Assembly (NCBI RefSeq): GCF_900103785.1
Contig: NZ_FNHE01000018.1
Location: 1 to 64,000, forward strand
From: Geodermatophilus siccatus
GTDB lineage: Bacteria; Actinomycetota; Actinomycetes; Mycobacteriales; Geodermatophilaceae
DNA length: 64,000 nucleotides
Direction of reading: 5' to 3'
How positions within the stretch are numbered: the first letter of the stretch is position 1; every line of letters starts with the position of its first letter. The position numbers and the translations under genes were made by a program. The notes beneath the pieces are model-generated. The model was given only the letters and a program-made list of their open reading frames with translations, was not told the DNA's origin and did not search any database. Positions 1-64,000 of this stretch are shown here, in pieces.

Positions 1-2
1 CC

Positions 3-695
3 GTGCACCGGGTGTTGGTGCGCTGCCGGATCAATCGGCTCTGGCATGTCGACCGGGTCACCGGCGAACCGATCCGCCGCTATGAGATGACCCGGCCCGG
101 CGAGCTGGTGCACGTCGATGTCAAGAAGCTGGGCAACATCCCCGACGGCGGCGGCTGGCGCATCCACGGCCGGGCGCTGGGCAGCCGCAACAGCCAGGCC
201 CATCGCAATCCCGCCCGACCGCGCAAGGTGCACGGCCGCGCCAACCTGGGCTACTGCTACGTGCACTCGGCCATCGACGGCTACAGCCGGCTGGCCTACT
301 CCGAAGCCCTCGACGACGAGTCAGCCGCCACCGCACTGGCCTTCTGGGCCCGCGCCCGCAGCTTCTTCGCCGGCCACGGCATCACCGTCGAGCGGGTGCT
401 CACCGACAACGGCAGTGCCTATTGCAGCCACGCCTGGCGCGAGGAACACCGGCGGCTGGGCATCCGGCACTCCCGCACCCGGGTGCGCCGACCGCAGACC
501 AACGGCAAGGTCGAGCGGCTCAACCGCACCCTGCTGGAGGAATGGGCCTACCGACGGCTCTACACCTCAGAGACCGCCCGCCGGGCGGCCCTGTCAGCCT
601 GGCTGCACCACTACAACCACCACCGGCCACACACCGCCCTGGGCAACCTCCCGCCGATCACCCACTGCACCAACGTCTCAGGTCAGTACAACTAG
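3..695 (+). CDS. IS481-family transposase, 5' end beyond window
   Basis: This is the C-terminal two thirds of a DDE transposase of the IS481/IS3-like rve superfamily. The catalytic triad is readable as HVDVKKL (first Asp near residue 39), VLTDNGSAY (second Asp) and NGKVERLNR (Glu), followed by the usual HHYNHHRPHTALG tail. The frame is open at the left edge, so the GTG at position 3 is not the true start and the N-terminal HTH is missing. The right end of the element must lie in the roughly 25 bases between the stop and the gpmA hairpin. I could not define the terminal inverted repeat. The gene is intact as far as seen. Confidence 0.9.
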   Translation: MHRVLVRCRINRLWHVDRVTGEPIRRYEMTRPGELVHVDVKKLGNIPDGGGWRIHGRALGSRNSQAHRNPARPRKVHGRANLGYCYVHSAIDGYSRLAYSEALDDESAATALAFWARARSFFAGHGITVERVLTDNGSAYCSHAWREEHRRLGIRHSRTRVRRPQTNGKVERLNRTLLEEWAYRRLYTSETARRAALSAWLHHYNHHRPHTALGNLPPITHCTNVSGQYN

Positions 696-721
696 TCGGC
701 CCACCGGCCGACTCCGTCGTC

Positions 722-775
722 CGCACACGGCAGAGGCCCCCTCCCCGGACCGGGAGGGGGCCTCTGCCGTGTGCG
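722..775. terminator. Perfect 24-bp inverted repeat, bidirectional terminator
   Basis: Arms 722-745 and 752-775 are perfectly complementary over 24 bp with a 6-nt loop (cggacc). The hairpin begins 1 bp after the gpmA stop on the minus strand and also lies about 26 bp after the transposase stop, so it can serve both. There is no U-tract, as is common for actinobacterial terminators. Confidence 0.8.
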
Positions 776-776
776 A

Positions 777-1550
777 CTACTTCTTGCCCTGGTTCTTGAC
801 GGCCTCGATGGCGGCGGCTGCGGCCTCGGGGTCGAGGTACTCGCCACCGGGCTTGGTCGGGCGCAGGTCGTCGTCCAGGTCGTACCGCAGCGGGACACCG
901 GTGGGGATGTTGAGCCCCACGACCTCGTCCTCGCCCATGCCGTCCAGGTGCTTCACCAGCGCCCGCAGGCTGTTGCCGTGCGCGGCGACGAGCACGGTCA
1001 GGCCCGCGCGCAGGTCCGGCACGATCGCGTCGTACCAGTACGGCAGCATCCGGACGACGACGTCGGCCAGGCACTCGGTCTGGGGGCGCACCTCGGGGGG
1101 CAGCATCGCGTAGCGCGCGTCGCCGTCCTGGGAGTACTCGCTGCCGGGCTCGATGGGCGGCGGCGGGGTGCTGTAGGAGCGGCGCCAGACGGTGAACTGC
1201 TCCTCGCCGTACTCGGCGAGGGTCGCGGCCTTGTCCTTGCCCTGCAGCGCGCCGTAGTGCCGCTCGTTGAGCCGCCAGGAGCGCTTGACCGGGATCCACT
1301 GCCGGTCCGCGGCGGCCAGCGCCAGCTCGGCGGTGGCGATCGCGCGCTTGAGCACCGAGGTGTGCGCCACCTCCGGCAGCAGGCCGTGCTCGGCGAGGAG
1401 CTCACCACCCCGGGCGGCCTCGCCGCGGCCCTTCTCGGACAGGGGCACGTCCACCCAGCCGGTGAACAGGTTGGCCTTGTTCCACTCGCTCTCGCCGTGG
1501 CGGAGCAGCACGAGAGTGCCGGGGCGGGTCTGGGGCGAGGACATCGTCAC
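777..1550 (-). CDS. gpmA: 2,3-bisphosphoglycerate-dependent phosphoglycerate mutase
   Basis: Interconverts 3- and 2-phosphoglycerate in cytoplasmic glycolysis and gluconeogenesis. The phospho-accepting histidine is His18 in [10 protein letters not shown]. The acid residue sits in [13 protein letters not shown] and the second histidine in [10 protein letters not shown], all typical of the dPGM branch, and 257 aa is the usual size. The start is GTG at 1550 or ATG six bases downstream; neither has a strong ribosome site. In mycobacteria gpm1 lies near mshA and is followed by senX3-regX3. Here the downstream side carries an IS element instead. Two small-molecule transport genes separate it from ybjN. 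Confidence 0.95.
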
Positions 1551-1584
1551 GCGGCCATCCTGCCCGACGCGGACCCGGTCGGTC

Positions 1585-1896
1585 TCACCCGACGAGCAGC
1601 GGCCACAGCAGCCAGGCCTCGAACGCCGCCGGCGGCAGCAGGCCGGTGAGCAGCCACGGGCTGCGGACGGGGCGGTCGACGCCCCAGCGCAGCGCCGCGA
1701 CGGCGGCCACGCTGCACGCCGCGCCGGCGGCCAGCCAGAGCAGGGTGCCGCCCAGGTCGACGACGAGCAGCTGGGCGAAGGTCAGCCGCACCGCGCACAG
1801 CAGCAGCGGGTACACCAGCGCGGTGGCGGCGAGCAGGCCCACGAGTGCCCGGACCTGCCGCTGCTGCTGACCGGGACCCTCCTGCACCGCCGTCAC
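1585..1896 (-). CDS. Small membrane protein, unknown function
   Basis: 103 aa with GTG at 1896, one base after the stop of the upstream MFS gene (1898), so translation is probably coupled. After a short basic, Gln-rich N-terminus ([12 protein letters not shown]) there are three hydrophobic stretches, around residues 13-30, 35-58 and 75-100, with the loop [12 protein letters not shown] recognise no family. The position suggests an accessory to the exporter or a separate small integral membrane protein. Longer reading in the same frame runs antisense-like through the MFS gene and is not believable. Confidence 0.6.
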
Positions 1897-1897
1897 G

Positions 1898-3487
1898 CTA
1901 ACCGCTGGCCGGCACCTCGGCCCCGGACCGGGCGCGTCGTCCGGGCAGCCAGACCAGGACGACGACGGCGGCCAGCGCGGTGGCCAGCGCCGTCCCCACG
2001 GCGGTGAGGTGCATCGCCGCGACGAACGCCTCCCGGGCCGGGTCGACCAGCCGGCCGGCCGCGCCGGCGGCCTCGGGGTCGCCGCCGGCCAGTGTCTGCC
2101 GCACCGCGCCGAGGGTGGCCACGAGCGAGGTGCTGGCCTCCTCGCGGAGGTCGGCCGGCAGCGCGTCGACGGCGTCGCCGAGCCGGGCCGCGTAGGCGTT
2201 GGCCAGCAGCGACCCGAGGATGGCCACGCCGAGCGCACCGCCGACCTGGCGCACGGAGTTGTTCACCGCGGCGCCGGCGCCGGCCTTGTGCCGGGGGACG
2301 ACGGACATGATCGACTCGGTCGTCGGCGCCATGACCGTGCCCATCCCCAGGCCCTGCACCGACAGGACCACCAGCAGCAGCACCAGGGGTGAGGTCTCGT
2401 CCAGCAGCTGGAAGCCGCAGACGGCCGCCGTCAGCAGGCCGAACCCGGTGCCGACGACGGCCTTGGCGCCGAACCGCTCGGCCAGCCGCGAGCTGCCCGG
2501 CGCCATGACCGCCATGCCCAGCGCCATCGGGATCAGCGCCGCGCCGCTGACCAGTGGGCCGTACGCGAGCACGCCCTGCAGGTAGTAGACGAGGTAGAAG
2601 GTCGCGCCCATGAGCGCGAAGAAGTTCAGCCCCAGGGCGGCTGCGGCCGCGGAGAAGGCCGGGTTGCGGAAGAGCGTGACGTCCAGCGCCGGGTGGGTCG
2701 AGCGGCGCTGCAGCCAGACGAACAACGCCAGCAGGGCCAGCCCGCCGAGCAGCGGCACGAGGACGCCGGGCGAGCCCCAGCCGGCCCCCGAGCCGCCGTG
2801 GATGATCCCGTAGACCAGCCCGGCCAGCGCCAGCATAGACAGCAGCACGCCGGGCACGTCGAGCCGGCCCGGCGACGGGTCGCGGGACTCGGGGACGACG
2901 AGCAGCGTCGCGACGATGCCGAGGAGCGCGACCGGCACCGCGATGAGGAAGATCGCGCCCCACCAGTAGTTCTCGAGGACCGCGCCGCTGGCCAGCGGGC
3001 CGCCGGCCACGGCGATCCCCCCGGCGCCCGCCCAGACGCCGATCGCGCGGCCGCGCTCGCCCGGCGGGAAGACGTTGGTGATGACCGCCAGGGTGGTCGG
3101 CTGCACCGCCGCGCCGCCGATGCCCATGACCGCCCGCCAGGCGATCAGCTCGCCGGGGCTGCTGCTGAACGCGCCCAGCAGCGAGCCGGCCGTGTAGACC
3201 GACAGGCCGATGAGCAGCACCCGGCGCCGGCCGATCCGGTCGCCGATGACGCCCCAGGAGAAGAGCAGGCCGGCGAAGACGAGGATGTAGGCGTCGATCG
3301 CCCACTGCAGCTCACCCTGGCTGGCGCCCAGCTCGCGCTGCAGCGTGGGGATCGCGACGTTGAGGGTCGTGTTGCCCATGATCACCACGAGCAGGCAGAC
3401 CGTCATGGTGGCCAGCACCCACCACCGGCGGGCGTGGCCGGGCCGCTCCTCGGCGGCCTCGCGGAGCGACCGTTCGGTCGCCGTCAC
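1898..3487 (-). CDS. MFS drug exporter, DHA2 (EmrB/QacA) family
   Basis: 529 aa, predicted proton-driven efflux pump in the cytoplasmic membrane with about 14 transmembrane segments. Seen directly: TM1 (VLATMTVCLLVVIMGN), the DHA2 motif NVAIPTLQREL, the GDRIGRRRVLLIG loop after TM2 (motif A), and a large extracellular loop near the C-terminus (DALPADLREE). GTG at 3487 overlaps the TGA of the upstream YbjN-like gene by 4 bases (GTGA), indicating coupling. It occupies the place held by a different transporter gene in the mycobacterial mshA-gpm neighbourhood. The substrate cannot be inferred from sequence. Confidence 0.9.
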   Translation of the reverse strand: MTATERSLREAAEERPGHARRWWVLATMTVCLLVVIMGNTTLNVAIPTLQRELGASQGELQWAIDAYILVFAGLLFSWGVIGDRIGRRRVLLIGLSVYTAGSLLGAFSSSPGELIAWRAVMGIGGAAVQPTTLAVITNVFPPGERGRAIGVWAGAGGIAVAGGPLASGAVLENYWWGAIFLIAVPVALLGIVATLLVVPESRDPSPGRLDVPGVLLSMLALAGLVYGIIHGGSGAGWGSPGVLVPLLGGLALLALFVWLQRRSTHPALDVTLFRNPAFSAAAAALGLNFFALMGATFYLVYYLQGVLAYGPLVSGAALIPMALGMAVMAPGSSRLAERFGAKAVVGTGFGLLTAAVCGFQLLDETSPLVLLLVVLSVQGLGMGTVMAPTTESIMSVVPRHKAGAGAAVNNSVRQVGGALGVAILGSLLANAYAARLGDAVDALPADLREEASTSLVATLGAVRQTLAGGDPEAAGAAGRLVDPAREAFVAAMHLTAVGTALATALAAVVVLVWLPGRRARSGAEVPASG

Positions 3488-4026
3488 GCCCCGCCGTCCG
3501 GCGTCCCGGCGGCGCGGGACCTCCGCCCCGGGTCGACGAAGTCGGCGAAGGCCTCCAGGTTGCGCAGGGACTCACCCCGCTTGACCCGCCACTCCCACTC
3601 CCGCCGGATCGACGTGCCGAAGCCGATCTCGAGCATGGTGTTGAAGTGGTCGTCGGCGTAGCTGAGCACCGCCCCGAGCACGCGGTCGAGCTCGTCGGGC
3701 GTGACCGCCGCGTGCGGCAGCCGGCCGGTCAGGTAGACGTCGCCGACGCTGTCGATCGAGTAGGCGACGCCGTACATGCGGGCGTTGTGCTGCAGCAGGT
3801 AGGTCCACAGCTGCTCGCGGTTCTCGTCCGGCTGGCGGCAGACGAAGGCCTCCACCCGCAGCGCGTGCTCGCCGACGATCAGCCCGCAGACGGTCTTGAG
3901 CTTCTGGGTGCCGGGCAGGTCGACCAGCCAGCGGCCGGCCGCCGGGTGCTCGTGCACCAGCTCGCTGTCGCGGAGCGTCTGCTCGATGACCGCGTCGAGC
4001 TCCGCGACGGTCCGCTCGCGGCTCAC
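3484..4026 (-). CDS. YbjN-domain protein
   Basis: 180 aa cytoplasmic protein with the YbjN/type III chaperone-like fold. Recognisable parts are the N-terminal helix (VAELDAVIEQTLRDSEL), the beta region LPGTQKLKTVCGLIVGE, and the LLQHNARMYGVAYSID and LPHAAVTPDELDRVLGAV segments. The start is GTG at 4026 because GGGAGG lies about 5 nt upstream; longer reading enters the mshA tail. It is 76 bp downstream of mshA, as in mycobacteria, where this gene pair is conserved. Function is unknown; a chaperone-like or regulatory role linked to mycothiol is only a guess from context. Confidence 0.85.
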   Translation of the reverse strand: MSRERTVAELDAVIEQTLRDSELVHEHPAAGRWLVDLPGTQKLKTVCGLIVGEHALRVEAFVCRQPDENREQLWTYLLQHNARMYGVAYSIDSVGDVYLTGRLPHAAVTPDELDRVLGAVLSYADDHFNTMLEIGFGTSIRREWEWRVKRGESLRNLEAFADFVDPGRRSRAAGTPDGGA

Positions 4027-4102
4027 TGCGCCTCCCGTTCGCTCCCGCGCGGCGCTCCGCCCCTCGCTCGTTCCTCGCTGAGATGCCCACGCCCCTGTCC
4101 GC

Positions 4103-5455
4103 TCACTGCGCCACCTGTGCGCCGAGCGCCCGCACCCCGCCCAGCGCCCAGGCCGGGCGCAGCAGCGTGCCGGGGGCCGGTCCCTGGGATGCCATGGCCA
4201 TCTCCTCCGCGGCGGCCGTGTACGCGGCGACCAGGCTGTCGACGGTGCGCTCCCAGGAGAAGGAGGCCGCGTGCCGGCGCGCACCGGCCGACAGCAGCTC
4301 GCGGCGGGCGAGCACCGCGCGGATGGCGGCGGCGTAGTCCGCCGGGTCCCGGCCCTCGACCAGCACCCCGGAGACGCCGTCCCGGACGGCCGTGCGCAGC
4401 CCGCCCACGGCGGCCGCGACGACCGGCGTCCCACAGGCCTGCGCCTCCAGGGCCACCAGGCCGAAGGACTCGTTGTGGCTGGGGACGACGGCGACGTCCG
4501 CCGCGCGGTAGTGCTCCGCGAGCCGCTCGGCGTGCACCGGCGGCAGGAACCGGACGAGGTCGGCGATGCCCAGCTCGGCGGCCAGCTGCTCCAGCTGGCG
4601 CGGGGCCTGCAGCCCGGTGCCGCTGGGCGCGCCGACGACGTGCACCTGCAGCCGGTCGCGCAGCGCGGGGTCGTCGGCGAGCATCCGCGCGGCCGCCTCG
4701 AGCAGCAGGTCGGGGGCCTTGAGCGGCTGGATGCGGCCGACGAACAACAGGACGACGGCGTCGTCGGCGATGCCGAGGCGGTGGCGGGCCGCCGTCCGGT
4801 CGCCGGGGGTGAAGCGGTCGAGGTCCACCCCGGGCGGGACGACGAGGGTGCGTCGCAGGTCGGCGCCGTAGTGCTCGACCAGCTGATGGGCCTCGTCGTC
4901 GGTGTTGGCGACCAGCCGGTCGGCCTCGGCGACGACCTGCTCCTCGCCGATGACGCGGGCCCGCGGCTCGGGCCGGTCGCCGGTGGCCAGGGCGGCGTTC
5001 TTCACCTTGGCCAGCGTGTGCGCGGTGTGGATCAGCGGCACGCTCCACCGGTCGCGGGCCAGCCAGCCGACCTGGCCCGACAGCCAGTAGTGCGAGTGGA
5101 CGACGTCGTAGTGGCCCGGCTCGTGCTGGGCCTCCTCGCGCAGGACGGCGGCGGTGAAGGCGCACAGCTGCGCGGGCAGCTCCTCCTTGCCCAGGCCCTC
5201 GAACGGGCCGGCGCTGACGTGCCGCACGGTGACCCCGGGGCTCATCTCGACCACCGGCGGCAGGTCGCTGGAGGTGGCGCGGGTGAAGACGTCGACGGCG
5301 ATGCCTCGCTCGGCCAGCCGCCGGGAGACCTCGACGACGTAGACGTTCATGCCGCCGGCGTCGCCGGCACCGGGCTGGTCGAGGGGGCTGGTGTGCACCG
5401 AGAGGGTGGCCACCCGCCGGGGCACGGCCGAGCGGGGACGGCGGCGAGCGGCCAC
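4103..5455 (-). CDS. mshA: D-inositol-3-phosphate glycosyltransferase MshA
   Basis: First committed step of mycothiol biosynthesis: transfers GlcNAc from UDP-GlcNAc to 1D-myo-inositol 3-phosphate. The 450-aa protein is a GT4-family GT-B enzyme. Seen: [20 protein letters not shown] at the N-terminus, HSHYWLSG, the donor-site [12 protein letters not shown] and the E-x7-E signature ESFGLVALE. The start is GTG at 5455, preceded by GGGAGGT with a 5-nt spacer. It is divergent from the SDR gene across 73 bp. With mshD at 34595 it confirms a mycothiol-producing actinobacterium. Confidence 0.95.
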
Positions 5456-5528
5456 GTGCGACCTCCCGCCTCGCTCCCAGGGCGCCGGGAGGCACCCGCT
5501 CGACATCGCAGTCTGCAACAGCACCAGG

Positions 5529-6323
5529 ATGGGTCGCATGCCCGGCCCCTCCGCCCAGTCTCCCTCCGTACCCGCAGGTGCGCCCGGTGCGGGCCGGACC
5601 GCCGTCGTCACCGGCGCCTCCAGCGGCATCGGCGCGGCCACGGCCCGGAGGCTGGTGGCGGAGGGCTTCGACGTCGTCGTCGGGGCACGCCGCATGGACC
5701 GGCTGACGGCGCTGGCCGCGGAGACCGGCGCCCGGGCGCTGCCGCTGGACCTCACCGACCCCGACTCGGTGACGGAGTTCGTCGGCGCCGTCGGCCCGGT
5801 CGACGTGCTGGTCAACAACGCCGGTGGCGCGTTCGACGCCAGCCCGGTGGCCGAGGCCGACCTGGACTCCTGGGCCCGCACCTACGAGGTCAACGTGCTG
5901 GGCACCGTCCGGCTGACCAAGGCGCTGCTGCCCAGGCTGGTCGACTCCGGCGCCGGCGACCTGCTGTTCGTGGGCTCGACGGCGGGGCTGGTCAGCTACG
6001 AGGGCGGCGCGTCCTACACCGCGGCCAAGCACGCGGTGCACACGCTGGCCGAGACGCTGCGGCTGGAGCTGTTCGACCAGCCGGTGCGGGTGGTCGAGAT
6101 CGCGCCCGGCATGGTGCGGACCGAGGAGTTCACCCTCAACCGGGTCCAGGACCGGGAGCGGGCGGAGGCGGTCTACCGCGGCGTGCGCAAGCCGCTGGTG
6201 GCCGAGGACGTCGCCGACTGCATCGCCTGGGCGCTCACCCGCCCGCACCACGTCAACGTCGACCTGCTCGTCGTCCGCCCCCGGGCGCAGGCCGCCCAGC
6301 ACAAGGTGCACCGCGAGGTCTGA
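5529..6323 (+). CDS. SDR-family oxidoreductase
   Basis: 264-aa classical short-chain dehydrogenase. The cofactor motif is TGASSGIG, followed by NNAGGAF, the catalytic Ser in VGSTAG and the Tyr/Lys pair in YTAAKHA. ARRMDR after strand 2 suggests NADP preference. The start is ATG 5529 or the in-frame ATG 5538; AGG lies 9 nt before the second. A similar SDR gene lies near mshA in mycobacteria. The substrate is unknown; a serine 3-dehydrogenase/YdfG-like role is possible. Confidence 0.88.
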
Positions 6324-6419
6324 GCGGTGCTCCCCTCACGGGGAGGTCGCCCGGTCGCTGGTGGACCCCTCGGGACGGGACCACTGCCTCCGGTGCGGCA
6401 GCGAGGCACCATCCGCGGC

Positions 6420-6887
6420 ATGAGCAGATTCGCTGCGCTGGTGGACGCCTTCGATGCCGGCCGAGTCCACGAACTGGTGGCAGACACCACCGAGGACCAC
6501 CGCTACTCGGACCCCTTCTCCGGCGAACGCCGTGGAGCAGCGGCGCACGCGGCGCTCATGCACACGGTGCTGGAACGATTCCCTGATCGCCGGATGCACC
6601 TGCTCGAGTGCTGGGTCGCCGCGGGGGCAGAGGTCGCCGAGTACAGCTGGACAGGCACTCCGGCTGGCGGAGGGGACCCCGTCGAGGTCCTGTTCGTGGC
6701 CGTCCTCGAGTCTCCGGACAGAGCTGACCTGACCCCATTGCCGGGGCTCCTCGCGGGTTGCCGGTCCTGCAGTGCCGGCAGTGCACGAGGAACGCCGGAA
6801 GTGCCGGCCCCGGTGGTGGTCAGGGGCGGATGGCCGTGGGTTCGCGCTCCAGGGTCACGCCGAAACGCTCCTGCACCGCGGCGATGA
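6420..6887 (+). pseudogene. NTF2/SnoaL-like protein, probably degenerate at the 3' end
   Basis: The first 95 residues (MSRFAALVDAFDAGRVHELV, YSDPFSGERRG, ECWVAAGAEVAEYSWTG, VEVLFVAVLE) match a small NTF2-like alpha+beta barrel. After VAVLES the reading frame turns into a Pro/Gly/Arg-rich tail (LLAGCRSC) unlike the family and runs 68 bases into the convergent murB gene. A frameshift or deletion near 6715 would explain this. Codon use includes A/T-ending codons (GATTCG, GATTCC) that are rarer in the neighbours, suggesting a recent arrival. It could also be a genuine short protein with a stop I have misjudged. Confidence 0.5.
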
Positions 6888-7827
6888 TCTTCTCGGAGAA
6901 GGCGAGCAGCTCCTCGGCGGTCGCCCCGGGCTCGGTGGTCAGCGCGAGGCTGTGGCGGGGCGAGGTCCCCACGCGCCCGTGGCGGGTGCCGCGACCGAAG
7001 CCGGCGTGCTGGACCAGCCAGGCGGCGCTGAGCTTGACCGTGCCGTCGTCGGCGGGCCAGCTCGGGCAGCCCTCGACCGCGCGCTGCACCGGGACGACGG
7101 GGTTGGTGAAGAACGAGCCCGCGCTGCGGCTGGTGGGGTCGGCGAGGTCCCAGACCATGCCCTTGCCCCGGCGCAGCTCCAGCACGGCGGCGCGCACGTC
7201 GGCCAGCGGGGCCCGTTCCCCCACCTCGACGCCGAGGGTGCGCGCCAGCTCCGCGTAGCCCACCGGCCGGGACAGCTCCCCCTGCTCCAGCCCGAACGAG
7301 ACGGTCAGGACGACGTACCGGCCGGGCTCGCGCTTGAGCCGGCTGTCCCGGTAGGCGAACCCGCAGTCCTCCGGGGTGAGCACCTGCTCGGCGGACCGCG
7401 CGCGGTCCCAGACGCGGACGGCGGTGATGACCTGGCCGACCTCCTGGCCGTAGGCGCCGACGTTCTGCACCGGCGTCGCCCCGGTCGAACCCGGGATGCC
7501 GGACAGCGCCTCCATGCCGGCCAGCCGCTGCTCGACGGTGTACGCGACCAGGTCGTCCCAGGGCTCGCCGGCCTGCACGACCAGCCGGCTCCCGTCCCGC
7601 TCGACGCCCCGGCTGCGCACCACGACCACGTCACCGGGCCACCCGGCGTCCGGGGCGATCAGGTTGGAACCACCGCCGAGGACCAGCAGCGGCCGCCCGG
7701 CGGCGTCGGCGTCGCGGACGGCGGCGACCAGTTCCTCGGGGTCGGAGACCTCGACCAGCCGGTCGATGGGACCCCCCACGCCGAGGGTCGTCAGCTCCGC
7801 GAAGCGGGCGTCTCGTCGGACCTGCAC
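6820..7827 (-). CDS. murB: UDP-N-acetylenolpyruvoylglucosamine reductase MurB
   Basis: Reduces UDP-GlcNAc-enolpyruvate to UDP-MurNAc with NADPH and FAD in the cytoplasm. FAD-binding motifs are TLGVGGP and LVLGGGSNL. The middle has IPGSTGATPVQNVGAYGQE, and the catalytic serine is in AGSFFTNPVV. 335 aa, type I length. GTG at 7827 follows a TAGCGT box by exactly 6 nt, so the transcript is probably leaderless. It is divergent from the methyltransferase gene across only 34 bp. Confidence 0.95.
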   Translation of the reverse strand: MQVRRDARFAELTTLGVGGPIDRLVEVSDPEELVAAVRDADAAGRPLLVLGGGSNLIAPDAGWPGDVVVVRSRGVERDGSRLVVQAGEPWDDLVAYTVEQRLAGMEALSGIPGSTGATPVQNVGAYGQEVGQVITAVRVWDRARSAEQVLTPEDCGFAYRDSRLKREPGRYVVLTVSFGLEQGELSRPVGYAELARTLGVEVGERAPLADVRAAVLELRRGKGMVWDLADPTSRSAGSFFTNPVVPVQRAVEGCPSWPADDGTVKLSAAWLVQHAGFGRGTRHGRVGTSPRHSLALTTEPGATAEELLAFSEKIIAAVQERFGVTLEREPTAIRP

Positions 7828-7833
7828 GGCACC

Positions 7834-7853
7834 ACGCTAACCGCGACTACGCT
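7834..7853. promoter_or_regulatory. Back-to-back leaderless promoters of murB and methyltransferase
   Basis: A -10 box TAGCGT for murB (minus strand, 7839-7834) is 6 nt from the murB GTG. A -10 box TACGCT (plus, 7848-7853) is 8 nt from the GTG at 7862. No good -35 is visible for either, and each -35 position would fall at the other gene's start codon. Confidence 0.55.
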
Positions 7854-7861
7854 CCGGACCG

Positions 7862-8734
7862 GTGAGCGAGGCAGGAGGCCGACCCGAGAGAGGCGATGAC
7901 CACAAGCGTCGCGCCAGCCTCCCGAGGAAGGCCAACCCGCGCCTGGCCGCCGGCCGGGCTCGCGCCCTGGGCCTGCCGACGCGCGGCACCACCAACGCCA
8001 ACCGGTTGCGCCGGGTCGACCGCTGGCTGCTCGCCACCCAGGTGCCGCGGCTGCGCGATGCCGCCCGGCCGCTCGTGGTCGACCTGGGCTACGGCTCGTC
8101 GGCGGTGACCACGCTCGAGCTGGCCGACCGGCTGGGCCCGGAGGTGCACGGCCTCGAGGTGGTCGGCCTGGAGATCGACCCCGAGCGGGTGGCCGCCGTC
8201 GCCGCCGACCGCGATCCGCCGCGGGTCGACTTCCGGGTGGGCGGCTTCGAGCTCGCCGGCCTGCGCCCGGTGCTGGTGCGCGCGTTCAACGTGCTGCGCC
8301 AGTACGACGAGGAGTCCGCTGCCCACGCCTGGCAGACGATGTGCGCCGCCCTCGGTCCCGGAGGACTGATCGTGGAGGGCACCTGCGACGAGTGGGGACG
8401 CCGCTCGTCGTGGGTGGCCCTCGACGCCGACGGGCCGCTGACCCTGACGCTGTCGGCCCGGGTGTCGGACCTCGACCGGCCCTCCGACCTCGCCGAGCGG
8501 CTGCCCAAGGCGCTCATCCACCACAACGTGCCGGGCCAGCCGGTGCACGAGTTCCTCCGGGCGCTCGACACCGCGTGGGCCACCGCAGCCGGGCTCTCGA
8601 CCTTCGGACCGCGCCAGCGCTGGACCGCGGCGGTGGAGTCGCTCGCCGAGCAGGGCTGGCCGTTCGTCGGCTCCAGCCGTCGCTGGCGGCACGGCGAGGT
8701 CACCGTGCGCTGGTCGGCCGTCGCCCCGGTCTGA
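7862..8734 (+). CDS. Class I SAM-dependent methyltransferase-like protein
   Basis: 290 aa. Residues 70-170 show a Rossmann methyltransferase core: LVVDLGYGSSAVTTLELADR (SAM-binding motif I), VVGLEIDPERV (acidic end of strand 2) and GGLIVEGTCDEWGRRSSW. A basic N-terminus (RKANPRLAAGRARALGLP) may bind nucleic acid. This family commonly sits beside murB in actinobacteria, but no substrate is established. GTG at 7862 is 8 nt after a -10 box, so it is probably leaderless. Confidence 0.75.
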   Translation: MSEAGGRPERGDDHKRRASLPRKANPRLAAGRARALGLPTRGTTNANRLRRVDRWLLATQVPRLRDAARPLVVDLGYGSSAVTTLELADRLGPEVHGLEVVGLEIDPERVAAVAADRDPPRVDFRVGGFELAGLRPVLVRAFNVLRQYDEESAAHAWQTMCAALGPGGLIVEGTCDEWGRRSSWVALDADGPLTLTLSARVSDLDRPSDLAERLPKALIHHNVPGQPVHEFLRALDTAWATAAGLSTFGPRQRWTAAVESLAEQGWPFVGSSRRWRHGEVTVRWSAVAPV

Positions 8735-8886
8735 GCGCGGCCGCACCCCGCGGGAGCGCCGCAGGACCGTCCGCCGGACCCGCGTGACGGACGACACAGC
8801 GCCCCTGACCTGCTGCCCCTGGGCGCCGTCCGGGGAGGCGTTCGGCAGCTGCGGCGGGAGGGGTTCCGATCCGCTACCGTCCGTAC

Positions 8887-8919
8887 ATGCGGGGCGACGG
8901 AGTCGGACTGCGGAGATAG
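8887..8919 (+). other. Leaderless 10-codon mini-ORF upstream of EAL gene
   Basis: TACCGT followed by 6 nt (ccgtac) and ATG gives a 10-residue frame, MRGDGVGLRR, ending in TAG about 45 bp before the EAL gene. It may simply mark the transcription start, with a short upstream ORF on the leader. No -35 is evident. Confidence 0.35.
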
Positions 8920-8964
8920 GACTGCGGGCACCACCATGTACCTGCTGACCCCCGACGTCGGGCC

Positions 8965-10101
8965 ATGACGCCCGCGAGGGCGTCGGCCGAGTGGCTCCGA
9001 CGGCTGGAGTCGGTCCTCGCCGACCCGTCGCTGCTGCGACTGCTCTTCCAACCGATCGTCGACCTGCGACGCGGCGTCGTCGCCGGCTACGAGACGCTGG
9101 CTCGTTTCTGCGAGCCCGACGGGAAGCCGAGCCGGGTGGGCCCGGACCGCTGGTTCGCCGCCGCAGGCGCCCAGGGCACCGGGGCCCGCCTGGAGGGCCT
9201 CGTCGTCCGGCGCTGTCTGGAGCTGTTGCGCACGGTGCCGCCCAACTGCTTCCTCACCGTCAACGTCAGCCCGCACCTGCTCACGGACCCCGAGCTCGCC
9301 GACACCCTCCTGGCCGTCCCGGACCTCGCTCCGCTGGTCCTCGAGCTGACCGAGCACCAGGACGTGACCGAGCTGGAGCCCCTGCTCGACCTCCGCGACC
9401 GGCTCCGCAGCCGTGGTGCCCTCCTGGCGGTGGACGATGCCGGGTCGGGCTACTCCGGTCTCCAGCAGATCGCCGCCATCAAGCCCCAGATGGTCAAGCT
9501 GGACCGGGCGATCGTGTCCGGGGTGGACGGCGACGAGGTGAAGCTGGCGCTCACCGAGCTGCTCGGCGAGTTCGCCGGGCGGATCGACGCCTGGCTGCTG
9601 GCCGAGGGCATCGAGGCCTGGGGGGAGGTCGAGGCGCTGCTCCGCCTGGGTGTCCCCCTCGGTCAGGGCTGGCTCTTCGGCCACCCCGGCCCGGCCTGGC
9701 CCCGACTCGACCCGGGGACGGCCGCGCCGCTGCGCTTCCGCTCGGCGAAGGCCCGTCTGGTCGAGCACGTGGCCAGCCTGGTCGAGGAGGTGCCCGTCGA
9801 GGGCGGGCCGTCGGGAGGGGCGGTGCCCGAGGACCAGTCGGGGCTGCGCGTCGACTCCGCCGGCCGGCCCGTGGCGCTGTTGCTGCCGCGCCGTCGGGGC
9901 GACGACGAGCCGGGGCACCGGATCGCCCCGGTGAGCCTGCGCGTCCCCGCGCTCGCGGGGGTCCGTGAGGTCGCCCGGCGTGCCGCGGCACGCCCCGAGC
10001 ACTCGCGCTTCGACCCGATCGTCTGCGTCGACGACGTCGGCGTCGCGGTCGGCGTCGTCCGCGTCGAACGTCTCCTGCTACGGCTCGCCGCCGATGGGTA
10101 G
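8965..10101 (+). CDS. EAL-domain protein, probable c-di-GMP phosphodiesterase
   Basis: 378 aa. Residues 10-250 form an EAL domain: the first Glu is Glu43 in GYETLARF (Thr replaces Ala), with LTVNVSPHLL (Asn), LVLELTEHQD, LAVDDAGSGYSGL (Asp pair), MVKLDRAIV (Lys), LAEGIEAWGE and GQGWLFG (Glu, Gln). The metal- and water-binding residues therefore look complete and hydrolysis of c-di-GMP to pGpG is likely. The C-terminal 110 residues resemble a CBS- or GGDEF-flanking regulatory segment without a GGDEF active site. No membrane segment is visible. The rsiG gene about 6 kb away is a possible user of the same second messenger. Confidence 0.85.
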   Translation: MTPARASAEWLRRLESVLADPSLLRLLFQPIVDLRRGVVAGYETLARFCEPDGKPSRVGPDRWFAAAGAQGTGARLEGLVVRRCLELLRTVPPNCFLTVNVSPHLLTDPELADTLLAVPDLAPLVLELTEHQDVTELEPLLDLRDRLRSRGALLAVDDAGSGYSGLQQIAAIKPQMVKLDRAIVSGVDGDEVKLALTELLGEFAGRIDAWLLAEGIEAWGEVEALLRLGVPLGQGWLFGHPGPAWPRLDPGTAAPLRFRSAKARLVEHVASLVEEVPVEGGPSGGAVPEDQSGLRVDSAGRPVALLLPRRRGDDEPGHRIAPVSLRVPALAGVREVARRAAARPEHSRFDPIVCVDDVGVAVGVVRVERLLLRLAADG

Positions 10102-10146
10102 GAGCCGGCTGCCCCACCGATCCGTTCCACCACCCCGAGGGAAATC

Positions 10147-10323
10147 GTGAAGCAGTTCTCCTGTGGCGACGTCGTCCCCACCTGCACCCGACAGTTCATC
10201 GCTCCCACGGACGAGGAGATCCTGGCCGCCGTCGCCGAGCACGCGCGCACCGACCACGGCCTCACCGAGATCCCGCAGCACCTCATCGACCAGGTCCGGG
10301 AGCACATCCGCAGCGACTCGTGA
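10147..10323 (+). CDS. DUF1059 small protein
   Basis: 58 aa beginning VKQFSCGDVVPTC, with GTG at 10147 preceded by GAGGGA at a 5-6 nt distance. The pattern of an N-terminal Cys-Gly-x5-Cys pair, then TDEEILAAVAEHARTDHGL and a C-terminal helix, matches the DUF1059 family. Function is unknown. It lies between the EAL gene and the mycothiol-dependent isomerase and is too short to have been reported by length-filtered gene finding. Confidence 0.85.
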   Translation: MKQFSCGDVVPTCTRQFIAPTDEEILAAVAEHARTDHGLTEIPQHLIDQVREHIRSDS

Positions 10324-10347
10324 CCTCGTCGGCGGCCCTCCGGCACC

Positions 10348-11115
10348 ATGGGCGCCGTGGCGGTCGACGAGCGCCTGCGGCGACGGTGCACCGAGGCCGT
10401 CGTCGAGGAGGGGGAGCGCTTCGGCGTCCTGGTGCAGGAGGTCGAGGCCGGGCTGACGGCTGCGCCCGACCTGCAGGCGCCGGTCCCCTGGGTGCCCGAC
10501 TGGACGATCCGCGACCTCGTCGGACACCTGGGCGCCGTCCACCGCTGGGCGACCGCGATCGTGCGGGCCGGCACCACCGACCGGCCCGCCGCACCACCGC
10601 GGCCGCCGGACGGTGGCCTGCTCGACTGGTACGCCGCGGGCCTGGCCGACCTGGTGCACGCCCTGCGCGACACGCCCCCGGACGCCCCGGCCTGGCACAT
10701 GAGCCCGGCGGCCGAGAAGACCGTCGGCTCCTGGGTCCGCCGGCAGGCGCACGAGCTCGCCGTCCACCGCATGGACCTCGAGGTCGCCGCGGGCCGGCCG
10801 GTCACCGCGGTGGACCCGGAGCTGGCCGAGGACGGCGCCGACGAGGTGCTGGGCGTCGTCGTCCCCCGGTGGGCGCACGTCGAGCCGGTGGCCTCCGCCA
10901 CGGCGGCGGTCGTCGTGCGCAGCACCGACACCGACCGGGTCTGGACGGTGCGGGTCCGCCGCGGGGAGGTCGAGGTGCACGAGGGGGACGCCGGCGCCGC
11001 CGACGCCCGGCTCGAGGCACCGGCCGGTCAGCTGCTGCGCCGGCTGTGGGGCCGCCCGGCCGAGGTCGCGGTGACCGGCGACCCCGCCGCCGAGGCGCTG
11101 CTGCGCGGCCGGTGA
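10348..11115 (+). CDS. Mycothiol-dependent maleylpyruvate isomerase family protein
   Basis: 255 aa. The N-terminal DinB-like four-helix bundle carries the metal-binding histidines in DLVGHLGAVHRWA and RQAHELAVHRMDLE. The C-terminal half (VVVRSTDTDRVWTVRV, TGDPAAEALLRGR) matches the MDMPI C-terminal domain. The family includes mycothiol-dependent isomerases and S-transferases; the substrate here cannot be named. Linked to mshA and mshD in function only. The start may be the ATG at 10348 or the GTG 9 nt downstream. Confidence 0.85.
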   Translation: MGAVAVDERLRRRCTEAVVEEGERFGVLVQEVEAGLTAAPDLQAPVPWVPDWTIRDLVGHLGAVHRWATAIVRAGTTDRPAAPPRPPDGGLLDWYAAGLADLVHALRDTPPDAPAWHMSPAAEKTVGSWVRRQAHELAVHRMDLEVAAGRPVTAVDPELAEDGADEVLGVVVPRWAHVEPVASATAAVVVRSTDTDRVWTVRVRRGEVEVHEGDAGAADARLEAPAGQLLRRLWGRPAEVAVTGDPAAEALLRGR

Positions 11116-11161
11116 GGGTGCCGGGCAGGATGGTCGGCGTGCGTCCCGTCCCCGTGACCCG

Positions 11162-12025
11162 ATGAGCCGTCGCAGGCAGGCCGAGCCCGTCGTCCCGCCC
11201 GGTCCCACGCCCGTCGACGGCGGCACCGCCGAGCTGCTCGGGGACGCCGACCGCGACGGCTCCTGGGTTCTCGTGCTGGACGGGACGCCGCAGTCGCACG
11301 TCGACCTCGAGGACCCGACCCACCTGGAGTTCGAGTACGTGCGCCGGATGGGCCACGTGCTCGACCTCGCCGCCGCCGACGGCCGGCCCATCGACGTCGT
11401 CCACCTCGGCGGCGGCGCGCTGACCCTCCCCCGCTACGTCGCGGCGACCCGCCCCGGCTCCCGGCAGCGGGTCGTCGAGCTCGACCAGCCGCTCACCGAG
11501 CTGGTCCGTGCGCACCTGCCGCTGCCGCGCGACGCCCGCGTCCGGGTGCGCGCCGCCGACGCCCGCGAGGGGCTGGCCGCCCTGCCGTGCGCCAGCGCGG
11601 ACGTCGTCGTCAGCGACGTCTTCGCCGGAGCCCGCACGCCGGCGCACCTGACCAGCGTCGAGTACGTGCAGGAGGCGCACCGCGTGCTCCGGCCGGGGGG
11701 CTCGTTCGTCGTGAACGTCGCCGACGGCCCGCCGCTGCGCTTCGCCCGCACCCAGGTGGCCACGCTGCGCGCGGTCTTCGCGCACGTCTGCCTGCTGGCC
11801 GAGCCGGGCACGTTGCGCGGCCGCCGCTTCGGCAACCTGGTGGCGGTCGCCTCGGACGCCGAGCTGCCGGTCCCCGCGCTGGTCCGCCGCTGCGCCGCCG
11901 ACCCGATGCCCAGCCGGGTGGTCGAGGGTGCCGACCTGGACCGCTTCGCCGGCCGGGCCGGGCCGGTCCACGACGTCGACGCGGTCGCCTCCCCCGAGCC
12001 CCCGGAGGGCGTCTTCAGCCGCTGA
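11162..12025 (+). CDS. Spermidine synthase-like (polyamine aminopropyltransferase fold) protein
   Basis: 287 aa. The order of elements follows spermidine synthase: substrate-side beta region (GTPQSHVDLEDPTHLEFEY), motif I IDVVHLGGGALTLPRYV, RVVELDQPL at the end of strand 2, VVVSDVFAGARTP, and LRPGGSFVVNVAD. The GGG-x-L/LP loop and SDVF suggest the soluble actinobacterial relative that often sits alone and whose polyamine activity is unproven. The last 11 bases overlap the convergent macro-domain gene. Confidence 0.8.
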   Translation: MSRRRQAEPVVPPGPTPVDGGTAELLGDADRDGSWVLVLDGTPQSHVDLEDPTHLEFEYVRRMGHVLDLAAADGRPIDVVHLGGGALTLPRYVAATRPGSRQRVVELDQPLTELVRAHLPLPRDARVRVRAADAREGLAALPCASADVVVSDVFAGARTPAHLTSVEYVQEAHRVLRPGGSFVVNVADGPPLRFARTQVATLRAVFAHVCLLAEPGTLRGRRFGNLVAVASDAELPVPALVRRCAADPMPSRVVEGADLDRFAGRAGPVHDVDAVASPEPPEGVFSR

Positions 12026-12527
12026 GCGCGGCCTCGAAGGCCGCCAGCGCGCGGTCGTCGAACAGCACGAACCGCACCTCCTGGACGTGCTGCACCGCGG
12101 CCGCGCGGACGCCGGCCACCGCCTGCACCGCGGCGTCCTCCAGCGGCCAGCCGTAGACACCGGCCGAGATGGCCGGGAAGGCCACCGACCGCGCGCCCAG
12201 ACCGTCGGCCACACGCAGGCTCTCGGTGTAGCAGGAGCGCAGGACGGCGGAACGGTCCTCGTCGGCCGACCAGATCGGGCCGGCGGTGTGCACCACCCAG
12301 CGGGCGGGGAGCCGGCCGGCCGTCGTCGCCACCGCCTGGCCGCGCGGCAGCCGGCCGCCGGGCAGCCCGGCCTTCAGCGCGCGGCACTCGGCCAGGACGT
12401 CCGGCCCTCCGGCCGCGTGGATGGCGCCGTCGACCCCGCCGCCACCGAGCAGCCCGGGGTTGGCCGCGTTCACGACGACGTCGACGTCGGCCCGGGTGAT
12501 GTCGCCGCGGACGGCGCGCAGGAGCAC
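12015..12527 (-). CDS. Macro-domain protein, probable O-acetyl-ADP-ribose deacetylase
   Basis: 170 aa, a single macro domain of the MacroD/YmdB type. It shows NAANPGLLGGGGVDGAIH (catalytic Asn and the Gly-rich loop), WVVHTAGPIW and FPAISAGVYGWP. Expected to hydrolyse O-acetyl-ADP-ribose or remove mono-ADP-ribose from aspartate or glutamate. GTG at 12527 is 6 nt after TACGGT, so translation is probably leaderless. It is divergent from pspC-like across 23 bp. Confidence 0.9.
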   Translation of the reverse strand: MLLRAVRGDITRADVDVVVNAANPGLLGGGGVDGAIHAAGGPDVLAECRALKAGLPGGRLPRGQAVATTAGRLPARWVVHTAGPIWSADEDRSAVLRSCYTESLRVADGLGARSVAFPAISAGVYGWPLEDAAVQAVAGVRAAAVQHVQEVRFVLFDDRALAAFEAALSG

Positions 12528-12533
12528 GTCCCG

Positions 12534-12543
12534 ACCGTAGGGT
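12534..12543. promoter_or_regulatory. Overlapping divergent -10 boxes (macro gene / PspC gene)
   Basis: The ten bases ACCGTAGGGT contain TACGGT on the minus strand (12539-12534), 6 nt from the macro-domain GTG, and TAGGGT on the plus strand (12538-12543), 7 nt from the PspC ATG. The two boxes share 2 bp, so polymerase could serve only one direction at a time. Confidence 0.5.
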
Positions 12544-12550
12544 CGGGGAC

Positions 12551-12757
12551 ATGACCCCGCCTGCCCGCCTCCCGCTCCGTCGCGACACCCAGGACAAGGT
12601 CATCGCCGGTGTCTGCGCGGGGATCGCCCGGCGCTACGGCCTCTCACCGACCGTTCTGCGCCTGGCGTTCGTGCTCTCCTGCGTGCTGCCCGGCCCGCAG
12701 TTCATCGCCTACCTGCTGCTGTGGATCGTGATCCCGAAGGACACCCGGGGCTGGTGA
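12551..12757 (+). CDS. PspC-domain small membrane protein
   Basis: 68 aa consisting of almost nothing but a PspC domain: RRDTQDKVIAGVCAGIARRY, then LRLAFVLSC and a transmembrane stretch PQFIAYLLLWIVIPKD. Family members sense or buffer envelope stress with other Psp proteins; no pspA is in the window. Apparently leaderless (-10 box ends 7 nt before ATG). Ends in GW-stop, as does the convergent neighbour, and the two stop regions form a hairpin. Confidence 0.9.
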   Translation: MTPPARLPLRRDTQDKVIAGVCAGIARRYGLSPTVLRLAFVLSCVLPGPQFIAYLLLWIVIPKDTRGW

Positions 12758-12776
12758 GCCCGGCGGCTCACCAGCC
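12749..12776. terminator. Hairpin formed by two convergent stop-codon regions
   Basis: Arms 12749-12760 (ggctggtgagcc) and 12765-12776 are perfectly complementary with loop cggc. Each arm encodes the last Trp codon and TGA of one of the two convergent genes, making a compact bidirectional terminator inside coding sequence. Confidence 0.65.
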
Positions 12777-13058
12777 GCTGCCGCCCCGGCTCACGCCGCG
12801 GACGGCGGGCCGGACGTCGACCAGGTAGACGACCGCGGCGATGATCGCCGGCAGGCCGAGGAAGCTCAGCGGGTTCTGGAAGGCGACGATGACCAGCACC
12901 GCGAGCCCCAGGATGGCCGCCCAGCCGGGCTTGGTGAGCTTGCCGGCAGCGACGTAGCCGGCGGCCGGGCGGATGAGGGCGTCGACGAGCGCCCACGCCG
13001 TGAGCCCCAGCGACGCGTAGAAGAGCACCGCGTAGACGAGACCCTGGAAGCTCAGCAT
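12768..13058 (-). CDS. DUF2516 membrane protein
   Basis: 96 aa, with ATG at 13058 giving MLSFQGLVYAVLFYASLG. Three hydrophobic stretches (residues 5-27, 43-60, 62-78), the middle region RPAAGYVAAGKLTKPGWAAI and a basic tail (VRGVSRGGSGW). Corresponds to the small membrane gene that follows hbhA in mycobacteria (Rv0476 position), so the XRE-HbhA-DUF2516 order is conserved here. Function is unknown. Confidence 0.85.
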   Translation of the reverse strand: MLSFQGLVYAVLFYASLGLTAWALVDALIRPAAGYVAAGKLTKPGWAAILGLAVLVIVAFQNPLSFLGLPAIIAAVVYLVDVRPAVRGVSRGGSGW

Positions 13059-13128
13059 GCCCGGCAGGGTACCCGCGCAGCGGCGTCCGGCCACGCTGCC
13101 GCGACCCCTCCGGGGGGTCCGGACGCGG

Positions 13129-13166
13129 CAGGGCCCCGGAGCGCTGCGCGCAGCTCCGGGGCCCTG
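13129..13166. terminator. 14-bp hairpin downstream of hbhA-like gene
   Basis: Arms 13129-13142 and 13153-13166 (cagggccccggagc and its complement) are perfect, with a 10-nt loop. It lies between the palindromic repeat 13180-13229 and the DUF2516 start, so it most likely ends leftward transcription from the XRE/HbhA pair. Confidence 0.6.
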
Positions 13167-13179
13167 GGTCGCGGGGCGG

Positions 13180-13229
13180 CCTCCCTGCAGGGCCCGCCGC
13201 GAGTTCGCGAGCGGCGGGGGGCAGGGAGG
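13180..13229. repeat. 3'-end palindromic repeat, copy 1
   Basis: Nested hairpin: outer arms 13180-13188/13221-13229 (cctccctgc / gcagggagg) and inner arms 13193-13200/13211-13218 (cccgccgc / gcggcggg) around gagttcgcga. It starts 7 bp after the HbhA-like stop. Same architecture as the copies at 15549, 29753, 51512 and 58049. Confidence 0.75.
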
Positions 13230-13236
13230 TCCTCGT

Positions 13237-13974
13237 TCAGTCGCGCTTGGTGGTGCGGGTGCGGGTCACGCGGGCGGAGGTGCCGGCCGGGGTGGACCTG
13301 CGGGCCGCGGAGGTCTTCTTCGCCGCGGCACGCTTGCGGGCCGGCTTGGGGGCCTCGGGCTCCTCGGCCGACTCCAGGGTCGCCTTGGCCGACTCGGCGG
13401 CCTCGTGCGTGGCCTCCTCGGCGGAGTCGATGGCCTTCTCCGCCTTCGCCGCCGTCTTCTGCGCGATCGAGGTGACCTCGTTGGAGGCCTCGGCGACCGT
13501 CTCGGCGGTCTCCTCGAGCACCTCCTCGAGGGTGTCCTCGACGGCGTCCACCGCGCGCTCGGCGCGGCCGACGACCTTGCGGACGACGGGCTGGCGACGC
13601 AGCTCCTCGACGACCTCGGCACCGCGGACGGCGAGGGTCTCGATGGTGGCGACCGTCTGGGTGCGGGCGGTGCTCACCAGGCCGGCCACCGTGCTGGCGA
13701 CGGTGTCGGGGCGGACCGCGGAGGCGACGTGCTGGGCCGACGTGCGCGCGGTGCGGACGGCCTCCTCGGCGCGGGTGCGGGCCTCCTTGGCGGCCAGGTC
13801 CACCTGCACCTGGGCCTCGCCGGGCAGGGCCTCGACGCGCGAGCGCAGGGTGCCCACGACGGCGCGGGTGCGCTCGACGGCCAGGTCGCCGGCGCCGACG
13901 GCGGCCAGCAGCACCTGCTTGTTCTGGACGACGACGGTCTCGCCGTACTTCTTCAACGTGTCGGTGGCGGTCAT
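13237..13974 (-). CDS. HbhA-like heparin-binding hemagglutinin homologue
   Basis: 245 aa, almost entirely helical. The first 70 residues (MTATDTLKKYGETVVVQNKQ, LAVERTRAVVGTLRSRVEAL) resemble the coiled coil of mycobacterial HbhA. An acidic Ala/Glu-rich middle follows (VEDTLEEVLEETAETVAEA), then a basic Lys/Arg/Ala tail (KPARKRAAAKKTSAARR) like the lysine-rich heparin-binding end. ATG overlaps the TGA of the upstream XRE gene (ATGA), as expected for an operon. In a non-pathogen the role is more likely adhesion, lipid or nucleoid binding than host attachment; that is inference. Confidence 0.75.
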   Translation of the reverse strand: MTATDTLKKYGETVVVQNKQVLLAAVGAGDLAVERTRAVVGTLRSRVEALPGEAQVQVDLAAKEARTRAEEAVRTARTSAQHVASAVRPDTVASTVAGLVSTARTQTVATIETLAVRGAEVVEELRRQPVVRKVVGRAERAVDAVEDTLEEVLEETAETVAEASNEVTSIAQKTAAKAEKAIDSAEEATHEAAESAKATLESAEEPEAPKPARKRAAAKKTSAARRSTPAGTSARVTRTRTTKRD

Positions 13975-14483
13975 GCCGACTCCTTCGCGGAACGGTTCGG
14001 GGTGGGATCAGTGGGGTCTGCCGGGGCGGACGCGTTCGTGGCGTGCTCCCGGGCGTAGGTCTCGTAGAGCTCGAGCAGCACGGCCTTGTGCCGCTCGGAG
14101 AGCGACGGGTCGGCGCGGATCGCCGCCACGGTGTCCGGGTTGCCGTCGCGGCGGTCGAGGATCCCGGCCTGCTCGTAGAGCGTCTCCGCCGAGATCTTCA
14201 GGCCCTTGGCGATGGCGGCGAGGATTTCCGCCGACGGCTTGCGCAGCCCCCGCTCCACCTGTGAGAGGTACGGGTTGCTCACCCCGGCCGTGCGGGCGAG
14301 TTCGCGGAGGGACACGCGGGCGGCGTTGCGCTGCTCGCGGATGAACTCCCCGACCTGGGAGCCGGTCGCCGACACCTTGGAGCGCTCGGCGGCCACCGTC
14401 TCCGCGACGCTGCTCGCGACCTGGTCGACCACGCCACGGACGGTGGTCACCTGCCCGCGGACGAAGTCGCTTGGGTTCTGCAC
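13971..14483 (-). CDS. XRE-family transcriptional regulator
   Basis: 170 aa. An N-terminal helical extension (VRGVVDQVASSVAETVAAER) precedes a classical HTH_3 domain: FIREQRNAARVSLRELART, GVSNPYLSQVERGLRKPS, LKISAETLYEQAGI. It matches the regulator gene found directly before hbhA in mycobacteria (Rv0474 position). GTG at 14483 is only 6 nt after a -10 box, so the message is leaderless. A palindrome over the promoter suggests autoregulation of the XRE-HbhA pair. Confidence 0.9.
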   Translation of the reverse strand: MQNPSDFVRGQVTTVRGVVDQVASSVAETVAAERSKVSATGSQVGEFIREQRNAARVSLRELARTAGVSNPYLSQVERGLRKPSAEILAAIAKGLKISAETLYEQAGILDRRDGNPDTVAAIRADPSLSERHKAVLLELYETYAREHATNASAPADPTDPTPNRSAKESA

Positions 14484-14489
14484 ACCCCG

Positions 14490-14540
14490 ACGCTAGGCCG
14501 GGGTGCTAGCTGTTGCAAGCGGAGGAGCTAGCACCCGGCC
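14490..14540 (-). promoter_or_regulatory. Promoter with embedded operator for the XRE-HbhA operon
   Basis: Minus-strand -35 TTGCAA (14518-14513), 17-nt spacer, -10 TAGCGT (14495-14490), then 6 nt to the GTG. The inverted repeat gggtgctagct (14501-14511) / agctagcaccc (14526-14536) flanks the -35, so a bound dimer would block the promoter. Confidence 0.7.
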
Positions 14541-14569
14541 GTGAACCGCCTCACACCCGGCGTGTCGGC

Positions 14570-15514
14570 TCACGCCGGCAGCGCTGCGGCTGCTCGCACC
14601 TCCCCGACCACGCCGTCCCCACCGGTGACCGGCGTCAGCGACCAGGGGGCCAGCCGCTCGGCCGGGACGCCGAGGTACCGCAGGCCGGCGCACAGGGCGG
14701 GCGTGCGGCCGCGCTCGCTCCCGTCGTCGAGCTTGAGGGCGACCGCGCCACGGCCGGGCAGCGCGGCGACGTGCACGCCGTCGGCACCGCCCTTGACCAG
14801 CAGGCCGTCGACGGCGCGCATGAGGTCGGTGTCCTCGCGGCCGGTGCCCGCCACGTACCAGGGGTGCGCCCGCATCGCGTCGGCGACCGCCCGGCCGGAC
14901 GTGCCGGCCGCGGCCGCGACCAGCGAGACCACGCCCCGCGCCAGGCCGGTCAGCGGCAGCCCGTGCTGCGGGGCGCCGCAGCCGTCGACGACGACCGCCG
15001 CCACCGGCGTGCCCGCGGCCTCCCCGAGCCGGGCCTCGACCGCCTGCTGCAGCGGGTGCTCCCGCTCGAGGTAGCCCTCGGTGGGCCAGCCGGCGGCGAC
15101 GCAGGCGGACAGCATCGCCGCGTGCTTGCCCGAGCAGTTCATCGCCAGCCGCTCCGGCGCCCGGCCCCCGGCCAGCCAGGCGGCGCGGGTGGCCTCGTGC
15201 GCGGGCAGCGCCGGCGGGCAACCGAGGTCATCCGGCGAGAGGCCGACGGCGGCGAGCATGCCGGCGACCAGCTCGCGGTGGCCGTCCTCGCCGGAGTGCG
15301 AGCCGGCGCCGATGGCCAGCTCCTCCGCCGAGCGCGGTGCCCAGCCGGCGGCCAGCAGGGCGGTGGCCTGCACCGGCTTGTTCGCCGAGCGCGGCAGCAC
15401 CGGGCGCTCGACGTCCCCGACGGCGGACAGCACAGCACCGTCGGGGCCGACGACGACCAGCGCGCCGCGGTGCACCGACTCCAGGAAGCCCGAGCGCCAC
15501 ACCTCCACCAGCAC
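14570..15514 (-). CDS. Asparaginase (asparaginase II family)
   Basis: 314 aa, starting at GTG 15514 where GGAG lies 6 nt upstream. It belongs to the asparaginase II (thermolabile, Rhizobium-type) family rather than the AnsA/AnsB fold. Seen: EVWRSGFLESVHRGALVVV, RSANKPVQATALL, GSHSGEDGHRELV, MNCSGKHAAML, DGCGAPQHGLPL and TGREDTDLMRAVDGLLVKGG. The conserved Ser/Lys and Cys-containing loops are intact. Hydrolyses L-asparagine to aspartate and ammonia. It is the last gene of the leftward series that starts at murD. Confidence 0.88.
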   Translation of the reverse strand: MLVEVWRSGFLESVHRGALVVVGPDGAVLSAVGDVERPVLPRSANKPVQATALLAAGWAPRSAEELAIGAGSHSGEDGHRELVAGMLAAVGLSPDDLGCPPALPAHEATRAAWLAGGRAPERLAMNCSGKHAAMLSACVAAGWPTEGYLEREHPLQQAVEARLGEAAGTPVAAVVVDGCGAPQHGLPLTGLARGVVSLVAAAAGTSGRAVADAMRAHPWYVAGTGREDTDLMRAVDGLLVKGGADGVHVAALPGRGAVALKLDDGSERGRTPALCAGLRYLGVPAERLAPWSLTPVTGGDGVVGEVRAAAALPA

Positions 15515-15548
15515 CGGGTTCTCCGGCCACGGGAGGTGCTGGAACCGG

Positions 15549-15603
15549 CCCCCGTGCAGGGACCCGCGGGGCGAGCTCGCGAGCCGTGCGGGGGGCACGG
15601 GGG
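15549..15603. repeat. 3'-end palindromic repeat, copy 2
   Basis: Outer arms 15549-15557 (cccccgtgc) and 15595-15603 (gcacggggg) with a gcgagctcgcgag core. It begins 3 bp beyond the rsiG stop codon and extends to about 35 bp before the asparaginase start, separating the two. Confidence 0.65.
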
Positions 15604-15606
15604 TCC

Positions 15607-16197
15607 TTACCGGCCCTCGTCGGCGAGCAGGGCGGCGACGTCGGCCTCGCCGTTGCGGTACCGGCGGCCCAGCTCGGCGGCCAGCCCGTCCATGACCTGC
15701 TGCACGCCGCGGCGGCGCTCGGACAGCGACCCCTCGGCCGCGGCCAGCGCGCGGGCGGCCTGCTCCAGATCGGCGTCCGACAGCTCGGGGACCGCCGACA
15801 GGTCGACGCCGGGGGTCAGCGAGTTGACCCAGCTCTCGTACTCCTCCGGCGCGGCCGGCTGCACGGTCTGGTGCCGGCCGAGGCCGTGGGCCGGGCCGCG
15901 GCCCTTCTCGGCCAGGATCTCCGGGAGCAGGTCGACCAGCGAGCGGCCGTCGTGCTCGGCGCGGCGCTGCAGCTCGCGGCGCACGATGTCCAGCCGCCCC
16001 TGCAGCAGCCGCCGGGTGTAGGAGAGGTTGACCTCCTCCTGCTCGGCCTGGCGGCGCAGCCGGCGCACGTCGGCCATCGGCCGCTGGACGGCGGCCTCGA
16101 GGAAGCCGGGGTCGAGCAGTGCGTCGACGGCGGCACCGCCGGCGCGGGTCGGGTCGGGGGTCACGGGGCGGGCCTCTCCGGAGGGGCGAGCGGTCAC
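15607..16197 (-). CDS. rsiG: RsiG-like c-di-GMP-responsive anti-sigma factor
   Basis: 196 aa. In Streptomyces, RsiG sequesters the sporulation sigma factor WhiG when bound to c-di-GMP. The ligand is held by the signature E(X)3S(X)2R(X)3Q(X)3D on each of two antiparallel helices. Both copies are present and complete: Glu55-Ser59-Arg62-Gln66-Asp70 and Glu155-Ser159-Arg162-Gln166-Asp170. The helices are separated by a linker containing PEEYESWVNSLTPGVDLS. GTG at 16197 overlaps the ygfZ stop by 4 bases (GTGA). The sigma partner is not in the window. In Geodermatophilaceae it might be a flagellar/WhiG-type sigma rather than a spore regulator; that is inference. Confidence 0.85.
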   Translation of the reverse strand: MTARPSGEARPVTPDPTRAGGAAVDALLDPGFLEAAVQRPMADVRRLRRQAEQEEVNLSYTRRLLQGRLDIVRRELQRRAEHDGRSLVDLLPEILAEKGRGPAHGLGRHQTVQPAAPEEYESWVNSLTPGVDLSAVPELSDADLEQAARALAAAEGSLSERRRGVQQVMDGLAAELGRRYRNGEADVAALLADEGR

Positions 16198-17300
16198 CGG
16201 GGGATGGTCCCAGATCGCACGGCCTGGACCCGTTCACGCGCCGCAGCCACCGTGTCGTCGAGCGCGGCCGGGGCGTCGTCGGGGTCGATCGCGGCGCGGG
16301 CGCCGGCCACGGTCAGCTCGGCGTCCATCGCCACCGACTGCTTGACCAGTGCCAGTGCCACGACACCGAGCTCGTGGTGGCGGACGACGGAGCCGATCCG
16401 GCCGACGTCGCGGGAGCCGAGCTGCACCGGCGTCCCGGCCTCGGGCAGCTGCTCGGCCAGCCCGTCGAGGTGCAGCAGCACCAGCCGGCGCGGCGGGCGG
16501 CCGAGGTTGTGCACCCGGGCGACGGTCTCCTGCCCGCGGTAGCAGCCCTTGGCCAGGTGGACGGCGCTGGTCAGCCAGCCGGTCTCGTTGGGGATGGTGC
16601 GGTGGTCGGTGTCGACGCCCAGGCGCGGCCGCCGGGCCTCGACCCGCAGCGCCTCGTACGCGTCCACCCCGGCGGGCGCGGCCCCGGCGGCGAGCAGGGC
16701 GTCGGCGCGGGCGGCCAGCTCGGCGCGCGGCACCAGCAGGTCGGCGACGGGCGCGCCGTCCCCGGTCGGCGGCATCCGGCGCACCCACCCGCCGCCGTCC
16801 AGGGCGAGCACCGCGTACGGCGCGGCGGGGACCGGCAGGCCGGCGGCGGCGAGGACCCCGTCGCCGCGCGGGCCGACCAGGGACAGCAGCGCCCACGAGT
16901 CGGTCACGAGCGCCGGCTCGACGCGGAGCATGAACCGCATCCGCTCCAGGTACGCCTGCAGTGCCGCGCCGGTGCCCGGCTCGACGTCCACCCAGGTGGT
17001 GCCGGCGAGCTCGGCGAGGACAAGGTGGTGCTCGACGTGCCCGTTCGGGGAGAGCTCGAGGGCCTCCGCGCCGGTGCCGTCGCCGAGCTGCTCGAGGTGC
17101 TGGGTGAGCAGGCTGTGCAGCCAGGTCAGCCGGTCGGCGCCGGGGACGACGAGCACGTCGCGGTCGCTGCGGTCGACCAGGCCGGCGCCCTCGGCGAGCT
17201 CGCGCTGCTCGCGCAGCGGGCTGCCGTAGTGCGCCGGGACGGACCCGTCCTCCACCGGGACGGCGCCGGGGCGCGAGAGCAGGGGGCTGGGGGTGGGCAT
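16194..17300 (-). CDS. ygfZ: Folate-binding YgfZ/GcvT-like protein
   Basis: 368 aa, tetrahydrofolate-binding protein of the YgfZ family that supports Fe-S cluster enzymes. The diagnostic motif is KGCYRGQETVARVHN, with the GcvT-like N-terminal LVDRSDRDVLVVPGADRLTW and FMLRVEPALVTDSW. ATG 17300 shares one base with the TGA of the upstream Fur-type gene (TGATG), indicating translational coupling of metal-responsive regulator and Fe-S maintenance protein. This pairing is common in actinobacteria. Confidence 0.92.
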   Translation of the reverse strand: MPTPSPLLSRPGAVPVEDGSVPAHYGSPLREQRELAEGAGLVDRSDRDVLVVPGADRLTWLHSLLTQHLEQLGDGTGAEALELSPNGHVEHHLVLAELAGTTWVDVEPGTGAALQAYLERMRFMLRVEPALVTDSWALLSLVGPRGDGVLAAAGLPVPAAPYAVLALDGGGWVRRMPPTGDGAPVADLLVPRAELAARADALLAAGAAPAGVDAYEALRVEARRPRLGVDTDHRTIPNETGWLTSAVHLAKGCYRGQETVARVHNLGRPPRRLVLLHLDGLAEQLPEAGTPVQLGSRDVGRIGSVVRHHELGVVALALVKQSVAMDAELTVAGARAAIDPDDAPAALDDTVAAARERVQAVRSGTIPR

Positions 17301-17779
17301 CAGGACTCCGATCCGGCTCGGTCGCGGCACGCGCGGCACGTCCCCGACAGCGCGACGTGCCCCACGTCCAGCTGGAAACCCAGGTCGGCGGCCAGACGTT
17401 CCGCGGCGCCGTCGAGCAGGGCCGGGTCGACCGAGGAGACCTCCCCGCAGCTGGCGCACACGACGTGCAGGTGCGGGTGCTCGGCGGCGTGGTAGACCGG
17501 CGCGCCCTTGCCGAGGTGGGTGTGCCACACCAGCCCGAGCCGCTCGAGCAGCTCGAGGGTGCGGTAGACCGTCGAGGTGTCCGGCGCCGCGCCGTCCGGG
17601 CCGGCCTCCTCGCGCAACCGGGTGGCGATCTCCTCGGGGGTGGCGTGCTCGAGCGTGGCGACCGCGGCGAGCACCCGCTGGCGCTGGGTGGTCAGCCGCA
17701 GCCCGCGGGCGCGCAGGCGCTCGGCCAGCGGTGCCACGTCGCCGGGCGCGGCGTCGGGGTGCGGGTGCGGGGCGGGCAC
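17300..17779 (-). CDS. Fur-family transcriptional repressor
   Basis: 159 aa from GTG 17779. Winged helix at residues 20-95 (LRLTTQRQRVLAAVATLEHA, APDTSTVYRTLELLERLGLV) and a metal-binding C-terminal half (VYHAAEHPHLHVVCASCG, then CRACRD). Two CxxC pairs form the structural zinc site. Whether it is Fur, Zur or a peroxide sensor cannot be settled from these residues. The Fe-S linked ygfZ downstream favours iron or redox. A possible -10 TAGGCT lies 7 nt before the GTG. Confidence 0.88.
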   Translation of the reverse strand: MPAPHPHPDAAPGDVAPLAERLRARGLRLTTQRQRVLAAVATLEHATPEEIATRLREEAGPDGAAPDTSTVYRTLELLERLGLVWHTHLGKGAPVYHAAEHPHLHVVCASCGEVSSVDPALLDGAAERLAADLGFQLDVGHVALSGTCRACRDRAGSES

Positions 17780-17789
17780 GCCGTCCAGC

Positions 17790-18677
17790 CTAGGTCCGTG
17801 CCATCGCCCGGAGACCGGCGAGCAGGTCGGCGTAGCCGGCCACCGGGACGCCGTCCACGCTGAGCCCCGGCAACCCGGTGACGCCGTCGATCGCGCCGGC
17901 CGCGGTGGCGGCCCCCAGCACTCGCGCGTCGACCTGCGGGTCCAGCAGCGCGGCCAGGGCGTCGCGGTGCCCGGGGGCCAGCCGCGCCAGCCCGGCGACC
18001 AGCCCGGAGCAGCCCCAGTTGGAGGTGCCGGCGACGACGAGCGCGTCCACGGGCACCCGGCAGGCGATCCGGTCGCCGTGCGCGACGCAGGCGGCGACGA
18101 CGTCGGCCGGGACGTTGCCCATGCCGATCTCGTTGCCGCCGTCGCCGACCGCCCCGGTGACCAGGCCCGGCAGGTCGAAGGCCGCATGCAGCGGCGCCGT
18201 GGAGCCGGTGACGTCGAAGCCGCGCATCGTCAGCACCCGCCCGTCGGCGTTCGGCCCCAGCCGCTCCACCGCGACCAGGGAGGAGAGACCGAGGGCGGCC
18301 ACCCGGTCCCGCACCCGCGCCTCGTCCGCGGACGGCGGCAGCACCTCCAGGCGCCCGGCGCCGAGCACGTCCACGCAGGCGGCGGTCACCTGCGCGCACG
18401 GCTCGTCGGTGAGCACCACCGGTTCGGCGCCGAGCTCGGCCAGCGCGGCGGCCAGGACGGCGGTGCCCACCGGTCCGTCGGTCTCGGCCGCCGGCGTGGG
18501 CGCCCAGGCGATGTGCACGCCGGTGACCAGGCCGACCCGGCCGCCGGCGCGACCGGCTGCGGTGAGCTCCGCGGCCAGCCGGGCGAGCTGCCCGGGGACG
18601 GCGGCGGCCAGCCCGGTGACGTCGCGGGCGCCGGGGCGCAGCAGCGCCCGCTCGACGTCCGCGAGCGGACCGCTCAC
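17790..18677 (-). CDS. DUF4392 / D-glutamate cyclase-like protein
   Basis: 295 aa. Characteristic segments are GRVGLVTGVHIAWAPTPAAE, DGPVGTAVLAAALAELGAEP, VERLGPNADGRVLTMRG and AVGDGGNEIGMGNV, matching the DUF4392 family whose eukaryotic member (DGLUCY) converts D-glutamate to 5-oxo-D-proline. GTG 18677 overlaps the murL stop by 4 bases, so it is made from the murD-murL message. A role in removing free D-glutamate in a cell that epimerises glutamate on the UDP-precursor is an attractive but unproven reading. Confidence 0.8.
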   Translation of the reverse strand: MSGPLADVERALLRPGARDVTGLAAAVPGQLARLAAELTAAGRAGGRVGLVTGVHIAWAPTPAAETDGPVGTAVLAAALAELGAEPVVLTDEPCAQVTAACVDVLGAGRLEVLPPSADEARVRDRVAALGLSSLVAVERLGPNADGRVLTMRGFDVTGSTAPLHAAFDLPGLVTGAVGDGGNEIGMGNVPADVVAACVAHGDRIACRVPVDALVVAGTSNWGCSGLVAGLARLAPGHRDALAALLDPQVDARVLGAATAAGAIDGVTGLPGLSVDGVPVAGYADLLAGLRAMART

Positions 18678-19993
18678 CGCACCGGCGGGCGGGCCTCCGC
18701 GAGCGCCCGCCGCAGCGAGGTGAGGTACCGGTCGGGCACCGAGTGCTCACCCCGCGGCGGCAGGAAACCCTCGACGGTGGCGCCGGTGACCGCGGCGAAC
18801 GAGGCCGCCTCCTCGCCGAGCGCGCGGACGACGGCGTGCTCGCCCCACGCGCTGCTGCGCGCCAGGTGGGCCATCGCGGCGGCGCTCTCGGCCCGCTCCC
18901 CGACGCAGTCGAACGGCTTCTCCGTGGCCCACAGCCGCCGGAAGCCGTCGACCAGGGAGAGGTCGGCCAGCGGGTCGCCGCCGAACATCGCCTGCGCCTC
19001 CTCCGGGGTCAGGAAGACCGCGAAGCAGAGGAAGGTGAACAGGCACTTGTCGCAGTGCAGGCACCAGCGCTGCGTGGCCTCGCCGCCCATGTGCGCCTGC
19101 GTGTAGCTGCGGTTGCAGCTGAGGATCTCACCGCGCAGGTCCGGCAGGGCCGCCACCGCCGCGACCGTGGCCAGCTCCGAGAGCTGCCGGGTCAGGCTGA
19201 AGTAGCCCACGCCCACCTCGGCCGCCGCGGCGGCGAAGAGCCGCTCGAACTCGTAGGACTTCGAGTACTGGTGGTTCACCCGCGCGCCGTTGACCGTCAG
19301 GGTCTCCTCGTCGGCCGACCGCTCGTTGGCGAAGACGACCGGGTCGAACCCGCCGAGGACGGCGACCAGCGTGGCGATCGCCGAGTTGATGGCGGTGACC
19401 GGCACGTGGCCGTTGAGGCCGCCGCCCCGCGTGCGCACGCCCAGCAGCGGGTCCAGCCGGCGGCGGACGCCGATGAGCGGCACCCCCGCGGCGCGGGCCA
19501 CGTCCCGCTGGGCGTCGGTCGGGTTGACCGCGAGCGCGGTGGCCGGGGTGACCACGACCAGCGCCAGGGCGGAGTCCTTGCCACCGCCGACCGGCAGCAG
19601 CGCCTGGCGCCCGCCGCCTTCCACCGGCGCGGGCAGCTCGTCGGTCGTCCCCAGGTCGAAGGCGACCTCGTGCGGCACCGGCAGCCGGTTGACCGCGGCG
19701 AACTCGCCCAGCCCGTGCGTGTACGCGGCCTCGGCGACGGCGGCCTGGGCCTTGGTGACCAGCCGCTCGACGACGACCCGGCCCGGCGCCCGCAGCTTGT
19801 AATAGCTGGTGCCCATGACCAGGTGGACCAGGTCCAGCGCGGCGTCCACCCGCGCCGGGTCGGCACCGCCCAGCAGGTCCGGGTCCAGGGTGAGCCGCTC
19901 GGTGAACTCGTCACCGGCCAGCCGGTAGGTGAAGGCGGCCTCGCCGGTGGCGGGGTCGAGGGAGCGGCCGGCGACGACGAAGGCGTCGGACAC
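18674..19993 (-). CDS. murL: UDP-MurNAc-L-Ala-L-Glu epimerase MurL
   Basis: 439 aa. MurL, described in Xanthomonas and some actinobacteria, epimerises the terminal L-Glu of UDP-MurNAc-L-Ala-L-Glu to D-Glu using ATP. Visible marks are [14 protein letters not shown] (PP-loop-like ATP site, residues 136-141), [28 protein letters not shown] and a cysteine cluster [11 protein letters not shown] ... [19 protein letters not shown] 19993 has GAGGGG 6 nt upstream; the murD stop is 10 bp before it. It replaces the need for a MurI glutamate racemase in this branch. Confidence 0.9.
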
Positions 19994-20003
19994 GCCCTGC
20001 CCC

Positions 20004-21332
20004 TCAGACACGCGACGCCCCGGCGTCGAGGAGGATCTGCTCATAGGTGCGTGCCAACTCCTCGTAGTTGCGGAAGCGGTTGTAGCTGGGCGCGCCCGGC
20101 GAGAGCAGCACCAGACCGCCGGGCCGGGCGCTCCGGAGCGCCTCGGCGACGGCGTCGGCCAGGGAGCCGGTCTCGGTGACCGGCGCATCGACCCCCCTGG
20201 CGGCCGCGGCGGCGCGGATGTCGGCGGCGAAGCGGGCGCCGGTGTCCGGGATCGTCAGCACCCGCACCGTCCCGCCGCGGGCGACGACCGCCGCGGCCAG
20301 GTCGGTGTAGTCCAGCCCGCGGTCCTGGCCGCCGGCGATGAGTGTGACCTGCTGCCCGGCGAAGGCGTCGATCGCCGCGCGAACCGACACCGGGGTGGTG
20401 CTCAGCGCGTCGTCGACGAACGTGACGCCGTTGCGCGTGGCCACCGGCGAGAGCCGGTGCGGCAGCGCCCGGAAGTCGGCGACGGCGGCGCGGACGGCCT
20501 CGGCGGACCGGTCGAGGTCCACGCCCATCCGCACGGAGGCGGCCAGCGCGACGTGCAGGTTGGCGACGTTGTGCACGCCCGAGAGCCGCTCGAGCGGGAA
20601 GCCGGCCAGCCGCGCCCCGGGGACGACGTCGGCCGGGTCGACCAGCACCGCCGGGTCGAGGTGCTGCTCGGCGACCGGCCGGGCCTGGGGGCTCACGACC
20701 ACCGAGCCCGGCCCGCAGGAGGCGAAGACGTGCAGCTTGTCGCGGTAGTACGTCGCGACGTCGCCGTGCCAGTCCAGGTGCTCCGGGGCCAGCGAGGTGA
20801 CCGCGCCCCAGCCGGACCAGCCCTCGACCGCGGCCGCCTGGTAGCTGGACACCTCGACGACCAGCGCGGTGCCGTCGGTGACCACGTCGTCCAGGAGGAC
20901 GTCGAGCAGCGGGGTGCCGATGTTGCCGGCGTGCACCGCCGGCCGGCCGGCCGCGGACAGCACGACGGCGGCCAGCGCGCTGGTGGTGCTCTTGCCCTTG
21001 GTGCCGGTGACGCAGAGCGTCGGCACGTCGCGGGCGGCGAACTCGGCCAGGGCCACGCCGGTTCCGGAGGCGAGGGTGGTCCGGGCGGCCAGCGCGCGAG
21101 CGTCCTCGCGGTAGGGGCTGATGCCCGGCGAGCGGAACACCACGTCGCAGCCGGCGAGCTCGGTGACGTCGCTGCCGGCCCGCACGCCCGGCGGCAGGTC
21201 CGTCGGCGGGACGGCGTCGACGACCACGACCGCCGCCGCACCCGCGGTCAGCGCGGCGCGCACCGCGGCGCGGCCCTCGCGTCCGTGCCCCCAGACGCCG
21301 ACCCGGTGCCCGGCCAGCTCGGTGAGCCTCAC
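20004..21332 (-). CDS. murD: Mur ligase MurD (MurD2-type, L-Glu adding, partner of MurL)
   Basis: 442 aa Mur ligase. ATP site [30 protein letters not shown], the Mg/substrate region [24 protein letters not shown] and the C-terminal [20 protein letters not shown]. The immediate downstream murL implies this is the MurD2 form that attaches L-glutamate to UDP-MurNAc-L-Ala, with MurL inverting it. That specificity is inferred from context, not from residues. GTG 21332 has AGGGG 7 nt upstream. The open frame extends antisense through nhaA, but that is a GC-frame artefact. Confidence 0.85.
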
Positions 21333-21500
21333 CGGCCGCCCCTGGACGGCCGTGCGCAGCGGTGGGTCACGGCGCCCACTGTACGGAGCGGGGACCCTGG
21401 GGACGGCGTGCACGGCGGGTCGCCGGTAGGGTCCCCGGGCAGGTGCGCCGGGAAGTCTGGTCGGCAGTCCCCTCGCCGACCCCGTCACCTGGAGCCGCTC

Positions 21501-22886
21501 GTGCCGTCCACCTCCACCGCCCGTCTCTTCGGCCGGGGATCGTGGGCCGAGACCCGCCGGATCGCCGACATCCTCCGCAAGGAGACCGTCGGCGGGGCCC
21601 TGCTGCTGGCCGCGGCGGCCATCGCGCTGGTCTGGGCCAACTCGCCGTGGGGCGGAACCTACGAGACCCTCCGCGACACGCGCGTGGGTCCAGCGTCCCT
21701 GCACCTGGACCTGACCCTGGGCACCTGGGCGGCCGACGGGCTGCTCGCGATCTTCTTCTTCGTCGCCGGTCTGGAGCTCAAGCGGGAGTTCGTCGCCGGC
21801 GACCTGCGGGAGCCACGCCGTGCCGCGCTGCCGATCGCCGCAGCGGTCGGCGGCATGGCCGTGCCTGCGCTCCTGTTCGTGCTGTTCAACCTCGGCCGGG
21901 ACGACGACGCGCTGCGCGGCTGGGCCATCCCCGCCGCTACGGACATCGCCTTCGCGCTCGCGGTCCTGGCCGTGATCAGCACCCACCTGCCGGCGGCCCT
22001 GCGCACCTTCCTGCTGACCCTCGCGGTGGTCGACGACCTGCTGGCGATCGTCGTCATCGCGGTCTTCTACACCGACGACTTCTCCGTCGGGTTCCTGTTC
22101 CTGTCGTTCCTCCCGCTGGCGGTCTTCGCCGTCCTCGTGCAGCGACGGGTCCGGTCGTGGTGGCTGCTCCTGCCGTTGGCCGTGGTGACCTGGGTCCTCA
22201 TGCACGAGTCCGGTGTCCACGCAACGGTCGCGGGGGTGCTGCTCGGCTTCGCCGTCCCGGTCGTGCGCAGTGCGGCCGCGGGCGGCCCGGAGGCCGGCCC
22301 TGGCCTCGCCGAACACTTCGAGCACCGGTTCCGGCCGATCTCGGCCGGTGTCGCCGTCCCGGTGTTCGCCTTCTTCTCCGCCGGTGTCGCCGTCGGCGGG
22401 CTCAGGGGGCTGACCGAGTCGGTGACCGACAGCGTCGCCGTCGGCATCACCGCCGGGCTGGTCGTCGGCAAGGCGATCGGCATCACCGGGGCCACCTGGC
22501 TGGTGTCCCGGTTCACCCGCGCCGAGCTCGACGAGGCCCTCGGCTGGCCCGACGTCATCGGCCTGTCGCTGCTCGGGGGGATCGGGTTCACCGTCTCCCT
22601 GCTCATCACGGAGCTGGCCTTCGGCCTGGGGACGCCGACCTACGACCACGCGAAGGTCGGCATCCTGTCCGGCACCCTGCTGGCCGCGCTGCTGGCGACC
22701 GTCGTGCTGCGGCTGCGCAACCGCCGCTACAAGCGGATCCACGAGGAGGAGCGGGCCGACTTCGACCGGGACGGCGTCCCGGACGTGTACCAGCGCGAGA
22801 CGGTCGACGACCGCGCCGACCACCATCCGGACCGGGAGGGGGCACCCCCGCCCGGGCGCACTCCCGGCGGTTCCGCCGAGGGCTGA
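21501..22886 (+). CDS. nhaA: Na+/H+ antiporter NhaA
   Basis: 461 aa membrane protein exchanging Na+ for H+. About 12 transmembrane segments follow the cytosolic N-terminus ([17 protein letters not shown]). The ion-binding Asp pair is in [15 protein letters not shown]; other family marks are [45 protein letters not shown] and [11 protein letters not shown]. The polar tail ([20 protein letters not shown]) is longer than in E. coli and looks like a short acidic, possibly Ca-binding, stretch. GTG 21501 has GGAG 6 nt upstream. Divergent from murD across 168 bp. Confidence 0.95.
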
Positions 22887-22895
22887 AAAAGCGCG

Positions 22896-22924
22896 TTGCC
22901 GACCTCCCGGGAGGGACGTACCGT
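22896..22924 (+). promoter_or_regulatory. Sigma70-type promoter in the nhaA downstream gap
   Basis: TTGCCG (22896-22901), 17-nt spacer, TACCGT (22919-22924). It lies in the 317-bp gap after nhaA and would produce a long leader covering the 24-codon ORF at 22961, a hairpin at 23017-23038 and then the 232-aa gene. Confidence 0.6.
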
Positions 22925-22960
22925 CGAGGTACACGAGAGAGGAGGTGGTCCGTAACTTGC

Positions 22961-23035
22961 ATGCTTATCGGACTCGTGAGGTGGCTGTCCGCTAGCCGCC
23001 GTCCAGATGGGCCGCCCGTTCAGACGACAGTCTGA
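22961..23035 (+). CDS. Possible 24-aa leader peptide
   Basis: Reads MLIGLVRWLSASRRPDGPPV then QTTV and TGA. GGAGG lies 13 nt upstream, longer than ideal. The stop codon is inside an inverted repeat (23017-23025 / 23030-23038). The arrangement of promoter, short hydrophobic peptide, hairpin and then a structural gene resembles an attenuator leader, but no diagnostic run of one amino acid is seen. It may be chance. Confidence 0.35.
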   Translation: MLIGLVRWLSASRRPDGPPVQTTV

Positions 23036-23038
23036 ACG
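23017..23038. promoter_or_regulatory. Inverted repeat cgttcagac-gaca-gtctgaacg
   Basis: Perfect 9-bp arms with a 4-nt loop, AT-richer than its surroundings. Could be an RNA hairpin in the leader of the 23204 gene or an operator for a dimeric repressor. The rest of the 22887-23203 gap shows no other gene-like feature. Confidence 0.45.
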
Positions 23039-23203
23039 ACGGCAGATCGCCCGTCCGTCGTACGGCGGCGAGCGAGAACCGGACAGTCACCCGACCCCCG
23101 GGCCGCCGGCATTTGTCCAGCCGGCCCGCGTGCTGCTCCCCTCATCGGAGGGCTGGGCGCCGCGGAGCAGCCCGGGGGTTGTCCGTTTCCCGGGGAGGTC
23201 CCC

Positions 23204-23902
23204 CTGTCCACCGACGCGGTCGGGACCGGCGACTCCCCCGGCACGTGGGTCGCCGCCGCCCTCCGGCGCGACCGCACCGTCGCCTCCCTCGTGCCGCCGG
23301 TGTTCGAGGCCTACGCCCGGGTGCTGCACCCCGCCGTGCGCTACGCCGGCGACGAGGACGTCGAGGTCCGCTGGGACGAGGTCGCGGCCCACAACGGCAC
23401 CACCGCGCACCGGCTGATGCAGTGGCCGGCGATCACCGGGTCGTGGGAGTACGTCGGCGAGGACGACCAGCCCGGACTGTGGAACGACAGCCCGGCCGAG
23501 GGCCACCTGCCCGCCTCCGTGGCCGCTGCGCTGGCCGACCTGCTCGCCCCGTGGACGGCCACGCCGCAGGAGTGCTGGTTCGGCTGGTGCGACGACGGGC
23601 ACCCCGGCCGCCCGCACCTGGCGCTACCCGCCTGCGACCTGCTGCTGCGTCGCGGACCGGTGACCCTGGCGTCGGCCAACTTCGCGCCCGAGCCGCAGGA
23701 GCAGAGCGCCGCCGTGTGGTGGCCGACCGACCGTGCCTGGTTCGTCGCCACCGACCCCACCCTGATGAGCACCTACGTCGGCGGGCCGGCCGGCGCGGTC
23801 GACGCCGTCCTGGGCTCCCTGCTGGAGGCGCACCCGGCCACCCCGGACGATCCGGTGGGCCACGACACCGACCCGGTCAACCCCATCCCCCCACGCGACT
23901 GA
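23204..23902 (+). CDS. Conserved hypothetical protein, probable CTG start
   Basis: 232 aa, unrecognised. The frame upstream of 23291 reads as protein (STDAVGTGDSPGTWVAAALR) but holds no ATG, GTG or TTG. A CTG at 23204 is preceded by GGGGAGG at 5 nt and is the most credible start; GTG 23291 lacks a ribosome site. Trp-rich segments (ITGSWEYVGEDD, PQECWFGWCDDGHPG, SAAVWWPTDRAWFVATDP) suggest a soluble SMI1/KNR4-like or DUF-type domain. The C-terminus is Pro/Asp-rich. Function is unknown. Confidence 0.65.
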   Translation: MSTDAVGTGDSPGTWVAAALRRDRTVASLVPPVFEAYARVLHPAVRYAGDEDVEVRWDEVAAHNGTTAHRLMQWPAITGSWEYVGEDDQPGLWNDSPAEGHLPASVAAALADLLAPWTATPQECWFGWCDDGHPGRPHLALPACDLLLRRGPVTLASANFAPEPQEQSAAVWWPTDRAWFVATDPTLMSTYVGGPAGAVDAVLGSLLEAHPATPDDPVGHDTDPVNPIPPRD

Positions 23903-23937
23903 GCGATGACCGCGCTGCCAGCCGGTGACGTGCTGGA

Positions 23938-24000
23938 ACGGCCACCCCTCGGGGGCCCTCCGCCTGAGCCTGCGAGGCGTGGGGAGAAGGGGGGTCCTCT
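23938..24000. repeat. 3'-end palindromic repeat, copy 3 (divergent)
   Basis: Sits between convergent genes, ending 1 bp beyond the DUF885 stop. The core cgcct-gagcctgcg-aggcg and the flanks ccacccctcgggggccctc / ggggagaaggggggtcctc relate it to the other copies; pairing is imperfect. Confidence 0.5.
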
Positions 24001-24001
24001 C

Positions 24002-25720
24002 TCAGAGGACGGCGAGCTCCGCGGCCAGGTCGTCGAGCCCCAGCGAGCCCTGCGACAGCGCGGCCATGTGCCACGCCCTGCGGTCGAAGGCCCCGCCCCG
24101 CGCCCGCTGCGCCGCCGCGCGACCGTCCAGCCAGGCGCGCTCGCCGAGCTTGTAGCTGATCGCCTGCCCCGGCAGCCCGAGGTAGCGGACCAGCTCGCTG
24201 TCGAGGAAGGCCGGCGTGGCGCCGCTGTGCTCGCCGAGGAAGGCGCGGGCGAGCTCCGGCGTCCAGGGCCGGCCGCGGGAGTCGGCGAGGGTCCCCTCGG
24301 CGTCGTCCGGGACCGGCAGGCCGAGGTGCATGCCGATGTCGATGACCACCCGTACCGCCCGCAGCTGCTGGGCGTCGAGGAAACCCAACCGCGTACCCGG
24401 GTCGGCGAAGTACCCGAGCTCGTCCATGAGCCGCTCGGCGTACAGCGCCCAGCCCTCGACGTTCGCGCCGACCGAGCCCAGCGACGTCTGGTACGTCGAC
24501 AGCCGCCCGGACACGTACGCCCACTGGGCCAGCTGCAGGTGGTGGCCCGGGACGCCCTCGTGGTACCAGATCGAGGTCAGGTCCCAGAGCGGGAAGCGCT
24601 CCCGGCCCATGGTCGGCAGCCAGGTGCGGCCCGGGCGGGAGAAGTCGTGCGCCGGCCGCGTGTAGTAGGGCGCGGCTGCGCTGCCCGGGGGCGCGATCAT
24701 CGCCTCGACCCGGCGGACCGGCTCGGCGAGGTCGAAGTGGACGCCGTCGAGGGCCGCGATCGCCTCGTCCATCATCGCCTGCAGCCGTTCGCGGATCGCC
24801 TCGACGCCGTCGACGGCGGGACCGTGCACGTCCAGCCAGCGCATGGCCTCCATCGGCGTCCCGCCGGGCACGACCCGCTCGGCCTCGGCCCGCTGCTCGG
24901 CGAGGATCCGCCGGTGCTCGGCCCAGCCCCAGGTGTAGGCCTCCTCCAGGCCCTCGCCGGCGCCGAGGTCCGAGCCGGTCCAGCGGCGGGCGGCCAGGGC
25001 GTAGCGGTCGCGGCCGACGGCGTCCGGCGTCCCGTCCACCTGCGGCAGGTAGACGTCGCGGAGGAAGTCGCGCACCTCGGCCACCGCGCCGTCGGCGGCC
25101 TGGGCGGCAGCGTCCAGCTCACCGCGGAGCGCGTCCGGGCCGCCCGCGGCGAACCCGCCGAAGAACGGCCCGGCCAGCCACTCGCCGAGCTGCTCCACCA
25201 CGGTCGAGACCTGGCGCGGGGCCACCAGGAGCCCGCGGCGGGCGCCCTCCTCGAGCGACGCGCGGAAGCCGCGGTACGCCTCGGGGACGCGGGCCATCCG
25301 CCGGGCCACGACCGCCCAGTCCTCGGCCGAGGACGTCGGCATGAGCAGGAAGACCTGCCGGATCGAGTGCACCGGGCTGAACAGGTTGGACAGCGCCCGC
25401 AGCCCCTCCCCGGCCTCGTGCCCGTCCAGCTCGGCGCCCAGCCGCTCGCGCAGCAGGCGGGCGCAGCGCCGCTCGACCGGGTCGTCGTCCAGGGACGGGT
25501 CGGCCGCCAGCACGCGGTCCAGCTCGGTGAGGGTGTCGCGGGCCAGCTGCGCCTCGGCCTCCAGCCCGGCAGGGCTGGGGTCGGGCAGCCGGTCGTCGCC
25601 GGGGCGGGTGCCCAGCGAGGTGGCCACGATCGGGTCGAGCTCGCAGACCGCGTCGACGTACCGGTCGGCGACCTGGCGGGGGGTGGCGGGGTGGGCGGAC
25701 GGGTCGAGCGGGCCGCTCAC
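24002..25720 (-). CDS. DUF885 family protein (putative metallopeptidase)
   Basis: 572 aa. DUF885 proteins resemble zinc carboxypeptidases. The metal motif here is WYHEGVPGHHLQLAQW, with the downstream Glu in GANVEGWALYAERLM. The N-terminal half is helical (VADRYVDAVCELDPIVATSL; SPVHSIRQVFLLMP). No signal peptide, so it is cytoplasmic. GTG 25720 overlaps the stop of the nitrobindin-like gene (GTGA). The substrate is unknown; peptide degradation is the family expectation. Confidence 0.85.
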   Translation of the reverse strand: MSGPLDPSAHPATPRQVADRYVDAVCELDPIVATSLGTRPGDDRLPDPSPAGLEAEAQLARDTLTELDRVLAADPSLDDDPVERRCARLLRERLGAELDGHEAGEGLRALSNLFSPVHSIRQVFLLMPTSSAEDWAVVARRMARVPEAYRGFRASLEEGARRGLLVAPRQVSTVVEQLGEWLAGPFFGGFAAGGPDALRGELDAAAQAADGAVAEVRDFLRDVYLPQVDGTPDAVGRDRYALAARRWTGSDLGAGEGLEEAYTWGWAEHRRILAEQRAEAERVVPGGTPMEAMRWLDVHGPAVDGVEAIRERLQAMMDEAIAALDGVHFDLAEPVRRVEAMIAPPGSAAAPYYTRPAHDFSRPGRTWLPTMGRERFPLWDLTSIWYHEGVPGHHLQLAQWAYVSGRLSTYQTSLGSVGANVEGWALYAERLMDELGYFADPGTRLGFLDAQQLRAVRVVIDIGMHLGLPVPDDAEGTLADSRGRPWTPELARAFLGEHSGATPAFLDSELVRYLGLPGQAISYKLGERAWLDGRAAAQRARGGAFDRRAWHMAALSQGSLGLDDLAAELAVL

Positions 25721-26250
25721 CGGAGGCGCTCCAGCCGGGCCGACATGGTGGGCCGCAGCGGCTCGTCGCCGGCGGCGCGGTCGATCGCGTACATGAGCGC
25801 ACCCTCGACGATGCCGTAGAGCCGCACGGCGCGGGACACCTCGGGGGCGTCGGGGGTGCGGGCGAGGACGTCGGTGCTCAGTTCCCAGCTGGTCGTCGTC
25901 CGGGCCCGGCCGACGTAGAGCTCGACCAGCCCGTCGGGGCTGGTGACCAGCAGCTCGACGTCGTCCCCGCCGCGGGGCCGCCAGAAGCCGGCCTCCCGGA
26001 CCGCCGGCCCGACGACCTGCCCGTCGTCGGTCAGCCGCCAGGTGCGGGAGTCGTAGGCGAGGAAGCCGCGACCGTCGTGGCTGAACCGGATCCACTGGCC
26101 GAAGCGGTGATCGCCCGCAGGACCCGCGGCCTGCCCCTCGCCGTGCCACTCGCCGAGCAGCGGCAGGACGGCGAGCAGCTCCTCGGAGACCTCCGGTCCC
26201 GAGCGGACGTCGACGGTGTCGGCGACCGGCAGCTCGGTGTCGCCGGTCAT
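25717..26250 (-). CDS. Nitrobindin-like heme-binding beta-barrel protein (FABP family)
   Basis: 177 aa. The motif LLGEWHGEGQA is the GxWxGEG signature of the THAP4/nitrobindin heme-binding domain, followed by barrel strands (FGQWIRFSHDGRGFLAYDSR, LYVGRARTTTSWEL). The C-terminal region AVRLYGIVEGALMYAIDRAA contains the segment that carries the heme ligand histidine in some members, but no obvious His is present there, so heme binding is uncertain. ATG overlaps the stop of the 34-aa ORF upstream (ATGA). Confidence 0.82.
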   Translation of the reverse strand: MTGDTELPVADTVDVRSGPEVSEELLAVLPLLGEWHGEGQAAGPAGDHRFGQWIRFSHDGRGFLAYDSRTWRLTDDGQVVGPAVREAGFWRPRGGDDVELLVTSPDGLVELYVGRARTTTSWELSTDVLARTPDAPEVSRAVRLYGIVEGALMYAIDRAAGDEPLRPTMSARLERLR

Positions 26251-26351
26251 CGGCGCGCCTCCCGGGGGCGGCGGGCGAGCCGGGCGGCGCCGAACCCGCA
26301 GCCGAGCGCCGCGAGCGACGTCAGGGCCACGAGGACCCAGGCAGAGACCAT
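26247..26351 (-). CDS. 34-aa single-pass membrane peptide
   Basis: Reads MVSAWVLVALTSLAALGCGF then GAARLARRPREARR. One transmembrane helix and a strongly basic tail, with a stop overlapping the ATG of the nitrobindin-like gene by ATGA. A TACGGT box lies 7 nt before its ATG, so it may be a leaderless first cistron. The coupling argues that it is real, though its only role could be to deliver ribosomes to the next gene. Confidence 0.5.
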   Translation of the reverse strand: MVSAWVLVALTSLAALGCGFGAARLARRPREARR

Positions 26352-26380
26352 GCGCTCCACCGTAGGGCTGCCCGGCCCGG

Positions 26381-26427
26381 CCTCCCTGCAGGGCCCTGCC
26401 GCGAGCCTGCGGAGGACGGGGTCCTCC
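26381..26427. repeat. 3'-end palindromic repeat, copy 4 (mosaic)
   Basis: Begins like copy 1 (cctccctgcagggcc) but continues into ggaggac-ggg-gtcctcc (26411-26417 / 26421-26427). It ends 1 bp from the stop of the epimerase gene. Confidence 0.5.
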
Positions 26428-26428
26428 T

Positions 26429-27358
26429 TCAGGCGGTCGCCGGCGCCGCCCCGGCCGTCGCGGCCACCACCTCGTCCCACGGCGTGGGTGCCAGCCCGAA
26501 GGTGGCGGTCGTCGCCGACGCGTCGATCACGTACTCCCGGTCGAACTGGTGCCGGACGTCGACGACCTCGCGCAGCATCGGCGACACCAGTCCGATGCCG
26601 CGCAGGACGGACCACGGGATCCGGCCCACCCGGGCCGGTGGCGCACCGAGGGCCGCCGCCAGGTCGGCCAGCGCCTGCCGCTGCGAGCGCGGGGGTGCGC
26701 TCGGCACGTGCCAGGCCCGGCCGAGCGCCCGCTCGTCGGTCCCCAGCGTGGCCAGCGTCGCGGCGACGTCGGGCAGGTACGCCCAGCTGCGGAGGACGTC
26801 GGGGTCGCCGACCACCCAGGCTCGGCGGCCGCGGCGCAGCGCGGGCAGCTGCCGGACGAGGTGGGAGTGCTCGGCCGGCACCTGCGGGCCCACGAAGTCC
26901 GCGGCACGGGCCTCGGTCACCCGCACCCGGCCGGCCTCGTGCGCGGCCAGCGCCTCCCGCCACATCGCGATGCGCACCCGGCCCTTGCGGTCGGTGGCGG
27001 CCAGGGGGCTGTCAGGGCTCATCGGGCCGGTCGGGGCGCCGTAGACGTACAGGTTGGACATCGTGACCAGCACCGCGCCCGTCCGCTCCGCCGCGGTCAG
27101 CAGCGCCGTGGCGACCGGCGGCCAGTCGGTCGTCCAGCGGTGGTAGGCGGGGTTCACCGCGTTGTACAGCGCGGCCGCGCCATGCGCGGCCGCGGCGACC
27201 GCGTCTGCGTCGGCCGCCTCCACCCGACGGTGCTCGACGGCGTCCGTCGACGTCCCCCCGCTGCGCGACAGCACCCGGACCCGGTGCCCCTGGGCAGCCA
27301 GCAGGTCGGCGGTCGTCGTCCCGACCGGGCCCTTGCCCACGACCACGTGCAGTGCCAT
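26429..27358 (-). CDS. NAD(P)-dependent epimerase/dehydratase-like protein
   Basis: 309 aa extended-SDR fold. N-terminal LHVVVGKGPVGTTTADLLAA (the Gly pattern is G-x-G-x-x-G), VRVLSRSGG, YNAVNPAYHRW, then VTMSNLYVYGAP in place of the catalytic Ser/Tyr region. The classical YxxxK is not obvious, so catalysis is uncertain and a NAD-binding or NmrA-like regulatory role is possible. ATG 27358 has GAGGAGG 4 nt upstream. It is divergent from a TetR gene with two matching operators between them, so it is the probable regulated target. Confidence 0.8.
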   Translation of the reverse strand: MALHVVVGKGPVGTTTADLLAAQGHRVRVLSRSGGTSTDAVEHRRVEAADADAVAAAAHGAAALYNAVNPAYHRWTTDWPPVATALLTAAERTGAVLVTMSNLYVYGAPTGPMSPDSPLAATDRKGRVRIAMWREALAAHEAGRVRVTEARAADFVGPQVPAEHSHLVRQLPALRRGRRAWVVGDPDVLRSWAYLPDVAATLATLGTDERALGRAWHVPSAPPRSQRQALADLAAALGAPPARVGRIPWSVLRGIGLVSPMLREVVDVRHQFDREYVIDASATTATFGLAPTPWDEVVAATAGAAPATA

Positions 27359-27379
27359 GACTCCTCCTCGAGATCTGAC

Positions 27380-27394
27380 GAGAGCACTGCTCTC
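27380..27394. promoter_or_regulatory. TetR operator, site 1
   Basis: GAGAGCACTGCTCTC: perfect 7-bp arms around one base, 21 bp before the epimerase start and within its 5' leader or early promoter. Confidence 0.65.
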
Positions 27395-27428
27395 GGAGGA
27401 GGACGACGCTCGCACGGCGCCCGCGGTC

Positions 27429-27447
27429 GGTCAAGAGCAGCGCTCTC
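27429..27447. promoter_or_regulatory. TetR operator, site 2, with -35 of the epimerase gene
   Basis: AAGAGCAGCGCTCTC (27433-27447) matches site 1 at 12 of 15 positions. A minus-strand TTGACC (27434-27429) abuts it and is the likely -35 of the epimerase gene; a weak -10 GAGCGT lies 17 nt on. Binding at both sites would shut both directions. Confidence 0.6.
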
Positions 27448-27485
27448 GTTTGCGTGCACCGATCACAGCGGGGAGGATCGGCCGC

Positions 27486-28169
27486 GTGCCGCCCACCGTC
27501 CGTGACCGCGTCCGCGCCGAGGTGACCGCCGAGATCACCGCCGTCGCCCGGCGGCAGTTGGCCGAGGTGGGGGCGGCCGGGCTCTCGCTGCGGGCGGTCG
27601 CGCGCGAGGTGGGCATGGCCTCGTCGGCCGTCTACCGCTACTTCGCCAGCCGCGACGAGCTGCTGACCCGCCTGATCACCGACGGCTACGACGCCCTGGG
27701 GGCCGCCGCGGAGGCCGCCGACGACCCGGGCGCGGCGCCGCGGGAGCGCTGGCTGGGGGTGTGCCGCGCCGTCCGGTCGTGGGCCCGGGCGCACCCGCAC
27801 GAGTACGCCCTGCTCTACGGCTCACCCGTGCCCGGTTACGCGGCTCCGCGGGACACCGTCCCGGCAGCCGCGCGGGTGGGCGTGGTCCTGGGCCGGATCC
27901 TCGGCGACGCGGCCCGCAGCGGCGCCCTGCCGGAAGCCGCCGGGGGCGACCGGGACCCGGAGCTGGTGAGCGTCGAGACGGCCGCCGTCCTCGGCGGGGA
28001 GCACCCCGCGATCGACGACGCCGTCCGGGTGCGCGCGCTGCTCGCCTGGAGCTCGCTCTACGGGACCGTCAGCTTCGAGCTCTTCGGGCACCTCGCCGGC
28101 TCCGTCGCGGACACCGACCGGTACTTCGACATCGCGATGGGCGAGCTCACCGATCTCCTGGGGCTCTGA
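27486..28169 (+). CDS. TetR-family transcriptional regulator
   Basis: 227 aa. N-terminal HTH: VTAEITAVARRQLAEVGAAG, LSLRAVAREVGMASSAVYRY then FASRDELLTRLI. The C-terminal domain (WLGVCRAVRSWARAHPHEYA, LYGSPVPGYAAP, SLYGTVSFELFGHL) is of the WHG type. The start is GTG 27486, after GGGGAGG about 9 nt upstream. The divergent epimerase gene and the two 15-bp palindromes indicate local repression with autoregulation. Confidence 0.9.
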   Translation: MPPTVRDRVRAEVTAEITAVARRQLAEVGAAGLSLRAVAREVGMASSAVYRYFASRDELLTRLITDGYDALGAAAEAADDPGAAPRERWLGVCRAVRSWARAHPHEYALLYGSPVPGYAAPRDTVPAAARVGVVLGRILGDAARSGALPEAAGGDRDPELVSVETAAVLGGEHPAIDDAVRVRALLAWSSLYGTVSFELFGHLAGSVADTDRYFDIAMGELTDLLGL

Positions 28170-28367
28170 CGTGCCCTCGACCGGGAGCCGCCCGGCCGCG
28201 GTGCGGCCGTTCGCGCGGACGCCGCTGTCCGCCTCGGCCCCGTCGCCGGGGCGGCTGCGCGGGAACGAGGCGCCGGTCGGCGACGTCCTGGTGGAGGGCC
28301 GATCCTGGTACGGCAGGCTGGCGGACCGCGGCGGTACCGGTCCGGACGCGAGGGAGGTGACGGGATC

Positions 28368-29645
28368 GTGGGGATGCTCGGCAACGGTGGGGGTGGCACG
28401 CTCCGCTCAGACGTGGAGGCCCTGCTCTCCCGGACCCTCGCCCGGTACGAGCGCGTCCTGGCCAACGTCGCCGACGGCATCTACGGCCTGGACGCCGACG
28501 GGCGCGTCGAGTTCGTCAACCCGGCGGCGGTGCGGATGACCGGGCTCGCCGCCGAGGAGCAGCTGGGGCGCGACCAGCACGCGGTGATCCACGGGCGCCG
28601 GCCCGACGGCTCGCCGTACCCGAAGCACGAGTGCCCGGTCTGGGGCGCGCTGCGGAGCGGCCGGACGATCACCGCCGAGCACGAGGTCTTCTGGCACCGC
28701 GACGGCACCCCCGTGCCGGTCGAGCTGATCGCCGTCCCGACAGTGGAGGACGGCGCGGTGACCGGCGTGGTGGTGTCCTTCCGCGACCTGACCGACCGGC
28801 TGGCCGCCCGGCGCCAGGCCGCGGAGCTGCGGCGGGTGACCGAGCGGGCCGCCGAGCAGCGCGCGCTGTCCGACCGGCTGCAGCAGGCGCTGCTGACCCC
28901 ACCGCCGGAACCCGACCACCTGCAGGTCGCCGTGCGGTACCGCCCGGCCGCGCACGGGGCGCAGGTCGGCGGCGACTGGTACGACGCGTTCCTCCAGCCC
29001 GACGGCGCGACGATGCTGGTGATCGGGGACGTCGTCGGACACGACAGCGACGCCGCCGCGGCGATGGGCCAGCTGCGCGGCCTGCTGCGGGCGCTCGCCT
29101 ACGACAACGACGAGCCACCGTCGGACACGCTGTCCCGGACCGAGCACGTGGCGCGCGGGCTCGCGGTGAGCACGATGGCGACCGTCGTCCTCGCCCGCGT
29201 CGAGCGGCACCCGGACGTGCCCGTGGCCGGCACGCGCGTGCTGCGCTGGAGCAACGCCGGACACCTCCCGCCGGTGCTGCTCGCCCCCGACGGCTCGACC
29301 ACGCTGCTCGAGACCCGCCCCGAGCTGATGCTCGGCATCGACCCCGACGCACCGCGCACCGACCACACCGCCGAGCTGCGCGACGGGCACACCCTGCTGC
29401 TGGTCACCGACGGCCTGGTCGAGCGTCGGGACGCCGACCTGGACGAGGGGCTGGCGACGATGCGGGAGGTGCTGCGCGACCTCGGCGAGACGTCACTGGA
29501 GGAGCTGTGCGACACGCTCCTCGGGCGGATGCTGCCGGTGGACGGGGCCGACGACGTCGCGATCGTGGCCGTCCGCGCGCATCCGGAGGACCGTCCGCGG
29601 CCGCCCGAGGCCGGCCCCAACCGCCTCCCACCCGGCGTGGACTAG
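28368..29645 (+). CDS. PAS domain-containing SpoIIE-type PP2C phosphatase
   Basis: 425 aa. PAS domain at residues 22-145 (YERVLANVADGIYGLDADGR, FVNPAAVRMTGL, PAC-like VSFRDLTDRLAAR). A short coiled linker follows, then a SpoIIE/RsbU phosphatase domain: GGDWYDAFLQ, VIGDVVGHDSDAAAAMGQLR, RWSNAGHLPPVLL, VTDGLVERRD and DDVAIVAV with the metal-binding Asp residues. Such enzymes dephosphorylate anti-anti-sigma factors. The RsbW-like kinase at 57054 is a conceivable partner in the same network. GTG 28368 has GGGAGGT upstream. The 28170-28367 gap contains nothing I can name. Confidence 0.9.
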   Translation: MGMLGNGGGGTLRSDVEALLSRTLARYERVLANVADGIYGLDADGRVEFVNPAAVRMTGLAAEEQLGRDQHAVIHGRRPDGSPYPKHECPVWGALRSGRTITAEHEVFWHRDGTPVPVELIAVPTVEDGAVTGVVVSFRDLTDRLAARRQAAELRRVTERAAEQRALSDRLQQALLTPPPEPDHLQVAVRYRPAAHGAQVGGDWYDAFLQPDGATMLVIGDVVGHDSDAAAAMGQLRGLLRALAYDNDEPPSDTLSRTEHVARGLAVSTMATVVLARVERHPDVPVAGTRVLRWSNAGHLPPVLLAPDGSTTLLETRPELMLGIDPDAPRTDHTAELRDGHTLLLVTDGLVERRDADLDEGLATMREVLRDLGETSLEELCDTLLGRMLPVDGADDVAIVAVRAHPEDRPRPPEAGPNRLPPGVD

Positions 29646-29655
29646 AGACCCCGGA

Positions 29656-29699
29656 CACGACAGCGCCCCTCTCGCTCGTGCGAGGGGGGCGCTGTCGTG
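29656..29699. terminator. 19-bp hairpin terminator of the phosphatase gene
   Basis: Arms 29656-29674 and 29681-29699 pair over 19 positions with one G-T wobble; loop ctcgtg. It begins 10 bp after the TAG of the phosphatase gene. Confidence 0.75.
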
Positions 29700-29700
29700 G

Positions 29701-29752
29701 ACGGCCCGTCCAGGGGCCCGCCCCGAGCCCGCGAGGGGTGGGGAGGACGGGC
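29701..29752. repeat. 3'-end palindromic repeat, copy 5
   Basis: Outer arms gcccgtcc (29704-29711) and ggacgggc (29745-29752), with a cccc/gggg inner pairing around gagcccgcga. Tandem with copy 6 between convergent genes. Confidence 0.6.
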
Positions 29753-29807
29753 GGCCCCGCTGCAGGGTCCCGCCGCGAGCTCGCGAGCGGCGGGGGCAGA
29801 GGGGTCC
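29753..29807. repeat. 3'-end palindromic repeat, copy 6
   Basis: Core arms cccgccgc (29769-29776) and gcggcggg (29787-29794), loop gagctcgcga, plus ctgc/gcag outside. Almost identical to copy 1. It directly abuts the sseC stop codon at 29808. Confidence 0.7.
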
Positions 29808-30101
29808 TTATGCGATGGCGACGGTGGTCTCGTTGAGGCCGACGTCGGCGGTGAGGACGCGCTCGCCCCTGCCGACCGGGGCCAGGGAGCGCAGCTTCCA
29901 CTCACCCGGGGCGGCGAAGAAGCGGAACTCGCCCTCCGGGCTGGTGACCACCTCGGCGGTGAACTCGTCGGTCGAGTCCAGCAGCCGGACGTAGGCCCCG
30001 GCGACGGGGGCGCCGTCGTGCCAGACCTGGCCCTGGATCACCGTCTGGGTGCTCAGGTCGATCCCGGCCAGGGCACCGCCCTGCTTCGGAGCGCCGCACA
30101 T
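29808..30101 (-). CDS. sseC: SseC-like DUF1416 protein
   Basis: 97 aa. The sequence MCGAPKQGGALAGIDLSTQT, VIQGQVWHDGAPVAGAYVRL, LLDSTDEFTAEVVTSPEGEF and FRFFAAPGEWKLRSL closely matches mycobacterial SseC, always found directly after the CysA thiosulfate sulfurtransferase. It has a carboxypeptidase-regulatory-like beta-sandwich pattern. A conserved Cys at position 2 might accept or bind sulfur; that is inference. It starts 2 bp after the cysA2 stop. Confidence 0.92.
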   Translation of the reverse strand: MCGAPKQGGALAGIDLSTQTVIQGQVWHDGAPVAGAYVRLLDSTDEFTAEVVTSPEGEFRFFAAPGEWKLRSLAPVGRGERVLTADVGLNETTVAIA

Positions 30102-30103
30102 GC

Positions 30104-30937
30104 TCAGGCCCCCTTCTCGATCGGGACGCCGACGAGGGAGCCGTACTCGGTCCAGGAGCCGTCGTAGTTCTTGACGTTCTGGTGACCGAGCAGCTCGCGC
30201 AGCACGAACCAGGTGTGGCTCGAGCGCTCGCCGATCCGGCAGTAGGCGATGGTGTCCTTGCCGGTGTCGAGGCCGGCCTCGGCGTAGAGCTTGGCCAGCT
30301 CCTCGTCGCTCTTGAAGGTGCCGTCCTCGTTGGCCGCCTTGCTCCACGGCACGTTCACCGCGGTGGGGATGTGGCCGGGGCGCTGCGCGCCCTCCTGCGG
30401 CAGGTGCGCGGGGGCGACCAGCTTGCCGGCGAACTCGTCGGGCGAGCGGACGTCGACCAGGTTCTTCTGGCCGATCGCGGCGACGACCTCGTCGCGGAAG
30501 GCGCGGATGGAGGTGTCGGGGTCCTTGGCCTGGTACTGCGTGGCCGGGCGCTGGACGGCGTCGGGCGACAGCGGGCGGCTGTCGAGCTCCCACTTCTTGC
30601 GGCCGCCGTCGATCAGCTTGACCTGGTCGTGGCCGTAGAGCTTGAAGTACCAGTAGGCGTAGGCGGCGAACCAGTTGTTGTTGCCGCCGTAGAGCACGAC
30701 GGTGTCGTCGTTGCTGACGCCCTTCTCCGACAGCAGCTGCTCGAACTGCTCCTTGCTCACGAAGTCGCGGCGCAGCGGGTCCTGCAGGTCGGTCTTCCAG
30801 TCCAGCTTGACCGCGCCCTCGATGTGGCCCTTGTCGTAGGCGCTGGTGTCCTCGTCGACCTCGACGAAGACGATGCCGGGGGCGCCGATGTGCTCCTGGG
30901 CCCAGTCGGCGGAGACGAGCACGTCGTTGCGGCTCAT
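30104..30937 (-). CDS. cysA2: Thiosulfate sulfurtransferase (CysA2-type rhodanese)
   Basis: 277 aa tandem rhodanese. The N-terminal inactive domain (VSADWAQEHIGAPGIVFVEV) is followed by a C-terminal domain (NLVDVRSPDEFAGK, GHIPTAVNVPWS) with active-site Cys in IAYCRIGERSSHTW. The CRIGERS loop matches thiosulfate-specific enzymes. Transfers sulfane sulfur to thiol acceptors. ATG 30937 has AGGAGGG about 10 nt upstream. The order DUF4395, cysA2, sseC on one strand, preceded by a Cys-rich leader ORF, indicates a cysteine-regulated operon. Confidence 0.93.
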   Translation of the reverse strand: MSRNDVLVSADWAQEHIGAPGIVFVEVDEDTSAYDKGHIEGAVKLDWKTDLQDPLRRDFVSKEQFEQLLSEKGVSNDDTVVLYGGNNNWFAAYAYWYFKLYGHDQVKLIDGGRKKWELDSRPLSPDAVQRPATQYQAKDPDTSIRAFRDEVVAAIGQKNLVDVRSPDEFAGKLVAPAHLPQEGAQRPGHIPTAVNVPWSKAANEDGTFKSDEELAKLYAEAGLDTGKDTIAYCRIGERSSHTWFVLRELLGHQNVKNYDGSWTEYGSLVGVPIEKGA

Positions 30938-30969
30938 GGGGGGTGGTCCCTCCTGTGGTGGGTGTGCGG

Positions 30970-31416
30970 TCAGGTGGTGCGCGCGGGACGGGCCCGGCGG
31001 ACGGTCAGGTACAGCTCGCAGCCGAGGCAGAAGCCCGCGGCCGCGTTGAGCAGGGCCGCCACCAGCGCGAGGCCGGTCGCGACGGCGCCGACGAGCGGCG
31101 CGCCGGAGAGGTACCCGGCGGCGCCCACGACGGCGAAGACGAGGCCGACCAGCTGGGCGAAGCGCGCCGGCGCCTCGGGCTCCCGCTCGCGGACCGGACC
31201 CAGCCGCGGGGCGACGAGGACGCGGAACAGCACCCCGTAGGGGGCGTACCGCAGACCGGCGAACGCTCCGACGGCGAAGACGGCGGCCTGGAGGGCGACC
31301 AGGACGCCGCTGCCGGTCAGCAGGGCGACGGCGAGGACGGCGCTGGTGACCCACGCGGCGGCGCGCGGACCCCGGACGTCGACCTCGCGGCCGGTCGGCG
31401 GGTGTGCTGGGAGCAT
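30970..31416 (-). CDS. DUF4395 integral membrane protein
   Basis: 148 aa. A cytosolic N-terminus with VDVRGPRAAAWVTSAVLAVA leads into four hydrophobic segments. The end AAGFCLGCELYLTVRRARPA contains the CxxC pair typical of DUF4395. The family is linked to thioredoxin and thiosulfate sulfurtransferase genes in actinobacteria, suggesting sulfur compound or electron transfer at the membrane; function is unproven. First structural gene after the Cys-rich leader peptide. Confidence 0.87.
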   Translation of the reverse strand: MLPAHPPTGREVDVRGPRAAAWVTSAVLAVALLTGSGVLVALQAAVFAVGAFAGLRYAPYGVLFRVLVAPRLGPVREREPEAPARFAQLVGLVFAVVGAAGYLSGAPLVGAVATGLALVAALLNAAAGFCLGCELYLTVRRARPARTT

Positions 31417-31474
31417 GGGGGCAGAGGGCTTCCGGACGGCGGTCAGGGCACGTCGGGACGAGGCTGGGCTCGCC

Positions 31475-31549
31475 CTAGGAGGCCGGACACAGGCAGCTGC
31501 CGACGCGGCACAGGTCCACTGTGCGGCGGCTGGTCAGCAGGATGCCCAC
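31475..31549 (-). CDS. Cysteine-rich leaderless leader peptide (24 aa)
   Basis: Reads MGILLTSRRTVDLCRVGSCL then CPAS and TAG, with three Cys codons in eight residues. GTG 31549 is 6 nt after TACCCT (31561-31556), so the transcript is leaderless. It stops 58 bp before DUF4395. In mycobacteria, short leaderless ORFs with Cys clusters upstream of sulfur operons act as cysteine-responsive attenuators. Position, size, leaderless start and target operon all agree here. It is the only gene-like element in the 150-bp gap. Confidence 0.75.
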   Translation of the reverse strand: MGILLTSRRTVDLCRVGSCLCPAS

Positions 31550-31566
31550 GGCGCGAGGGTAACGGA

Positions 31567-32040
31567 TCACAGTCCGCCCCCGTCCCGGGCCGGGGCCGGG
31601 GCGACGTGCGCCTCGACCAGCCGGGTGAGCTCCTCGGGCCGCGGGGTACCGCTGCTGCGGCCGATCAGCCGGCCCGCGCGGTCCAGGTAGAACAGCGTCG
31701 GGGTGCGCCGGACGCCCAGCTCACGGACGGCGTCGAGGTGGCTCTCGGCGTCGACGTCCACGTGCGCCAGCCCCGGCCGGGTGGCCTGCAGCTGCTGCAG
31801 CCGGGCCCGGGTCGCCCGGCACGGCCCGCAGAACGCCGTCGAGAACTGGACGACGGTCAGCTCGGCGTCGCCCGGGCGCACGCCCAGGCCCTCGAGCACG
31901 GCGGTCGCCGTCCGCTCCTGCCCGCCCTCCGCTGCGCGCACCGCGCCGTCCCTCCTCCGCAGCCACCAGGCCCCGACCGCCGTCAGCGCGAGGGCGACGC
32001 CCAGCACGCCGGCTCCGATCGGGTCCACGTCGGGCAGCAA
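31567..32040 (-). CDS. Membrane-anchored thioredoxin-like protein
   Basis: 157 aa. An N-terminal transmembrane helix (residues 8-27, GAGVLGVALALTAVGAWWLR) is followed by a thioredoxin fold facing the cytoplasm or exterior. Active site STAFCGPCRATRARL (Cys71, Cys74) and cis-Pro in RRTPTLFYLD. The start is TTG 32040 or GTG 32028; neither has a strong ribosome site. Same gene order as the mycobacterial ThiX-CysA2-SseC group. The Cys-leader promoter begins just past its stop, so the downstream genes can be transcribed independently. Confidence 0.87.
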   Translation of the reverse strand: MLPDVDPIGAGVLGVALALTAVGAWWLRRRDGAVRAAEGGQERTATAVLEGLGVRPGDAELTVVQFSTAFCGPCRATRARLQQLQATRPGLAHVDVDAESHLDAVRELGVRRTPTLFYLDRAGRLIGRSSGTPRPEELTRLVEAHVAPAPARDGGGL

Positions 32041-32096
32041 CCCGCCCGGCCCGCCGGCTGTTCCGGCTCCCCCGATCGGGGGACCGGGCGGGTGGG

Positions 32097-32783
32097 TCAG
32101 CCGGACAGGACCGTGTCGGTCGCCTCGACCCGCACCCGCACGCCGTCGTCGGCCGGTGCGACGCCGGTGACCTGCAGGCCGAAGGGCAGCGGCGGGATGC
32201 GGTAGCGCAGGTCCAGGGCGTCGCTGACCTGGTCGACGAGGTACCCCGGGACGTCGACGCCGGCGCTGGAGGCCTCGTCGACGTCGACCACCACGGTGCC
32301 GCCGTCGAGCGAGACCGTGCCCGTGGCGGCCAGGGGAACGCTCACCCCGGCGACCTCCACGGTGCGCTGCACCCGCAGGCCGTCGCCGTCCCGCGTCAGG
32401 GTCGTGCCCGGGCCCAGCTGGCCGGCGAGCAGGTCGTAGGACAGCGTCGCGGTGCCGTCGACCCGCTCCACCGGCACCTCCTGCACCGATCCGGACAGGA
32501 CGTCGGACAGCGCCACGTGCACCCCCTGCAGCGAGACGTCGGCGCGGGTGCCCTCGGGCTCACCCAGGTCGGCGCCGGTCAGGGAGACCCGCACGTCCTC
32601 GTACCGCCCGCCGACCGCCTGGGTGAGGAACGGGAAGCCCTCGAACTCCAGGTCGGGTGCGCCGGCGAGCCCGGCCCGCTGGGCCACCACCCGCGCCACC
32701 TGGTCCTCGGCGATCTCCTCACCGATCCGGTCCGCGCCGACGACCAGGCCGGCCAGGAGCAGCAACACCACGAGCGCACGCAC
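32097..32783 (-). CDS. LmeA-family phospholipid-binding protein (DUF2993)
   Basis: 228 aa. N-terminal hydrophobic anchor or signal (VRALVVLLLLAGLVVGADR), then the DUF2993 pattern EEIAEDQVARVVAQRAGLAG, FEGFPFLTQAVGGRYEDVRV, GVHVALSDVLSG, YRIPPLPFGLQVTGV. LmeA of mycobacteria is a periplasmic phospholipid-binding protein needed for lipomannan elongation. The location beside thioredoxin and GlnR matches Rv0817c. GTG 32783 has GAGGAG 7 nt upstream. Confidence 0.87.
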   Translation of the reverse strand: MRALVVLLLLAGLVVGADRIGEEIAEDQVARVVAQRAGLAGAPDLEFEGFPFLTQAVGGRYEDVRVSLTGADLGEPEGTRADVSLQGVHVALSDVLSGSVQEVPVERVDGTATLSYDLLAGQLGPGTTLTRDGDGLRVQRTVEVAGVSVPLAATGTVSLDGGTVVVDVDEASSAGVDVPGYLVDQVSDALDLRYRIPPLPFGLQVTGVAPADDGVRVRVEATDTVLSG

Positions 32784-32794
32784 GGACCGGCTCC

Positions 32795-33613
32795 TCAGAG
32801 GACCTTCTGCAGCAGGACGGAGAACGCCACGGGGGCGGCCGCGGCGAAGGGCAGCACCGCCTGCAGCAGGGCCGCCGCCCACGCCCGGCGCGGGCCCGCC
32901 GCGACGACGTAGCCCGCGGCCAGCCCGGTGAGCGCGGCGACCGCGCCCAGCGCCAGGCCGGCGACGAGCGCCCCGAGGACCGTGGCCACGTCGTCGGCGC
33001 CGGAGCCGACCACCGCCACGGCCACACCGGCCAGCACACCGAGCACCAGCGCGGGCACCCCCTGCGGCACGCCGGCCGCGATCACCGGGCGGGGCAGCAG
33101 GAGGTCGACCAGGGAGCCCACCAGCAGCGTCGCCCCGACGACGAGCAGGGGGCTGACCGCGGCCGTCCCGTCGCCGGCGGCGGGCAGGAGCAGCAGGACG
33201 GCCAGGGCGGCGACCGTGGTGACCAGCAGGAGGACGCCGGCCAGCGAGCCGACGACGTCGGACCGCGGCGCCCGGCGCAGCATCTGGTGCAGCACCGCGG
33301 CGAGCAGGCCCAGGCCCGGGACGGCGAGCAGCGCGCCGATCTCCGGCCGCTCGGGCACCACGACCAGCAGGTCCGCGCCGGCCGCCGCGGCGAGCCCGAG
33401 GGCCGGCGCGCCGGCCCGCCCGGGGATCCCGGTCGCCGGAACCCACGCCGCGACCAGCGCCACCTGCAGGACGGCCACCGCCACCAGCCGGCCCGGCTCC
33501 CCCGCGACCGCGGGCAGCCCGACCAGCAGGGCCGTCGCGACGGCCGCGACGACGGCGGTGGACAGGTGCCACGCGCGGGCAGGGAGCCCGGGTCCCGCCT
33601 CGGTCGCCGTCAC
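32795..33613 (-). CDS. Multi-pass membrane protein, unknown
   Basis: 272 aa, at least eight hydrophobic segments and almost no charged loops except LHQMLRRAPRSD and AAGPRRAWAAA. No transporter signature recognised. It ends 11 bp before lmeA, so they are likely co-transcribed. The start GTG 33613 (VTATEAGPGLPARAW) is plausible. Possibly a membrane partner of the cell-envelope lipid pathway served by LmeA; that is only context. Confidence 0.7.
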   Translation of the reverse strand: MTATEAGPGLPARAWHLSTAVVAAVATALLVGLPAVAGEPGRLVAVAVLQVALVAAWVPATGIPGRAGAPALGLAAAAGADLLVVVPERPEIGALLAVPGLGLLAAVLHQMLRRAPRSDVVGSLAGVLLLVTTVAALAVLLLLPAAGDGTAAVSPLLVVGATLLVGSLVDLLLPRPVIAAGVPQGVPALVLGVLAGVAVAVVGSGADDVATVLGALVAGLALGAVAALTGLAAGYVVAAGPRRAWAAALLQAVLPFAAAAPVAFSVLLQKVL

Positions 33614-33757
33614 GGTCCGATCGTCGCAGACAGCCGGCGCCCGATCCGGCCGACGAGCGAGGGGTGGGTGTCGCGTCGCCGGGTCGCGCGCCGTCGTCCG
33701 TGGGGACGGTCACGTGTCGCGACCGGTTCGGGACGGGAACGGGTGGATCACGTCGGT

Positions 33758-33763
33758 TATCCT
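33758..33763 (+). promoter_or_regulatory. Candidate -10 of glnR
   Basis: TATCCT about 74 nt before the glnR ATG, with no convincing -35. The leader contains a small hairpin gctgtc-tcttc-gacagc (33764-33769 / 33775-33780) and a GGAG box just before ATG. Confidence 0.4.
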
Positions 33764-33836
33764 GCTGTCTCTTCGACAGCGCCGTCGTGGGCCCCCGGAC
33801 GACGACCGTCGTCCCCGGCTCCCCTGAGGAGACGTC

Positions 33837-34586
33837 ATGCGACTCGTGCTCATGACCGCCGCACGTCAGGCCACGACCGAGGTGCTGCCCGCCCTCGGCC
33901 TGCTGGGACACCACGTCCGCGTGGTGGCGCCGGAGCTGTCCAGCCTGCTCGACGGCGACTCCGGCGACGTCGTCCTCGTCGACGCCCGGCACGACCTCAT
34001 CCAGGCGCGCACCCTGTGCAGCCTGCTGTCCTCCACCGGCGTCGCCTCCGCGCTGGTCGCCGTCCTCTCCGAGGGCGGCCTGGTCGCGCTGTCGGCCGAC
34101 TGGGGCATCGACGACGTGCTGCTCGACACCGCCGGCCCGGCCGAGGTCGACGCCCGCCTGAAGTGGGCCACCGCCCGGCGGCTGGCCGCCACCTCCCCCG
34201 CCGACGGGCCGGAGGGCGGTGTGACCCAGGCCGGCGAGCTGGTGATCGACGAGCACAGCTACTCGGCCAAGCTGCGCGGCCGCCCGCTCGACCTCACCTA
34301 CAAGGAGTTCGAGCTGCTGAAGTACCTGGCCCAGCACCCGGGCCGGGTCTTCTCGCGTGCCCAGCTGCTCCAGGAGATCTGGGGCTACGACTACTTCGGC
34401 GGCACCCGCACCGTCGACGTCCACGTGCGCCGGCTGCGGGCCAAGCTCGGCACCGAGCACGAGGCGCTGATCGGCACCGTGCGCAACGTCGGCTACAAGC
34501 TCGACCAGCAGGTCGCCGACGCCACCGCGGCCGCCGCGCGCGCCGCGGCCGAGACCCGGGCGCCGAACGACACCGAGCTGGTCTGA
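33837..34586 (+). CDS. glnR: Nitrogen-response regulator GlnR
   Basis: 249 aa orphan OmpR-type regulator. The receiver ([49 protein letters not shown]) keeps only part of the acidic pocket, typical of the phosphorylation-independent GlnR. The winged helix is intact: [62 protein letters not shown]. Controls nitrogen assimilation genes such as glnA, amtB and nir. Flanked by mshD exactly as in mycobacteria. Confidence 0.95.
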
Positions 34587-34594
34587 GGCCCCCG

Positions 34595-35521
34595 CTGTCC
34601 ACTGCCCCCCTCGTCCGGGACGTCGACCGGCTCGACCCGGCCGACGTCGACGCCGTCCTCGCGCTGGTGCGCGCGGCGACCGCGGCCGACGGCGTCCGCC
34701 CGCTCTCGGAGGAGGCCGAGCTGCGGCTGCAGCACGGCGGTCCGGCCGGCGGTCGCGACGCGCTCGCCACCGCCGCCGACGGCACGCTGACCGGCTACGC
34801 GCGGTTCGAGGGCGGGGACGGCACGGGGGACGCCGAGGCCGAGCTGGTCGTCGCCCCCGGCGCCCGCCGTCAGGGGGTCGGCCGCACGCTGCTGGCCCAC
34901 CTCGAGGCGCTGGCCGGCGACCGCCCCCTGCGGGTCTGGGCCCACGGCGACCTGCCCGGGTCGGCCGAGCTCGCGCGACGCCGCGGTTACCAGCGGGCGC
35001 GGGTGCTGCTGCAGATGCGCCGCGACCTGGCCGGCGTCGACCCCGAGCCCCGGCTGCGGCTGCCCGAGGGCGTCTCGGTGCGCACCTTCCGGCCCGGCCA
35101 CGACGAGCAGGCCTGGTTGCGCACCAACGCCCGCGCCTTCGCCTCCCACCCCGAGCAGGGCAGCTGGACGACCGAGGACCTGCTGCTGCGCGAGGCCGAA
35201 CCGTGGTTCGACCCGGCCGGCTTCTTCCTCGCCTGGGACGGCGACCGGCTGCTGGGGTCGCACTGGACGAAGGTGCACCCGCCGGGCGACGAGGGGCCGG
35301 AGGCGGTCGGCGAGGTCTACGTGCTCGGCATCGACCCCGACGCGCAGGGCCTGGGCCTGGGCCGCGCGCTCACCGACGTGGGGCTGGCCCACCTGCGCGG
35401 CCTCGGGCTGCGCCAGGTGCTGCTCTACGTCGAGGAGGACAACACCGCGGCGGTGACGCTGTACGCGCGCAGCGGGTTCACCCGGCACGCGGTCGACGTC
35501 TCCTGGCGCCGCGCCCGCTGA
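34595..35521 (+). CDS. mshD: Mycothiol synthase MshD, probable CTG start
   Basis: 308 aa. Transfers acetyl from acetyl-CoA to Cys-GlcN-Ins, the last step of mycothiol synthesis. Two GNAT domains: the first with VVAPGARRQGVGRTLLAHLE, the second with VYVLGIDPDAQGLGLGRALT and YVEEDNTAAVTLYARSGF. The frame has no ATG, GTG or TTG near the proper N-terminus. CTG 34595 follows GAGG by 6 nt and gives LSTAPLVRDVDRLDPADV, restoring the normal length. A second CTG (34583) overlaps the glnR TGA. A later in-frame GTG would cut into the first domain. Confidence 0.9.
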   Translation: MSTAPLVRDVDRLDPADVDAVLALVRAATAADGVRPLSEEAELRLQHGGPAGGRDALATAADGTLTGYARFEGGDGTGDAEAELVVAPGARRQGVGRTLLAHLEALAGDRPLRVWAHGDLPGSAELARRRGYQRARVLLQMRRDLAGVDPEPRLRLPEGVSVRTFRPGHDEQAWLRTNARAFASHPEQGSWTTEDLLLREAEPWFDPAGFFLAWDGDRLLGSHWTKVHPPGDEGPEAVGEVYVLGIDPDAQGLGLGRALTDVGLAHLRGLGLRQVLLYVEEDNTAAVTLYARSGFTRHAVDVSWRRAR

Positions 35522-35566
35522 GCGAGGCCCCCGGCCCGCCACCACTCGTGAGAGGACCCCGTCCTC

Positions 35567-35592
35567 CTCACCGCTCGCAGGCTCGCGGTGAG
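35567..35592. repeat. 3'-end palindromic repeat, copy 7
   Basis: Arms ctcaccgc (35567-35574) and gcggtgag (35585-35592) around tcgcaggctc, with ggaccccgtcctc to the left. Lies about 45 bp after the mshD stop. Confidence 0.55.
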
Positions 35593-35682
35593 CCTGTGGA
35601 CCGGGGTGCGCCAGTCGGCGCGCCCGCGTTCACCCGATGGACGTGATCCGGCCCACACGACGTGACACAGGCCTCGGCCGCC

Positions 35683-35737
35683 GTTCACCCCGCGTTCATC
35701 GGTGCACCGGGAGGCGTCCACCTCGGCTCCCTAGCGT
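35683..35737 (+). promoter_or_regulatory. PHO box and promoter of pstS
   Basis: Two 11-nt direct units, gttcaccccgc (35683-35693) and gttcatcggtg (35694-35704), match the GTTCACC-type PHO box bound by PhoP or RegX3-like regulators. They end just upstream of the -35 position of a promoter with -10 TAGCGT (35732-35737) and no recognisable -35, as expected for an activated promoter. A further half site gttcaccc is at 35628. Confidence 0.75.
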
Positions 35738-35800
35738 CGGTCCTCGTTGGTTCCGCGCTGCCCGGCGGATGGCCCGGGCACACGTCGAAGGGCCCCTTCC

Positions 35801-36916
35801 TTGAAGCTCAGCACCACGCCGCGCGCCGTCGTCCTCTCGACCGCGCTCGCCGGCACCCTCGCGCTGACCGCCTGCGGCGCGGCGAACGAGGAGAGCGCCG
35901 GTGGCGGCGGCAGCACCGGCACGGGCGGCGCCACGGAGCTCAGCGGCGCCCTGGACGGCGCCGGCGCCAGCAGCCAGCAGGCCGCCATGCAGGGGTGGAC
36001 GGCCGGCTACTCCGGCGCGCAGCCGGGCGTGACCGTGAACTACGACCCGGTGGGCTCCGGCGGTGGCCGTGAGCAGTTCCTCGCCGGTGGCGTGGACTTC
36101 GCCGGCTCCGACGCCGCGCTGGACGAGGAGGAGCTGACCGCCGCGGCCGAGCGCTGCGGCGGCGGTGAGGTCTTCGAGCTGCCGAACTACATCTCGCCCA
36201 TCGCGGTCGTCTACAACCTCGAGGGCGTCGACGAGCTCAACCTCTCCCCCCAGGTGATCGCCGGCATCTTCGACCAGAAGATCACCACGTGGAACGACCC
36301 GGCGATCGCTGCGGACAACCCGGGCGTGACGCTGCCCGACCTGGCGATCACCCCGGTGAACCGGTCCGACGAGTCGGGCACCACCGAGAACTTCACCGAG
36401 TACCTGGCCGCTGCTGCCGGTGGGGCGTGGCCGCACGAGCCGGACGGCAACTGGCCGGTCGCCGGCGGCGAGGCCGCCCAGGGCACCTCCGGCGTCATCA
36501 GCGCCGTCAGCGGCGGCAACGGCACCATCGGCTACGCCGACGAGAGCCAGGCCGGCGACCTGGGCGTGGCCAACGTCGGGGTCGGCGAGGAGTTCGTCGC
36601 CCCCACCCCGGAGGCGGCCGCGGCGGTCGTCGAGAACTCCGAGCGGGTCCAGGGCCGGGGTCAGTACGACTTCGCCATCGAGCTGGCCCGCGACACCACC
36701 GAGTCGGGCAGCTACCCGATCGTGCTGGTCAGCTACCACATCGGCTGCGTCCGGTACGACGACCAGGAGACCGCCGGACTGGTGGCCGACTTCATGGGGT
36801 ATGTGATCAGCGAGGAGGGCCAGCAGGCCGCGGCCGAGGCCGCGGGTTCCGCGCCGATCTCCGACGCGCTGCGCCAGCAGGCCCAGACGGCCGTGGACGC
36901 CATCACGGCCGGCTGA
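35801..36916 (+). CDS. pstS: Phosphate ABC transporter substrate-binding lipoprotein PstS
   Basis: 371 aa. TTG start at 35801 gives a lipoprotein signal (KLSTTPRAVVLSTALAGTLA) with lipobox LTAC and an acylated Cys near residue 26. The mature protein shows the PstS phosphate-binding pattern: ALDGAGASSQQAAM, DPVGSGGGREQFLAGGVDFA, FAGSDAALDEEE, LPNYISPIAVVYNLEG and PVNRSDESGTTENF. Binds phosphate outside the membrane for PstCAB. A 17-bp hairpin separates it from pstC, which would favour high PstS levels. Confidence 0.95.
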   Translation: MKLSTTPRAVVLSTALAGTLALTACGAANEESAGGGGSTGTGGATELSGALDGAGASSQQAAMQGWTAGYSGAQPGVTVNYDPVGSGGGREQFLAGGVDFAGSDAALDEEELTAAAERCGGGEVFELPNYISPIAVVYNLEGVDELNLSPQVIAGIFDQKITTWNDPAIAADNPGVTLPDLAITPVNRSDESGTTENFTEYLAAAAGGAWPHEPDGNWPVAGGEAAQGTSGVISAVSGGNGTIGYADESQAGDLGVANVGVGEEFVAPTPEAAAAVVENSERVQGRGQYDFAIELARDTTESGSYPIVLVSYHIGCVRYDDQETAGLVADFMGYVISEEGQQAAAEAAGSAPISDALRQQAQTAVDAITAG

Positions 36917-36930
36917 GCGACGATGTCCGG

Positions 36931-36968
36931 CAACGGCCCGGGGCGCCCGACGGCGCCCCGGGCCGTTG
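36931..36968. terminator. 17-bp hairpin between pstS and pstC
   Basis: Perfect arms 36931-36947 and 36952-36968 (caacggcccggggcgcc) with loop cgac, 15 bp after the pstS stop. Probably an attenuator or a 3'-end stabiliser that lets pstS be expressed above pstCAB. Confidence 0.7.
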
Positions 36969-37047
36969 GCGGGCCCGGCCCTGGCCGGGCGCCCGAACCA
37001 CCCTCCGCCGGGTCCCCAGGCACCGGCCCACACACCACGGAGCAGCG

Positions 37048-38004
37048 GTGAGCAGCACCAGGACCACACCCCCGTCCCCCGCCGGGACCGGACGGTCGGT
37101 CCGCCGTCCCGGTGACCGGGTCTTCGCCGGTACCGCCAAGGGCGCCGGGATCCTGATCCTCGTCATCCTCGCGGGGGTCGCCGCGTTCCTCGTCGTGGAG
37201 GCGGTGCCCGCGCTGACCGCCCCGGCCGAGGACATCCCCGGGGGCGGCGGCCTGGCCTCCTACATCGCCCCGCTGGTCTTCGGCACCCTGCTCGCGGCGG
37301 TCATCGCGCTGCTCGTGGCGACGCCACTGGCCGTGGCGATCTCCCTGTTCATCGGCTACTACGCGCCGCGGCGGATCGCCCAGGGCCTGGGCTACCTGGT
37401 CGACCTGCTCGCCGCGATCCCGAGCATCGTCTACGGCTTCTGGGGCATCTTCTGGCTGGCGCCGAAGCTGGTGCCCTTCTACCAGTGGCTCGAGCGCGAC
37501 CTCGGCTTCATCCCGCTGTTCGCCGGCCCTGCCTCGACCACCGGGCGCACCATGCTGACCACCGGCCTGGTCCTCGCCGTGATGATCCTGCCGATCATCA
37601 GCGCCATCTCCCGCGAGGTCTTCCTGCAGGTCCCGAGCCTGCACCGCGAGGCGGCGCTCGCCCTGGGCGCCACCCGCTGGGAGATGATCCGGATGGCGGT
37701 CCTCCCCTACGGCCGCTCCGGCGTCATCGGCGGCGCCATGCTGGGCCTCGGCCGGGCACTCGGCGAGACCATGGCCGTGGCGATCGTGCTGTCGGTCTCC
37801 GGCGGCATCACGTTCAACCTGATCAGCAGCGGCAACCCGTCGACCATCGCGGCGAACATCGCGCTGGAGTTCCCCGAGTCCTCGGGCATCGACATCAACA
37901 CGCTGATCGCCAGCGGCCTGGCCCTGTTCGTCATCACCCTCGCGGTGAACATGCTGGCCCGCGCGATCGTCAACCGGCGCGCCGACTTCTCCGGAGCGAA
38001 CTGA
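37048..38004 (+). CDS. pstC: Phosphate ABC transporter permease PstC
   Basis: 318 aa, six transmembrane segments. Cytoplasmic EAA-type loop EAALALGATRWEMIRMAVLP, plus LLAAIPSIVYGFWGIFWLAP and LGRALGETMAVAIVLS. GTG 37048 follows GGAG by 5 nt. Its stop shares one base with the pstA ATG (TGATG). Confidence 0.95.
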   Translation: MSSTRTTPPSPAGTGRSVRRPGDRVFAGTAKGAGILILVILAGVAAFLVVEAVPALTAPAEDIPGGGGLASYIAPLVFGTLLAAVIALLVATPLAVAISLFIGYYAPRRIAQGLGYLVDLLAAIPSIVYGFWGIFWLAPKLVPFYQWLERDLGFIPLFAGPASTTGRTMLTTGLVLAVMILPIISAISREVFLQVPSLHREAALALGATRWEMIRMAVLPYGRSGVIGGAMLGLGRALGETMAVAIVLSVSGGITFNLISSGNPSTIAANIALEFPESSGIDINTLIASGLALFVITLAVNMLARAIVNRRADFSGAN

Positions 38005-39089
38005 TGAGCCAGACCTCCACCGCGCCGGCGCCCACGGGGAGCAGCGCCCCCGCGCCACGCCGCGGCGAGCGCGCCCGTCGGCTGCCGAACTGGTCGCCCT
38101 GGGCGGTCTTCCTGGGGGCCGCCGCCGTCGTGGGCGTGCTCTGGCCGGTGTTCGACCTCAACATCGCGCTGTTCGTGCTCTACACCGTCGTCCTCGGGAC
38201 GCTGGCGGTGTACCTGCTGACCCGGACCGTGGAGGGCCCCCGGCGGGCCACCGACCGGCTGGTGACCTGCCTGGTGGTCAGTGCCTTCGGGCTGGCGATG
38301 GTGCCCCTGGTCTCCCTGGTCTGGGAGGTCGTCAGCCGCGGCGCCGCACGGCTGGACGGCGAGTTCTTCAACTCCTCGCTCGTCGGCATCGTGGGCGAGG
38401 GCGGCGGCGCCTACCACGCCATCATGGGCACGCTGATCATCACGGCCCTGACCACGCTGATCTCCGTGCCGATCGGCCTGATGACGGCGATCTTCCTCGT
38501 GGAGTACGCCCGCGGGCGGCTGAAGCGGGCGATCACCTTCCTGGTCGACGTCATGACCGGCATCCCGTCGATCGTGGCCGGCCTGTTCGCCTACGCGCTG
38601 TTCGCGATCTTCTTCGGCCCGGGCATCCGGCTCGGCGTCATGGGCGCGATCGCGCTGTCGGTGCTGATGATCCCGGTCGTCGTCCGCTCGGCGGAGGAGG
38701 TGCTCAAGCTGGTGCCCAACGAGCTGCGTGAGGCCTCCTACGCGCTGGGTGTGCCGAAGTGGCGCACCATCGTCAAGGTGGTCATCCCGACGTCGATCGC
38801 AGGCCTCGGCACCGGCGTCACCCTGGCGATCGCCCGCGTCGTCGGCGAGACCGCTCCCCTGCTGATCACCCTGGGCATCACCAACGCCACGAACCTCGAC
38901 GCGTTCGACGGCCGCATGGCGACCCTGCCGGTCTACGCCTACTACCAGCTCACCCAGCCGGGCGTCCCGCCGCAGTTCGCCACCGACCGGGCCTGGACGG
39001 CGGCCCTCGTCCTGATCATCCTGGTGATGGGTCTCAACGTCGTCGCCCGGCTCATCAGTCGCTTCTTCGCTCCCAAGACCGGTCGCTGA
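38004..39089 (+). CDS. pstA: Phosphate ABC transporter permease PstA
   Basis: 361 aa. Longer than many PstA proteins because of an N-terminal cytosolic part ([18 protein letters not shown]) and two additional hydrophobic segments before the permease core. The core has [20 protein letters not shown] and the EAA loop [20 protein letters not shown], ending [12 protein letters not shown]. Coupled to pstC by a 1-nt overlap. Confidence 0.95.
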
Positions 39090-39112
39090 CCGGCAATCCT
39101 GGAGGACCTCCT

Positions 39113-39892
39113 GTGGCCAAGCGCATCGACGTCTCCGACCTCAACATCTACTACGGCAACTTCCTGGCGGTCGAGAACGTCAACGTCTCGATCGAGCCGC
39201 GCAGCATCACCGCGCTCATCGGGCCGTCGGGCTGCGGGAAGTCGACCTTCCTGCGCTCGATCAACCGGATGCACGAGGTCATCCCGGGCGGGCGGGTCGA
39301 GGGCAAGATCGTCATGGACGGGCAGGACCTCTACGGCGCGGACGTCGACCCGGTGGACGTCCGGCGGCAGATCGGCATGGTCTTCCAGCGGCCCAACCCG
39401 TTCCCGACCATGTCGATCTACGAGAACGTCGCCGCGGGCATCCGGCTGAACAACAAGAGGATGAGGAAGTCCGACCTCGACGACCTGGTGGAGCGCTCGC
39501 TCCGGGGAGCCAACCTGTGGAACGAGGTGAAGGACCGCCTCAACCGCCCGGGCGCCGGGCTCTCCGGTGGTCAGCAGCAGCGGTTGTGCATCGCCCGCGC
39601 GATCGCCGTCGAGCCCGACGTCCTGCTCATGGACGAGCCGGCCTCCGCGCTGGACCCGATCTCCACGCTGGCGATCGAGGACCTGATGGCCGACCTCAAG
39701 GAGCGGTTCACCATCGTCATCGTCACCCACAACATGCAGCAGGCGGCGCGGGTGAGCGAGCAGACCGGCTTCTTCAACCTCAGCGGGGTCGGCCAGCCGG
39801 GCCGGCTGATCGAGTTCAACCCGACCGAGAAGATCTTCAGCAACCCGGACCAGAAGGCGACCGAGGACTACATCTCCGGCCGCTTCGGCTGA
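39113..39892 (+). CDS. pstB: Phosphate ABC transporter ATPase PstB
   Basis: 259 aa. Walker [14 protein letters not shown]-loop [12 protein letters not shown], signature [17 protein letters not shown], Walker [14 protein letters not shown] and switch His VTHNM. GTG 39113 with GGAGG 7 nt upstream. No phoU follows, unlike many pst operons; after the stop come tandem repeats. Confidence 0.97.
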
Positions 39893-39918
39893 GCCGGTGA
39901 CACCGTCGTCCTACCGGA

Positions 39919-40118
39919 CGACACCGCGGCCACGCGCCGTCCCCGACCGGCGCTGAGCTCCACCCGTCGCTCCTCGGGAGACCCTCCGGGCCCCCGCTCG
40001 TCACGACACCGCGGCCACGTGCCGTCCCCGACCGGCGCTGAGCTCCACCCGTCGCTCCTCGGGAGACCCTCCGGGCCCCCGCTCGTCACGACACCGCGGC
40101 CACGTGCCGTCCCCGACC
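39919..40118. repeat. 85-bp tandem repeat, 2.35 copies
   Basis: Copy 1 39919-40003, copy 2 40004-40088, partial copy 3 40089-40118. Copies 1 and 2 differ by one base (acgcgcc versus acgtgcc) in what I read; copy 3 matches for 30 bases and then stops at the end of the LCP-like gene. The unit is not a multiple of three, so it is not a coding repeat. It fills the space between convergent pstB and the LCP-like gene. Confidence 0.9.
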
Positions 40119-40125
40119 CGTCCGC

Positions 40126-42264
40126 TCAGCAGCTGGCGGCCGCGACCGGCTCGGCGGACGGGGTGGCAGGCGCCGCGGGGGCGGGCGTCTCCGGGGCCGC
40201 GACCGGCGCCGGGGGGATCTCGACCGGCACGACGCTGGAGAAGCCCGGCCCGATGACCAGCTGGACGGCCCCGCCGGTCGCGTCGCTGGGCTGCAGCACC
40301 GCACCGGGGACGGCGGCGGCGACGGTGCGGGCCTGCTCCTCGGCGCCGGGACCGAAGCGGACGACGGTCTCGTTGACCACACCGGGCTCGTTGCCGACCT
40401 GACCGACGCCGAAGCCCTGGGCCCGCAGCTGGTCGGCCACGGTGGCGGCCAGCCCGCTGGTGGCGGTGCCGTTGAGGACGTCGAGGGTGATCCCCGCGGG
40501 CGCGGCGGTCAGCGGCTGCTCGGCGGGCGTGGTGACGGGCTGCTCGGCCGCCGCGGGGGCGGGCGCAGCGGCCACGGCGGCGGGGTCGGGGGCGATCAGC
40601 TCCTCGGGGAGCCGGCCCTCCTCGATCACCTGGTCGAACAGGGAGCGGGAGGCGGTGGCGTCGAGCACGACGTGGGCCTGCTCGCTGCCCGCCGGCACGT
40701 GACCCACCTGGGCCACCGGCAGGCCGATCCGCTGCACCGCGTCGCCGGAGAGGTCGCCGAGCGTGCCGGCGAGGGTGCGCAGGTCGCCGAGGGTGGTCGT
40801 CCCGTCGACGGTGAGGGCGTCGGAGGCGCGGGTCAGGAACCGGGTGAGGGTGGCCGGGTTGCCGAGGGTCCCCGCCGACATCGCCGTCCGCAGGGTGGAG
40901 GTGAGCACCAGCTGCGCGCGCTCGGCGACCGCCTCGCCGGTGACGTCGGCACCGGCGTCCCCCGGGGCGAGGTAGCCGGTGACGCGGTCCCCGGACATGG
41001 TGCTGGCGCCGGTGGGGAGCGGCTCGGCCGAGGCGGTGACCGCCGGCGTCGCCACGGGCAGGCAGACGGCGACGCCGCCCAGGGCGTCGACCATGCCGGG
41101 CAGCCCGGCCAGGTCCACGCCGAGGTAGTGGTCGACGCGAAGCCCGGAGAGCTGCTGCACCACGCGGACCGTGCACGACGGCCCGCCCTGCAGCAGCGAG
41201 TCGGCGAAGGACTCCGTGACCGCCTCGCGCACCTCCCCGTCGGCGCCGACGCAGGCGGGGGTGTCGACCAGCGCGGTCGGCGGGATGCTGACCAGGACGG
41301 CCCGCTCCTCGTCCGCGGTGACGTGCGCCAGGAGGGTGGCCACCGAGGCCGGCCCTTCCGCGCCGGGCAGGCCCGTGCCGACGACCAGGTAGGTGGCCGC
41401 GCCCTCCTGCAGCCGGGGAGCGAGCACCTCGGCGCCGTCGGGGGTCAGCGCGTCGACGCGCTCGATGCGGTGGTCGACGTAGAAGTACAGCCCCAGGTGG
41501 TAGGCGAGGACGACGCCCAGGACGGCCGCCAGACCGACGGCGGCGCGGACGAGCCGGCGGCGGCCGGGGCTGCGGGCGGCGCGGCGGGCGGCCCGGCGCT
41601 CGCGTGGCGAGGGCGGCGCGAGCCGGGTGGCACCGGACAGCGCGGCGTCCCGGCCCGGGATCGGCGGCAGCGGCGCGATCGGCCGGGACGGGCGGTGCCC
41701 CGCCCCCTCGTCGAACGGCGGGAAGAGCGGCACCGACGGGCGGGCCGACGGCGGCACCGGCGGCAGCCCGCCGCGCGGCGGCTCGACCGGGGGCTGGGGC
41801 TGCGCGGTCGGTACCGGCGGCGGGGGGACGGCGGCCGGCGTCCCGGCGACCACGGGCGCGTGCCCGGCCGGGACGGGGGGCAGGCCGCGCTGCGGAGCCG
41901 GGGTGTCGTCGACCGGCCGGGGGACGTCGCCGGCACGCCGCCCGGAGGGCAACCGGGCCGCCGGGAGGGCGGTCGGGGCCGATGGGTCGGCGGGCACCGG
42001 GGGCAGGCCGCGCCGGCGCTCCGGGGCCTTCTCTCCGGTAGCCAGGGGCAGCGGGATCTCGCCGGTGCGGGCGGCCCGGCGGCGGCCGACCTCGCCGCCC
42101 TGGCGGGCGATCAACTGCTCGACGGTGATCGGCTCACGGGCCGGCGTCCCCTCGCCCGCGGCCGGGGACGGCGCGGCCGGGCGGCGCCGGCCGCGGAGAC
42201 GCCCGGACGACCGGGCCTCTCCCGCGTCGTCGCGCGTGCGCTCGTTCCCCACCCGTGCCGACAT
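40126..42264 (-). CDS. LCP-like protein with C-terminal LytR_C domain
   Basis: 712 aa. Residues 1-240 are a Pro/Arg-rich cytosolic part with repeated RGLPPVP motifs. A transmembrane helix follows (LVRAAVGLAAVLGVVLAYHL). Then an LCP-like domain (ATYLVVGTGLPGAEGP, VDHYLGVDLAGLPGMVDALG) and, after an Ala/Pro linker, a LytR_C domain (ITLDVLNGTATSGLAATVAD, VVRFGPGAEEQARTVA). LCP enzymes attach glycopolymers to peptidoglycan. The usual SIPRD and R-x-R residues are replaced (SIPPTALVD; no Arg pair after the TMSGD stretch), so catalysis may be lost. ATG 42264. Confidence 0.8.
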   Translation of the reverse strand: MSARVGNERTRDDAGEARSSGRLRGRRRPAAPSPAAGEGTPAREPITVEQLIARQGGEVGRRRAARTGEIPLPLATGEKAPERRRGLPPVPADPSAPTALPAARLPSGRRAGDVPRPVDDTPAPQRGLPPVPAGHAPVVAGTPAAVPPPPVPTAQPQPPVEPPRGGLPPVPPSARPSVPLFPPFDEGAGHRPSRPIAPLPPIPGRDAALSGATRLAPPSPRERRAARRAARSPGRRRLVRAAVGLAAVLGVVLAYHLGLYFYVDHRIERVDALTPDGAEVLAPRLQEGAATYLVVGTGLPGAEGPASVATLLAHVTADEERAVLVSIPPTALVDTPACVGADGEVREAVTESFADSLLQGGPSCTVRVVQQLSGLRVDHYLGVDLAGLPGMVDALGGVAVCLPVATPAVTASAEPLPTGASTMSGDRVTGYLAPGDAGADVTGEAVAERAQLVLTSTLRTAMSAGTLGNPATLTRFLTRASDALTVDGTTTLGDLRTLAGTLGDLSGDAVQRIGLPVAQVGHVPAGSEQAHVVLDATASRSLFDQVIEEGRLPEELIAPDPAAVAAAPAPAAAEQPVTTPAEQPLTAAPAGITLDVLNGTATSGLAATVADQLRAQGFGVGQVGNEPGVVNETVVRFGPGAEEQARTVAAAVPGAVLQPSDATGGAVQLVIGPGFSSVVPVEIPPAPVAAPETPAPAAPATPSAEPVAAASC

Positions 42265-42433
42265 CCCATCGTCGAACCACCGCCCTGACGGGCACCGTCG
42301 TCCCCGGCCCACGCGCGGAGGTACCGCTGCGCAGTCGGGCAGTCACCCACGATACGGGCGCGGAGGGCTCCTCCCGGGTGGGACGCGCGGGATCGGCGGG
42401 CGGGACCCTGCGAGCCGTCGTAGCGTCCCCGAG

Positions 42434-43510
42434 GTGAGGTTGCCGTTCGTGCCGGGTCCGTCCGACGTGGTCTCCGCGGTGGAAGGACTCCGCGACGGCG
42501 TCACCGAGGCACTGGCGCTGGTCCCGCGGCTGGCGGCGGTCGTCGGGCGCGTGGAGTCGCTGCTCGACCGGGTCGAGGGTGTGGTGGACCGGGCGGACGC
42601 GGCGATCACCGCCGTGGAGGGCACGCGCCGACGGGCGGACGACGCCGTCGCCGCCGTGCAGGTGACCCGGCAGAGGGCCGACGACGAGATCGCCGCCGTG
42701 GACGGGACCCGGCGGAACGCCGACGACGCCGTCGCGGCGGTGGGGCACACCCAGCGCAAGGCCGACGAGGCGATCACCGCGGTCGGGGACACCCAGCGCA
42801 AGGCCGACGAGGCGATCACCGCAGTCGGGGACACCCAGCGCAAGGCCGACGAGGCCATCCTGGCGGTGAGCCGCACGGTCGCCCGCTCCGACGACGCGAT
42901 CACCGCGATCGGACGGACGATCTCCCGTTCGGACGACGCCGTCGCCGCCGTCGGCGAGACCGTCGCCCGCTCCGACGACACGATCACCGCCGTGGAGGCC
43001 ACGATCGGGCGGTCCGAGGGCGCCATCACCGCTGTGGAGGGCACCATCGCCCGCTCGGACGACGCGATCACCGCCGTCGGGCGGACCATCTCCCGTTCCG
43101 ACGAGGCGATCGCCGCGGCCGGCGGGACGATCTCGGCCGCGGACGGCGCGGTGGGACGGGCGGAGGGGCTGCTGGGCCGGGTCGACCCGATGGTCGACGT
43201 CTTCCAGGAGCCGCTGACCGCTCTCGCACCGGCGGTGCGCCGTCTGGCGGCGAGCATCGACCGGGACGAGGTCGAGGCGGTGGTCGCCTTCATCGACCGG
43301 CTGCCCCAGCTGATGACGCACCTCGACGAGGACATCCTGCCGGTGATCGGGTCCATGGGATCGGTCGGCGAGGACGTGCACGACCTGCTCGACACCATGC
43401 AGGACCTGCGGCACGTGGTGAAGGGCTTCCCCGGCTCCCGGCTGTTCCGCCGGCGGGGCGCCGAGGAGATCGCGGAGGACGAGGAGCGGGAGGCCGCCGA
43501 GGGAGGGTGA
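42434..43510 (+). CDS. Coiled-coil protein with fourteen 14-residue repeats
   Basis: 358 aa, unrecognised. Residues 53-248 are 14 tandem copies of a 14-residue unit, consensus R-[AS]-D-D-A-I-T-A-V-G-x-T-x-x, for example KADEAITAVGDTQR twice in a row. Two heptads per unit predicts a long amphipathic helix or coiled coil. The N-terminal 50 residues are also helical. The C-terminal 110 residues (LAASIDRDEVEAVVAFIDRL; DLLDTMQDLRHVVKGFPGSR) end in an acidic tail. No membrane helix. GTG 42434 is 7 nt after TAGCGT, so it is probably leaderless. Confidence 0.8.
   Translation: MRLPFVPGPSDVVSAVEGLRDGVTEALALVPRLAAVVGRVESLLDRVEGVVDRADAAITAVEGTRRRADDAVAAVQVTRQRADDEIAAVDGTRRNADDAVAAVGHTQRKADEAITAVGDTQRKADEAITAVGDTQRKADEAILAVSRTVARSDDAITAIGRTISRSDDAVAAVGETVARSDDTITAVEATIGRSEGAITAVEGTIARSDDAITAVGRTISRSDEAIAAAGGTISAADGAVGRAEGLLGRVDPMVDVFQEPLTALAPAVRRLAASIDRDEVEAVVAFIDRLPQLMTHLDEDILPVIGSMGSVGEDVHDLLDTMQDLRHVVKGFPGSRLFRRRGAEEIAEDEEREAAEGG
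42590..43177 (+). repeat. Fourteen 42-bp in-frame coding repeats
   Basis: DNA level of the 14-residue units above. Units 4 to 7 are nearly identical (cccagcgcaaggccgacga recurs three times at 42-bp spacing), pointing to recent expansion; the outer units have diverged. Confidence 0.85.
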
Positions 43511-43550
43511 CGGCCGGGGACCGGTGCACCCGGCCCCCGACCGCCGCGCG

Positions 43551-43982
43551 TCAGGTCTCGGTCGGGTAGCCGAGCGCGCGGACGACGTCCCCGATCCGCT
43601 CGTAGGTCTCGCCCTCGGGCAGCCGTCGCAGCTCGTCGACGACCGCGTCCGGGGCCCGGTGGTCCAGGGCCGCTTCGACGAGCGTGGGCCCGTCGCTCGG
43701 GAAGTCGGCCCGGTCCAGCCAGCGGGCCAGCTCGGCGCGGGCGACGACGGCGTCCTCGGTCATGCCCACCGGGACGCCGCCGACCAGGGTGCCCGCGGGG
43801 GTGCTGTCGATGTCGGGGTCGCCCTCCGCCTGCGGCTCCACCTCGCGCCACTCCTCGGCGCGGGTGGCGCGCTCGGCCTTGAGCATCCCCTGGATCTCGT
43901 GCTCGAGCTCCTCGTCAACCCGTGGGCTGTGCTTGGTGCTGCGGGCCGACGTCCCGGCGAACTGGTCTCCGGTCTCGCTCAC
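43551..43982 (-). CDS. DUF2795 protein
   Basis: 143 aa. The C-terminal 65 residues (ARAELARWLDRADFPSDGPT, LVEAALDHRAPDAVVDELRR, LPEGETYERIGDVVRALG) match DUF2795, a small helical domain of unknown function. The N-terminal half is hydrophilic and acidic. GTG 43982 follows GGAGGAGG by 6-8 nt. Next to another small stress-type gene (DUF2945). Confidence 0.85.
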   Translation of the reverse strand: MSETGDQFAGTSARSTKHSPRVDEELEHEIQGMLKAERATRAEEWREVEPQAEGDPDIDSTPAGTLVGGVPVGMTEDAVVARAELARWLDRADFPSDGPTLVEAALDHRAPDAVVDELRRLPEGETYERIGDVVRALGYPTET

Positions 43983-44022
43983 GGTCGTCCTCCTCCTGGT
44001 GCCTTCATCTGTGCCGCGCCGG

Positions 44023-44232
44023 TCACTTCTCGTGCAGGGCGCCGGGCTTGTGCACCGCGGTCTTGCCGGTCTTGTCGCTCTCGACCTCGTACTGCGGCTC
44101 GTCCTCGCTGGCCTTCACCTTCCGGCCGGCCGCCTTCGTCTCGGACGTGATCTCGCGCTTGACGGTGCCCTCGACCTCCTGGCCGTGGCTCTTCCAGGTG
44201 ACGTGGTCACCCTTCCCCAGGTCGTCCGACAC
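44023..44232 (-). CDS. DUF2945 (hypervirulence-associated TUDOR domain) protein
   Basis: 69 aa. Starts at GTG 44232 after GGAGG with 5 nt. LGKGDHVTWKSHGQEVEGTV followed by KASEDEPQYEVESDKTGKTA and HKPGALHEK matches the DUF2945/HVA family of small SH3-like proteins, often induced by stress. Function is unknown. Upstream (44233-44510) there is a pair of direct repeats, atcacccgt-n-cggg at 44296 and 44317, and no gene. Confidence 0.85.
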   Translation of the reverse strand: MSDDLGKGDHVTWKSHGQEVEGTVKREITSETKAAGRKVKASEDEPQYEVESDKTGKTAVHKPGALHEK

Positions 44233-44496
44233 GTGGTCCTCCCGGCTGCTCGGTGCGGTCCCCCCGCCACTGCCCGGCGCGGGCCCGGGACACACATCAC
44301 CCGTCCGGGAGGACCAATCACCCGTGCGGGCACTGACGCACGCGCGATCGTCACGTAGCGTTCTGCCCGACGGGGAGCGCCACGTCGTTCTCGCTGCTCA
44401 AAGCGGGGGGAACGAACACTCAGCGTGACGGCTCCGTCCTCGATCGCCGGCCCGGTCGACCCCATTCCCCCGGGGTCGGCCGGGTCGGCCCGCATC

Positions 44497-44502
44497 TACG
44501 CT
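44497..44502 (+). promoter_or_regulatory. Candidate -10 of the SIP gene
   Basis: TACGCT ending 8 nt before the GTG at 44511, consistent with a leaderless message. No iron box could be recognised. Confidence 0.4.
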
Positions 44503-44510
44503 CGGGTCCC

Positions 44511-45281
44511 GTGACCGTCCCAGACCCCACCCGGCCGGTCGACGTCCTCACCGTGACCTCGGTCCACGACGTCACCCCCTCGGTGCGCCGCATCCTGCTC
44601 TCGGGCACGCCCGCGGCGGCCGCGGCGGCCGGCCCCACGATCTCGCTGCTGGTCCCCCGGGTCGGCGACCCGGCGCCGCGCTGGCCGTCGGTGCAGCGGG
44701 ACGGGCGGATCGTCTGGCCCGAGGGCGCGCACGGGGTCAGCCTGCGCAGCTACACCGCCCGACGGCAGGACCCCGAGCGCGGCGAGGTGGAGATCGACTT
44801 CGTGCTGCACGGCGACGGCCCGGCGGCGGCGTGGGCCGGGGCCGCCGTCCCCGGGACGACGGTGGCCGTCGCGGGCGGTGGCCCGCTGGGCGACCGCCCG
44901 GCCCGGTGGCTGCTGCTGGCCGGCGACGAGACGGCGCTCCCGGCGATCACCCGCATCCTGGCGTCGGCGCCGCCCTCGACCCTCGGCGTCGCGCTGGTGG
45001 AGGTCGCCGACGCCGCCGAGGAGCAGCCGCTGCCGGCACCGGAGGGGGTGGAGGTCCGCTGGCTGCACCGCGACGGCACCCCGCCCGGTGAGGGGACGCT
45101 GCTGGCCGACGCCGTCGCGGCGCTGGAGCGGCCTGAGGGCGAGGACCTCTTCGCCTGGGTGGCCGCGGAGTCCGCGACGGTCCGGGCGGTGCGCGCCGAC
45201 CTCCGCGGCCGGTGGGGGCTGGGCCGGGCGCAGCACCACGCGATCGGCTACTGGCGGCGCGGACGGGCGATGGGCGGGTGA
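44511..45281 (+). CDS. Siderophore-interacting protein (SIP-type ferric reductase)
   Basis: 256 aa, FAD/NAD(P)H flavoprotein fold that reduces ferric siderophores. The flavin motif is SLRSYTARRQDPERGEVEID, followed by VLHGDGPAAAWAGAAVPG, WLLLAGDETALPAITRIL and a C-terminal FAWVAAESATVRAVRADLR with YWRRGRA. No siderophore uptake genes adjoin it. GTG at 44511. Confidence 0.92.
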   Translation: MTVPDPTRPVDVLTVTSVHDVTPSVRRILLSGTPAAAAAAGPTISLLVPRVGDPAPRWPSVQRDGRIVWPEGAHGVSLRSYTARRQDPERGEVEIDFVLHGDGPAAAWAGAAVPGTTVAVAGGGPLGDRPARWLLLAGDETALPAITRILASAPPSTLGVALVEVADAAEEQPLPAPEGVEVRWLHRDGTPPGEGTLLADAVAALERPEGEDLFAWVAAESATVRAVRADLRGRWGLGRAQHHAIGYWRRGRAMGG

Positions 45282-45380
45282 GCGCCGTCCAGACTCCTCA
45301 CAGGGAACGCCCAGGGCTGCTCCAGCAGCGGGCCGCACCCTCGTGACATGACCACCGCAACGCGTTCGACGGGAGGCGCT

Positions 45381-46103
45381 GTGAGCAGCACCGGCAGCGG
45401 CTCGGCACCGGAGGCCCGCCTCCTCGTGGTGGACGACGAACCCAACATCCGCGAACTGCTGTCGGCCAGCCTCCGCTACGCCGGCTTCGAGGTGGCCACG
45501 GCCGCGGACGGGCAGCAGGCGCTGGCGATGGCCGCGTCCTTCCGCCCCGACCTGCTGGTGCTCGACGTGATGATGCCCGGGCTGGACGGCTTCGGCGTCG
45601 TCCGCCGGCTGCGGGAGAGCGGCCGGCACACCCCCGTGCTGTTCCTCACCGCCCGCGACGCGGCGGAGGACAAGGTGTCCGGGCTGACCCTGGGCGGCGA
45701 CGACTACGTGACCAAGCCGTTCAGCCTCGACGAGGTGCTGGCGCGGATCCGGGCGGTGCTGCGCCGCAGCACCGGGCCGCAGCGTCCCACGGAGTCCCCG
45801 CGGCTGTCCTTCGCCGACATCGAGCTCGACGAGGAGTCGCACGAGGTCGTCAAGGCCGGTGAGGTGGTCAGCCTCTCGCCGACGGAGTTCAAGCTGCTGC
45901 GCTACCTGATGGCCAACGCCGGGCGCGTGCTGTCCAAGGCGCAGATCCTCGACCACGTGTGGAACTACGACTTCAACGGCGACGCCAACGTCGTCGAGTC
46001 CTACATCTCCTACCTGCGCCGCAAGGTCGACACCACCGAGCCGCGGCTGCTGCACACCATCCGCGGCGTGGGCTACACGCTGCGGCTCCCCCGCGGTTCG
46101 TGA
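45381..46103 (+). CDS. OmpR-family response regulator (PhoP-like)
   Basis: 240 aa from GTG 45381, chosen because GGGAGG lies 4 nt upstream; an ATG at 45348 without a ribosome site would add 11 residues. Receiver: LLVVDDEPNIRELL, phospho-acceptor in LVLDVMMPGLDG, and DDYVTKPFSLDEVLARI. Winged helix: EVVSLSPTEFKLLRYLMANA, VVESYISYLRRKVDT, IRGVGYTLRLPR. The sequence is close to mycobacterial PhoP and TcrX. Overlaps the kinase gene by 4 bases (GTGA). Confidence 0.9.
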   Translation: MSSTGSGSAPEARLLVVDDEPNIRELLSASLRYAGFEVATAADGQQALAMAASFRPDLLVLDVMMPGLDGFGVVRRLRESGRHTPVLFLTARDAAEDKVSGLTLGGDDYVTKPFSLDEVLARIRAVLRRSTGPQRPTESPRLSFADIELDEESHEVVKAGEVVSLSPTEFKLLRYLMANAGRVLSKAQILDHVWNYDFNGDANVVESYISYLRRKVDTTEPRLLHTIRGVGYTLRLPRGS

Positions 46104-47668
46104 CGAACCGGCCGCCCCTCGGGAGCGCGGCGCCCGCCCCGCGACCGGGACGGGCGCCGCGCTTCCCGTTGCGCATCACCCTCGTGGCGCTGCTCATGGG
46201 GCTGGTCGTCATCGCGCTGACGGCCACGGGCATCACCGCGACCTCCCTGCTCAAGCGCTACGTGGTCGATCAGCAGGACAAGCAGCTCGTGTCCACCCTC
46301 GCCCGGTACCAGGGTGAGCCGTGGTTCGAGGAGGCCTGCGAGGGAGACAACTCGTGGTCCCGGGGCGGCCGCCCGCAGTACAGCACCTTCTACGTCGCCT
46401 GCCTGTCCCCGAGCGGTCGGGTCGTCGACCTCGCCGTCCCGCTCGAGGCAGAGACAGGGGAGGTGACCTTCTCCAGGCGGAACGCCAGGTTGGTGCTGGC
46501 CGGTATCGGCCGCCCCGTCACCGTGCGGTCGGACGACGGGAGGCTGTGGCGGCTGATCAGCGAGGACGTGGGCGGCGGGAACACCGCGGTGGTGGCGAGC
46601 GACATCGAGGCCGACGACCAGGTCATCGGCCGCCTGGTGGTCATCGAGGTGTTGGTCGGGCTCGTCGTGCTGACCGTCCTCGGGGCCGCCGCCTACGTGC
46701 TGGTCCGCAACAGCCTGCGCCCGCTGACCGAGGTGGAGCGCACCGCCGCCGCGATCGCCGCCGGCGACCTCTCTCAGCGGGTACCGGCCGGGGACGACCG
46801 CACCGAGGTGGGCCGGCTGTCGACCGCGCTCAACGGCATGCTCAGCCGCATCGAGTACGGCTTCCGGGCGCAGCAGGCCTCCGAGGAGCAGGCCCGCGCC
46901 TCCGAGACCAGGATGCGCCGCTTCGTCGCCGACGCCAGCCACGAGCTGCGCACCCCGCTGACCTCGATCCGCGGCTTCGCCGAGCTCTACCGGCAAGGTG
47001 CGGCGCGCAGCCCGGAGGAGACCGCCCGGCTGATGCAGCGCATCGAGTCCGAGGGCGCCCGGATGGGCCTGCTGGTCGAGGACCTGCTGCAGCTGGCCCG
47101 CCTGGACCAGCAGCGCCCGCTCACCCTCACACCGGTCGACCTGGCCGAGGTCGCGGGCGACGCCGTCCACGACGCCCGCGCCGTCCAGCCCGACCGGCCG
47201 GTCACCCTGCACCTGGACGAGGCGCTCAGCGAGGTGCCCGTGGTCCTCGGCGACGAGGCCCGGCTGCGGCAGGTCGTCGGCAACCTGGTGACCAACGCCC
47301 TGGTGCACACGCCACCGACCGCACCGGTCACGGTCAGCGTCTCCGACGAGCCGGCGCCGACCGACGGGACGGCGGACGGCGACGACGGCGGCGTGGTCGT
47401 GCTGCGGGTGTCCGACCAGGGCCCGGGCATGGCGCCCGAGGACGCCGCGCGGGTGTTCGAGCGCTTCTACCGCGCCGACCCGTCCCGGGCCCGGACGGCG
47501 GGCGGCACCGGACTGGGGCTGGCCATCGTCAGCGCGCTGGTGCACGCGCACGGCGGCACGGTGCACCTGGACACCGCCCCCGGCCGGGGCGCGACGTTCA
47601 CCGTCCGGCTGCCCCGGTCCGGTCCGGGCCCGGCGGCCCCGCCGGTGCCGGACGGCCCGGCGGCCTGA
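46100..47668 (+). CDS. Sensor histidine kinase
   Basis: 522 aa. TM1 (ITLVALLMGLVVIALTATGI), an extracytoplasmic sensor of about 125 residues containing two Cys (EEACEGDN, FYVACLSPS), TM2 (VIEVLVGLVVLTVLGAAAYV) and HAMP (VRNSLRPLTEVERTAAAIAA). HisKA has DASHELRTPLTSIRGF; HATPase has NLVTNALVHTPP, VSDQGPGMAPED and GGTGLGLAIV. The paired Cys in the sensor might form a disulphide. Partner of the regulator just upstream. Confidence 0.93.
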   Translation: MTNRPPLGSAAPAPRPGRAPRFPLRITLVALLMGLVVIALTATGITATSLLKRYVVDQQDKQLVSTLARYQGEPWFEEACEGDNSWSRGGRPQYSTFYVACLSPSGRVVDLAVPLEAETGEVTFSRRNARLVLAGIGRPVTVRSDDGRLWRLISEDVGGGNTAVVASDIEADDQVIGRLVVIEVLVGLVVLTVLGAAAYVLVRNSLRPLTEVERTAAAIAAGDLSQRVPAGDDRTEVGRLSTALNGMLSRIEYGFRAQQASEEQARASETRMRRFVADASHELRTPLTSIRGFAELYRQGAARSPEETARLMQRIESEGARMGLLVEDLLQLARLDQQRPLTLTPVDLAEVAGDAVHDARAVQPDRPVTLHLDEALSEVPVVLGDEARLRQVVGNLVTNALVHTPPTAPVTVSVSDEPAPTDGTADGDDGGVVVLRVSDQGPGMAPEDAARVFERFYRADPSRARTAGGTGLGLAIVSALVHAHGGTVHLDTAPGRGATFTVRLPRSGPGPAAPPVPDGPAA

Positions 47669-47686
47669 GCCTCCGGGCGGTCCGGT

Positions 47687-47692
47687 TACCGT
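47687..47692 (+). promoter_or_regulatory. Candidate -10 of the thioesterase gene
   Basis: TACCGT, 6 nt before the GTG at 47699, predicting a leaderless transcript starting just after the kinase gene. Confidence 0.4.
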
Positions 47693-47698
47693 CCGCGG

Positions 47699-48412
47699 GT
47701 GACCTCCGACGCGGGCGGGCAGCCCTACGACGCCGACCTGATGGCCGCGGTGACCGAGCTCGGCACGGCCCTGCGGGAGCTGGTGGACGCCTCCGTGCTC
47801 ACCACCGTCCCGGCCGACCAGCTGAGGGCCGCGGCCGCCGACGCGCGGGCCGTCACCGCCCGCCTGGCCGCCGCGCAGCGGCCGGTGACGCAGCTGCCCG
47901 TGCTGGACGACCCGTTGGTCTTCCGCCGCGTCTACAACCCGGTGAGCGGGGTGGGCAGCGCCCTCGCGCCGCCGGTGCGGATCCGCCGGGTCGAGGGCGG
48001 CGTCGTCGGCGAGGCCCTGCTCGGCCCGGCCTACGAGGGTCCGCCCGGCTACGTGCACGGCGGCATGAGCAGCCTGCTCATGGACCAGCTGCTCGGGTCG
48101 GCGGCGATCGCCGCGGGGCTCTGGGGCATGACCGTCCGCCTGGAGGTGGACTACCGGCGGCCCGTGCCGCTCTCGACCCCCCTGACGATGCGGGCGCAGG
48201 TCACCGAGGCCGCCGGGCGCAAGTGCGCCGTCACCGGCACGATCGCGACCACGGCGGCGCCCGATCGGACGCTGGTCGAGGCCCGCGGCGTGTTCGTCAT
48301 GCCCCGCGAGGAGCTCCGCGCCGACTACTTCGGTGCGATCACCGACGCCTCCGGCCAGCACCGGCCACCGGGGCGCCCCACCGACGCCACGGCCCTGTCC
48401 GACCGCCCGTGA
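47699..48412 (+). CDS. PaaI-family hotdog-fold thioesterase
   Basis: 237 aa. An N-terminal helical segment (DADLMAAVTELGTALRELVD) precedes a hotdog domain: GPAYEGPPGYVHGGMSSLLM (HGG motif), VRLEVDYRRPVPLSTPLTMR, EARGVFVMPRE. Probably hydrolyses an acyl-CoA; substrate unknown. Its TGA overlaps the cysQ GTG. Confidence 0.88.
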   Translation: MTSDAGGQPYDADLMAAVTELGTALRELVDASVLTTVPADQLRAAAADARAVTARLAAAQRPVTQLPVLDDPLVFRRVYNPVSGVGSALAPPVRIRRVEGGVVGEALLGPAYEGPPGYVHGGMSSLLMDQLLGSAAIAAGLWGMTVRLEVDYRRPVPLSTPLTMRAQVTEAAGRKCAVTGTIATTAAPDRTLVEARGVFVMPREELRADYFGAITDASGQHRPPGRPTDATALSDRP

Positions 48413-49158
48413 GGGACGTCGAGGTCGCCGCCGCCGCGGCCCGGGCAGCCGCCGCCGTCCTCACCGGGCTGCGCGAGGAGGGCCGGCTCACCGGCCGGGC
48501 GCTCGGGGACGCCGGCGACGCCGCCGCGCAGGCCGCGATCGCCCGGGTGCTGGCCGAGCAGCGTCCGGACGACGCCGTGTTCAGCGAGGAGGCCGTCGAC
48601 GACCGCCGCCGGCTGACCGCCGACCGGGTGTGGATCGTCGACCCGCTCGACGGCACCCGCGAGTACGGCGAGGCGCCGCGGCCGGACTGGGCGGTGCACG
48701 TGGCGCTGTGGAGGGCCGGCGAGCTGCCGGCTGCCGCCGTGGCGCTGCCGGCGCTGGGCGAGGTGCTGGTGACCGACCCCGCGCCCGTGGTGCCCCCGCC
48801 GGGAGGCGGGCGGCCGCGGATCGCGGTCAGCCGCAGCCGCCCGCCCGCGGTGGCCGCCACCGCGGCGGCGGCCCTCGACGCCGAGCTGGTGCCGATGGGC
48901 TCGGCCGGGTGGAAGGTGACCGCCGTCGTCCGCGGCGAGGCCGACGCCTACGTGCACGCCGGTGGCATGTACCAGTGGGACTCGGCCGCACCGGTCGCCG
49001 TCGCCCGCGCCGCGGGGCTCACCGCCGTCCGGCTGGACGGCTCGGCCCTGGCCTACAACGGCCCGGACGCGTGGCTGCCGGACCTGCTGGTGTGCCGCCC
49101 GGAGCTGGCCGACCGGCTGCTGGCGGCGGTGCGACCGGGGTCACAGCCGCTCACGTAG
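48409..49158 (+). CDS. cysQ: 3'(2'),5'-bisphosphate nucleotidase CysQ
   Basis: 249 aa inositol monophosphatase-fold enzyme that dephosphorylates PAP/PAPS. Metal-binding motifs: FSEEAVDDRRR (Glu-Glu), WIVDPLDGTREYGE (DPLDGT) and AGGMYQWDSAAPVAVARAAG (WD). Lies directly upstream of cysDN, consistent with balancing sulfate activation. GTG overlaps the thioesterase stop. Confidence 0.9.
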   Translation: MRDVEVAAAAARAAAAVLTGLREEGRLTGRALGDAGDAAAQAAIARVLAEQRPDDAVFSEEAVDDRRRLTADRVWIVDPLDGTREYGEAPRPDWAVHVALWRAGELPAAAVALPALGEVLVTDPAPVVPPPGGGRPRIAVSRSRPPAVAATAAAALDAELVPMGSAGWKVTAVVRGEADAYVHAGGMYQWDSAAPVAVARAAGLTAVRLDGSALAYNGPDAWLPDLLVCRPELADRLLAAVRPGSQPLT

Positions 49159-49162
49159 GGCG

Positions 49163-49253
49163 ATGACGGAGACTGGTACCCGGGAATCTCCCCCGGACCG
49201 GTGCGGTTGCTGCTGGTTCCGGCCTTGTCCCCGACCTCCCGGAGCCCCAGCTC
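49163..49253 (+). promoter_or_regulatory. cysD leader with a cysteine-dense alternative frame
   Basis: From ATG 49163 one frame reads MTETGTRESPPDRCGCCWFR then PCPRPPG, with four Cys codons in ten, and runs on out of frame into cysD. In another frame, GTG 49201 encodes 18 residues whose TGA overlaps the cysD GTG. Either could be a leader ORF. Also cgggaatctcccccg at 49181, a near palindrome. GGAG lies 9 nt before cysD. Confidence 0.4.
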
Positions 49254-50162
49254 GTGACCACACCCGACTACCGGCTCTCCCAGCTGGAGACGCTGGAGGC
49301 CGAGTCCATCCACGTCATCCGCGAGGTGGCCGCGGAGCTCGAGCGCCCGGTGCTGCTCTTCTCCGGCGGCAAGGACTCCATCGTGATGCTGGAGCTGGCT
49401 CGCAAGGCGTTCGCGCCGGCCCGCATCCCGTTCCCGGTCATGCACGTCGACACCGGGCTGAACTTCCCCGACGTGCTCGAGTTCCGCGACAAGCGGGTCG
49501 CCGAGCTCGGCGTGCAGCTGATCGTCGCCTCCGTCCCGGACGCGATCGCGGCCGGCACGGTCAGGGAGGAGCCCAACGGCTCCCGCAACCGCATCCAGAC
49601 GCCGGTGCTGCTCGACGCGGTCGAGGAGCACGGCTTCACCGCGCTGTTCGGCGGCGCCCGCCGCGACGAGGACAAGGCGCGCGCCAAGGAGCGGGTGTTC
49701 TCCTTCCGCGACGAGTTCGGCCAGTGGGATCCGAAGAACCAGCGCCCCGAGCTGTGGGACCTCTACAACGGCCGCATCCACCTCGGTGAGTCGATCCGGG
49801 TCTTCCCGCTGTCGAACTGGACCGAGCTGGACATCTGGCAGTACATCGCCCGCGAGCAGATCGCCATCCCGCCGCTGTACCTCGCCCAGGAGCGGGAGGT
49901 CGTCGAGCGCCAGGGGATGCTGTACGCGGTCAACGAGTTCATCCGCCCCAGGGACGGCGAGCAGCCGTTCCGGGCCACGGTCCGGTACCGCACCGTCGGC
50001 GACGCGAACCTGACCGCCGCCGTCCGCTCGGAGGCCACCACGGTCGCCGACGTCATCGCCGAGATCGCGGTGACCCGGATGACCGAGCGGGGCGCCACCC
50101 GGGGCGACGACAAGGTCAGCGACGCCGCCATGGAGGACCGGAAGAAGGAGGGCTACTTCTGA
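49254..50162 (+). CDS. cysD: Sulfate adenylyltransferase small subunit CysD
   Basis: 302 aa PP-loop ATP pyrophosphatase that makes APS from ATP and sulfate with CysN. PP-loop LLFSGGKDSIVMLELA, then VMHVDTGLNFPDVLEFRDKR, FGGARRDEDKARAKER, VFPLSNWTELDIWQYIAREQ and the C-terminal DRKKEGYF. Its TGA shares one base with the cysN ATG. Confidence 0.97.
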   Translation: MTTPDYRLSQLETLEAESIHVIREVAAELERPVLLFSGGKDSIVMLELARKAFAPARIPFPVMHVDTGLNFPDVLEFRDKRVAELGVQLIVASVPDAIAAGTVREEPNGSRNRIQTPVLLDAVEEHGFTALFGGARRDEDKARAKERVFSFRDEFGQWDPKNQRPELWDLYNGRIHLGESIRVFPLSNWTELDIWQYIAREQIAIPPLYLAQEREVVERQGMLYAVNEFIRPRDGEQPFRATVRYRTVGDANLTAAVRSEATTVADVIAEIAVTRMTERGATRGDDKVSDAAMEDRKKEGYF

Positions 50163-51505
50163 TGGCTCCCGCCGACACGTACCCCACCGTGACCGACGCC
50201 GACGAGCCGGTCGACGTGCACTCGGCCGTCGCCGAGCACGCCGTGGAGCTCGCCACCGCGCGCAAGGACATCCTGCGCATCGCGACCGCCGGCTCGGTGG
50301 ACGACGGCAAGAGCACGCTGATCGGCCGGCTGCTCTACGACAGCAAGGCGATCTTCGAGGACCAGTACGAGGCCGTGGCCCGCGCCAGCAAGGGGGACCA
50401 CGTCGACCTCGCGCTGCTCACCGACGGCCTGCGGGCCGAGCGCGAGCAGGGCATCACCATCGACGTCGCCTACCGCTACTTCGCCACCCCTCGGCGCACG
50501 TTCATCCTGGCCGACACGCCGGGCCACGTGCAGTACACGCGCAACATGGTCACCGGCGCCTCGACCGCCGACCTGGCGATCGTGCTGGTCGACGCCCGCA
50601 AGGGCATGGTGGAGCAGAGCCGCCGGCACGCCTTCCTCGCCTCGCTGCTGCGGGTGCCCCACCTGGTGGTCGCGGTCAACAAGATGGACCTCGTCGAGTG
50701 GTCGGAGGAGGTCTTCGAGTCGATCGCCGACGAGTTCAGCGCGTTCGCGGCCAAGCTCAGCGTGCCGGACCTGACCGTCGTCCCCATCTCGGCGCTGCAC
50801 GGCGACAACGTCGTCACCCACTCGGCGAACACGCCCTGGTACGAGGGCCCGACGCTGCTGCACCACCTCGAGCACGTGCACGTGGCCAGCGACCGCAACC
50901 TCACCGACGCGCGGTTCCCGGTGCAGTACGTCATCCGCCCGCAGACCGAGGAGCACCACGACTACCGCGGCTACGCCGGCACCGTCGCCAGCGGGGTCTT
51001 CCGCGTCGGCGACGAGGTCACGGTGCTGCCCAGCGGCCTGCCGACGACGATCGCCGGCATCGACGGCCCGCGCGGCCCGGTCGACGAGGCCTTCCCGCCG
51101 ATGGCGGTGACGCTGCGGCTCGCCGACGACCTCGACGTCTCCCGCGGCGACCTGATCGGCAAGCCGGAGAACGCCCCGACGGCCACTCAGGACCTCGACG
51201 CGCTGGTCTGCTGGATGACCGACGAGCCGCTGCGGCCGCGCCAGCGGATCGCGGTCAAGCACACCACCCGCACGGCGCGCGCGATGGTCAAGGAGCTGGC
51301 CTACCGGCTCGACGTGAACACGCTGCACCGGGACCGGGAGGCCACCGAGCTCGGCCTCAACGACATCGGCCGGGTGCGCCTGCGCGTCACCCAGCCGCTG
51401 TTCGTCGACGACTACACCCGCAACCGGGTGACCGGCCGCTTCATCCTGGTCGACGAGGCCACCAACGCCACCGTCGGCGCCGGGATGCTCACCCCCGCCG
51501 GCTGA
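50162..51505 (+). CDS. cysN: Sulfate adenylyltransferase GTPase subunit CysN
   Basis: 447 aa EF-Tu-like GTPase regulating APS synthesis. G1 TAGSVDDGKSTLIGRLLYDS (the usual Cys after Thr is Ala here), G2 EREQGITIDVAYRYF, G3 ADTPGHVQYTRNM, G4 VAVNKMDLVEW. Ends after domain III; no fused APS kinase (CysC) domain, so PAPS formation is absent here or encoded elsewhere. The downstream gap carries repeat copy 8. Confidence 0.96.
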   Translation: MAPADTYPTVTDADEPVDVHSAVAEHAVELATARKDILRIATAGSVDDGKSTLIGRLLYDSKAIFEDQYEAVARASKGDHVDLALLTDGLRAEREQGITIDVAYRYFATPRRTFILADTPGHVQYTRNMVTGASTADLAIVLVDARKGMVEQSRRHAFLASLLRVPHLVVAVNKMDLVEWSEEVFESIADEFSAFAAKLSVPDLTVVPISALHGDNVVTHSANTPWYEGPTLLHHLEHVHVASDRNLTDARFPVQYVIRPQTEEHHDYRGYAGTVASGVFRVGDEVTVLPSGLPTTIAGIDGPRGPVDEAFPPMAVTLRLADDLDVSRGDLIGKPENAPTATQDLDALVCWMTDEPLRPRQRIAVKHTTRTARAMVKELAYRLDVNTLHRDREATELGLNDIGRVRLRVTQPLFVDDYTRNRVTGRFILVDEATNATVGAGMLTPAG

Positions 51506-51511
51506 GAGGAG

Positions 51512-51563
51512 GGCCCCCTGCCCCCACCGCTCGCAGGCTCCCGGCGGGACCCTCCAGGGGGCC
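51512..51563. repeat. 3'-end palindromic repeat, copy 8
   Basis: Outer arms ggccccctg (51512-51520) and cagggggcc (51555-51563); inner ccccaccgc / ccggcgggac flanking tcgcaggctc. It is shared by convergent cysN (ends 51505) and the coxM-type gene (ends 51568). Confidence 0.75.
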
Positions 51564-51567
51564 TTCC

Positions 51568-52425
51568 TCAGGCTGCGGCTGCGGGAGCTCCCGCCGCCTT
51601 CTCCAGCGCCCGACGGGTGAGCAGCCGCGCCAGGTGCCGGCGGTACTCCTGGTCGGCGTGCATGTCCGCCCCCGGGCTGGTGCCCTGGTCGGCCAGCGCG
51701 GCGGCCTCCTCGATGGAGGCTCCCCGCGCGAGGGCCTCCTCCGTCGCGGTCGCCCGTACGACCGCCCCGGCCATGTTGGCCAACGCCACGCGGAGCGGTC
51801 CGCCCGCCCCACCACCCCGGCTGCCGACCGCGGCCGCGGCGACGATCGGCCAGTCGTTGGCCCGGCGGGTGAACTTCTCGTACGCCCAGCCGGCCGACCC
51901 GGTGCGCGGCACGCGGATCTCGACGATCAGCTCGTCCTCGGCCAGCGCGGTCTCGAAGAACCCGAGCCAGAAGTCCGTCAGCGGGATCGAGCGCCGACCG
52001 TTCGGGCCCTGGACGACGACCGTGCCGCCCAGCGCCAGCAGCGCGGTGGGCAGGTCGGAGGCCGGATCGCTGTGCGCGACCGTGCCGCCGATCGTGCCGC
52101 GGTGGCGCACCTGCGGGTCGCCGACCTGGCTGGCGACGTAGGGCAGGATCGGCACCTCGGCCGCGGCGACGGCGTCCTTCTCCAGCTCGTGGTGCCGGGT
52201 GCCCGCGCCGATGGCGACCTCGTCGCCGTCCACCCGCACGTAGGACAGCCCCGGGATGCGGCTGATGTCGATGAGCACCGCCGGCATGGCCAGGCGCAGC
52301 TTCATCAGCGGCAGCAGCGAGTGCCCGCCGGCGAGGACCTTCGCGTCGTCCCCGTGCTCGACGAGCGCGGCGATCGCCTCCTCGACCGATGTCGGCCGCA
52401 CGTACTCGAACGACCCCGGGATCAT
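51568..52425 (-). CDS. Molybdenum hydroxylase FAD subunit (CoxM/CutM type)
   Basis: 285 aa. FAD-binding motifs [15 protein letters not shown] and [24 protein letters not shown] flavoprotein C-terminal domain ([19 protein letters not shown]). Passes electrons from the 2Fe-2S subunit to an acceptor. ATG 52425 has GAGGAG 5 nt upstream. Last of a CoxL-CoxS-CoxM set; a 73-bp spacer separates it from the CoxS gene. Confidence 0.92.
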
Positions 52426-52498
52426 GCCCACTCCTCGCTGGCGCTCGTCGGGCGCACGACCCGGGGTGCTGTGCCCTCGGATGCCCTCGCGAGCCCGG

Positions 52499-53002
52499 TC
52501 ATCGGGCCACCTCCTGCGCCTGCGGGACCTGACCGGCGGCAGGGCCGGCACCGGCCGCGCTCTGGACCGCCCGGACGATGTTGTGGTAACCGGTGCAGCG
52601 GCAGAGGTTGCCCTCCAGCCCCTCGCGGATCTCGCGGTCGGTGGGGTCGGGGTTGTCGGCCAGGACGCCGATGGCGGCCATCACCATGCCGGGGGTGCAG
52701 AACCCGCACTGCAGGCCGTGCTCCTCGCGGAAGGCCTTCTGCACCGGGTGCATCTCGCCGTCCGGGCCGGTCAGGCCCTCGAGCGTGGTCACCTGCGCGC
52801 CGTCGGTCTGGGCCGCCAGGACCGTGCACGACTTCACCGACAGCCCGTCGACGATGACGGTGCACGCGCCGCACGAGGTGGTGTCGCAGCCGAGGTTGGT
52901 CGCCTTGAGCCCGCAGACCTCGCGCAGGTAGTGCGCCAGCAGCAGCCGGGGTTCCACCTCGTCGGTGCGCTGCTGTCCGTTGACGGTGATCGAGATCTGC
53001 AT
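52499..53002 (-). CDS. Molybdenum hydroxylase 2Fe-2S subunit (CoxS type)
   Basis: 167 aa. N-terminal plant-type ferredoxin ligands in [18 protein letters not shown] plus a further Cys in KSCTVLAAQ; the second cluster is in [13 protein letters not shown] and [13 protein letters not shown]. Both clusters are complete. ATG 53002 shares one base with the coxL stop (TGATG). Confidence 0.95.
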
Positions 53003-55278
53003 CAGTTGCCTCCCTGGGCCTGCTGGACGGCCCGGAACACGCGCATCGGGGTGGTCGGCATGTCGATGTGCCGGACGCCGAGGTGGGCCACGGCATCGAT
53101 GACCGCGTTCTGCACGGCCGGGGTGGCGCCGATCGTCCCCGCCTCGCCGATGCCCTTCGCACCGAGCGCGTTCATCGGGGTCGGCGTGGCCATCTCGACC
53201 AGTTCGAAGCTGGGCAGCTCGGTGGCGGAGATGAACGGGTAGTCGGCCAGCGTCGAGGTGGTCGGGTTGCCGTCCTCGTCGTAGAGGACCTCCTCCAGCA
53301 GCGCCTGCGCCACGCCCTGGGCGTAGCCGCCGTGCCGCTGCCCCTCGGCCAGCAGCGGGTTGAGGATCGTGCCGGCGTCGTCGACCGCGATCAGCCGGGT
53401 GACCTGGGCCTTGCCGGACTCGACGTCCACCTCCACGACCACCACGTGGGCCCCGAAGGGGAACGTCGGCGCCGCGGCGGTGAACCGGGTCTGCACCAGC
53501 AGCTGCTCGTCCGCGGCCAGGTCGGCGAAGGTGACCCCCGTCCCCGGCGTCCCGCGGACGGCGAGCCCGGCCAGACCGAGGTCGACGACCAGGTCCTCGG
53601 GGTCGACCTCCAGCTTCTCCGCGGCCCGCTGCCTGGCCAGCTCGACGAGCTCGCCGGCCGCCTGGTGCACCGCCGCGCCGCCCTGCTGGAGGCTGCGCGA
53701 CCCCATCGTGCCGCCGCCCTCCGGGACCCGATCGGTGTCGCCGTGGACGACGGTGATCTTCTCCACCGGGATGCCGAGCTGGTCGCTGGCGATCATCGCC
53801 CACGCGGTGGCGTGGCCCTGGCCGTGCGGGGAGGTGCCGGTGAGCACCGTCGCCGTGCCGTCCGGGTGGACCTCGAGCGAGGCCGCCTCCCCGGTGCCGG
53901 CGCCGTTGTCGGCCCCGGTGATCTCGACGTACACCGACATCCCGATGCCGAGCTGCCGCACGTCACCCCGCTCCCGGCGCCGGGCCTGCTCGGCCCGGAG
54001 CTCGGCATAGCCCGCGGCCTCGAGCGCCTTGTCGAGGGCCGCGGTGTAGTCGCCGTTGTCGTAGGTGGCGCCCATCGGTGTCCGGTGCGGCTCGCTGAAC
54101 GCCGGCAGCAGGTTCTTGCGGCGCACCTCGGCCGGGTCCATCCCGATCTCGGCGGCGAAGAGGTCGATCGCCCGCTCCAGCGCCGCGGTCGCCTCCGGGC
54201 GGCCCGCGCCCCGGTAGGCACCGATGGACGTCGTCGTGGTGGCCAGTGCGCGCGCCTGCGCGTGCACCCGCGGGAAGCCGTAGACCCCGGGGGCCATCAG
54301 CATGGTCAGGGTGGGCAGCACCGTGCCGATCCGGGGATAGGAGCCGCAGTCCTGGTCCACCACGAGGCTGTAGGCCTCGATCGTCCCGTCCCGGCGCCCC
54401 CCGATGGTGACCACCTGGTCCTGGGCCCGGCCGTGGAGCATGCCGATCAGGTTCTCCGACCGGTTCTCCGCCCAGCGCACCGGCCGGCCGACGTGCTTGG
54501 CCAGCCAGGCGATCAGGGCGTACTCGGGGTCCGCGCCGATCTTGGCGCCGAAGCCGCCGCCGACGTCAGGGGTGATCAGGTGGATCAGGTCGGGGTCCAT
54601 CTTGAGCCAGTCCCCGAACTGCCCCCGGGCCTGCTGGGCACCCTGGTTGGTGCACCAGACGGTGACCCGGCCGTCCTCGCCCCAGGCGGCGGCCGCGGCC
54701 CGGCTCTCCAGCGGCACCGGTGCCACCCGCTGGTTGACCATCGGCTGGGTGACGACGACCTCGCAGCCGTCGAAGAAGTCCGCCGGCGCGGGTTCGCCGA
54801 ACGAGGCCATGACGTTGGTGCCCGCCTCGGGGAACAGCAGCACCTCGTCGGCGGCCGCCGCCGCGGTGCCCACCACCGCGGGCAGCGGGTCGATGTCGAC
54901 GGCGACCATCTCGGCGGCGTCCTCACCCTGGTACCGCTCCTCGGTGAGGACGACGGCGATCGGGTCGCCGACGAACCGGACGCGGTCCGACGCCAGCCAC
55001 GGCCGGGTCATCGCGCGGTTGACGAACGGGAAGGGCGGTGGGATCGGGACGAGGTCGGCGACGTCCTCGGCCGTGACCACGGCGACCACGCCCGGCGCCT
55101 CCAGGGCGGCGGAGGTGTCGACCGACAGCAGCCGGCCGTGCGCGACGGTGGACCGCACGAAGGTCGCGTGCAGCGCCCCGGCGAGCCGGTCGTCGGTCAG
55201 GTCGTCGGTGTAGGTCGCACCACGTGTGAGGAACAGCGGGTCTTCGGTGCGGACCACTCGCGTACCGAGGATGCTCAT
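53002..55278 (-). CDS. Molybdenum hydroxylase large subunit (form II CoxL type)
   Basis: 758 aa molybdopterin-binding subunit. The active-site loop reads AYRGAGRPE, the form II signature, not the AYxCSFR of true aerobic CO dehydrogenase. Other marks are [32 protein letters not shown] and the C-terminal Glu in [16 protein letters not shown]. The substrate is therefore an unknown aldehyde, purine or heterocycle rather than proven CO. Genes run L-S-M on the minus strand; no CoxD/E/F/G maturation genes or MCD insertase adjoin. Confidence 0.93.
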
Positions 55279-55408
55279 GCGCTCACCTTCCGTGCGGCGG
55301 GGTGATCGCGGACACTATCGACGATCGAGCGCGCCTCCGCCACCCCATCCTCCTGCGGGCCCCCGGTGCCGGGCCGCCGGTCGCCCCGGGTGTGGTGAGC
55401 TGACCGGG

Positions 55409-57277
55409 ATGGACGACCAGGGGACGACGCGCTCCCGCTGGGCCGCGCTGCTGTTCGTCGCCGCCGTCGTCGCCGTCGCGCTGAACCAGCGACCGGCCGT
55501 CGTCGCCGTGGCCCCGCTGCTGGGGGACCTGCGGGCCGACACCGGCCTGTCCCCCGTGATGGCCGGGCTGCTCACCACGCTGCCGGTGCTCTGCTTCGGC
55601 GCCTTCGCCCCGCTGGCGCCGCGCACCGCCCGGCGGGTGGGCCTCGAGCTCGCCGTCGCGGCGTCGTTGCTGGTGCTGGCCGCGGGCATCGCACTGCGGC
55701 TGCTCGCGCCCGTGGCCATGCTCTACGCCGGCAGCCTGCTGGCGGGTGCGGCGATCGCCGTCGCGAACGTGCTCATGCCCGCCTACGTCAAGCGCGAGGC
55801 GGCCCGGCCGGGCCTGGTGATGGGGTCGTACTCCGCGTCGCTCAACGTCGGGGCTGCCGTCGGGGCGGCGGCCACCGTCCCGTTCGCCGCGGCCGTGGGC
55901 TGGGGGTGGCGCGGCGGGCTGGCCAGCTGGCTGGCCCTCGCACTGGCCGCCCTGGCGCTGTGGCTGCCGGTCGCCGGCACCGGCCGCGCGCACCGGGCCG
56001 CTCGGGACGCGGTGCCCGACGGCGGGTCCTGGGCGCTGCTGCGCCGGCCGCTGGCCCGCCAGGTGACGCTGTTCCTCGGCCTGCAGAGCGTGCAGTTCTA
56101 CTCGATCGGCGCCTGGCTGCCGACGCTGCTGGTCGACGCCGGGGTGCCGGTGTCCGAGGGCGGGCTGCTGCTCGGGCTGAGCAACGTCGTCGGAGCCGTG
56201 GGGGCGCTGCTGGCGCCGGCCCAGGCCGGGCGGATGCGCGGCCAGCGCCCGCTGGTGCTCGCCGTCCTCGCCACCTACGTCGTCGGCCTGGGGGGCCTGC
56301 TGCTCGCGCCCGGGCAGGGCACGCCGGTCTGGGTCGCCGCCTTCGGCCTGGCGCAGGGCAGCGGCTTCGCCCTGGCACTGACCCTCATCGTGCTGCGGAG
56401 CCCGAGCCCGCTGGCCGCGGCCCGCCTCGGCGGGGTGGCCCAGTGCGTGGGCTACCTGTTGGCGGCCGCCGGCCCGCTGGTGCTGGGCTGGCTCTACGAC
56501 CTCACCGGCGGCTGGACCGCCCCGGTGCTGCTGCTCGCCGCCTGCCTGGCGCCGATGACGTGGGCCGGCTGGGGCGCCGCGCGCGACGAGGTCCTCAGCA
56601 CCGGGGAGCGGCCGCGGCGGCCAGCCCGGCGCGAGCGGGCTGAACAAGGACCCCCTGCCCCCCACCGGAGGAGGACCCCGTCCTCCCCACCCTTCGCACG
56701 CTGGGGGCGGGCCCCTGGACGGGGCCTGCCCGGGACGGGCCGTCCAGCGCAGCGTCGCACGGCGCCGGGCGCGACGCGTCGGTCCCGCCCGGCGTCGGTC
56801 AGCCGGGGATCAGCCGGCGGGGTCGGCGTTGGGGTCGGGCGCCTTGCTGGCGTCGCCGTCCCAGTCCTTGCCCGCCACGTCGGCGTGCTCGGAGATGCTG
56901 TCGGTCTGCTCGGCGACGGTGCGCACCATCTCCTCGTCGGAGAGCCCCTCGCCCGCGCTGTAGGTCTTGCTGTCCGGCTCGCTCATGCCGTCTCCTCCTC
57001 GGTGGATCGGTCCCCTCGCCCGTCCCCGGGAGCCGTCGTCGGCAAACCCGGGGCTACGGCTGCCGGCCCTCCCACTCCCGAGGCGCGAGCTCGAACCACA
57101 CCCGTTTGCCGTCGGTGTCGTCCTCGACGCCCCAACGGTCGGCGATGCCCTCCACGAGCCGCATCCCCCGCCCCCGCGCGGCGGCGACCTCGAACTCCCG
57201 GACGACCGGCCGGAGCGCGGAGCCGTCGGCGACCGAGATGCGCAGCCAGTCCTCGGACATCGAGAGCTCGAGGGTGA
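55409..57277 (+). CDS. MFS transporter (CynX/NimT type) with run-on C-terminus
   Basis: Residues 1-415 are a 12-TM major facilitator of the CynX/NimT group: VAVALNQRPAVVAVAPLLGD, LAPRTARRVGLELAVA, NVLMPAYVKREAARPGLVM, LGLQSVQFYSIGAWLPTLLV. The protein should end near RPARRERAEQ. Instead the frame stays open through repeat copy 9 and about 500 bases antisense to two minus-strand genes, with an Arg/Pro-rich translation unlike a domain. The repeat has probably displaced the original stop. Functional length is likely about 415 aa (to roughly 56650). Confidence 0.75.
   Translation: MDDQGTTRSRWAALLFVAAVVAVALNQRPAVVAVAPLLGDLRADTGLSPVMAGLLTTLPVLCFGAFAPLAPRTARRVGLELAVAASLLVLAAGIALRLLAPVAMLYAGSLLAGAAIAVANVLMPAYVKREAARPGLVMGSYSASLNVGAAVGAAATVPFAAAVGWGWRGGLASWLALALAALALWLPVAGTGRAHRAARDAVPDGGSWALLRRPLARQVTLFLGLQSVQFYSIGAWLPTLLVDAGVPVSEGGLLLGLSNVVGAVGALLAPAQAGRMRGQRPLVLAVLATYVVGLGGLLLAPGQGTPVWVAAFGLAQGSGFALALTLIVLRSPSPLAAARLGGVAQCVGYLLAAAGPLVLGWLYDLTGGWTAPVLLLAACLAPMTWAGWGAARDEVLSTGERPRRPARRERAEQGPPAPHRRRTPSSPPFARWGRAPGRGLPGTGRPAQRRTAPGATRRSRPASVSRGSAGGVGVGVGRLAGVAVPVLARHVGVLGDAVGLLGDGAHHLLVGEPLARAVGLAVRLAHAVSSSVDRSPRPSPGAVVGKPGATAAGPPTPEARARTTPVCRRCRPRRPNGRRCPPRAASPAPARRRPRTPGRPAGARSRRRPRCAASPRTSRARG
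56646..56750. repeat. 3'-end palindromic repeat, copy 9 (compound)
   Basis: Two joined modules: aggaccccctgccccccacc with gaggaccccgtcctc, then ggacggggcctgcccgggacgggccgtcc. It lies at the 3' end of the MFS coding region, in frame and without a stop. Confidence 0.55.
56810..56986 (-). CDS. Small acidic protein, unknown
   Basis: 58 aa, MSEPDSKTYSAGEGLSDEEM ending DASKAPDPNADPAG. ATG 56986 has GGAGGAG about 6 nt upstream. About 15 acidic residues and no hydrophobic core, so probably disordered. It is 67 bp downstream of the RsbW-like gene on the same strand and could be co-transcribed. Unrecognised. Confidence 0.65.
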   Translation of the reverse strand: MSEPDSKTYSAGEGLSDEEMVRTVAEQTDSISEHADVAGKDWDGDASKAPDPNADPAG

Positions 57278-57458
57278 AGGAGGCATCCCCGGCGACGTGG
57301 TCGACCACGTTGGCGACGAGCTCGGTGACCAGGAGAGCGGCGTCGCCGGCGTCGTGCGGCGACCTCCAGGCACCCAGCAGGTCCAGCACCAGGTGCCGGG
57401 CGACCGGGACGCTGGCGGGCACCGGTCTCAGGTCGACCGTGGCGGTGAGCGTGGACAT
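57054..57458 (-). CDS. RsbW-like anti-sigma/ATP-binding protein
   Basis: 134 aa GHKL-type HATPase_c_2 domain: LLVTELVANVVDHVAGDASF (N-box Asn), LRISVADGSALRP (Asp of G1) and AAARGRGMRLVEGIADRWGV (G2). Such proteins are serine kinases or anti-sigma factors in partner-switching systems. ATG 57458 follows GGGGAG by 4 nt. Divergent from the HTH gene at 57682 with repeated GTTGCGTG sites in between. Confidence 0.9.
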   Translation of the reverse strand: MSTLTATVDLRPVPASVPVARHLVLDLLGAWRSPHDAGDAALLVTELVANVVDHVAGDASFTLELSMSEDWLRISVADGSALRPVVREFEVAAARGRGMRLVEGIADRWGVEDDTDGKRVWFELAPREWEGRQP

Positions 57459-57531
57459 CGGTCTCCCCTCGGCGGGGTCCCGGACGAGGGCTGCCCCCTG
57501 GGCGCGGACTCGATGCAGCGCCACCCCGTTG

Positions 57532-57595
57532 TACGCAACGTAATCGTCGCGATGGGTGCACGCAACGACCATTGCCCGGCGAGGGCTGTTGCGTG
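57532..57595. promoter_or_regulatory. Three CACGCAAC / GTTGCGTG sites between the RsbW and HTH genes
   Basis: tacgcaac (57532-57539), cacgcaac (57559-57566) and the inverse gttgcgtg (57588-57595), spaced 27 and 29 bp. Likely binding sites of the adjacent HTH protein, covering the divergent promoters. Confidence 0.55.
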
Positions 57596-57604
57596 TCACG
57601 GGTC

Positions 57605-57633
57605 TTGCACTCGGCCGTACCAAGACGGATAGT
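57605..57633 (+). promoter_or_regulatory. Promoter of the 57682 HTH gene
   Basis: TTGCAC (57605-57610), 17-nt spacer, GATAGT (57628-57633), giving a leader of about 42 nt with GGAGGG before the GTG. Confidence 0.6.
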
Positions 57634-57681
57634 GGGCAACCGGATTGCTCACATCCATCCACCACCAGAGTCGGAGGGCCC

Positions 57682-58044
57682 GTGTCGACCGACCGCACCG
57701 AGCAGGACCCGGCCGTCCGCGCGCTCACCGAGCTCATGGCCGTGCTGGACACCTGCATGACCGAACTGGGTGGCGCGCGCTCGCGGGCCGAGAAGCTGCT
57801 CGAGGAGCGGCAGACCGGCCGCACCTGGCTGGACATCGTCACCGCCGAGTCCCGCCCGCTGGTCGTCGAGCAGCTCAGCTCGGTGATGGCGGCCCTGGCC
57901 AGCGCCGGGGGCGCCTGGCGGCGCGAGCAGGCGTACGCCCTGGCCTCCGAGCAGGTCAGCATCAACCGGATCGCCGCCATGTTCGGCGTCACCCGTCAGC
58001 GCATCTCCGCCCTGCTCCGCGAGCGCGCCCGCACCGCCGGCTGA
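57682..58044 (+). CDS. HTH protein with C-terminal resolvase-like helix-turn-helix
   Basis: 120 aa. GTG 57682 preceded by GGAGGG at 3-4 nt; the longer in-frame reading from 57556 includes the promoter and is wrong. Residues 1-90 are helical (VRALTELMAVLDTCMTELGG; LLEERQTGRTWLDIV). The C-terminal ALASEQVSINRIAAMFGVTR then QRISALLRERAR is a compact HTH. Probably a regulator of itself and of the divergent RsbW-like gene. Confidence 0.8.
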   Translation: MSTDRTEQDPAVRALTELMAVLDTCMTELGGARSRAEKLLEERQTGRTWLDIVTAESRPLVVEQLSSVMAALASAGGAWRREQAYALASEQVSINRIAAMFGVTRQRISALLRERARTAG

Positions 58045-58048
58045 GAGA

Positions 58049-58102
58049 GGCCCCCTGCCCCCCGCCACTCGCAGGCCCGCGGCGGGACCCTGCAGGGGGG
58101 CC
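58049..58102. repeat. 3'-end palindromic repeat, copy 10
   Basis: Arms ggccccctgc (58049-58058) and gcaggggggcc (58092-58102, one extra g); inner cccgcc / ggcggg around actcgcaggcccgc. Begins 4 bp after the HTH gene stop and lies about 30 bp from the convergent hrpA stop. Confidence 0.75.
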
Positions 58103-58133
58103 GAGCTCCAGGTCGTCGACGCAGGGGCGAGCT

Positions 58134-61100
58134 TCAGGCGATCAGCGCGTCGATGGCCTTGTAGACCCGCTGCTCCGACACCGGCCGCGGGGTGCCGACG
58201 CTCTGCGCGAACAGGCTGACCCGCAGCTCCTCGAGCATCCAGCGCACCCGGGCGACCGGGTCGTCAGGGGCCCCCGTCGACGGCACCCGGGCGCGCAGCT
58301 GCTCGTACTCGGCGGTGACCGCGGCGACCTGCTGCATCCACAGCTCGTCGCGCACGGCGTTGGCCGGCAGCTTCTCCAGCCGGTGCACCATCCCCCTGAG
58401 GTACCGCACCAGGTCCGGCAGCCGGCGCCGTCCGGCCGCGGCGACGAAGCCCCGGTGCAGCAGGCCGCCCATCTGCCGGCGCAGGTCCGCGATCGCCGCC
58501 TCGGGCACCCGCCGTCCCGGTGCCGCACCGATCGCGACGGCGACCTCGCGCGCCTGCACCAGCACGGCCTCGACCCGCCGCACGGTGTCGGTGGTCAGCG
58601 GCAGCAGCTGCGCGCGGGCGGTCTGCACCAGCGCCGCGAAGCCGGCCTCGTCGCGCGGTGGCCCGCCGGCGGCGGCCAGCAGCTCGTCGGCGACCGCGTC
58701 CACGCAGTCGTCGACCAGGCCCGGGATCTCGCCGTCGGGGTTGAACTGCAGCGCCAGCCGGGTGGCCGGGGACAGCCCCCTCACCACCTGCCGGGTGGGT
58801 GAGCCGGCGACCAGCACCAGCAGCCGCCGGGCTCCGCGCCAGGTCAGCCGAGTGGCCTCGACCTCGGTGGCGACCACGCGGACGCCGACCGTCGTCCCCT
58901 CGTCGACCAGCGCCGGGTACGCGGTCACCACGTGCCCGCCGCGCCGGACCTCGACGGTGCGCGGCAGCGTGCCGAAGGTCCAGGCGGTCTGGCCGGTGCG
59001 CTCGACGTCCGAGGCGGCCGCGGCCAGGCTGGCCCGGCTCTGCGGCGCGACCTCGCGGCGCAGCGCCTGCAGGTCCTTGCCGGTGGCCAGGGGCCGGTGC
59101 CGGTCGTCGACGACGCGGAACGTGGCCCGCAGGTGGTCGGGCACCTGGTCCGGCGCCCACGCGTCCGGCGGGACGACGACCCCCGCGGCCCGCCGCAGCT
59201 CGCGCTCCAGCGCCGGCAGCAGCGGCTCGGTCGGCGCGATGCGCGGCAGCACCTCGCGCACCCGGTCGGGGATCGGCACCAGCGTGCGGCGCAGCTGCTT
59301 GGGCAGGGTGCGCAGCAGCGCGGTGACCAGCTCCTCGCGCAGTCCCGGGACGGTGAAGGCCAGCGACTCCCCGGACGTCCGCTCGGCGACGGTGTCCAGC
59401 ACGGCGAGCGGGACGTCGACGGTGACGCCGTCGGTCGGGGTGCCCGGCGCGAACGCGTAGGACAGCGGCAGGGTGAGCCCCCGCGTCAGCGGCACCTCGT
59501 CCGGGAAGTCCTCGACCCGCACCTGCCCGGCCGCGGCGGCGTTGGTGAGCATCTCCGGGCTGAAGGTGAGCAGGTCGGGCGTCTGCCGACGGGCGGCCTT
59601 CCACCACCTGTCGAAGTGCCGGGTGGAGACGATGTCGGCCGGGATGCGGGCGTCGTAGAGCTCGAACAGCGTCTCGTCGTCCACCCGGATGTCACGACGC
59701 CGGGCCCGCTCCTCCAGCTCGGCGACCCGCTGCATCGCCTTCTGGTTGTCGTGCCAGAAGCGGTGGTGCGTGGTCCACTCGCCCTGGACCAGGGCGTGCC
59801 GGATGAACAGCTCGCGGGAGACGACCGGGTCGATCGAGCCGTACTGCACGCGACGGCCGACGACCAGCGGGATGCCGTAGAGGGTGACCCGCTCGGTGGC
59901 GACGACCGAGCCCCGCTTGGCGTCCCAGCGCGGCTCGGAGTACTGCCGCTTGACCAGGTGCTCGGCCAGCCGCTCGACGACCTCGGGGTCGATCCGGGCG
60001 ACGGTGCGGGCGAACAGCCGGCTGGTCTCCACCAGCTCGGCGGCGACCACCCAGCGCGGCGGCTTCCTCGCCAGCGGGGTGCCGGGGGCGAGGACGAAGC
60101 GGGCGTTGCGGGCACCCAGGTACTCGCGGCCACCGCGCCGCCGGTCGCCGTCGCGGCCCTTCCCCTCCTCGACCTGCAGGCCGACGTGGGACAGCAGCCC
60201 CGACAGCAGCGCGGCGGAGATGCCGCGCTCGTCGGGCTCGGTCGCCGGCTCGCCGACGGTCATGCCCAGCCGACGAGCGGTGCTGCGCAGCTGGCCGTAG
60301 AGGTCCTGCCACTCGCGGATGCGCAGGTAGTGCAGGAACTCGCGCTTGAGGGTGCGGCGGAACTGGCTGCCCGAGAGCGTCTCCTGCTGCTCGGTCACGT
60401 ACCGCCACAGGTTGAGCAGCGCGAGGAAGTCGGAGTTCTCGTCGGCGAACCGGGCGTGCGCCTGGTCGGCGGCCTGCTGGTGCTCGGTGGGCCGCTCGCG
60501 GGGGTCCTGGATGGTCAGGCCCGCCGCGATGACCAGCACCTCCTCCAGCACGCCGCGCCGGTCGGCCTCGACGACCATCCGCGCCATGCGCGGGTCCAGC
60601 GGCAGGGCGGCCAGCGCGCGGCCGGTCGGGGTCAGGCTGCCGGCCTCGTCCAGGGCGCCCAGCTCCTCGAGCAGGGCCACGCCGTCGGCGACCGCACGAC
60701 GGTCCGGCGGGTCGATGAACGGGAACTCGGCGACGTCCCCCAGCTCGAGGGCGGCCATCTGCAGCAGCACCGAGGCCAGGCTGGTGCGCAGGATCTCCGG
60801 GTCCGTGTACTCCGGCCGGCTCTCGAAGTCCTCCTCGGTGTAGAGCCGGATGGCGATGCCCTCGGAGGTGCGCCCGCAGCGCCCCGAGCGCTGCCGCGCC
60901 GAGGCCTGGCTGATCGGCTCGATGGGCAGCCGCTGCACCTTGAGCCGGGCGCTGTACCGGGAGATGCGCGCGGTACCCGGGTCGACGACGTAGCGGATCC
61001 CGGGCACCGTCAGCGAGGTCTCGGCGACGTTGGTGGCCAGCACGATCCGCCGTCCGGCGTGCGGGGCGAAGACGCGGTGCTGGTCGGCGGCCGACAGGCG

Positions 61101-62069
61101 CGAGTAGAGCGGCAGCACCTCGGCGGAGGGGAAGCGCTCGGTGAGGACGTCGGCGGTGTCGCGGATCTCCCGCTCGCCGGCGAGGAAGACCAGGACGTCG
61201 CCCGGGCCCTCGGCGGTCAGCTCGTCGACGGCGTCGGCGACGGCGGTGACCTGGTCGCGGTCGGGGTCGGAGTCCGGGTCGTCGGGGTCGACCACCGGCC
61301 GGTAGCGCACCTCGACCGGGTAGGTGCGCCCGCTGACCTCGACGATCGGGGCGTTCCCGAAGTGCTTGGCCACCCGCTCGACGTCGATCGTCGCCGAGGT
61401 GATGACCAGCTTGAGATCGGGACGCCGCGGCAGGACCTGCGCCAGGTAGCCGAGCAGGAAGTCGATGTTGAGGCTGCGCTCGTGCGCCTCGTCGATGATG
61501 AGGGTGTCGTACTGGCGCAGCAGCCGGTCGCGGCCGATCTCGGCGAGCAGGACGCCGTCGGTCATGACCTTGACCAGGGTCGCGTCGCTGACCTGGTCGG
61601 TAAAGCGCACCTTCCAGCCGACGACCTCGCCCAGCGGGGTCTCCAGCTCCTCGGCGATCCGCTCGGCCACGGTGCGCGCGGCGATCCGCCGCGGCTGGGT
61701 GTGCCCGATCCGGCCCCGCACGCCGCGGCCGAGCTCGAGGGCGATCTTGGGCAGCTGGGTGGTCTTGCCCGAGCCGGTCTCCCCCGCCACGACGACCACC
61801 TGGTGCTCGCGCAGCGCCGCGGCGATGTCGTCACGGCGGGCACTGACCGGCAGCTCGGCGGGGTAGCGCAGCGTCGGGACGGCGGCGCGACGGCGGGCGA
61901 TCCGCTCCTCGGCGGCCGCGACGTCGGCGGCGATCCGCGACCGCTGCCGGGCCCGCGCCTCGTCGTCCCTGGTCCTGCGGGTGCCGTCGAGCCGGCGGCG
62001 CAGCCGGTGCTCGTCCTCGAGGGTCAGGCCGGCCAGCCGCGCACGCAGGTCGTCGGGCGGGGTGGTCAC
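58134..62069 (-). CDS. hrpA: ATP-dependent RNA helicase HrpA
   Basis: 1311 aa, full-length DEAH-box helicase. Walker A VVVAGETGSGKTTQLPKIAL, DEAH box IIDEAHERSLNIDFLLGYL, motif III TSATIDVERVAKHFGN, motif V VLATNVAETSLTVPGIRYVV and motif VI ASARQRSGRCGRTSEGIAIR. Helicase-associated and OB-like domains follow, then the long HrpA-specific C-terminus (YPALVDEGTTVGVRVVATEV). HrpA in E. coli rescues stalled ribosomes on mRNA. Start ATG 62069. The short in-frame and antisense frames inside are artefacts. Confidence 0.97.
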   Translation of the reverse strand: MTTPPDDLRARLAGLTLEDEHRLRRRLDGTRRTRDDEARARQRSRIAADVAAAEERIARRRAAVPTLRYPAELPVSARRDDIAAALREHQVVVVAGETGSGKTTQLPKIALELGRGVRGRIGHTQPRRIAARTVAERIAEELETPLGEVVGWKVRFTDQVSDATLVKVMTDGVLLAEIGRDRLLRQYDTLIIDEAHERSLNIDFLLGYLAQVLPRRPDLKLVITSATIDVERVAKHFGNAPIVEVSGRTYPVEVRYRPVVDPDDPDSDPDRDQVTAVADAVDELTAEGPGDVLVFLAGEREIRDTADVLTERFPSAEVLPLYSRLSAADQHRVFAPHAGRRIVLATNVAETSLTVPGIRYVVDPGTARISRYSARLKVQRLPIEPISQASARQRSGRCGRTSEGIAIRLYTEEDFESRPEYTDPEILRTSLASVLLQMAALELGDVAEFPFIDPPDRRAVADGVALLEELGALDEAGSLTPTGRALAALPLDPRMARMVVEADRRGVLEEVLVIAAGLTIQDPRERPTEHQQAADQAHARFADENSDFLALLNLWRYVTEQQETLSGSQFRRTLKREFLHYLRIREWQDLYGQLRSTARRLGMTVGEPATEPDERGISAALLSGLLSHVGLQVEEGKGRDGDRRRGGREYLGARNARFVLAPGTPLARKPPRWVVAAELVETSRLFARTVARIDPEVVERLAEHLVKRQYSEPRWDAKRGSVVATERVTLYGIPLVVGRRVQYGSIDPVVSRELFIRHALVQGEWTTHHRFWHDNQKAMQRVAELEERARRRDIRVDDETLFELYDARIPADIVSTRHFDRWWKAARRQTPDLLTFSPEMLTNAAAAGQVRVEDFPDEVPLTRGLTLPLSYAFAPGTPTDGVTVDVPLAVLDTVAERTSGESLAFTVPGLREELVTALLRTLPKQLRRTLVPIPDRVREVLPRIAPTEPLLPALERELRRAAGVVVPPDAWAPDQVPDHLRATFRVVDDRHRPLATGKDLQALRREVAPQSRASLAAAASDVERTGQTAWTFGTLPRTVEVRRGGHVVTAYPALVDEGTTVGVRVVATEVEATRLTWRGARRLLVLVAGSPTRQVVRGLSPATRLALQFNPDGEIPGLVDDCVDAVADELLAAAGGPPRDEAGFAALVQTARAQLLPLTTDTVRRVEAVLVQAREVAVAIGAAPGRRVPEAAIADLRRQMGGLLHRGFVAAAGRRRLPDLVRYLRGMVHRLEKLPANAVRDELWMQQVAAVTAEYEQLRARVPSTGAPDDPVARVRWMLEELRVSLFAQSVGTPRPVSEQRVYKAIDALIA

Positions 62070-62195
62070 GACGGTCTCCTCGTCCGGGGCAGGTAGGGGG
62101 CGCGCAACGGCGGGTGGAAGGCGACCGGCGCACCTCCCAGGATCGCACCGGACGCCGCCGGGTGGTGGTGGCCCGCCTCACTTGCATGGGCCGCG

Positions 62196-62232
62196 CAACT
62201 GGTTGTTTGGTCCGTACAACAGCTTGTACGGT
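62196..62232 (+). promoter_or_regulatory. MarR promoter with operator palindromes
   Basis: ccgtacaa (62212-62219) / ttgtacgg (62224-62231) with spacer cagc, and caactggttg at 62196-62205. -35 TTGTTT (62203-62208), 18-nt spacer, -10 TACGGT (62227-62232), so the main palindrome spans spacer and -10. Confidence 0.6.
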
Positions 62233-62268
62233 GCATGTGTTTCCGACCGCCGCCCCCTGGAGCCCGCC

Positions 62269-62787
62269 GTGCCGTACCGCCCTCCCGTGCCCGGCCCCGC
62301 CGCGCCCGCCGACGACCGGCTCGCCGACCTGCGCACCCTGGGCGAGCAGCTACCCCGTTTCCTGCGGCTCGTGCACGCCCTGAAGGCGCACCAGGCCACC
62401 GAGGGCAGTGCGGCGCTGGTCCTGCTGTTCCCGCTCGCGCGGCTGGGCCCGCTGCGGCAGAGTGCACTGGCCGAGCTCGTGCACGCCGATCCGTCGACGG
62501 TGAGCCGGCACGTGTCCTCGCTGATCGAACGGGGGCTCGTCCAGCGGGTCGCCGACGAGACCGACGGGCGGGCCAGCCGTCTCGTCGTCACCGACGCCGG
62601 ATCGGCCGCGCTGCGGCAGGTCCGGGCCGAGCGGGAGGCCCACCTCGCTCGGGCCACCGCCGACTGGCCGGCCGCGGACCTGGCGACCTTCACCCGGCTG
62701 TTCGGTCGCCTCCTCGACGACCTCACCGCGTCACTGCCCACCGAGCCCGCCGCCGTGCCGGTCGCCGCCCGATCGAGAGAGAACTGA
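62269..62787 (+). CDS. MarR-family transcriptional regulator
   Basis: 172 aa. GTG 62269 with GGAG 6 nt upstream. Winged helix: LGPLRQSALAELVHADPSTV then SRHVSSLIERGLVQRVADE, and the wing DGRASRLVVTDAGSAAL. Its stop shares one base with the ATG of the downstream exporter (TGATG). The palindrome over its promoter suggests ligand-relieved autorepression of the regulator-pump pair. Confidence 0.92.
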   Translation: MPYRPPVPGPAAPADDRLADLRTLGEQLPRFLRLVHALKAHQATEGSAALVLLFPLARLGPLRQSALAELVHADPSTVSRHVSSLIERGLVQRVADETDGRASRLVVTDAGSAALRQVRAEREAHLARATADWPAADLATFTRLFGRLLDDLTASLPTEPAAVPVAARSREN

Positions 62788-64000
62788 TGACCCAGAGCAC
62801 TTCCACCAGCGCGGCCGGGCGGAGAGACGCCCGGGCGGCCGCCTCCGCACCCGACGCGGACGGCGCCTTCACGCACCGGCAGATCCTCACGATCATCGCC
62901 GGGCTGATGGTCGCGATGTTCCTCGCGGCCCTGGACCAGACGGTCGTGGCGACGGCCATCCGCACCATCGCCGACGACCTGCAGGGCTACGACCTGCAGG
63001 CCTGGGCCACGACGGCCTTCCTCATCACGTCGACGATCTCGACCCCGCTGTACGGGAAGCTCTCCGACATCTACGGACGACGGCCGTTCTACCTGTTCGC
63101 GATCGGCGTCTTCGTCGTCGGCTCGGTGCTCTGCGGCATCGCCGACACGATGTACCAGCTGGCCGCCTACCGGGCGCTCCAGGGCGTCGGCGCCGGCGGC
63201 CTGATGTCGCTGGCCCTGGCGATCATCGGCGACATCGTCCCGCCGCGGGAGCGCTCGCGGTACCAGGGCTACTTCATGGCCGTCTTCGGCACCTCCAGCG
63301 TGCTCGGCCCGGTCCTCGGCGGCTTCCTCGCCGGCCAGTCCTCGCTGCTGGGGCTGACCGGCTGGCGCTGGATCTTCATGATCAACGTGCCGCTCGGCCT
63401 GCTCGCCTTCCTCGCCGTCTACCGCGTGCTGCACCTGCCGCACGTCCGCCGCGACCACCGCATCGACTGGCCCGGGGCACTGGCGCTGATCACCTGCATC
63501 GTGCCGCTGCTGATCGTCGCCGAGCAGGGCCGGATCTGGGGCTGGACGTCGGGCCGGGCCCTCACCTGCTACCTCATCGGCGCGGTCGGCTTCGTCCTCT
63601 TCCTGCTGGCCGAGCGGGCCTACCGCGACGAGGCGCTGCTGCCGCTGGACCTGTTCGGCAACCGCAGCTTCACCGTCGCCAGCCTCGGCAGCGTGGTGGT
63701 GGGCGCGGCCATGTTCGGCGGCCTGCTGCTGCTCCCCCAGTACCTGCAGATCGTGCACGGCTCCAGCGCGACGGTCGCCGGCCTGCAGATGATCCCGCTG
63801 GTCGCCGGGATCATGGTCGGCGCGATGAGCTCGGGCACCACGATCTCGAAGACCGGGAAGTACAAGGTCTTCCCGCTGGCCGGCACCACGCTGATCGCCG
63901 TCGCCCTGCTGGCGCTGTCCTTCGTCGTCGGCGCCGAGACCTCGATCTGGGCGCTGGTGCCGTTCATGGTCCTGCTCGGCGTGGGGCTGGGCTTCAACTT
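62787..64000 (+). CDS. DHA2-family MFS exporter, 3' end beyond window
   Basis: The first 404 codons are present and the frame is open to the right edge. Soluble N-terminus (TQSTSTSAAGRRDARAAASA), then TM1 ILTIIAGLMVAMFLAALDQT, the motif-A loop YGKLSDIYGRRPFYLFAIGV, and motif C FGTSSVLGPVLGGFLAG. At least ten transmembrane segments are visible. Probably a drug/proton antiporter of the EmrB type controlled by the upstream MarR protein. Not the same gene as the DHA2 exporter at 1898, which shares only family-level motifs. Confidence 0.92.
   Translation, partial: MTQSTSTSAAGRRDARAAASAPDADGAFTHRQILTIIAGLMVAMFLAALDQTVVATAIRTIADDLQGYDLQAWATTAFLITSTISTPLYGKLSDIYGRRPFYLFAIGVFVVGSVLCGIADTMYQLAAYRALQGVGAGGLMSLALAIIGDIVPPRERSRYQGYFMAVFGTSSVLGPVLGGFLAGQSSLLGLTGWRWIFMINVPLGLLAFLAVYRVLHLPHVRRDHRIDWPGALALITCIVPLLIVAEQGRIWGWTSGRALTCYLIGAVGFVLFLLAERAYRDEALLPLDLFGNRSFTVASLGSVVVGAAMFGGLLLLPQYLQIVHGSSATVAGLQMIPLVAGIMVGAMSSGTTISKTGKYKVFPLAGTTLIAVALLALSFVVGAETSIWALVPFMVLLGVGLGFN

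Follow-up and report, generated by a model that had tools for sequence, protein, structure and literature searches.

An alternative route to the D-glutamate of peptidoglycan, which uses MurD2 and MurL, is known from Xanthomonas, Micromonospora and Salinispora. In the accessible parts of two reviews (PMC8788868, PMC5808125), MurD2 and MurL are the sole components named for this pathway, and MurL is described as probably activating the alpha-carboxylate; the reaction yields AMP, according to the former (PMC8788868). The DUF4392 family has been studied in other settings. The animal enzyme DGLUCY (9030617O03Rik / C14orf159) is a fusion of DUF1445 and DUF4392, and the available text of the report on the mouse protein states that it converts D-Glu to 5-oxo-D-proline (PMC5339696). 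The isolated DUF4392 protein TON_0340 of Thermococcus onnurineus (4FC5, 5GL4 and other structures) is a very weak Mn2+-dependent phosphatase and not a cyclase. AMP was the best hydrolysed of the 20 compounds tested on it (kcat/KM 190 M-1 s-1), and from its small active-site cavity the authors infer a small common substrate (PMC5132392).

The window analysed here, a stretch of 64,000 nt from Geodermatophilus siccatus in whose positions the features are numbered, resembles the MurD2/MurL systems in that a MurD of the L-Glu type adjoins MurL in a genome that lacks MurI, and differs from them in a third gene, DUF4392, which overlaps murL (Table 1). The coordinates bear out the first-pass annotation, which had reported murD, murL and DUF4392 as a same-strand run with a 10-bp gap and a 4-bp overlap. 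The gap separates murD from murL, although an alternative in-frame GTG start at 20011 would turn it into an 8 bp overlap with murD, and the 4 bp are shared by the murL stop and the DUF4392 start. The Fur-family regulator also starts just 10 bp past DUF4392, so tight packing alone is no evidence of shared function.

Table 1. Genes of the cluster, its downstream neighbour and the DUF1445 gene of the same genome
Feature	Position	Strand	Remarks
murD2	20004-21332	minus	Start taken at GTG 21332; predicted L-Glu-using type of UDP-MurNAc-L-Ala ligase
murL	18674-19993	minus	GTG start
DUF4392 gene	17790-18677	minus	295 aa; GTG start; PF14336, D-glutamate cyclase-like C-terminal
Fur-family regulator	17300-17779	minus	PF01475, E 4e-20; next downstream; neighbour, not counted as a member of the system
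DUF1445 gene	G000:C19:429554-429982		On another contig than DUF4392; 236 bits

The window murD scores 246 bits in a TIGR01087 profile search and is the sole murD match in its genome at E <= 1e-50. It carries the motifs PEH and DRG, as do most MurL-linked MurDs; two canonical MurDs of Geodermatophilaceae have DDH and LKG, that is, Asp and Lys. Glu and Arg thus occupy the columns that we take, from review text and E. coli numbering, to be those of X. oryzae Glu197 and Arg358. Among 33 MurL-linked MurD rows, which represent 31 different genes and two repeats, Glu is found in 31 and Arg in all 33. By these reported residues, the window gene is predicted to be MurD2, the L-Glu-using type. A second, canonical D-Glu-using MurD kept alongside was considered and not seen at the TIGR01087 threshold of E <= 1e-50, which weaker copies would escape: 36 of the 38 MurL genomes of Geodermatophilaceae have one MurD at this threshold, and two (G358, G392) have none.

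The window MurL matches NF041275 over model positions 9-444 of 447 (E 1.4e-93). Its 314 bits lie below the equivalog cut-off of 700 bits, which is based on Xanthomonadales, and the same is true for all 18 Actinomycetota matches. We therefore call the gene a MurL homologue, on the strength of full-length homology and a murD2 only 10 bp away, and do not file it under the equivalog. GGKD and WC..C.KC are invariant among 18 MurL sequences. A Foldseek search with the MurL structure gave no match at E <= 0.001. Several weak matches of high probability were to sulfurtransferase, NAD synthetase and argininosuccinate synthase, which we take to be PP-loop enzymes; unrelated folds were also listed.

Whether murI is missing from the genome had been left as a question by the first-pass annotation. 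No glutamate racemase was detected in the 99.99%-complete genome, where the best TIGR00067 match has an E of 0.155. Besides the racemase, D-amino acid aminotransferase is known to supply D-Glu in bacteria. Across 112 Geodermatophilaceae genomes, MurL (38) and MurI (70) never overlap, and the four genomes that lack both are incomplete.

In the same family, DUF4392 occurs in 17/112 genomes, always directly after murL (17/17), and is present in 17 of the 38 MurL genomes, whereas none of the 70 MurI genomes has it. The 4-bp overlap, GTGA, is seen in 14 of the 17 loci. Open frames of 700-740 aa raised the possibility of a MurL-DUF4392 fusion, which is ruled out: the genes lie in different frames in 16/17 loci, and in the remaining one (L014) they share a frame with a stop codon between them, so the long frames are simply open frames of high-GC DNA. 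DUF4392 is accessory to MurD2/MurL, as most MurL genomes examined do without it (21/38 in Geodermatophilaceae, 17/18 in an Actinomycetota sample and 17/20 in a Pseudomonadota sample). Eleven Geodermatophilus congeners have murL and lack DUF4392, and in all of them a Fur-family gene directly follows murL. Two losses are the simplest account of this absence, and the joint absence of DUF4392 and DUF1445 in the genus likewise amounts to two independent events.

The association does not extend to Actinomycetota in general: among 296 sampled genomes, MurL is present in 18 and DUF4392 in one. Outside Geodermatophilaceae, murL is linked in 6 of 67 DUF4392 loci; in the other 61 no murL was seen nearby, 7 of the 67 loci being shorter than 8 kb. 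Some of the linked loci come from metagenome bins classified as Alphaproteobacteria and Omnitrophota, in which DUF4392, murL and murD2 form a cluster. In other phyla the gene order differs from that in Geodermatophilaceae, and in the Omnitrophota locus murL and DUF4392 are adjacent with a 4-bp overlap. MurI is present in one of the six linked bins, that from Bifidobacteriaceae, and in two more the TIGR00067 model finds weak matches that stay under the cut-off. In the Pseudomonadota sample, counted without the chosen centre, murL is adjacent in two of nine DUF4392 genomes, where some 0.001 such cases within 5 kb would be expected; significance applies to adjacency only, since genome-level co-occurrence with MurL gave a p of 0.064. 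On a tree of DUF4392, murL linkage requires eight changes, at least four of them forced by starred branches. A single origin of the linkage is rejected by an AU test (one clade, p-AU 1.3e-6) on a quick tree that contains several long-branch rows and in which rows classed as 'other' on short contigs may hide linkage. The first-pass annotation had named a lack of association elsewhere as evidence against its proposal; this is not what we find, because the linkage recurs, other phyla included.

The window DUF4392 protein matches PF14336 with 204 bits (E 3.5e-60; gathering cut-off 27.9). The TON_0340 crystal structures are matched by sequence (E 3e-21), and Foldseek with a model of the window protein places TON_0340 first (E 7.5e-18), ahead of matches that include RecJ-type proteins, which rules out a wholly new fold. 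The two proteins share family, fold and all six acidic metal ligands, and the metal site (E65, D67, E138, D179, E183, D275) is invariant across 17 DUF4392 sequences. They differ in that TON_0340 is an archaeal protein with weak phosphatase activity. We know of no link between TON_0340 and peptidoglycan genes.

The remaining domain of the animal enzyme, DUF1445, follows DUF4392 in distribution. It is found in all 17 DUF4392 genomes of Geodermatophilaceae versus 27 of the 95 others, and 18 of these 27 are MurI genomes. In the genome of the window it adjoins pxpA, pxpB and pxpC (5-oxoprolinase) and a gene for an Nramp-type transporter. We presume that it belongs to the YcsI family; the neighbourhood recalls the pxpABC-ycsG-ycsI operon of B. 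subtilis, from which it differs in that DUF1445 and the pxp genes are divergently oriented and the DUF4392 gene lies elsewhere in the genome. In three of the six murL-linked loci outside Geodermatophilaceae, all alphaproteobacterial, a separate DUF1445 gene stands directly upstream of DUF4392 in the same cluster, as if the animal fusion had been split in two. The G. siccatus genome likewise has both domains, but since they are unfused, on different contigs, we do not file its DUF4392 protein as a DGLUCY enzyme. The claim that the eukaryotic DUF4392 member makes 5-oxo-D-proline is correct for the mouse protein and needs to be narrowed: the enzyme assayed on D-Glu has two domains, so the activity is not creditable to DUF4392 alone.

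The placement of a relative of half the animal D-Glu-destroying enzyme beside murL and murD2 suggests clearing of D-Glu. We tentatively favour, at somewhat under even odds, a cluster that combines the MurD2/MurL route to peptidoglycan D-Glu with an accessory gene handling free D-Glu. Breakdown of old cell wall would release free D-Glu, which could not be returned to L-Glu by racemisation because the genome has no glutamate racemase, and of which MurD2-type enzymes are expected to be poor users. DUF4392, as a two-metal enzyme, probably with Mn, would act with the DUF1445 protein encoded elsewhere in the genome and turn D-Glu into 5-oxo-D-proline, the reaction known from the fused animal protein, and the 5-oxoprolinase genes next to DUF1445 may finish the recycling to glutamate. 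On the best reading, the MurD2/MurL pathway has a side branch that disposes of D-Glu or recycles it, which would help where there is no racemase to turn free D-Glu back into L-Glu. A more ambitious version, in which DUF1445, DUF4392 and PxpABC form a racemase-free route from D-Glu through 5-oxoproline to Glu, recruited several times by MurD2/MurL bacteria and closing the cell-wall D-Glu cycle, is conceivable but distinctly less probable. Co-occurrence with DUF1445 favours the proposed clearing of D-Glu, whereas the published activity of isolated DUF4392 does not, and the archaeal host of TON_0340 needs a different explanation. Dehydrogenases or aminotransferases are other D-Glu consumers, according to the accessible text of PMC6131576.

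Alternatively, DUF4392 could do housekeeping work, either as a phosphatase or pyrophosphatase acting on the MurL by-products AMP and PPi or as a phosphatase of another small phosphate compound, with D-Glu irrelevant. The preference of TON_0340 for AMP, which MurL produces, and the RecJ-type fold matches agree with this, but the catalytic efficiency on AMP is very low, and neither the repeated pairing with DUF1445 nor the many MurL genomes without DUF4392 and DUF4392 loci without nearby murL are explained; we consider it unlikely. Less likely still is an action on a MurD2/MurL intermediate or a damaged side product, such as a glutamyl product that epimerisation leaves cyclised or incorrectly activated. 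Activation of the alpha-carboxylate and the overlap with murL in Geodermatophilaceae and Omnitrophota would suit such a role, but many DUF4392 loci have no murL nearby, and the small cavity of the solved homologue fits poorly; the earlier suggestion of intermediate processing finds no support here. Chance inheritance of the neighbourhood in one Geodermatophilaceae lineage, as the equally tight packing of the downstream fur and ygfZ, which have no obvious relation, and the 11 congeners without DUF4392 might suggest, is strongly disfavoured by independent linkage with different gene order in other phyla, by the AU test and by the adjacency in Pseudomonadota.

A step that clears D-Glu or processes the intermediate had been presented as undescribed for the MurD2/MurL pathway, and our search of the open-licence literature agrees: among the matches listed, none connects MurL to DUF4392, to DUF1445 or to D-glutamate cyclase. 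One candidate (PMC7215955) was dismissed, as 'Murl' in the accessible part of its text is the racemase MurI.

The DUF4392 family is present in archaea, bacteria and animals and has solved structures, whose authors left the substrate open. Its repeated placement in gene clusters for peptidoglycan D-Glu, sometimes with DUF1445, makes the function directly testable, and the Geodermatophilaceae, whose genomes vary in having MurL or MurI and in the presence of DUF4392, offer a natural experiment. If the disposal reading is true, cells that give up glutamate racemase would face the difficulty of disposing of D-Glu, and some lineages would have overcome it with an enzyme family that is also found in animal mitochondria.

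The order murD, murL, DUF4392 on one strand, as noted in the first-pass annotation, is borne out; the three genes lie on the minus strand, with the coordinates and family scores given in the table. The spacing between murD and murL is 10 bp if murL starts at the GTG at 19993; an in-frame GTG at 20011 is an alternative start and would create an 8-bp overlap. murL and the DUF4392 gene share a 4-bp overlap (GTGA). The score of the window MurL is below the 700-bit cut-off of the model, which was set for Xanthomonadales. Tight packing alone is weak evidence, because the Fur-family gene downstream is packed in the same manner.

Genes of the window cluster, and loci outside the Geodermatophilaceae with murL beside DUF4392
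Gene or locus	Position or source	Strand	Family score or arrangement
murD (murD2)	20004-21332	minus	TIGR01087, 246 bits
murL	18674-19993, GTG start at 19993	minus	NF041275, 314 bits, E 1.4e-93
DUF4392 gene	17790-18677	minus	PF14336, 204 bits
Fur-family gene	10 bp after DUF4392		overlaps next gene
L132	Acetobacteraceae metagenome bin		DUF4392-murL-murD2
L138	Geminicoccaceae metagenome bin		DUF4392-murL-murD2
L142, L146	Alphaproteobacteria metagenome bins		DUF4392-murL-murD2
L174	metagenome bin filed as Omnitrophota		DUF4392-murL-murD2
L161	Bifidobacteriaceae metagenome bin		murL divergent; no murD2 seen on short contig

The glutamate racemase gene murI, the absence of which had been raised as a question, is indeed missing from the genome (5.2 Mb in 36 contigs, 99.99% complete), where the best match to TIGR00067 reaches only E 0.155. 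The single MurD at E <= 1e-50 is the window gene. The relevant section of a review (PMC8788868) names two MurD residues that decide L-Glu use. The window MurD has both: a Glu ahead of the His in PEH and an Arg in DRG. In an alignment with columns that we take to match the E. coli numbering, Glu is present in 31/33 and Arg in 33/33 MurL-linked MurD rows (31 different genes), and two canonical MurDs, from Geodermatophilaceae genomes of the MurI type, carry Asp and Lys there. The two rows without Glu (loci L090 and L098, from other genera of the family) combine Asp with Arg.

DUF4392 is coupled to murL. In a survey of 112 Geodermatophilaceae genomes, 38 have MurL, 70 have MurI and none has both; the four with neither are 67-79% complete. 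DUF4392 occurs in 17 genomes (14/26 Geodermatophilus and 3/3 of another genus, of the Blastococcus/Trujillonella group), directly downstream of murL in all 17 and with the GTGA overlap in 14 of them, and in 0/70 MurI genomes. Eleven further Geodermatophilus genomes have murD2-murL and then fur at the same syntenic place, with nothing between and without DUF4392. On a tree of seven local genes (including murL and murD2; 28 taxa), DUF4392 needs two changes, and since the outgroup has the gene, two losses are the simplest account. The other 10 MurL genomes have the order murL-murD2, with proteins just 36-44% identical to those of the window (tblastn). None of the window's neighbouring genes lies beside them, and DUF4392 is absent both from the fetched stretches (three shorter than 10 kb) and from the rest of these genomes. 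Because many MurL genomes are without it, DUF4392 is accessory and does not belong to the steps that build the precursor.

MurL and MurI are mutually exclusive, both types occur inside the groups g201 and g207, and the family has two very different murL-murD2 types, which suggests that the switch between MurI and MurL happened more than once in Geodermatophilaceae. Genome G355 (loci L116 and L281), in 610 contigs and perhaps misfiled or mixed, is the sole one of the 26 filed as Geodermatophilus with MurI and canonical MurD and without MurL. Another genome, G344, has about 3.2 kb of extra DNA between DUF4392 and fur (locus L112, 9251-12499), absent in the other 15 fetched DUF4392 loci.

The first-pass annotation had proposed a survey of co-occurrence across actinobacteria. 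The association recurs outside the family, but it is not actinobacteria-wide, because 18 of 296 sampled Actinomycetota genomes have MurL and one, the window's own, has DUF4392. A scan of GTDB species genomes with the DUF4392 alignment confirmed at least 433 relatives, of which the best 80 were kept. Of these, 13 belong to the Geodermatophilaceae and have both murL and murD2 in every case; the other 67 are from elsewhere, and six of those have murL beside DUF4392. MurI over the cut-off is absent in five of the six linked bins, two of which have sub-cut-off matches (E ~1e-8), and present in the Bifidobacteriaceae bin; as bin completeness is not given, the absence is weak evidence.

A less biased sample matters, since the best 80 were chosen by likeness to the window's DUF4392. 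Among 398 genomes of Pseudomonadota, 20 have MurL, 10 have DUF4392 and three have both, in each case with DUF4392 near murL. One of the three, G409 (the genome of L142), was the chosen centre of the sample and is hence biased. In G469, DUF4392 immediately precedes murL, and in G520 the order is murL-murD2-another ORF-DUF4392, with DUF4392 2.8 kb from murL. The intervening 415-aa ORF (locus L276, 5163-6410) matches nothing in Pfam at E <= 0.01. Without G409, DUF4392 adjoins or lies within 3 kb of murL in 2/9 DUF4392 genomes; about 0.001 such cases would be expected by chance (for distances of up to 5 kb from murL and a genome of 4.2 Mb), versus two observed. Genome-level co-occurrence in this sample is not significant (p 0.064). 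In the phylum to which the L174 genome belongs, one of 14 genomes has MurL: the L174 genome itself, which is the sample centre.

When the 22 rows labelled as MurL-linked are mapped on a DUF4392 tree with 91 sequences, eight changes are required, at least four of them forced by starred branches, in a count that does not separate gains of linkage from losses. A single clade of all MurL-linked sequences is rejected on this tree (p-AU 1.3e-6). Judged from these sequences, the linkage is recurrent and not one inherited block, with the caution that branches are long and 7/67 loci are shorter than 8 kb.

The solved structures closest to the window DUF4392 are those of TON_0340 from Thermococcus onnurineus (E 3e-21). 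The six acidic metal ligands of TON_0340 have their counterparts here in E65, D67, E138, D179, E183 and D275, which are invariant across 17 diverse sequences. The best fold matches of the predicted model (mean pLDDT 96.7) are 15 chains of TON_0340, with E no higher than 7.1e-15; next come folds of a DNA replication protein, of RecJ and of dehydrogenases, at E 2e-3 or worse. The main rival reading is a phosphatase role: excerpts of the TON_0340 report (PMC5132392) describe a very weak Mn2+-dependent phosphatase with AMP as best substrate, and an expectation of the authors that the substrate is small and common. The reading as a D-glutamate cyclase draws on the mouse protein which, according to part of its description (PMC5339696), was shown to convert D-Glu to 5-oxo-D-proline, and which has the domain make-up DUF1445 plus DUF4392.

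At the 67 non-family loci (among the best 80 of at least 433), DUF1445 (PF07286), sought with one query at E <= 1e-8, is present somewhere in 27 and directly adjoins DUF4392 in 20. L132, L142 and L146 have a four-gene cluster DUF1445-DUF4392-murL-murD2, with DUF1445 confirmed by Pfam in 3/3. An acyl-CoA dehydrogenase homologue is also near DUF4392 in 27 of these 67 loci, many from Reyranella (in one, L152, 4544-5752, assigned by Pfam), hinting that the DUF4392 family may have another use. Within the Geodermatophilaceae, DUF1445 occurs in 44/112 genomes, 17/17 with DUF4392 versus 27/95 without. In Geodermatophilus the counts are 14/14 versus 1/12, a concordance that amounts to two independent events; a test that takes the tree into account would need more. 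DUF1445 thus also exists independently of DUF4392, in 27 genomes of the family, of which 18 have MurI. In the window's genome, DUF1445 is divergent to genes for an Nramp-type transporter and pxpA, pxpB and pxpC, resembling a Bacillus subtilis set that is called 5-oxoprolinase plus Mn2+ importer in the pertinent passage of PMC10448178. Among the 16 DUF1445 surroundings fetched (out of 44 family genomes), 14 include pxpB and pxpC.

In MurL, GGKD (mostly GGGKDS) and WC..C.KC are invariant in 18/18 aligned sequences, including the window MurL (18674-19993). GGKD is similar to what we take to be the PP-loop of ATP-adenylating enzymes, and weak Foldseek hits of the MurL model with high probability include 5ztb, NAD synthetase and argininosuccinate synthase, presumably all PP-loop enzymes. 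Such an origin, if true, would account for the conversion of ATP to AMP. Both MurL reviews (PMC8788868 and PMC5808125) describe MurL as without known domains.

The MurD2/MurL pathway is already known; we found no description of its recurrent third, sometimes fourth, gene in the open-licence literature searched. Other bacteria consume D-Glu via D-amino acid dehydrogenase, according to part of PMC6131576. For DUF4392, we infer its reaction, its joint action with DUF1445 and a recycling step. Where MurI is present, free D-Glu can go back to L-Glu. In a cell that lacks MurI and has an L-Glu-using MurD, the D-Glu freed as the wall turns over may be left without an outlet. DUF1445 and DUF4392, acting as a D-glutamate cyclase, would remove it as 5-oxo-D-proline, which a 5-oxoprolinase (we know of no evidence that PxpABC takes the D form) might turn back into glutamate.
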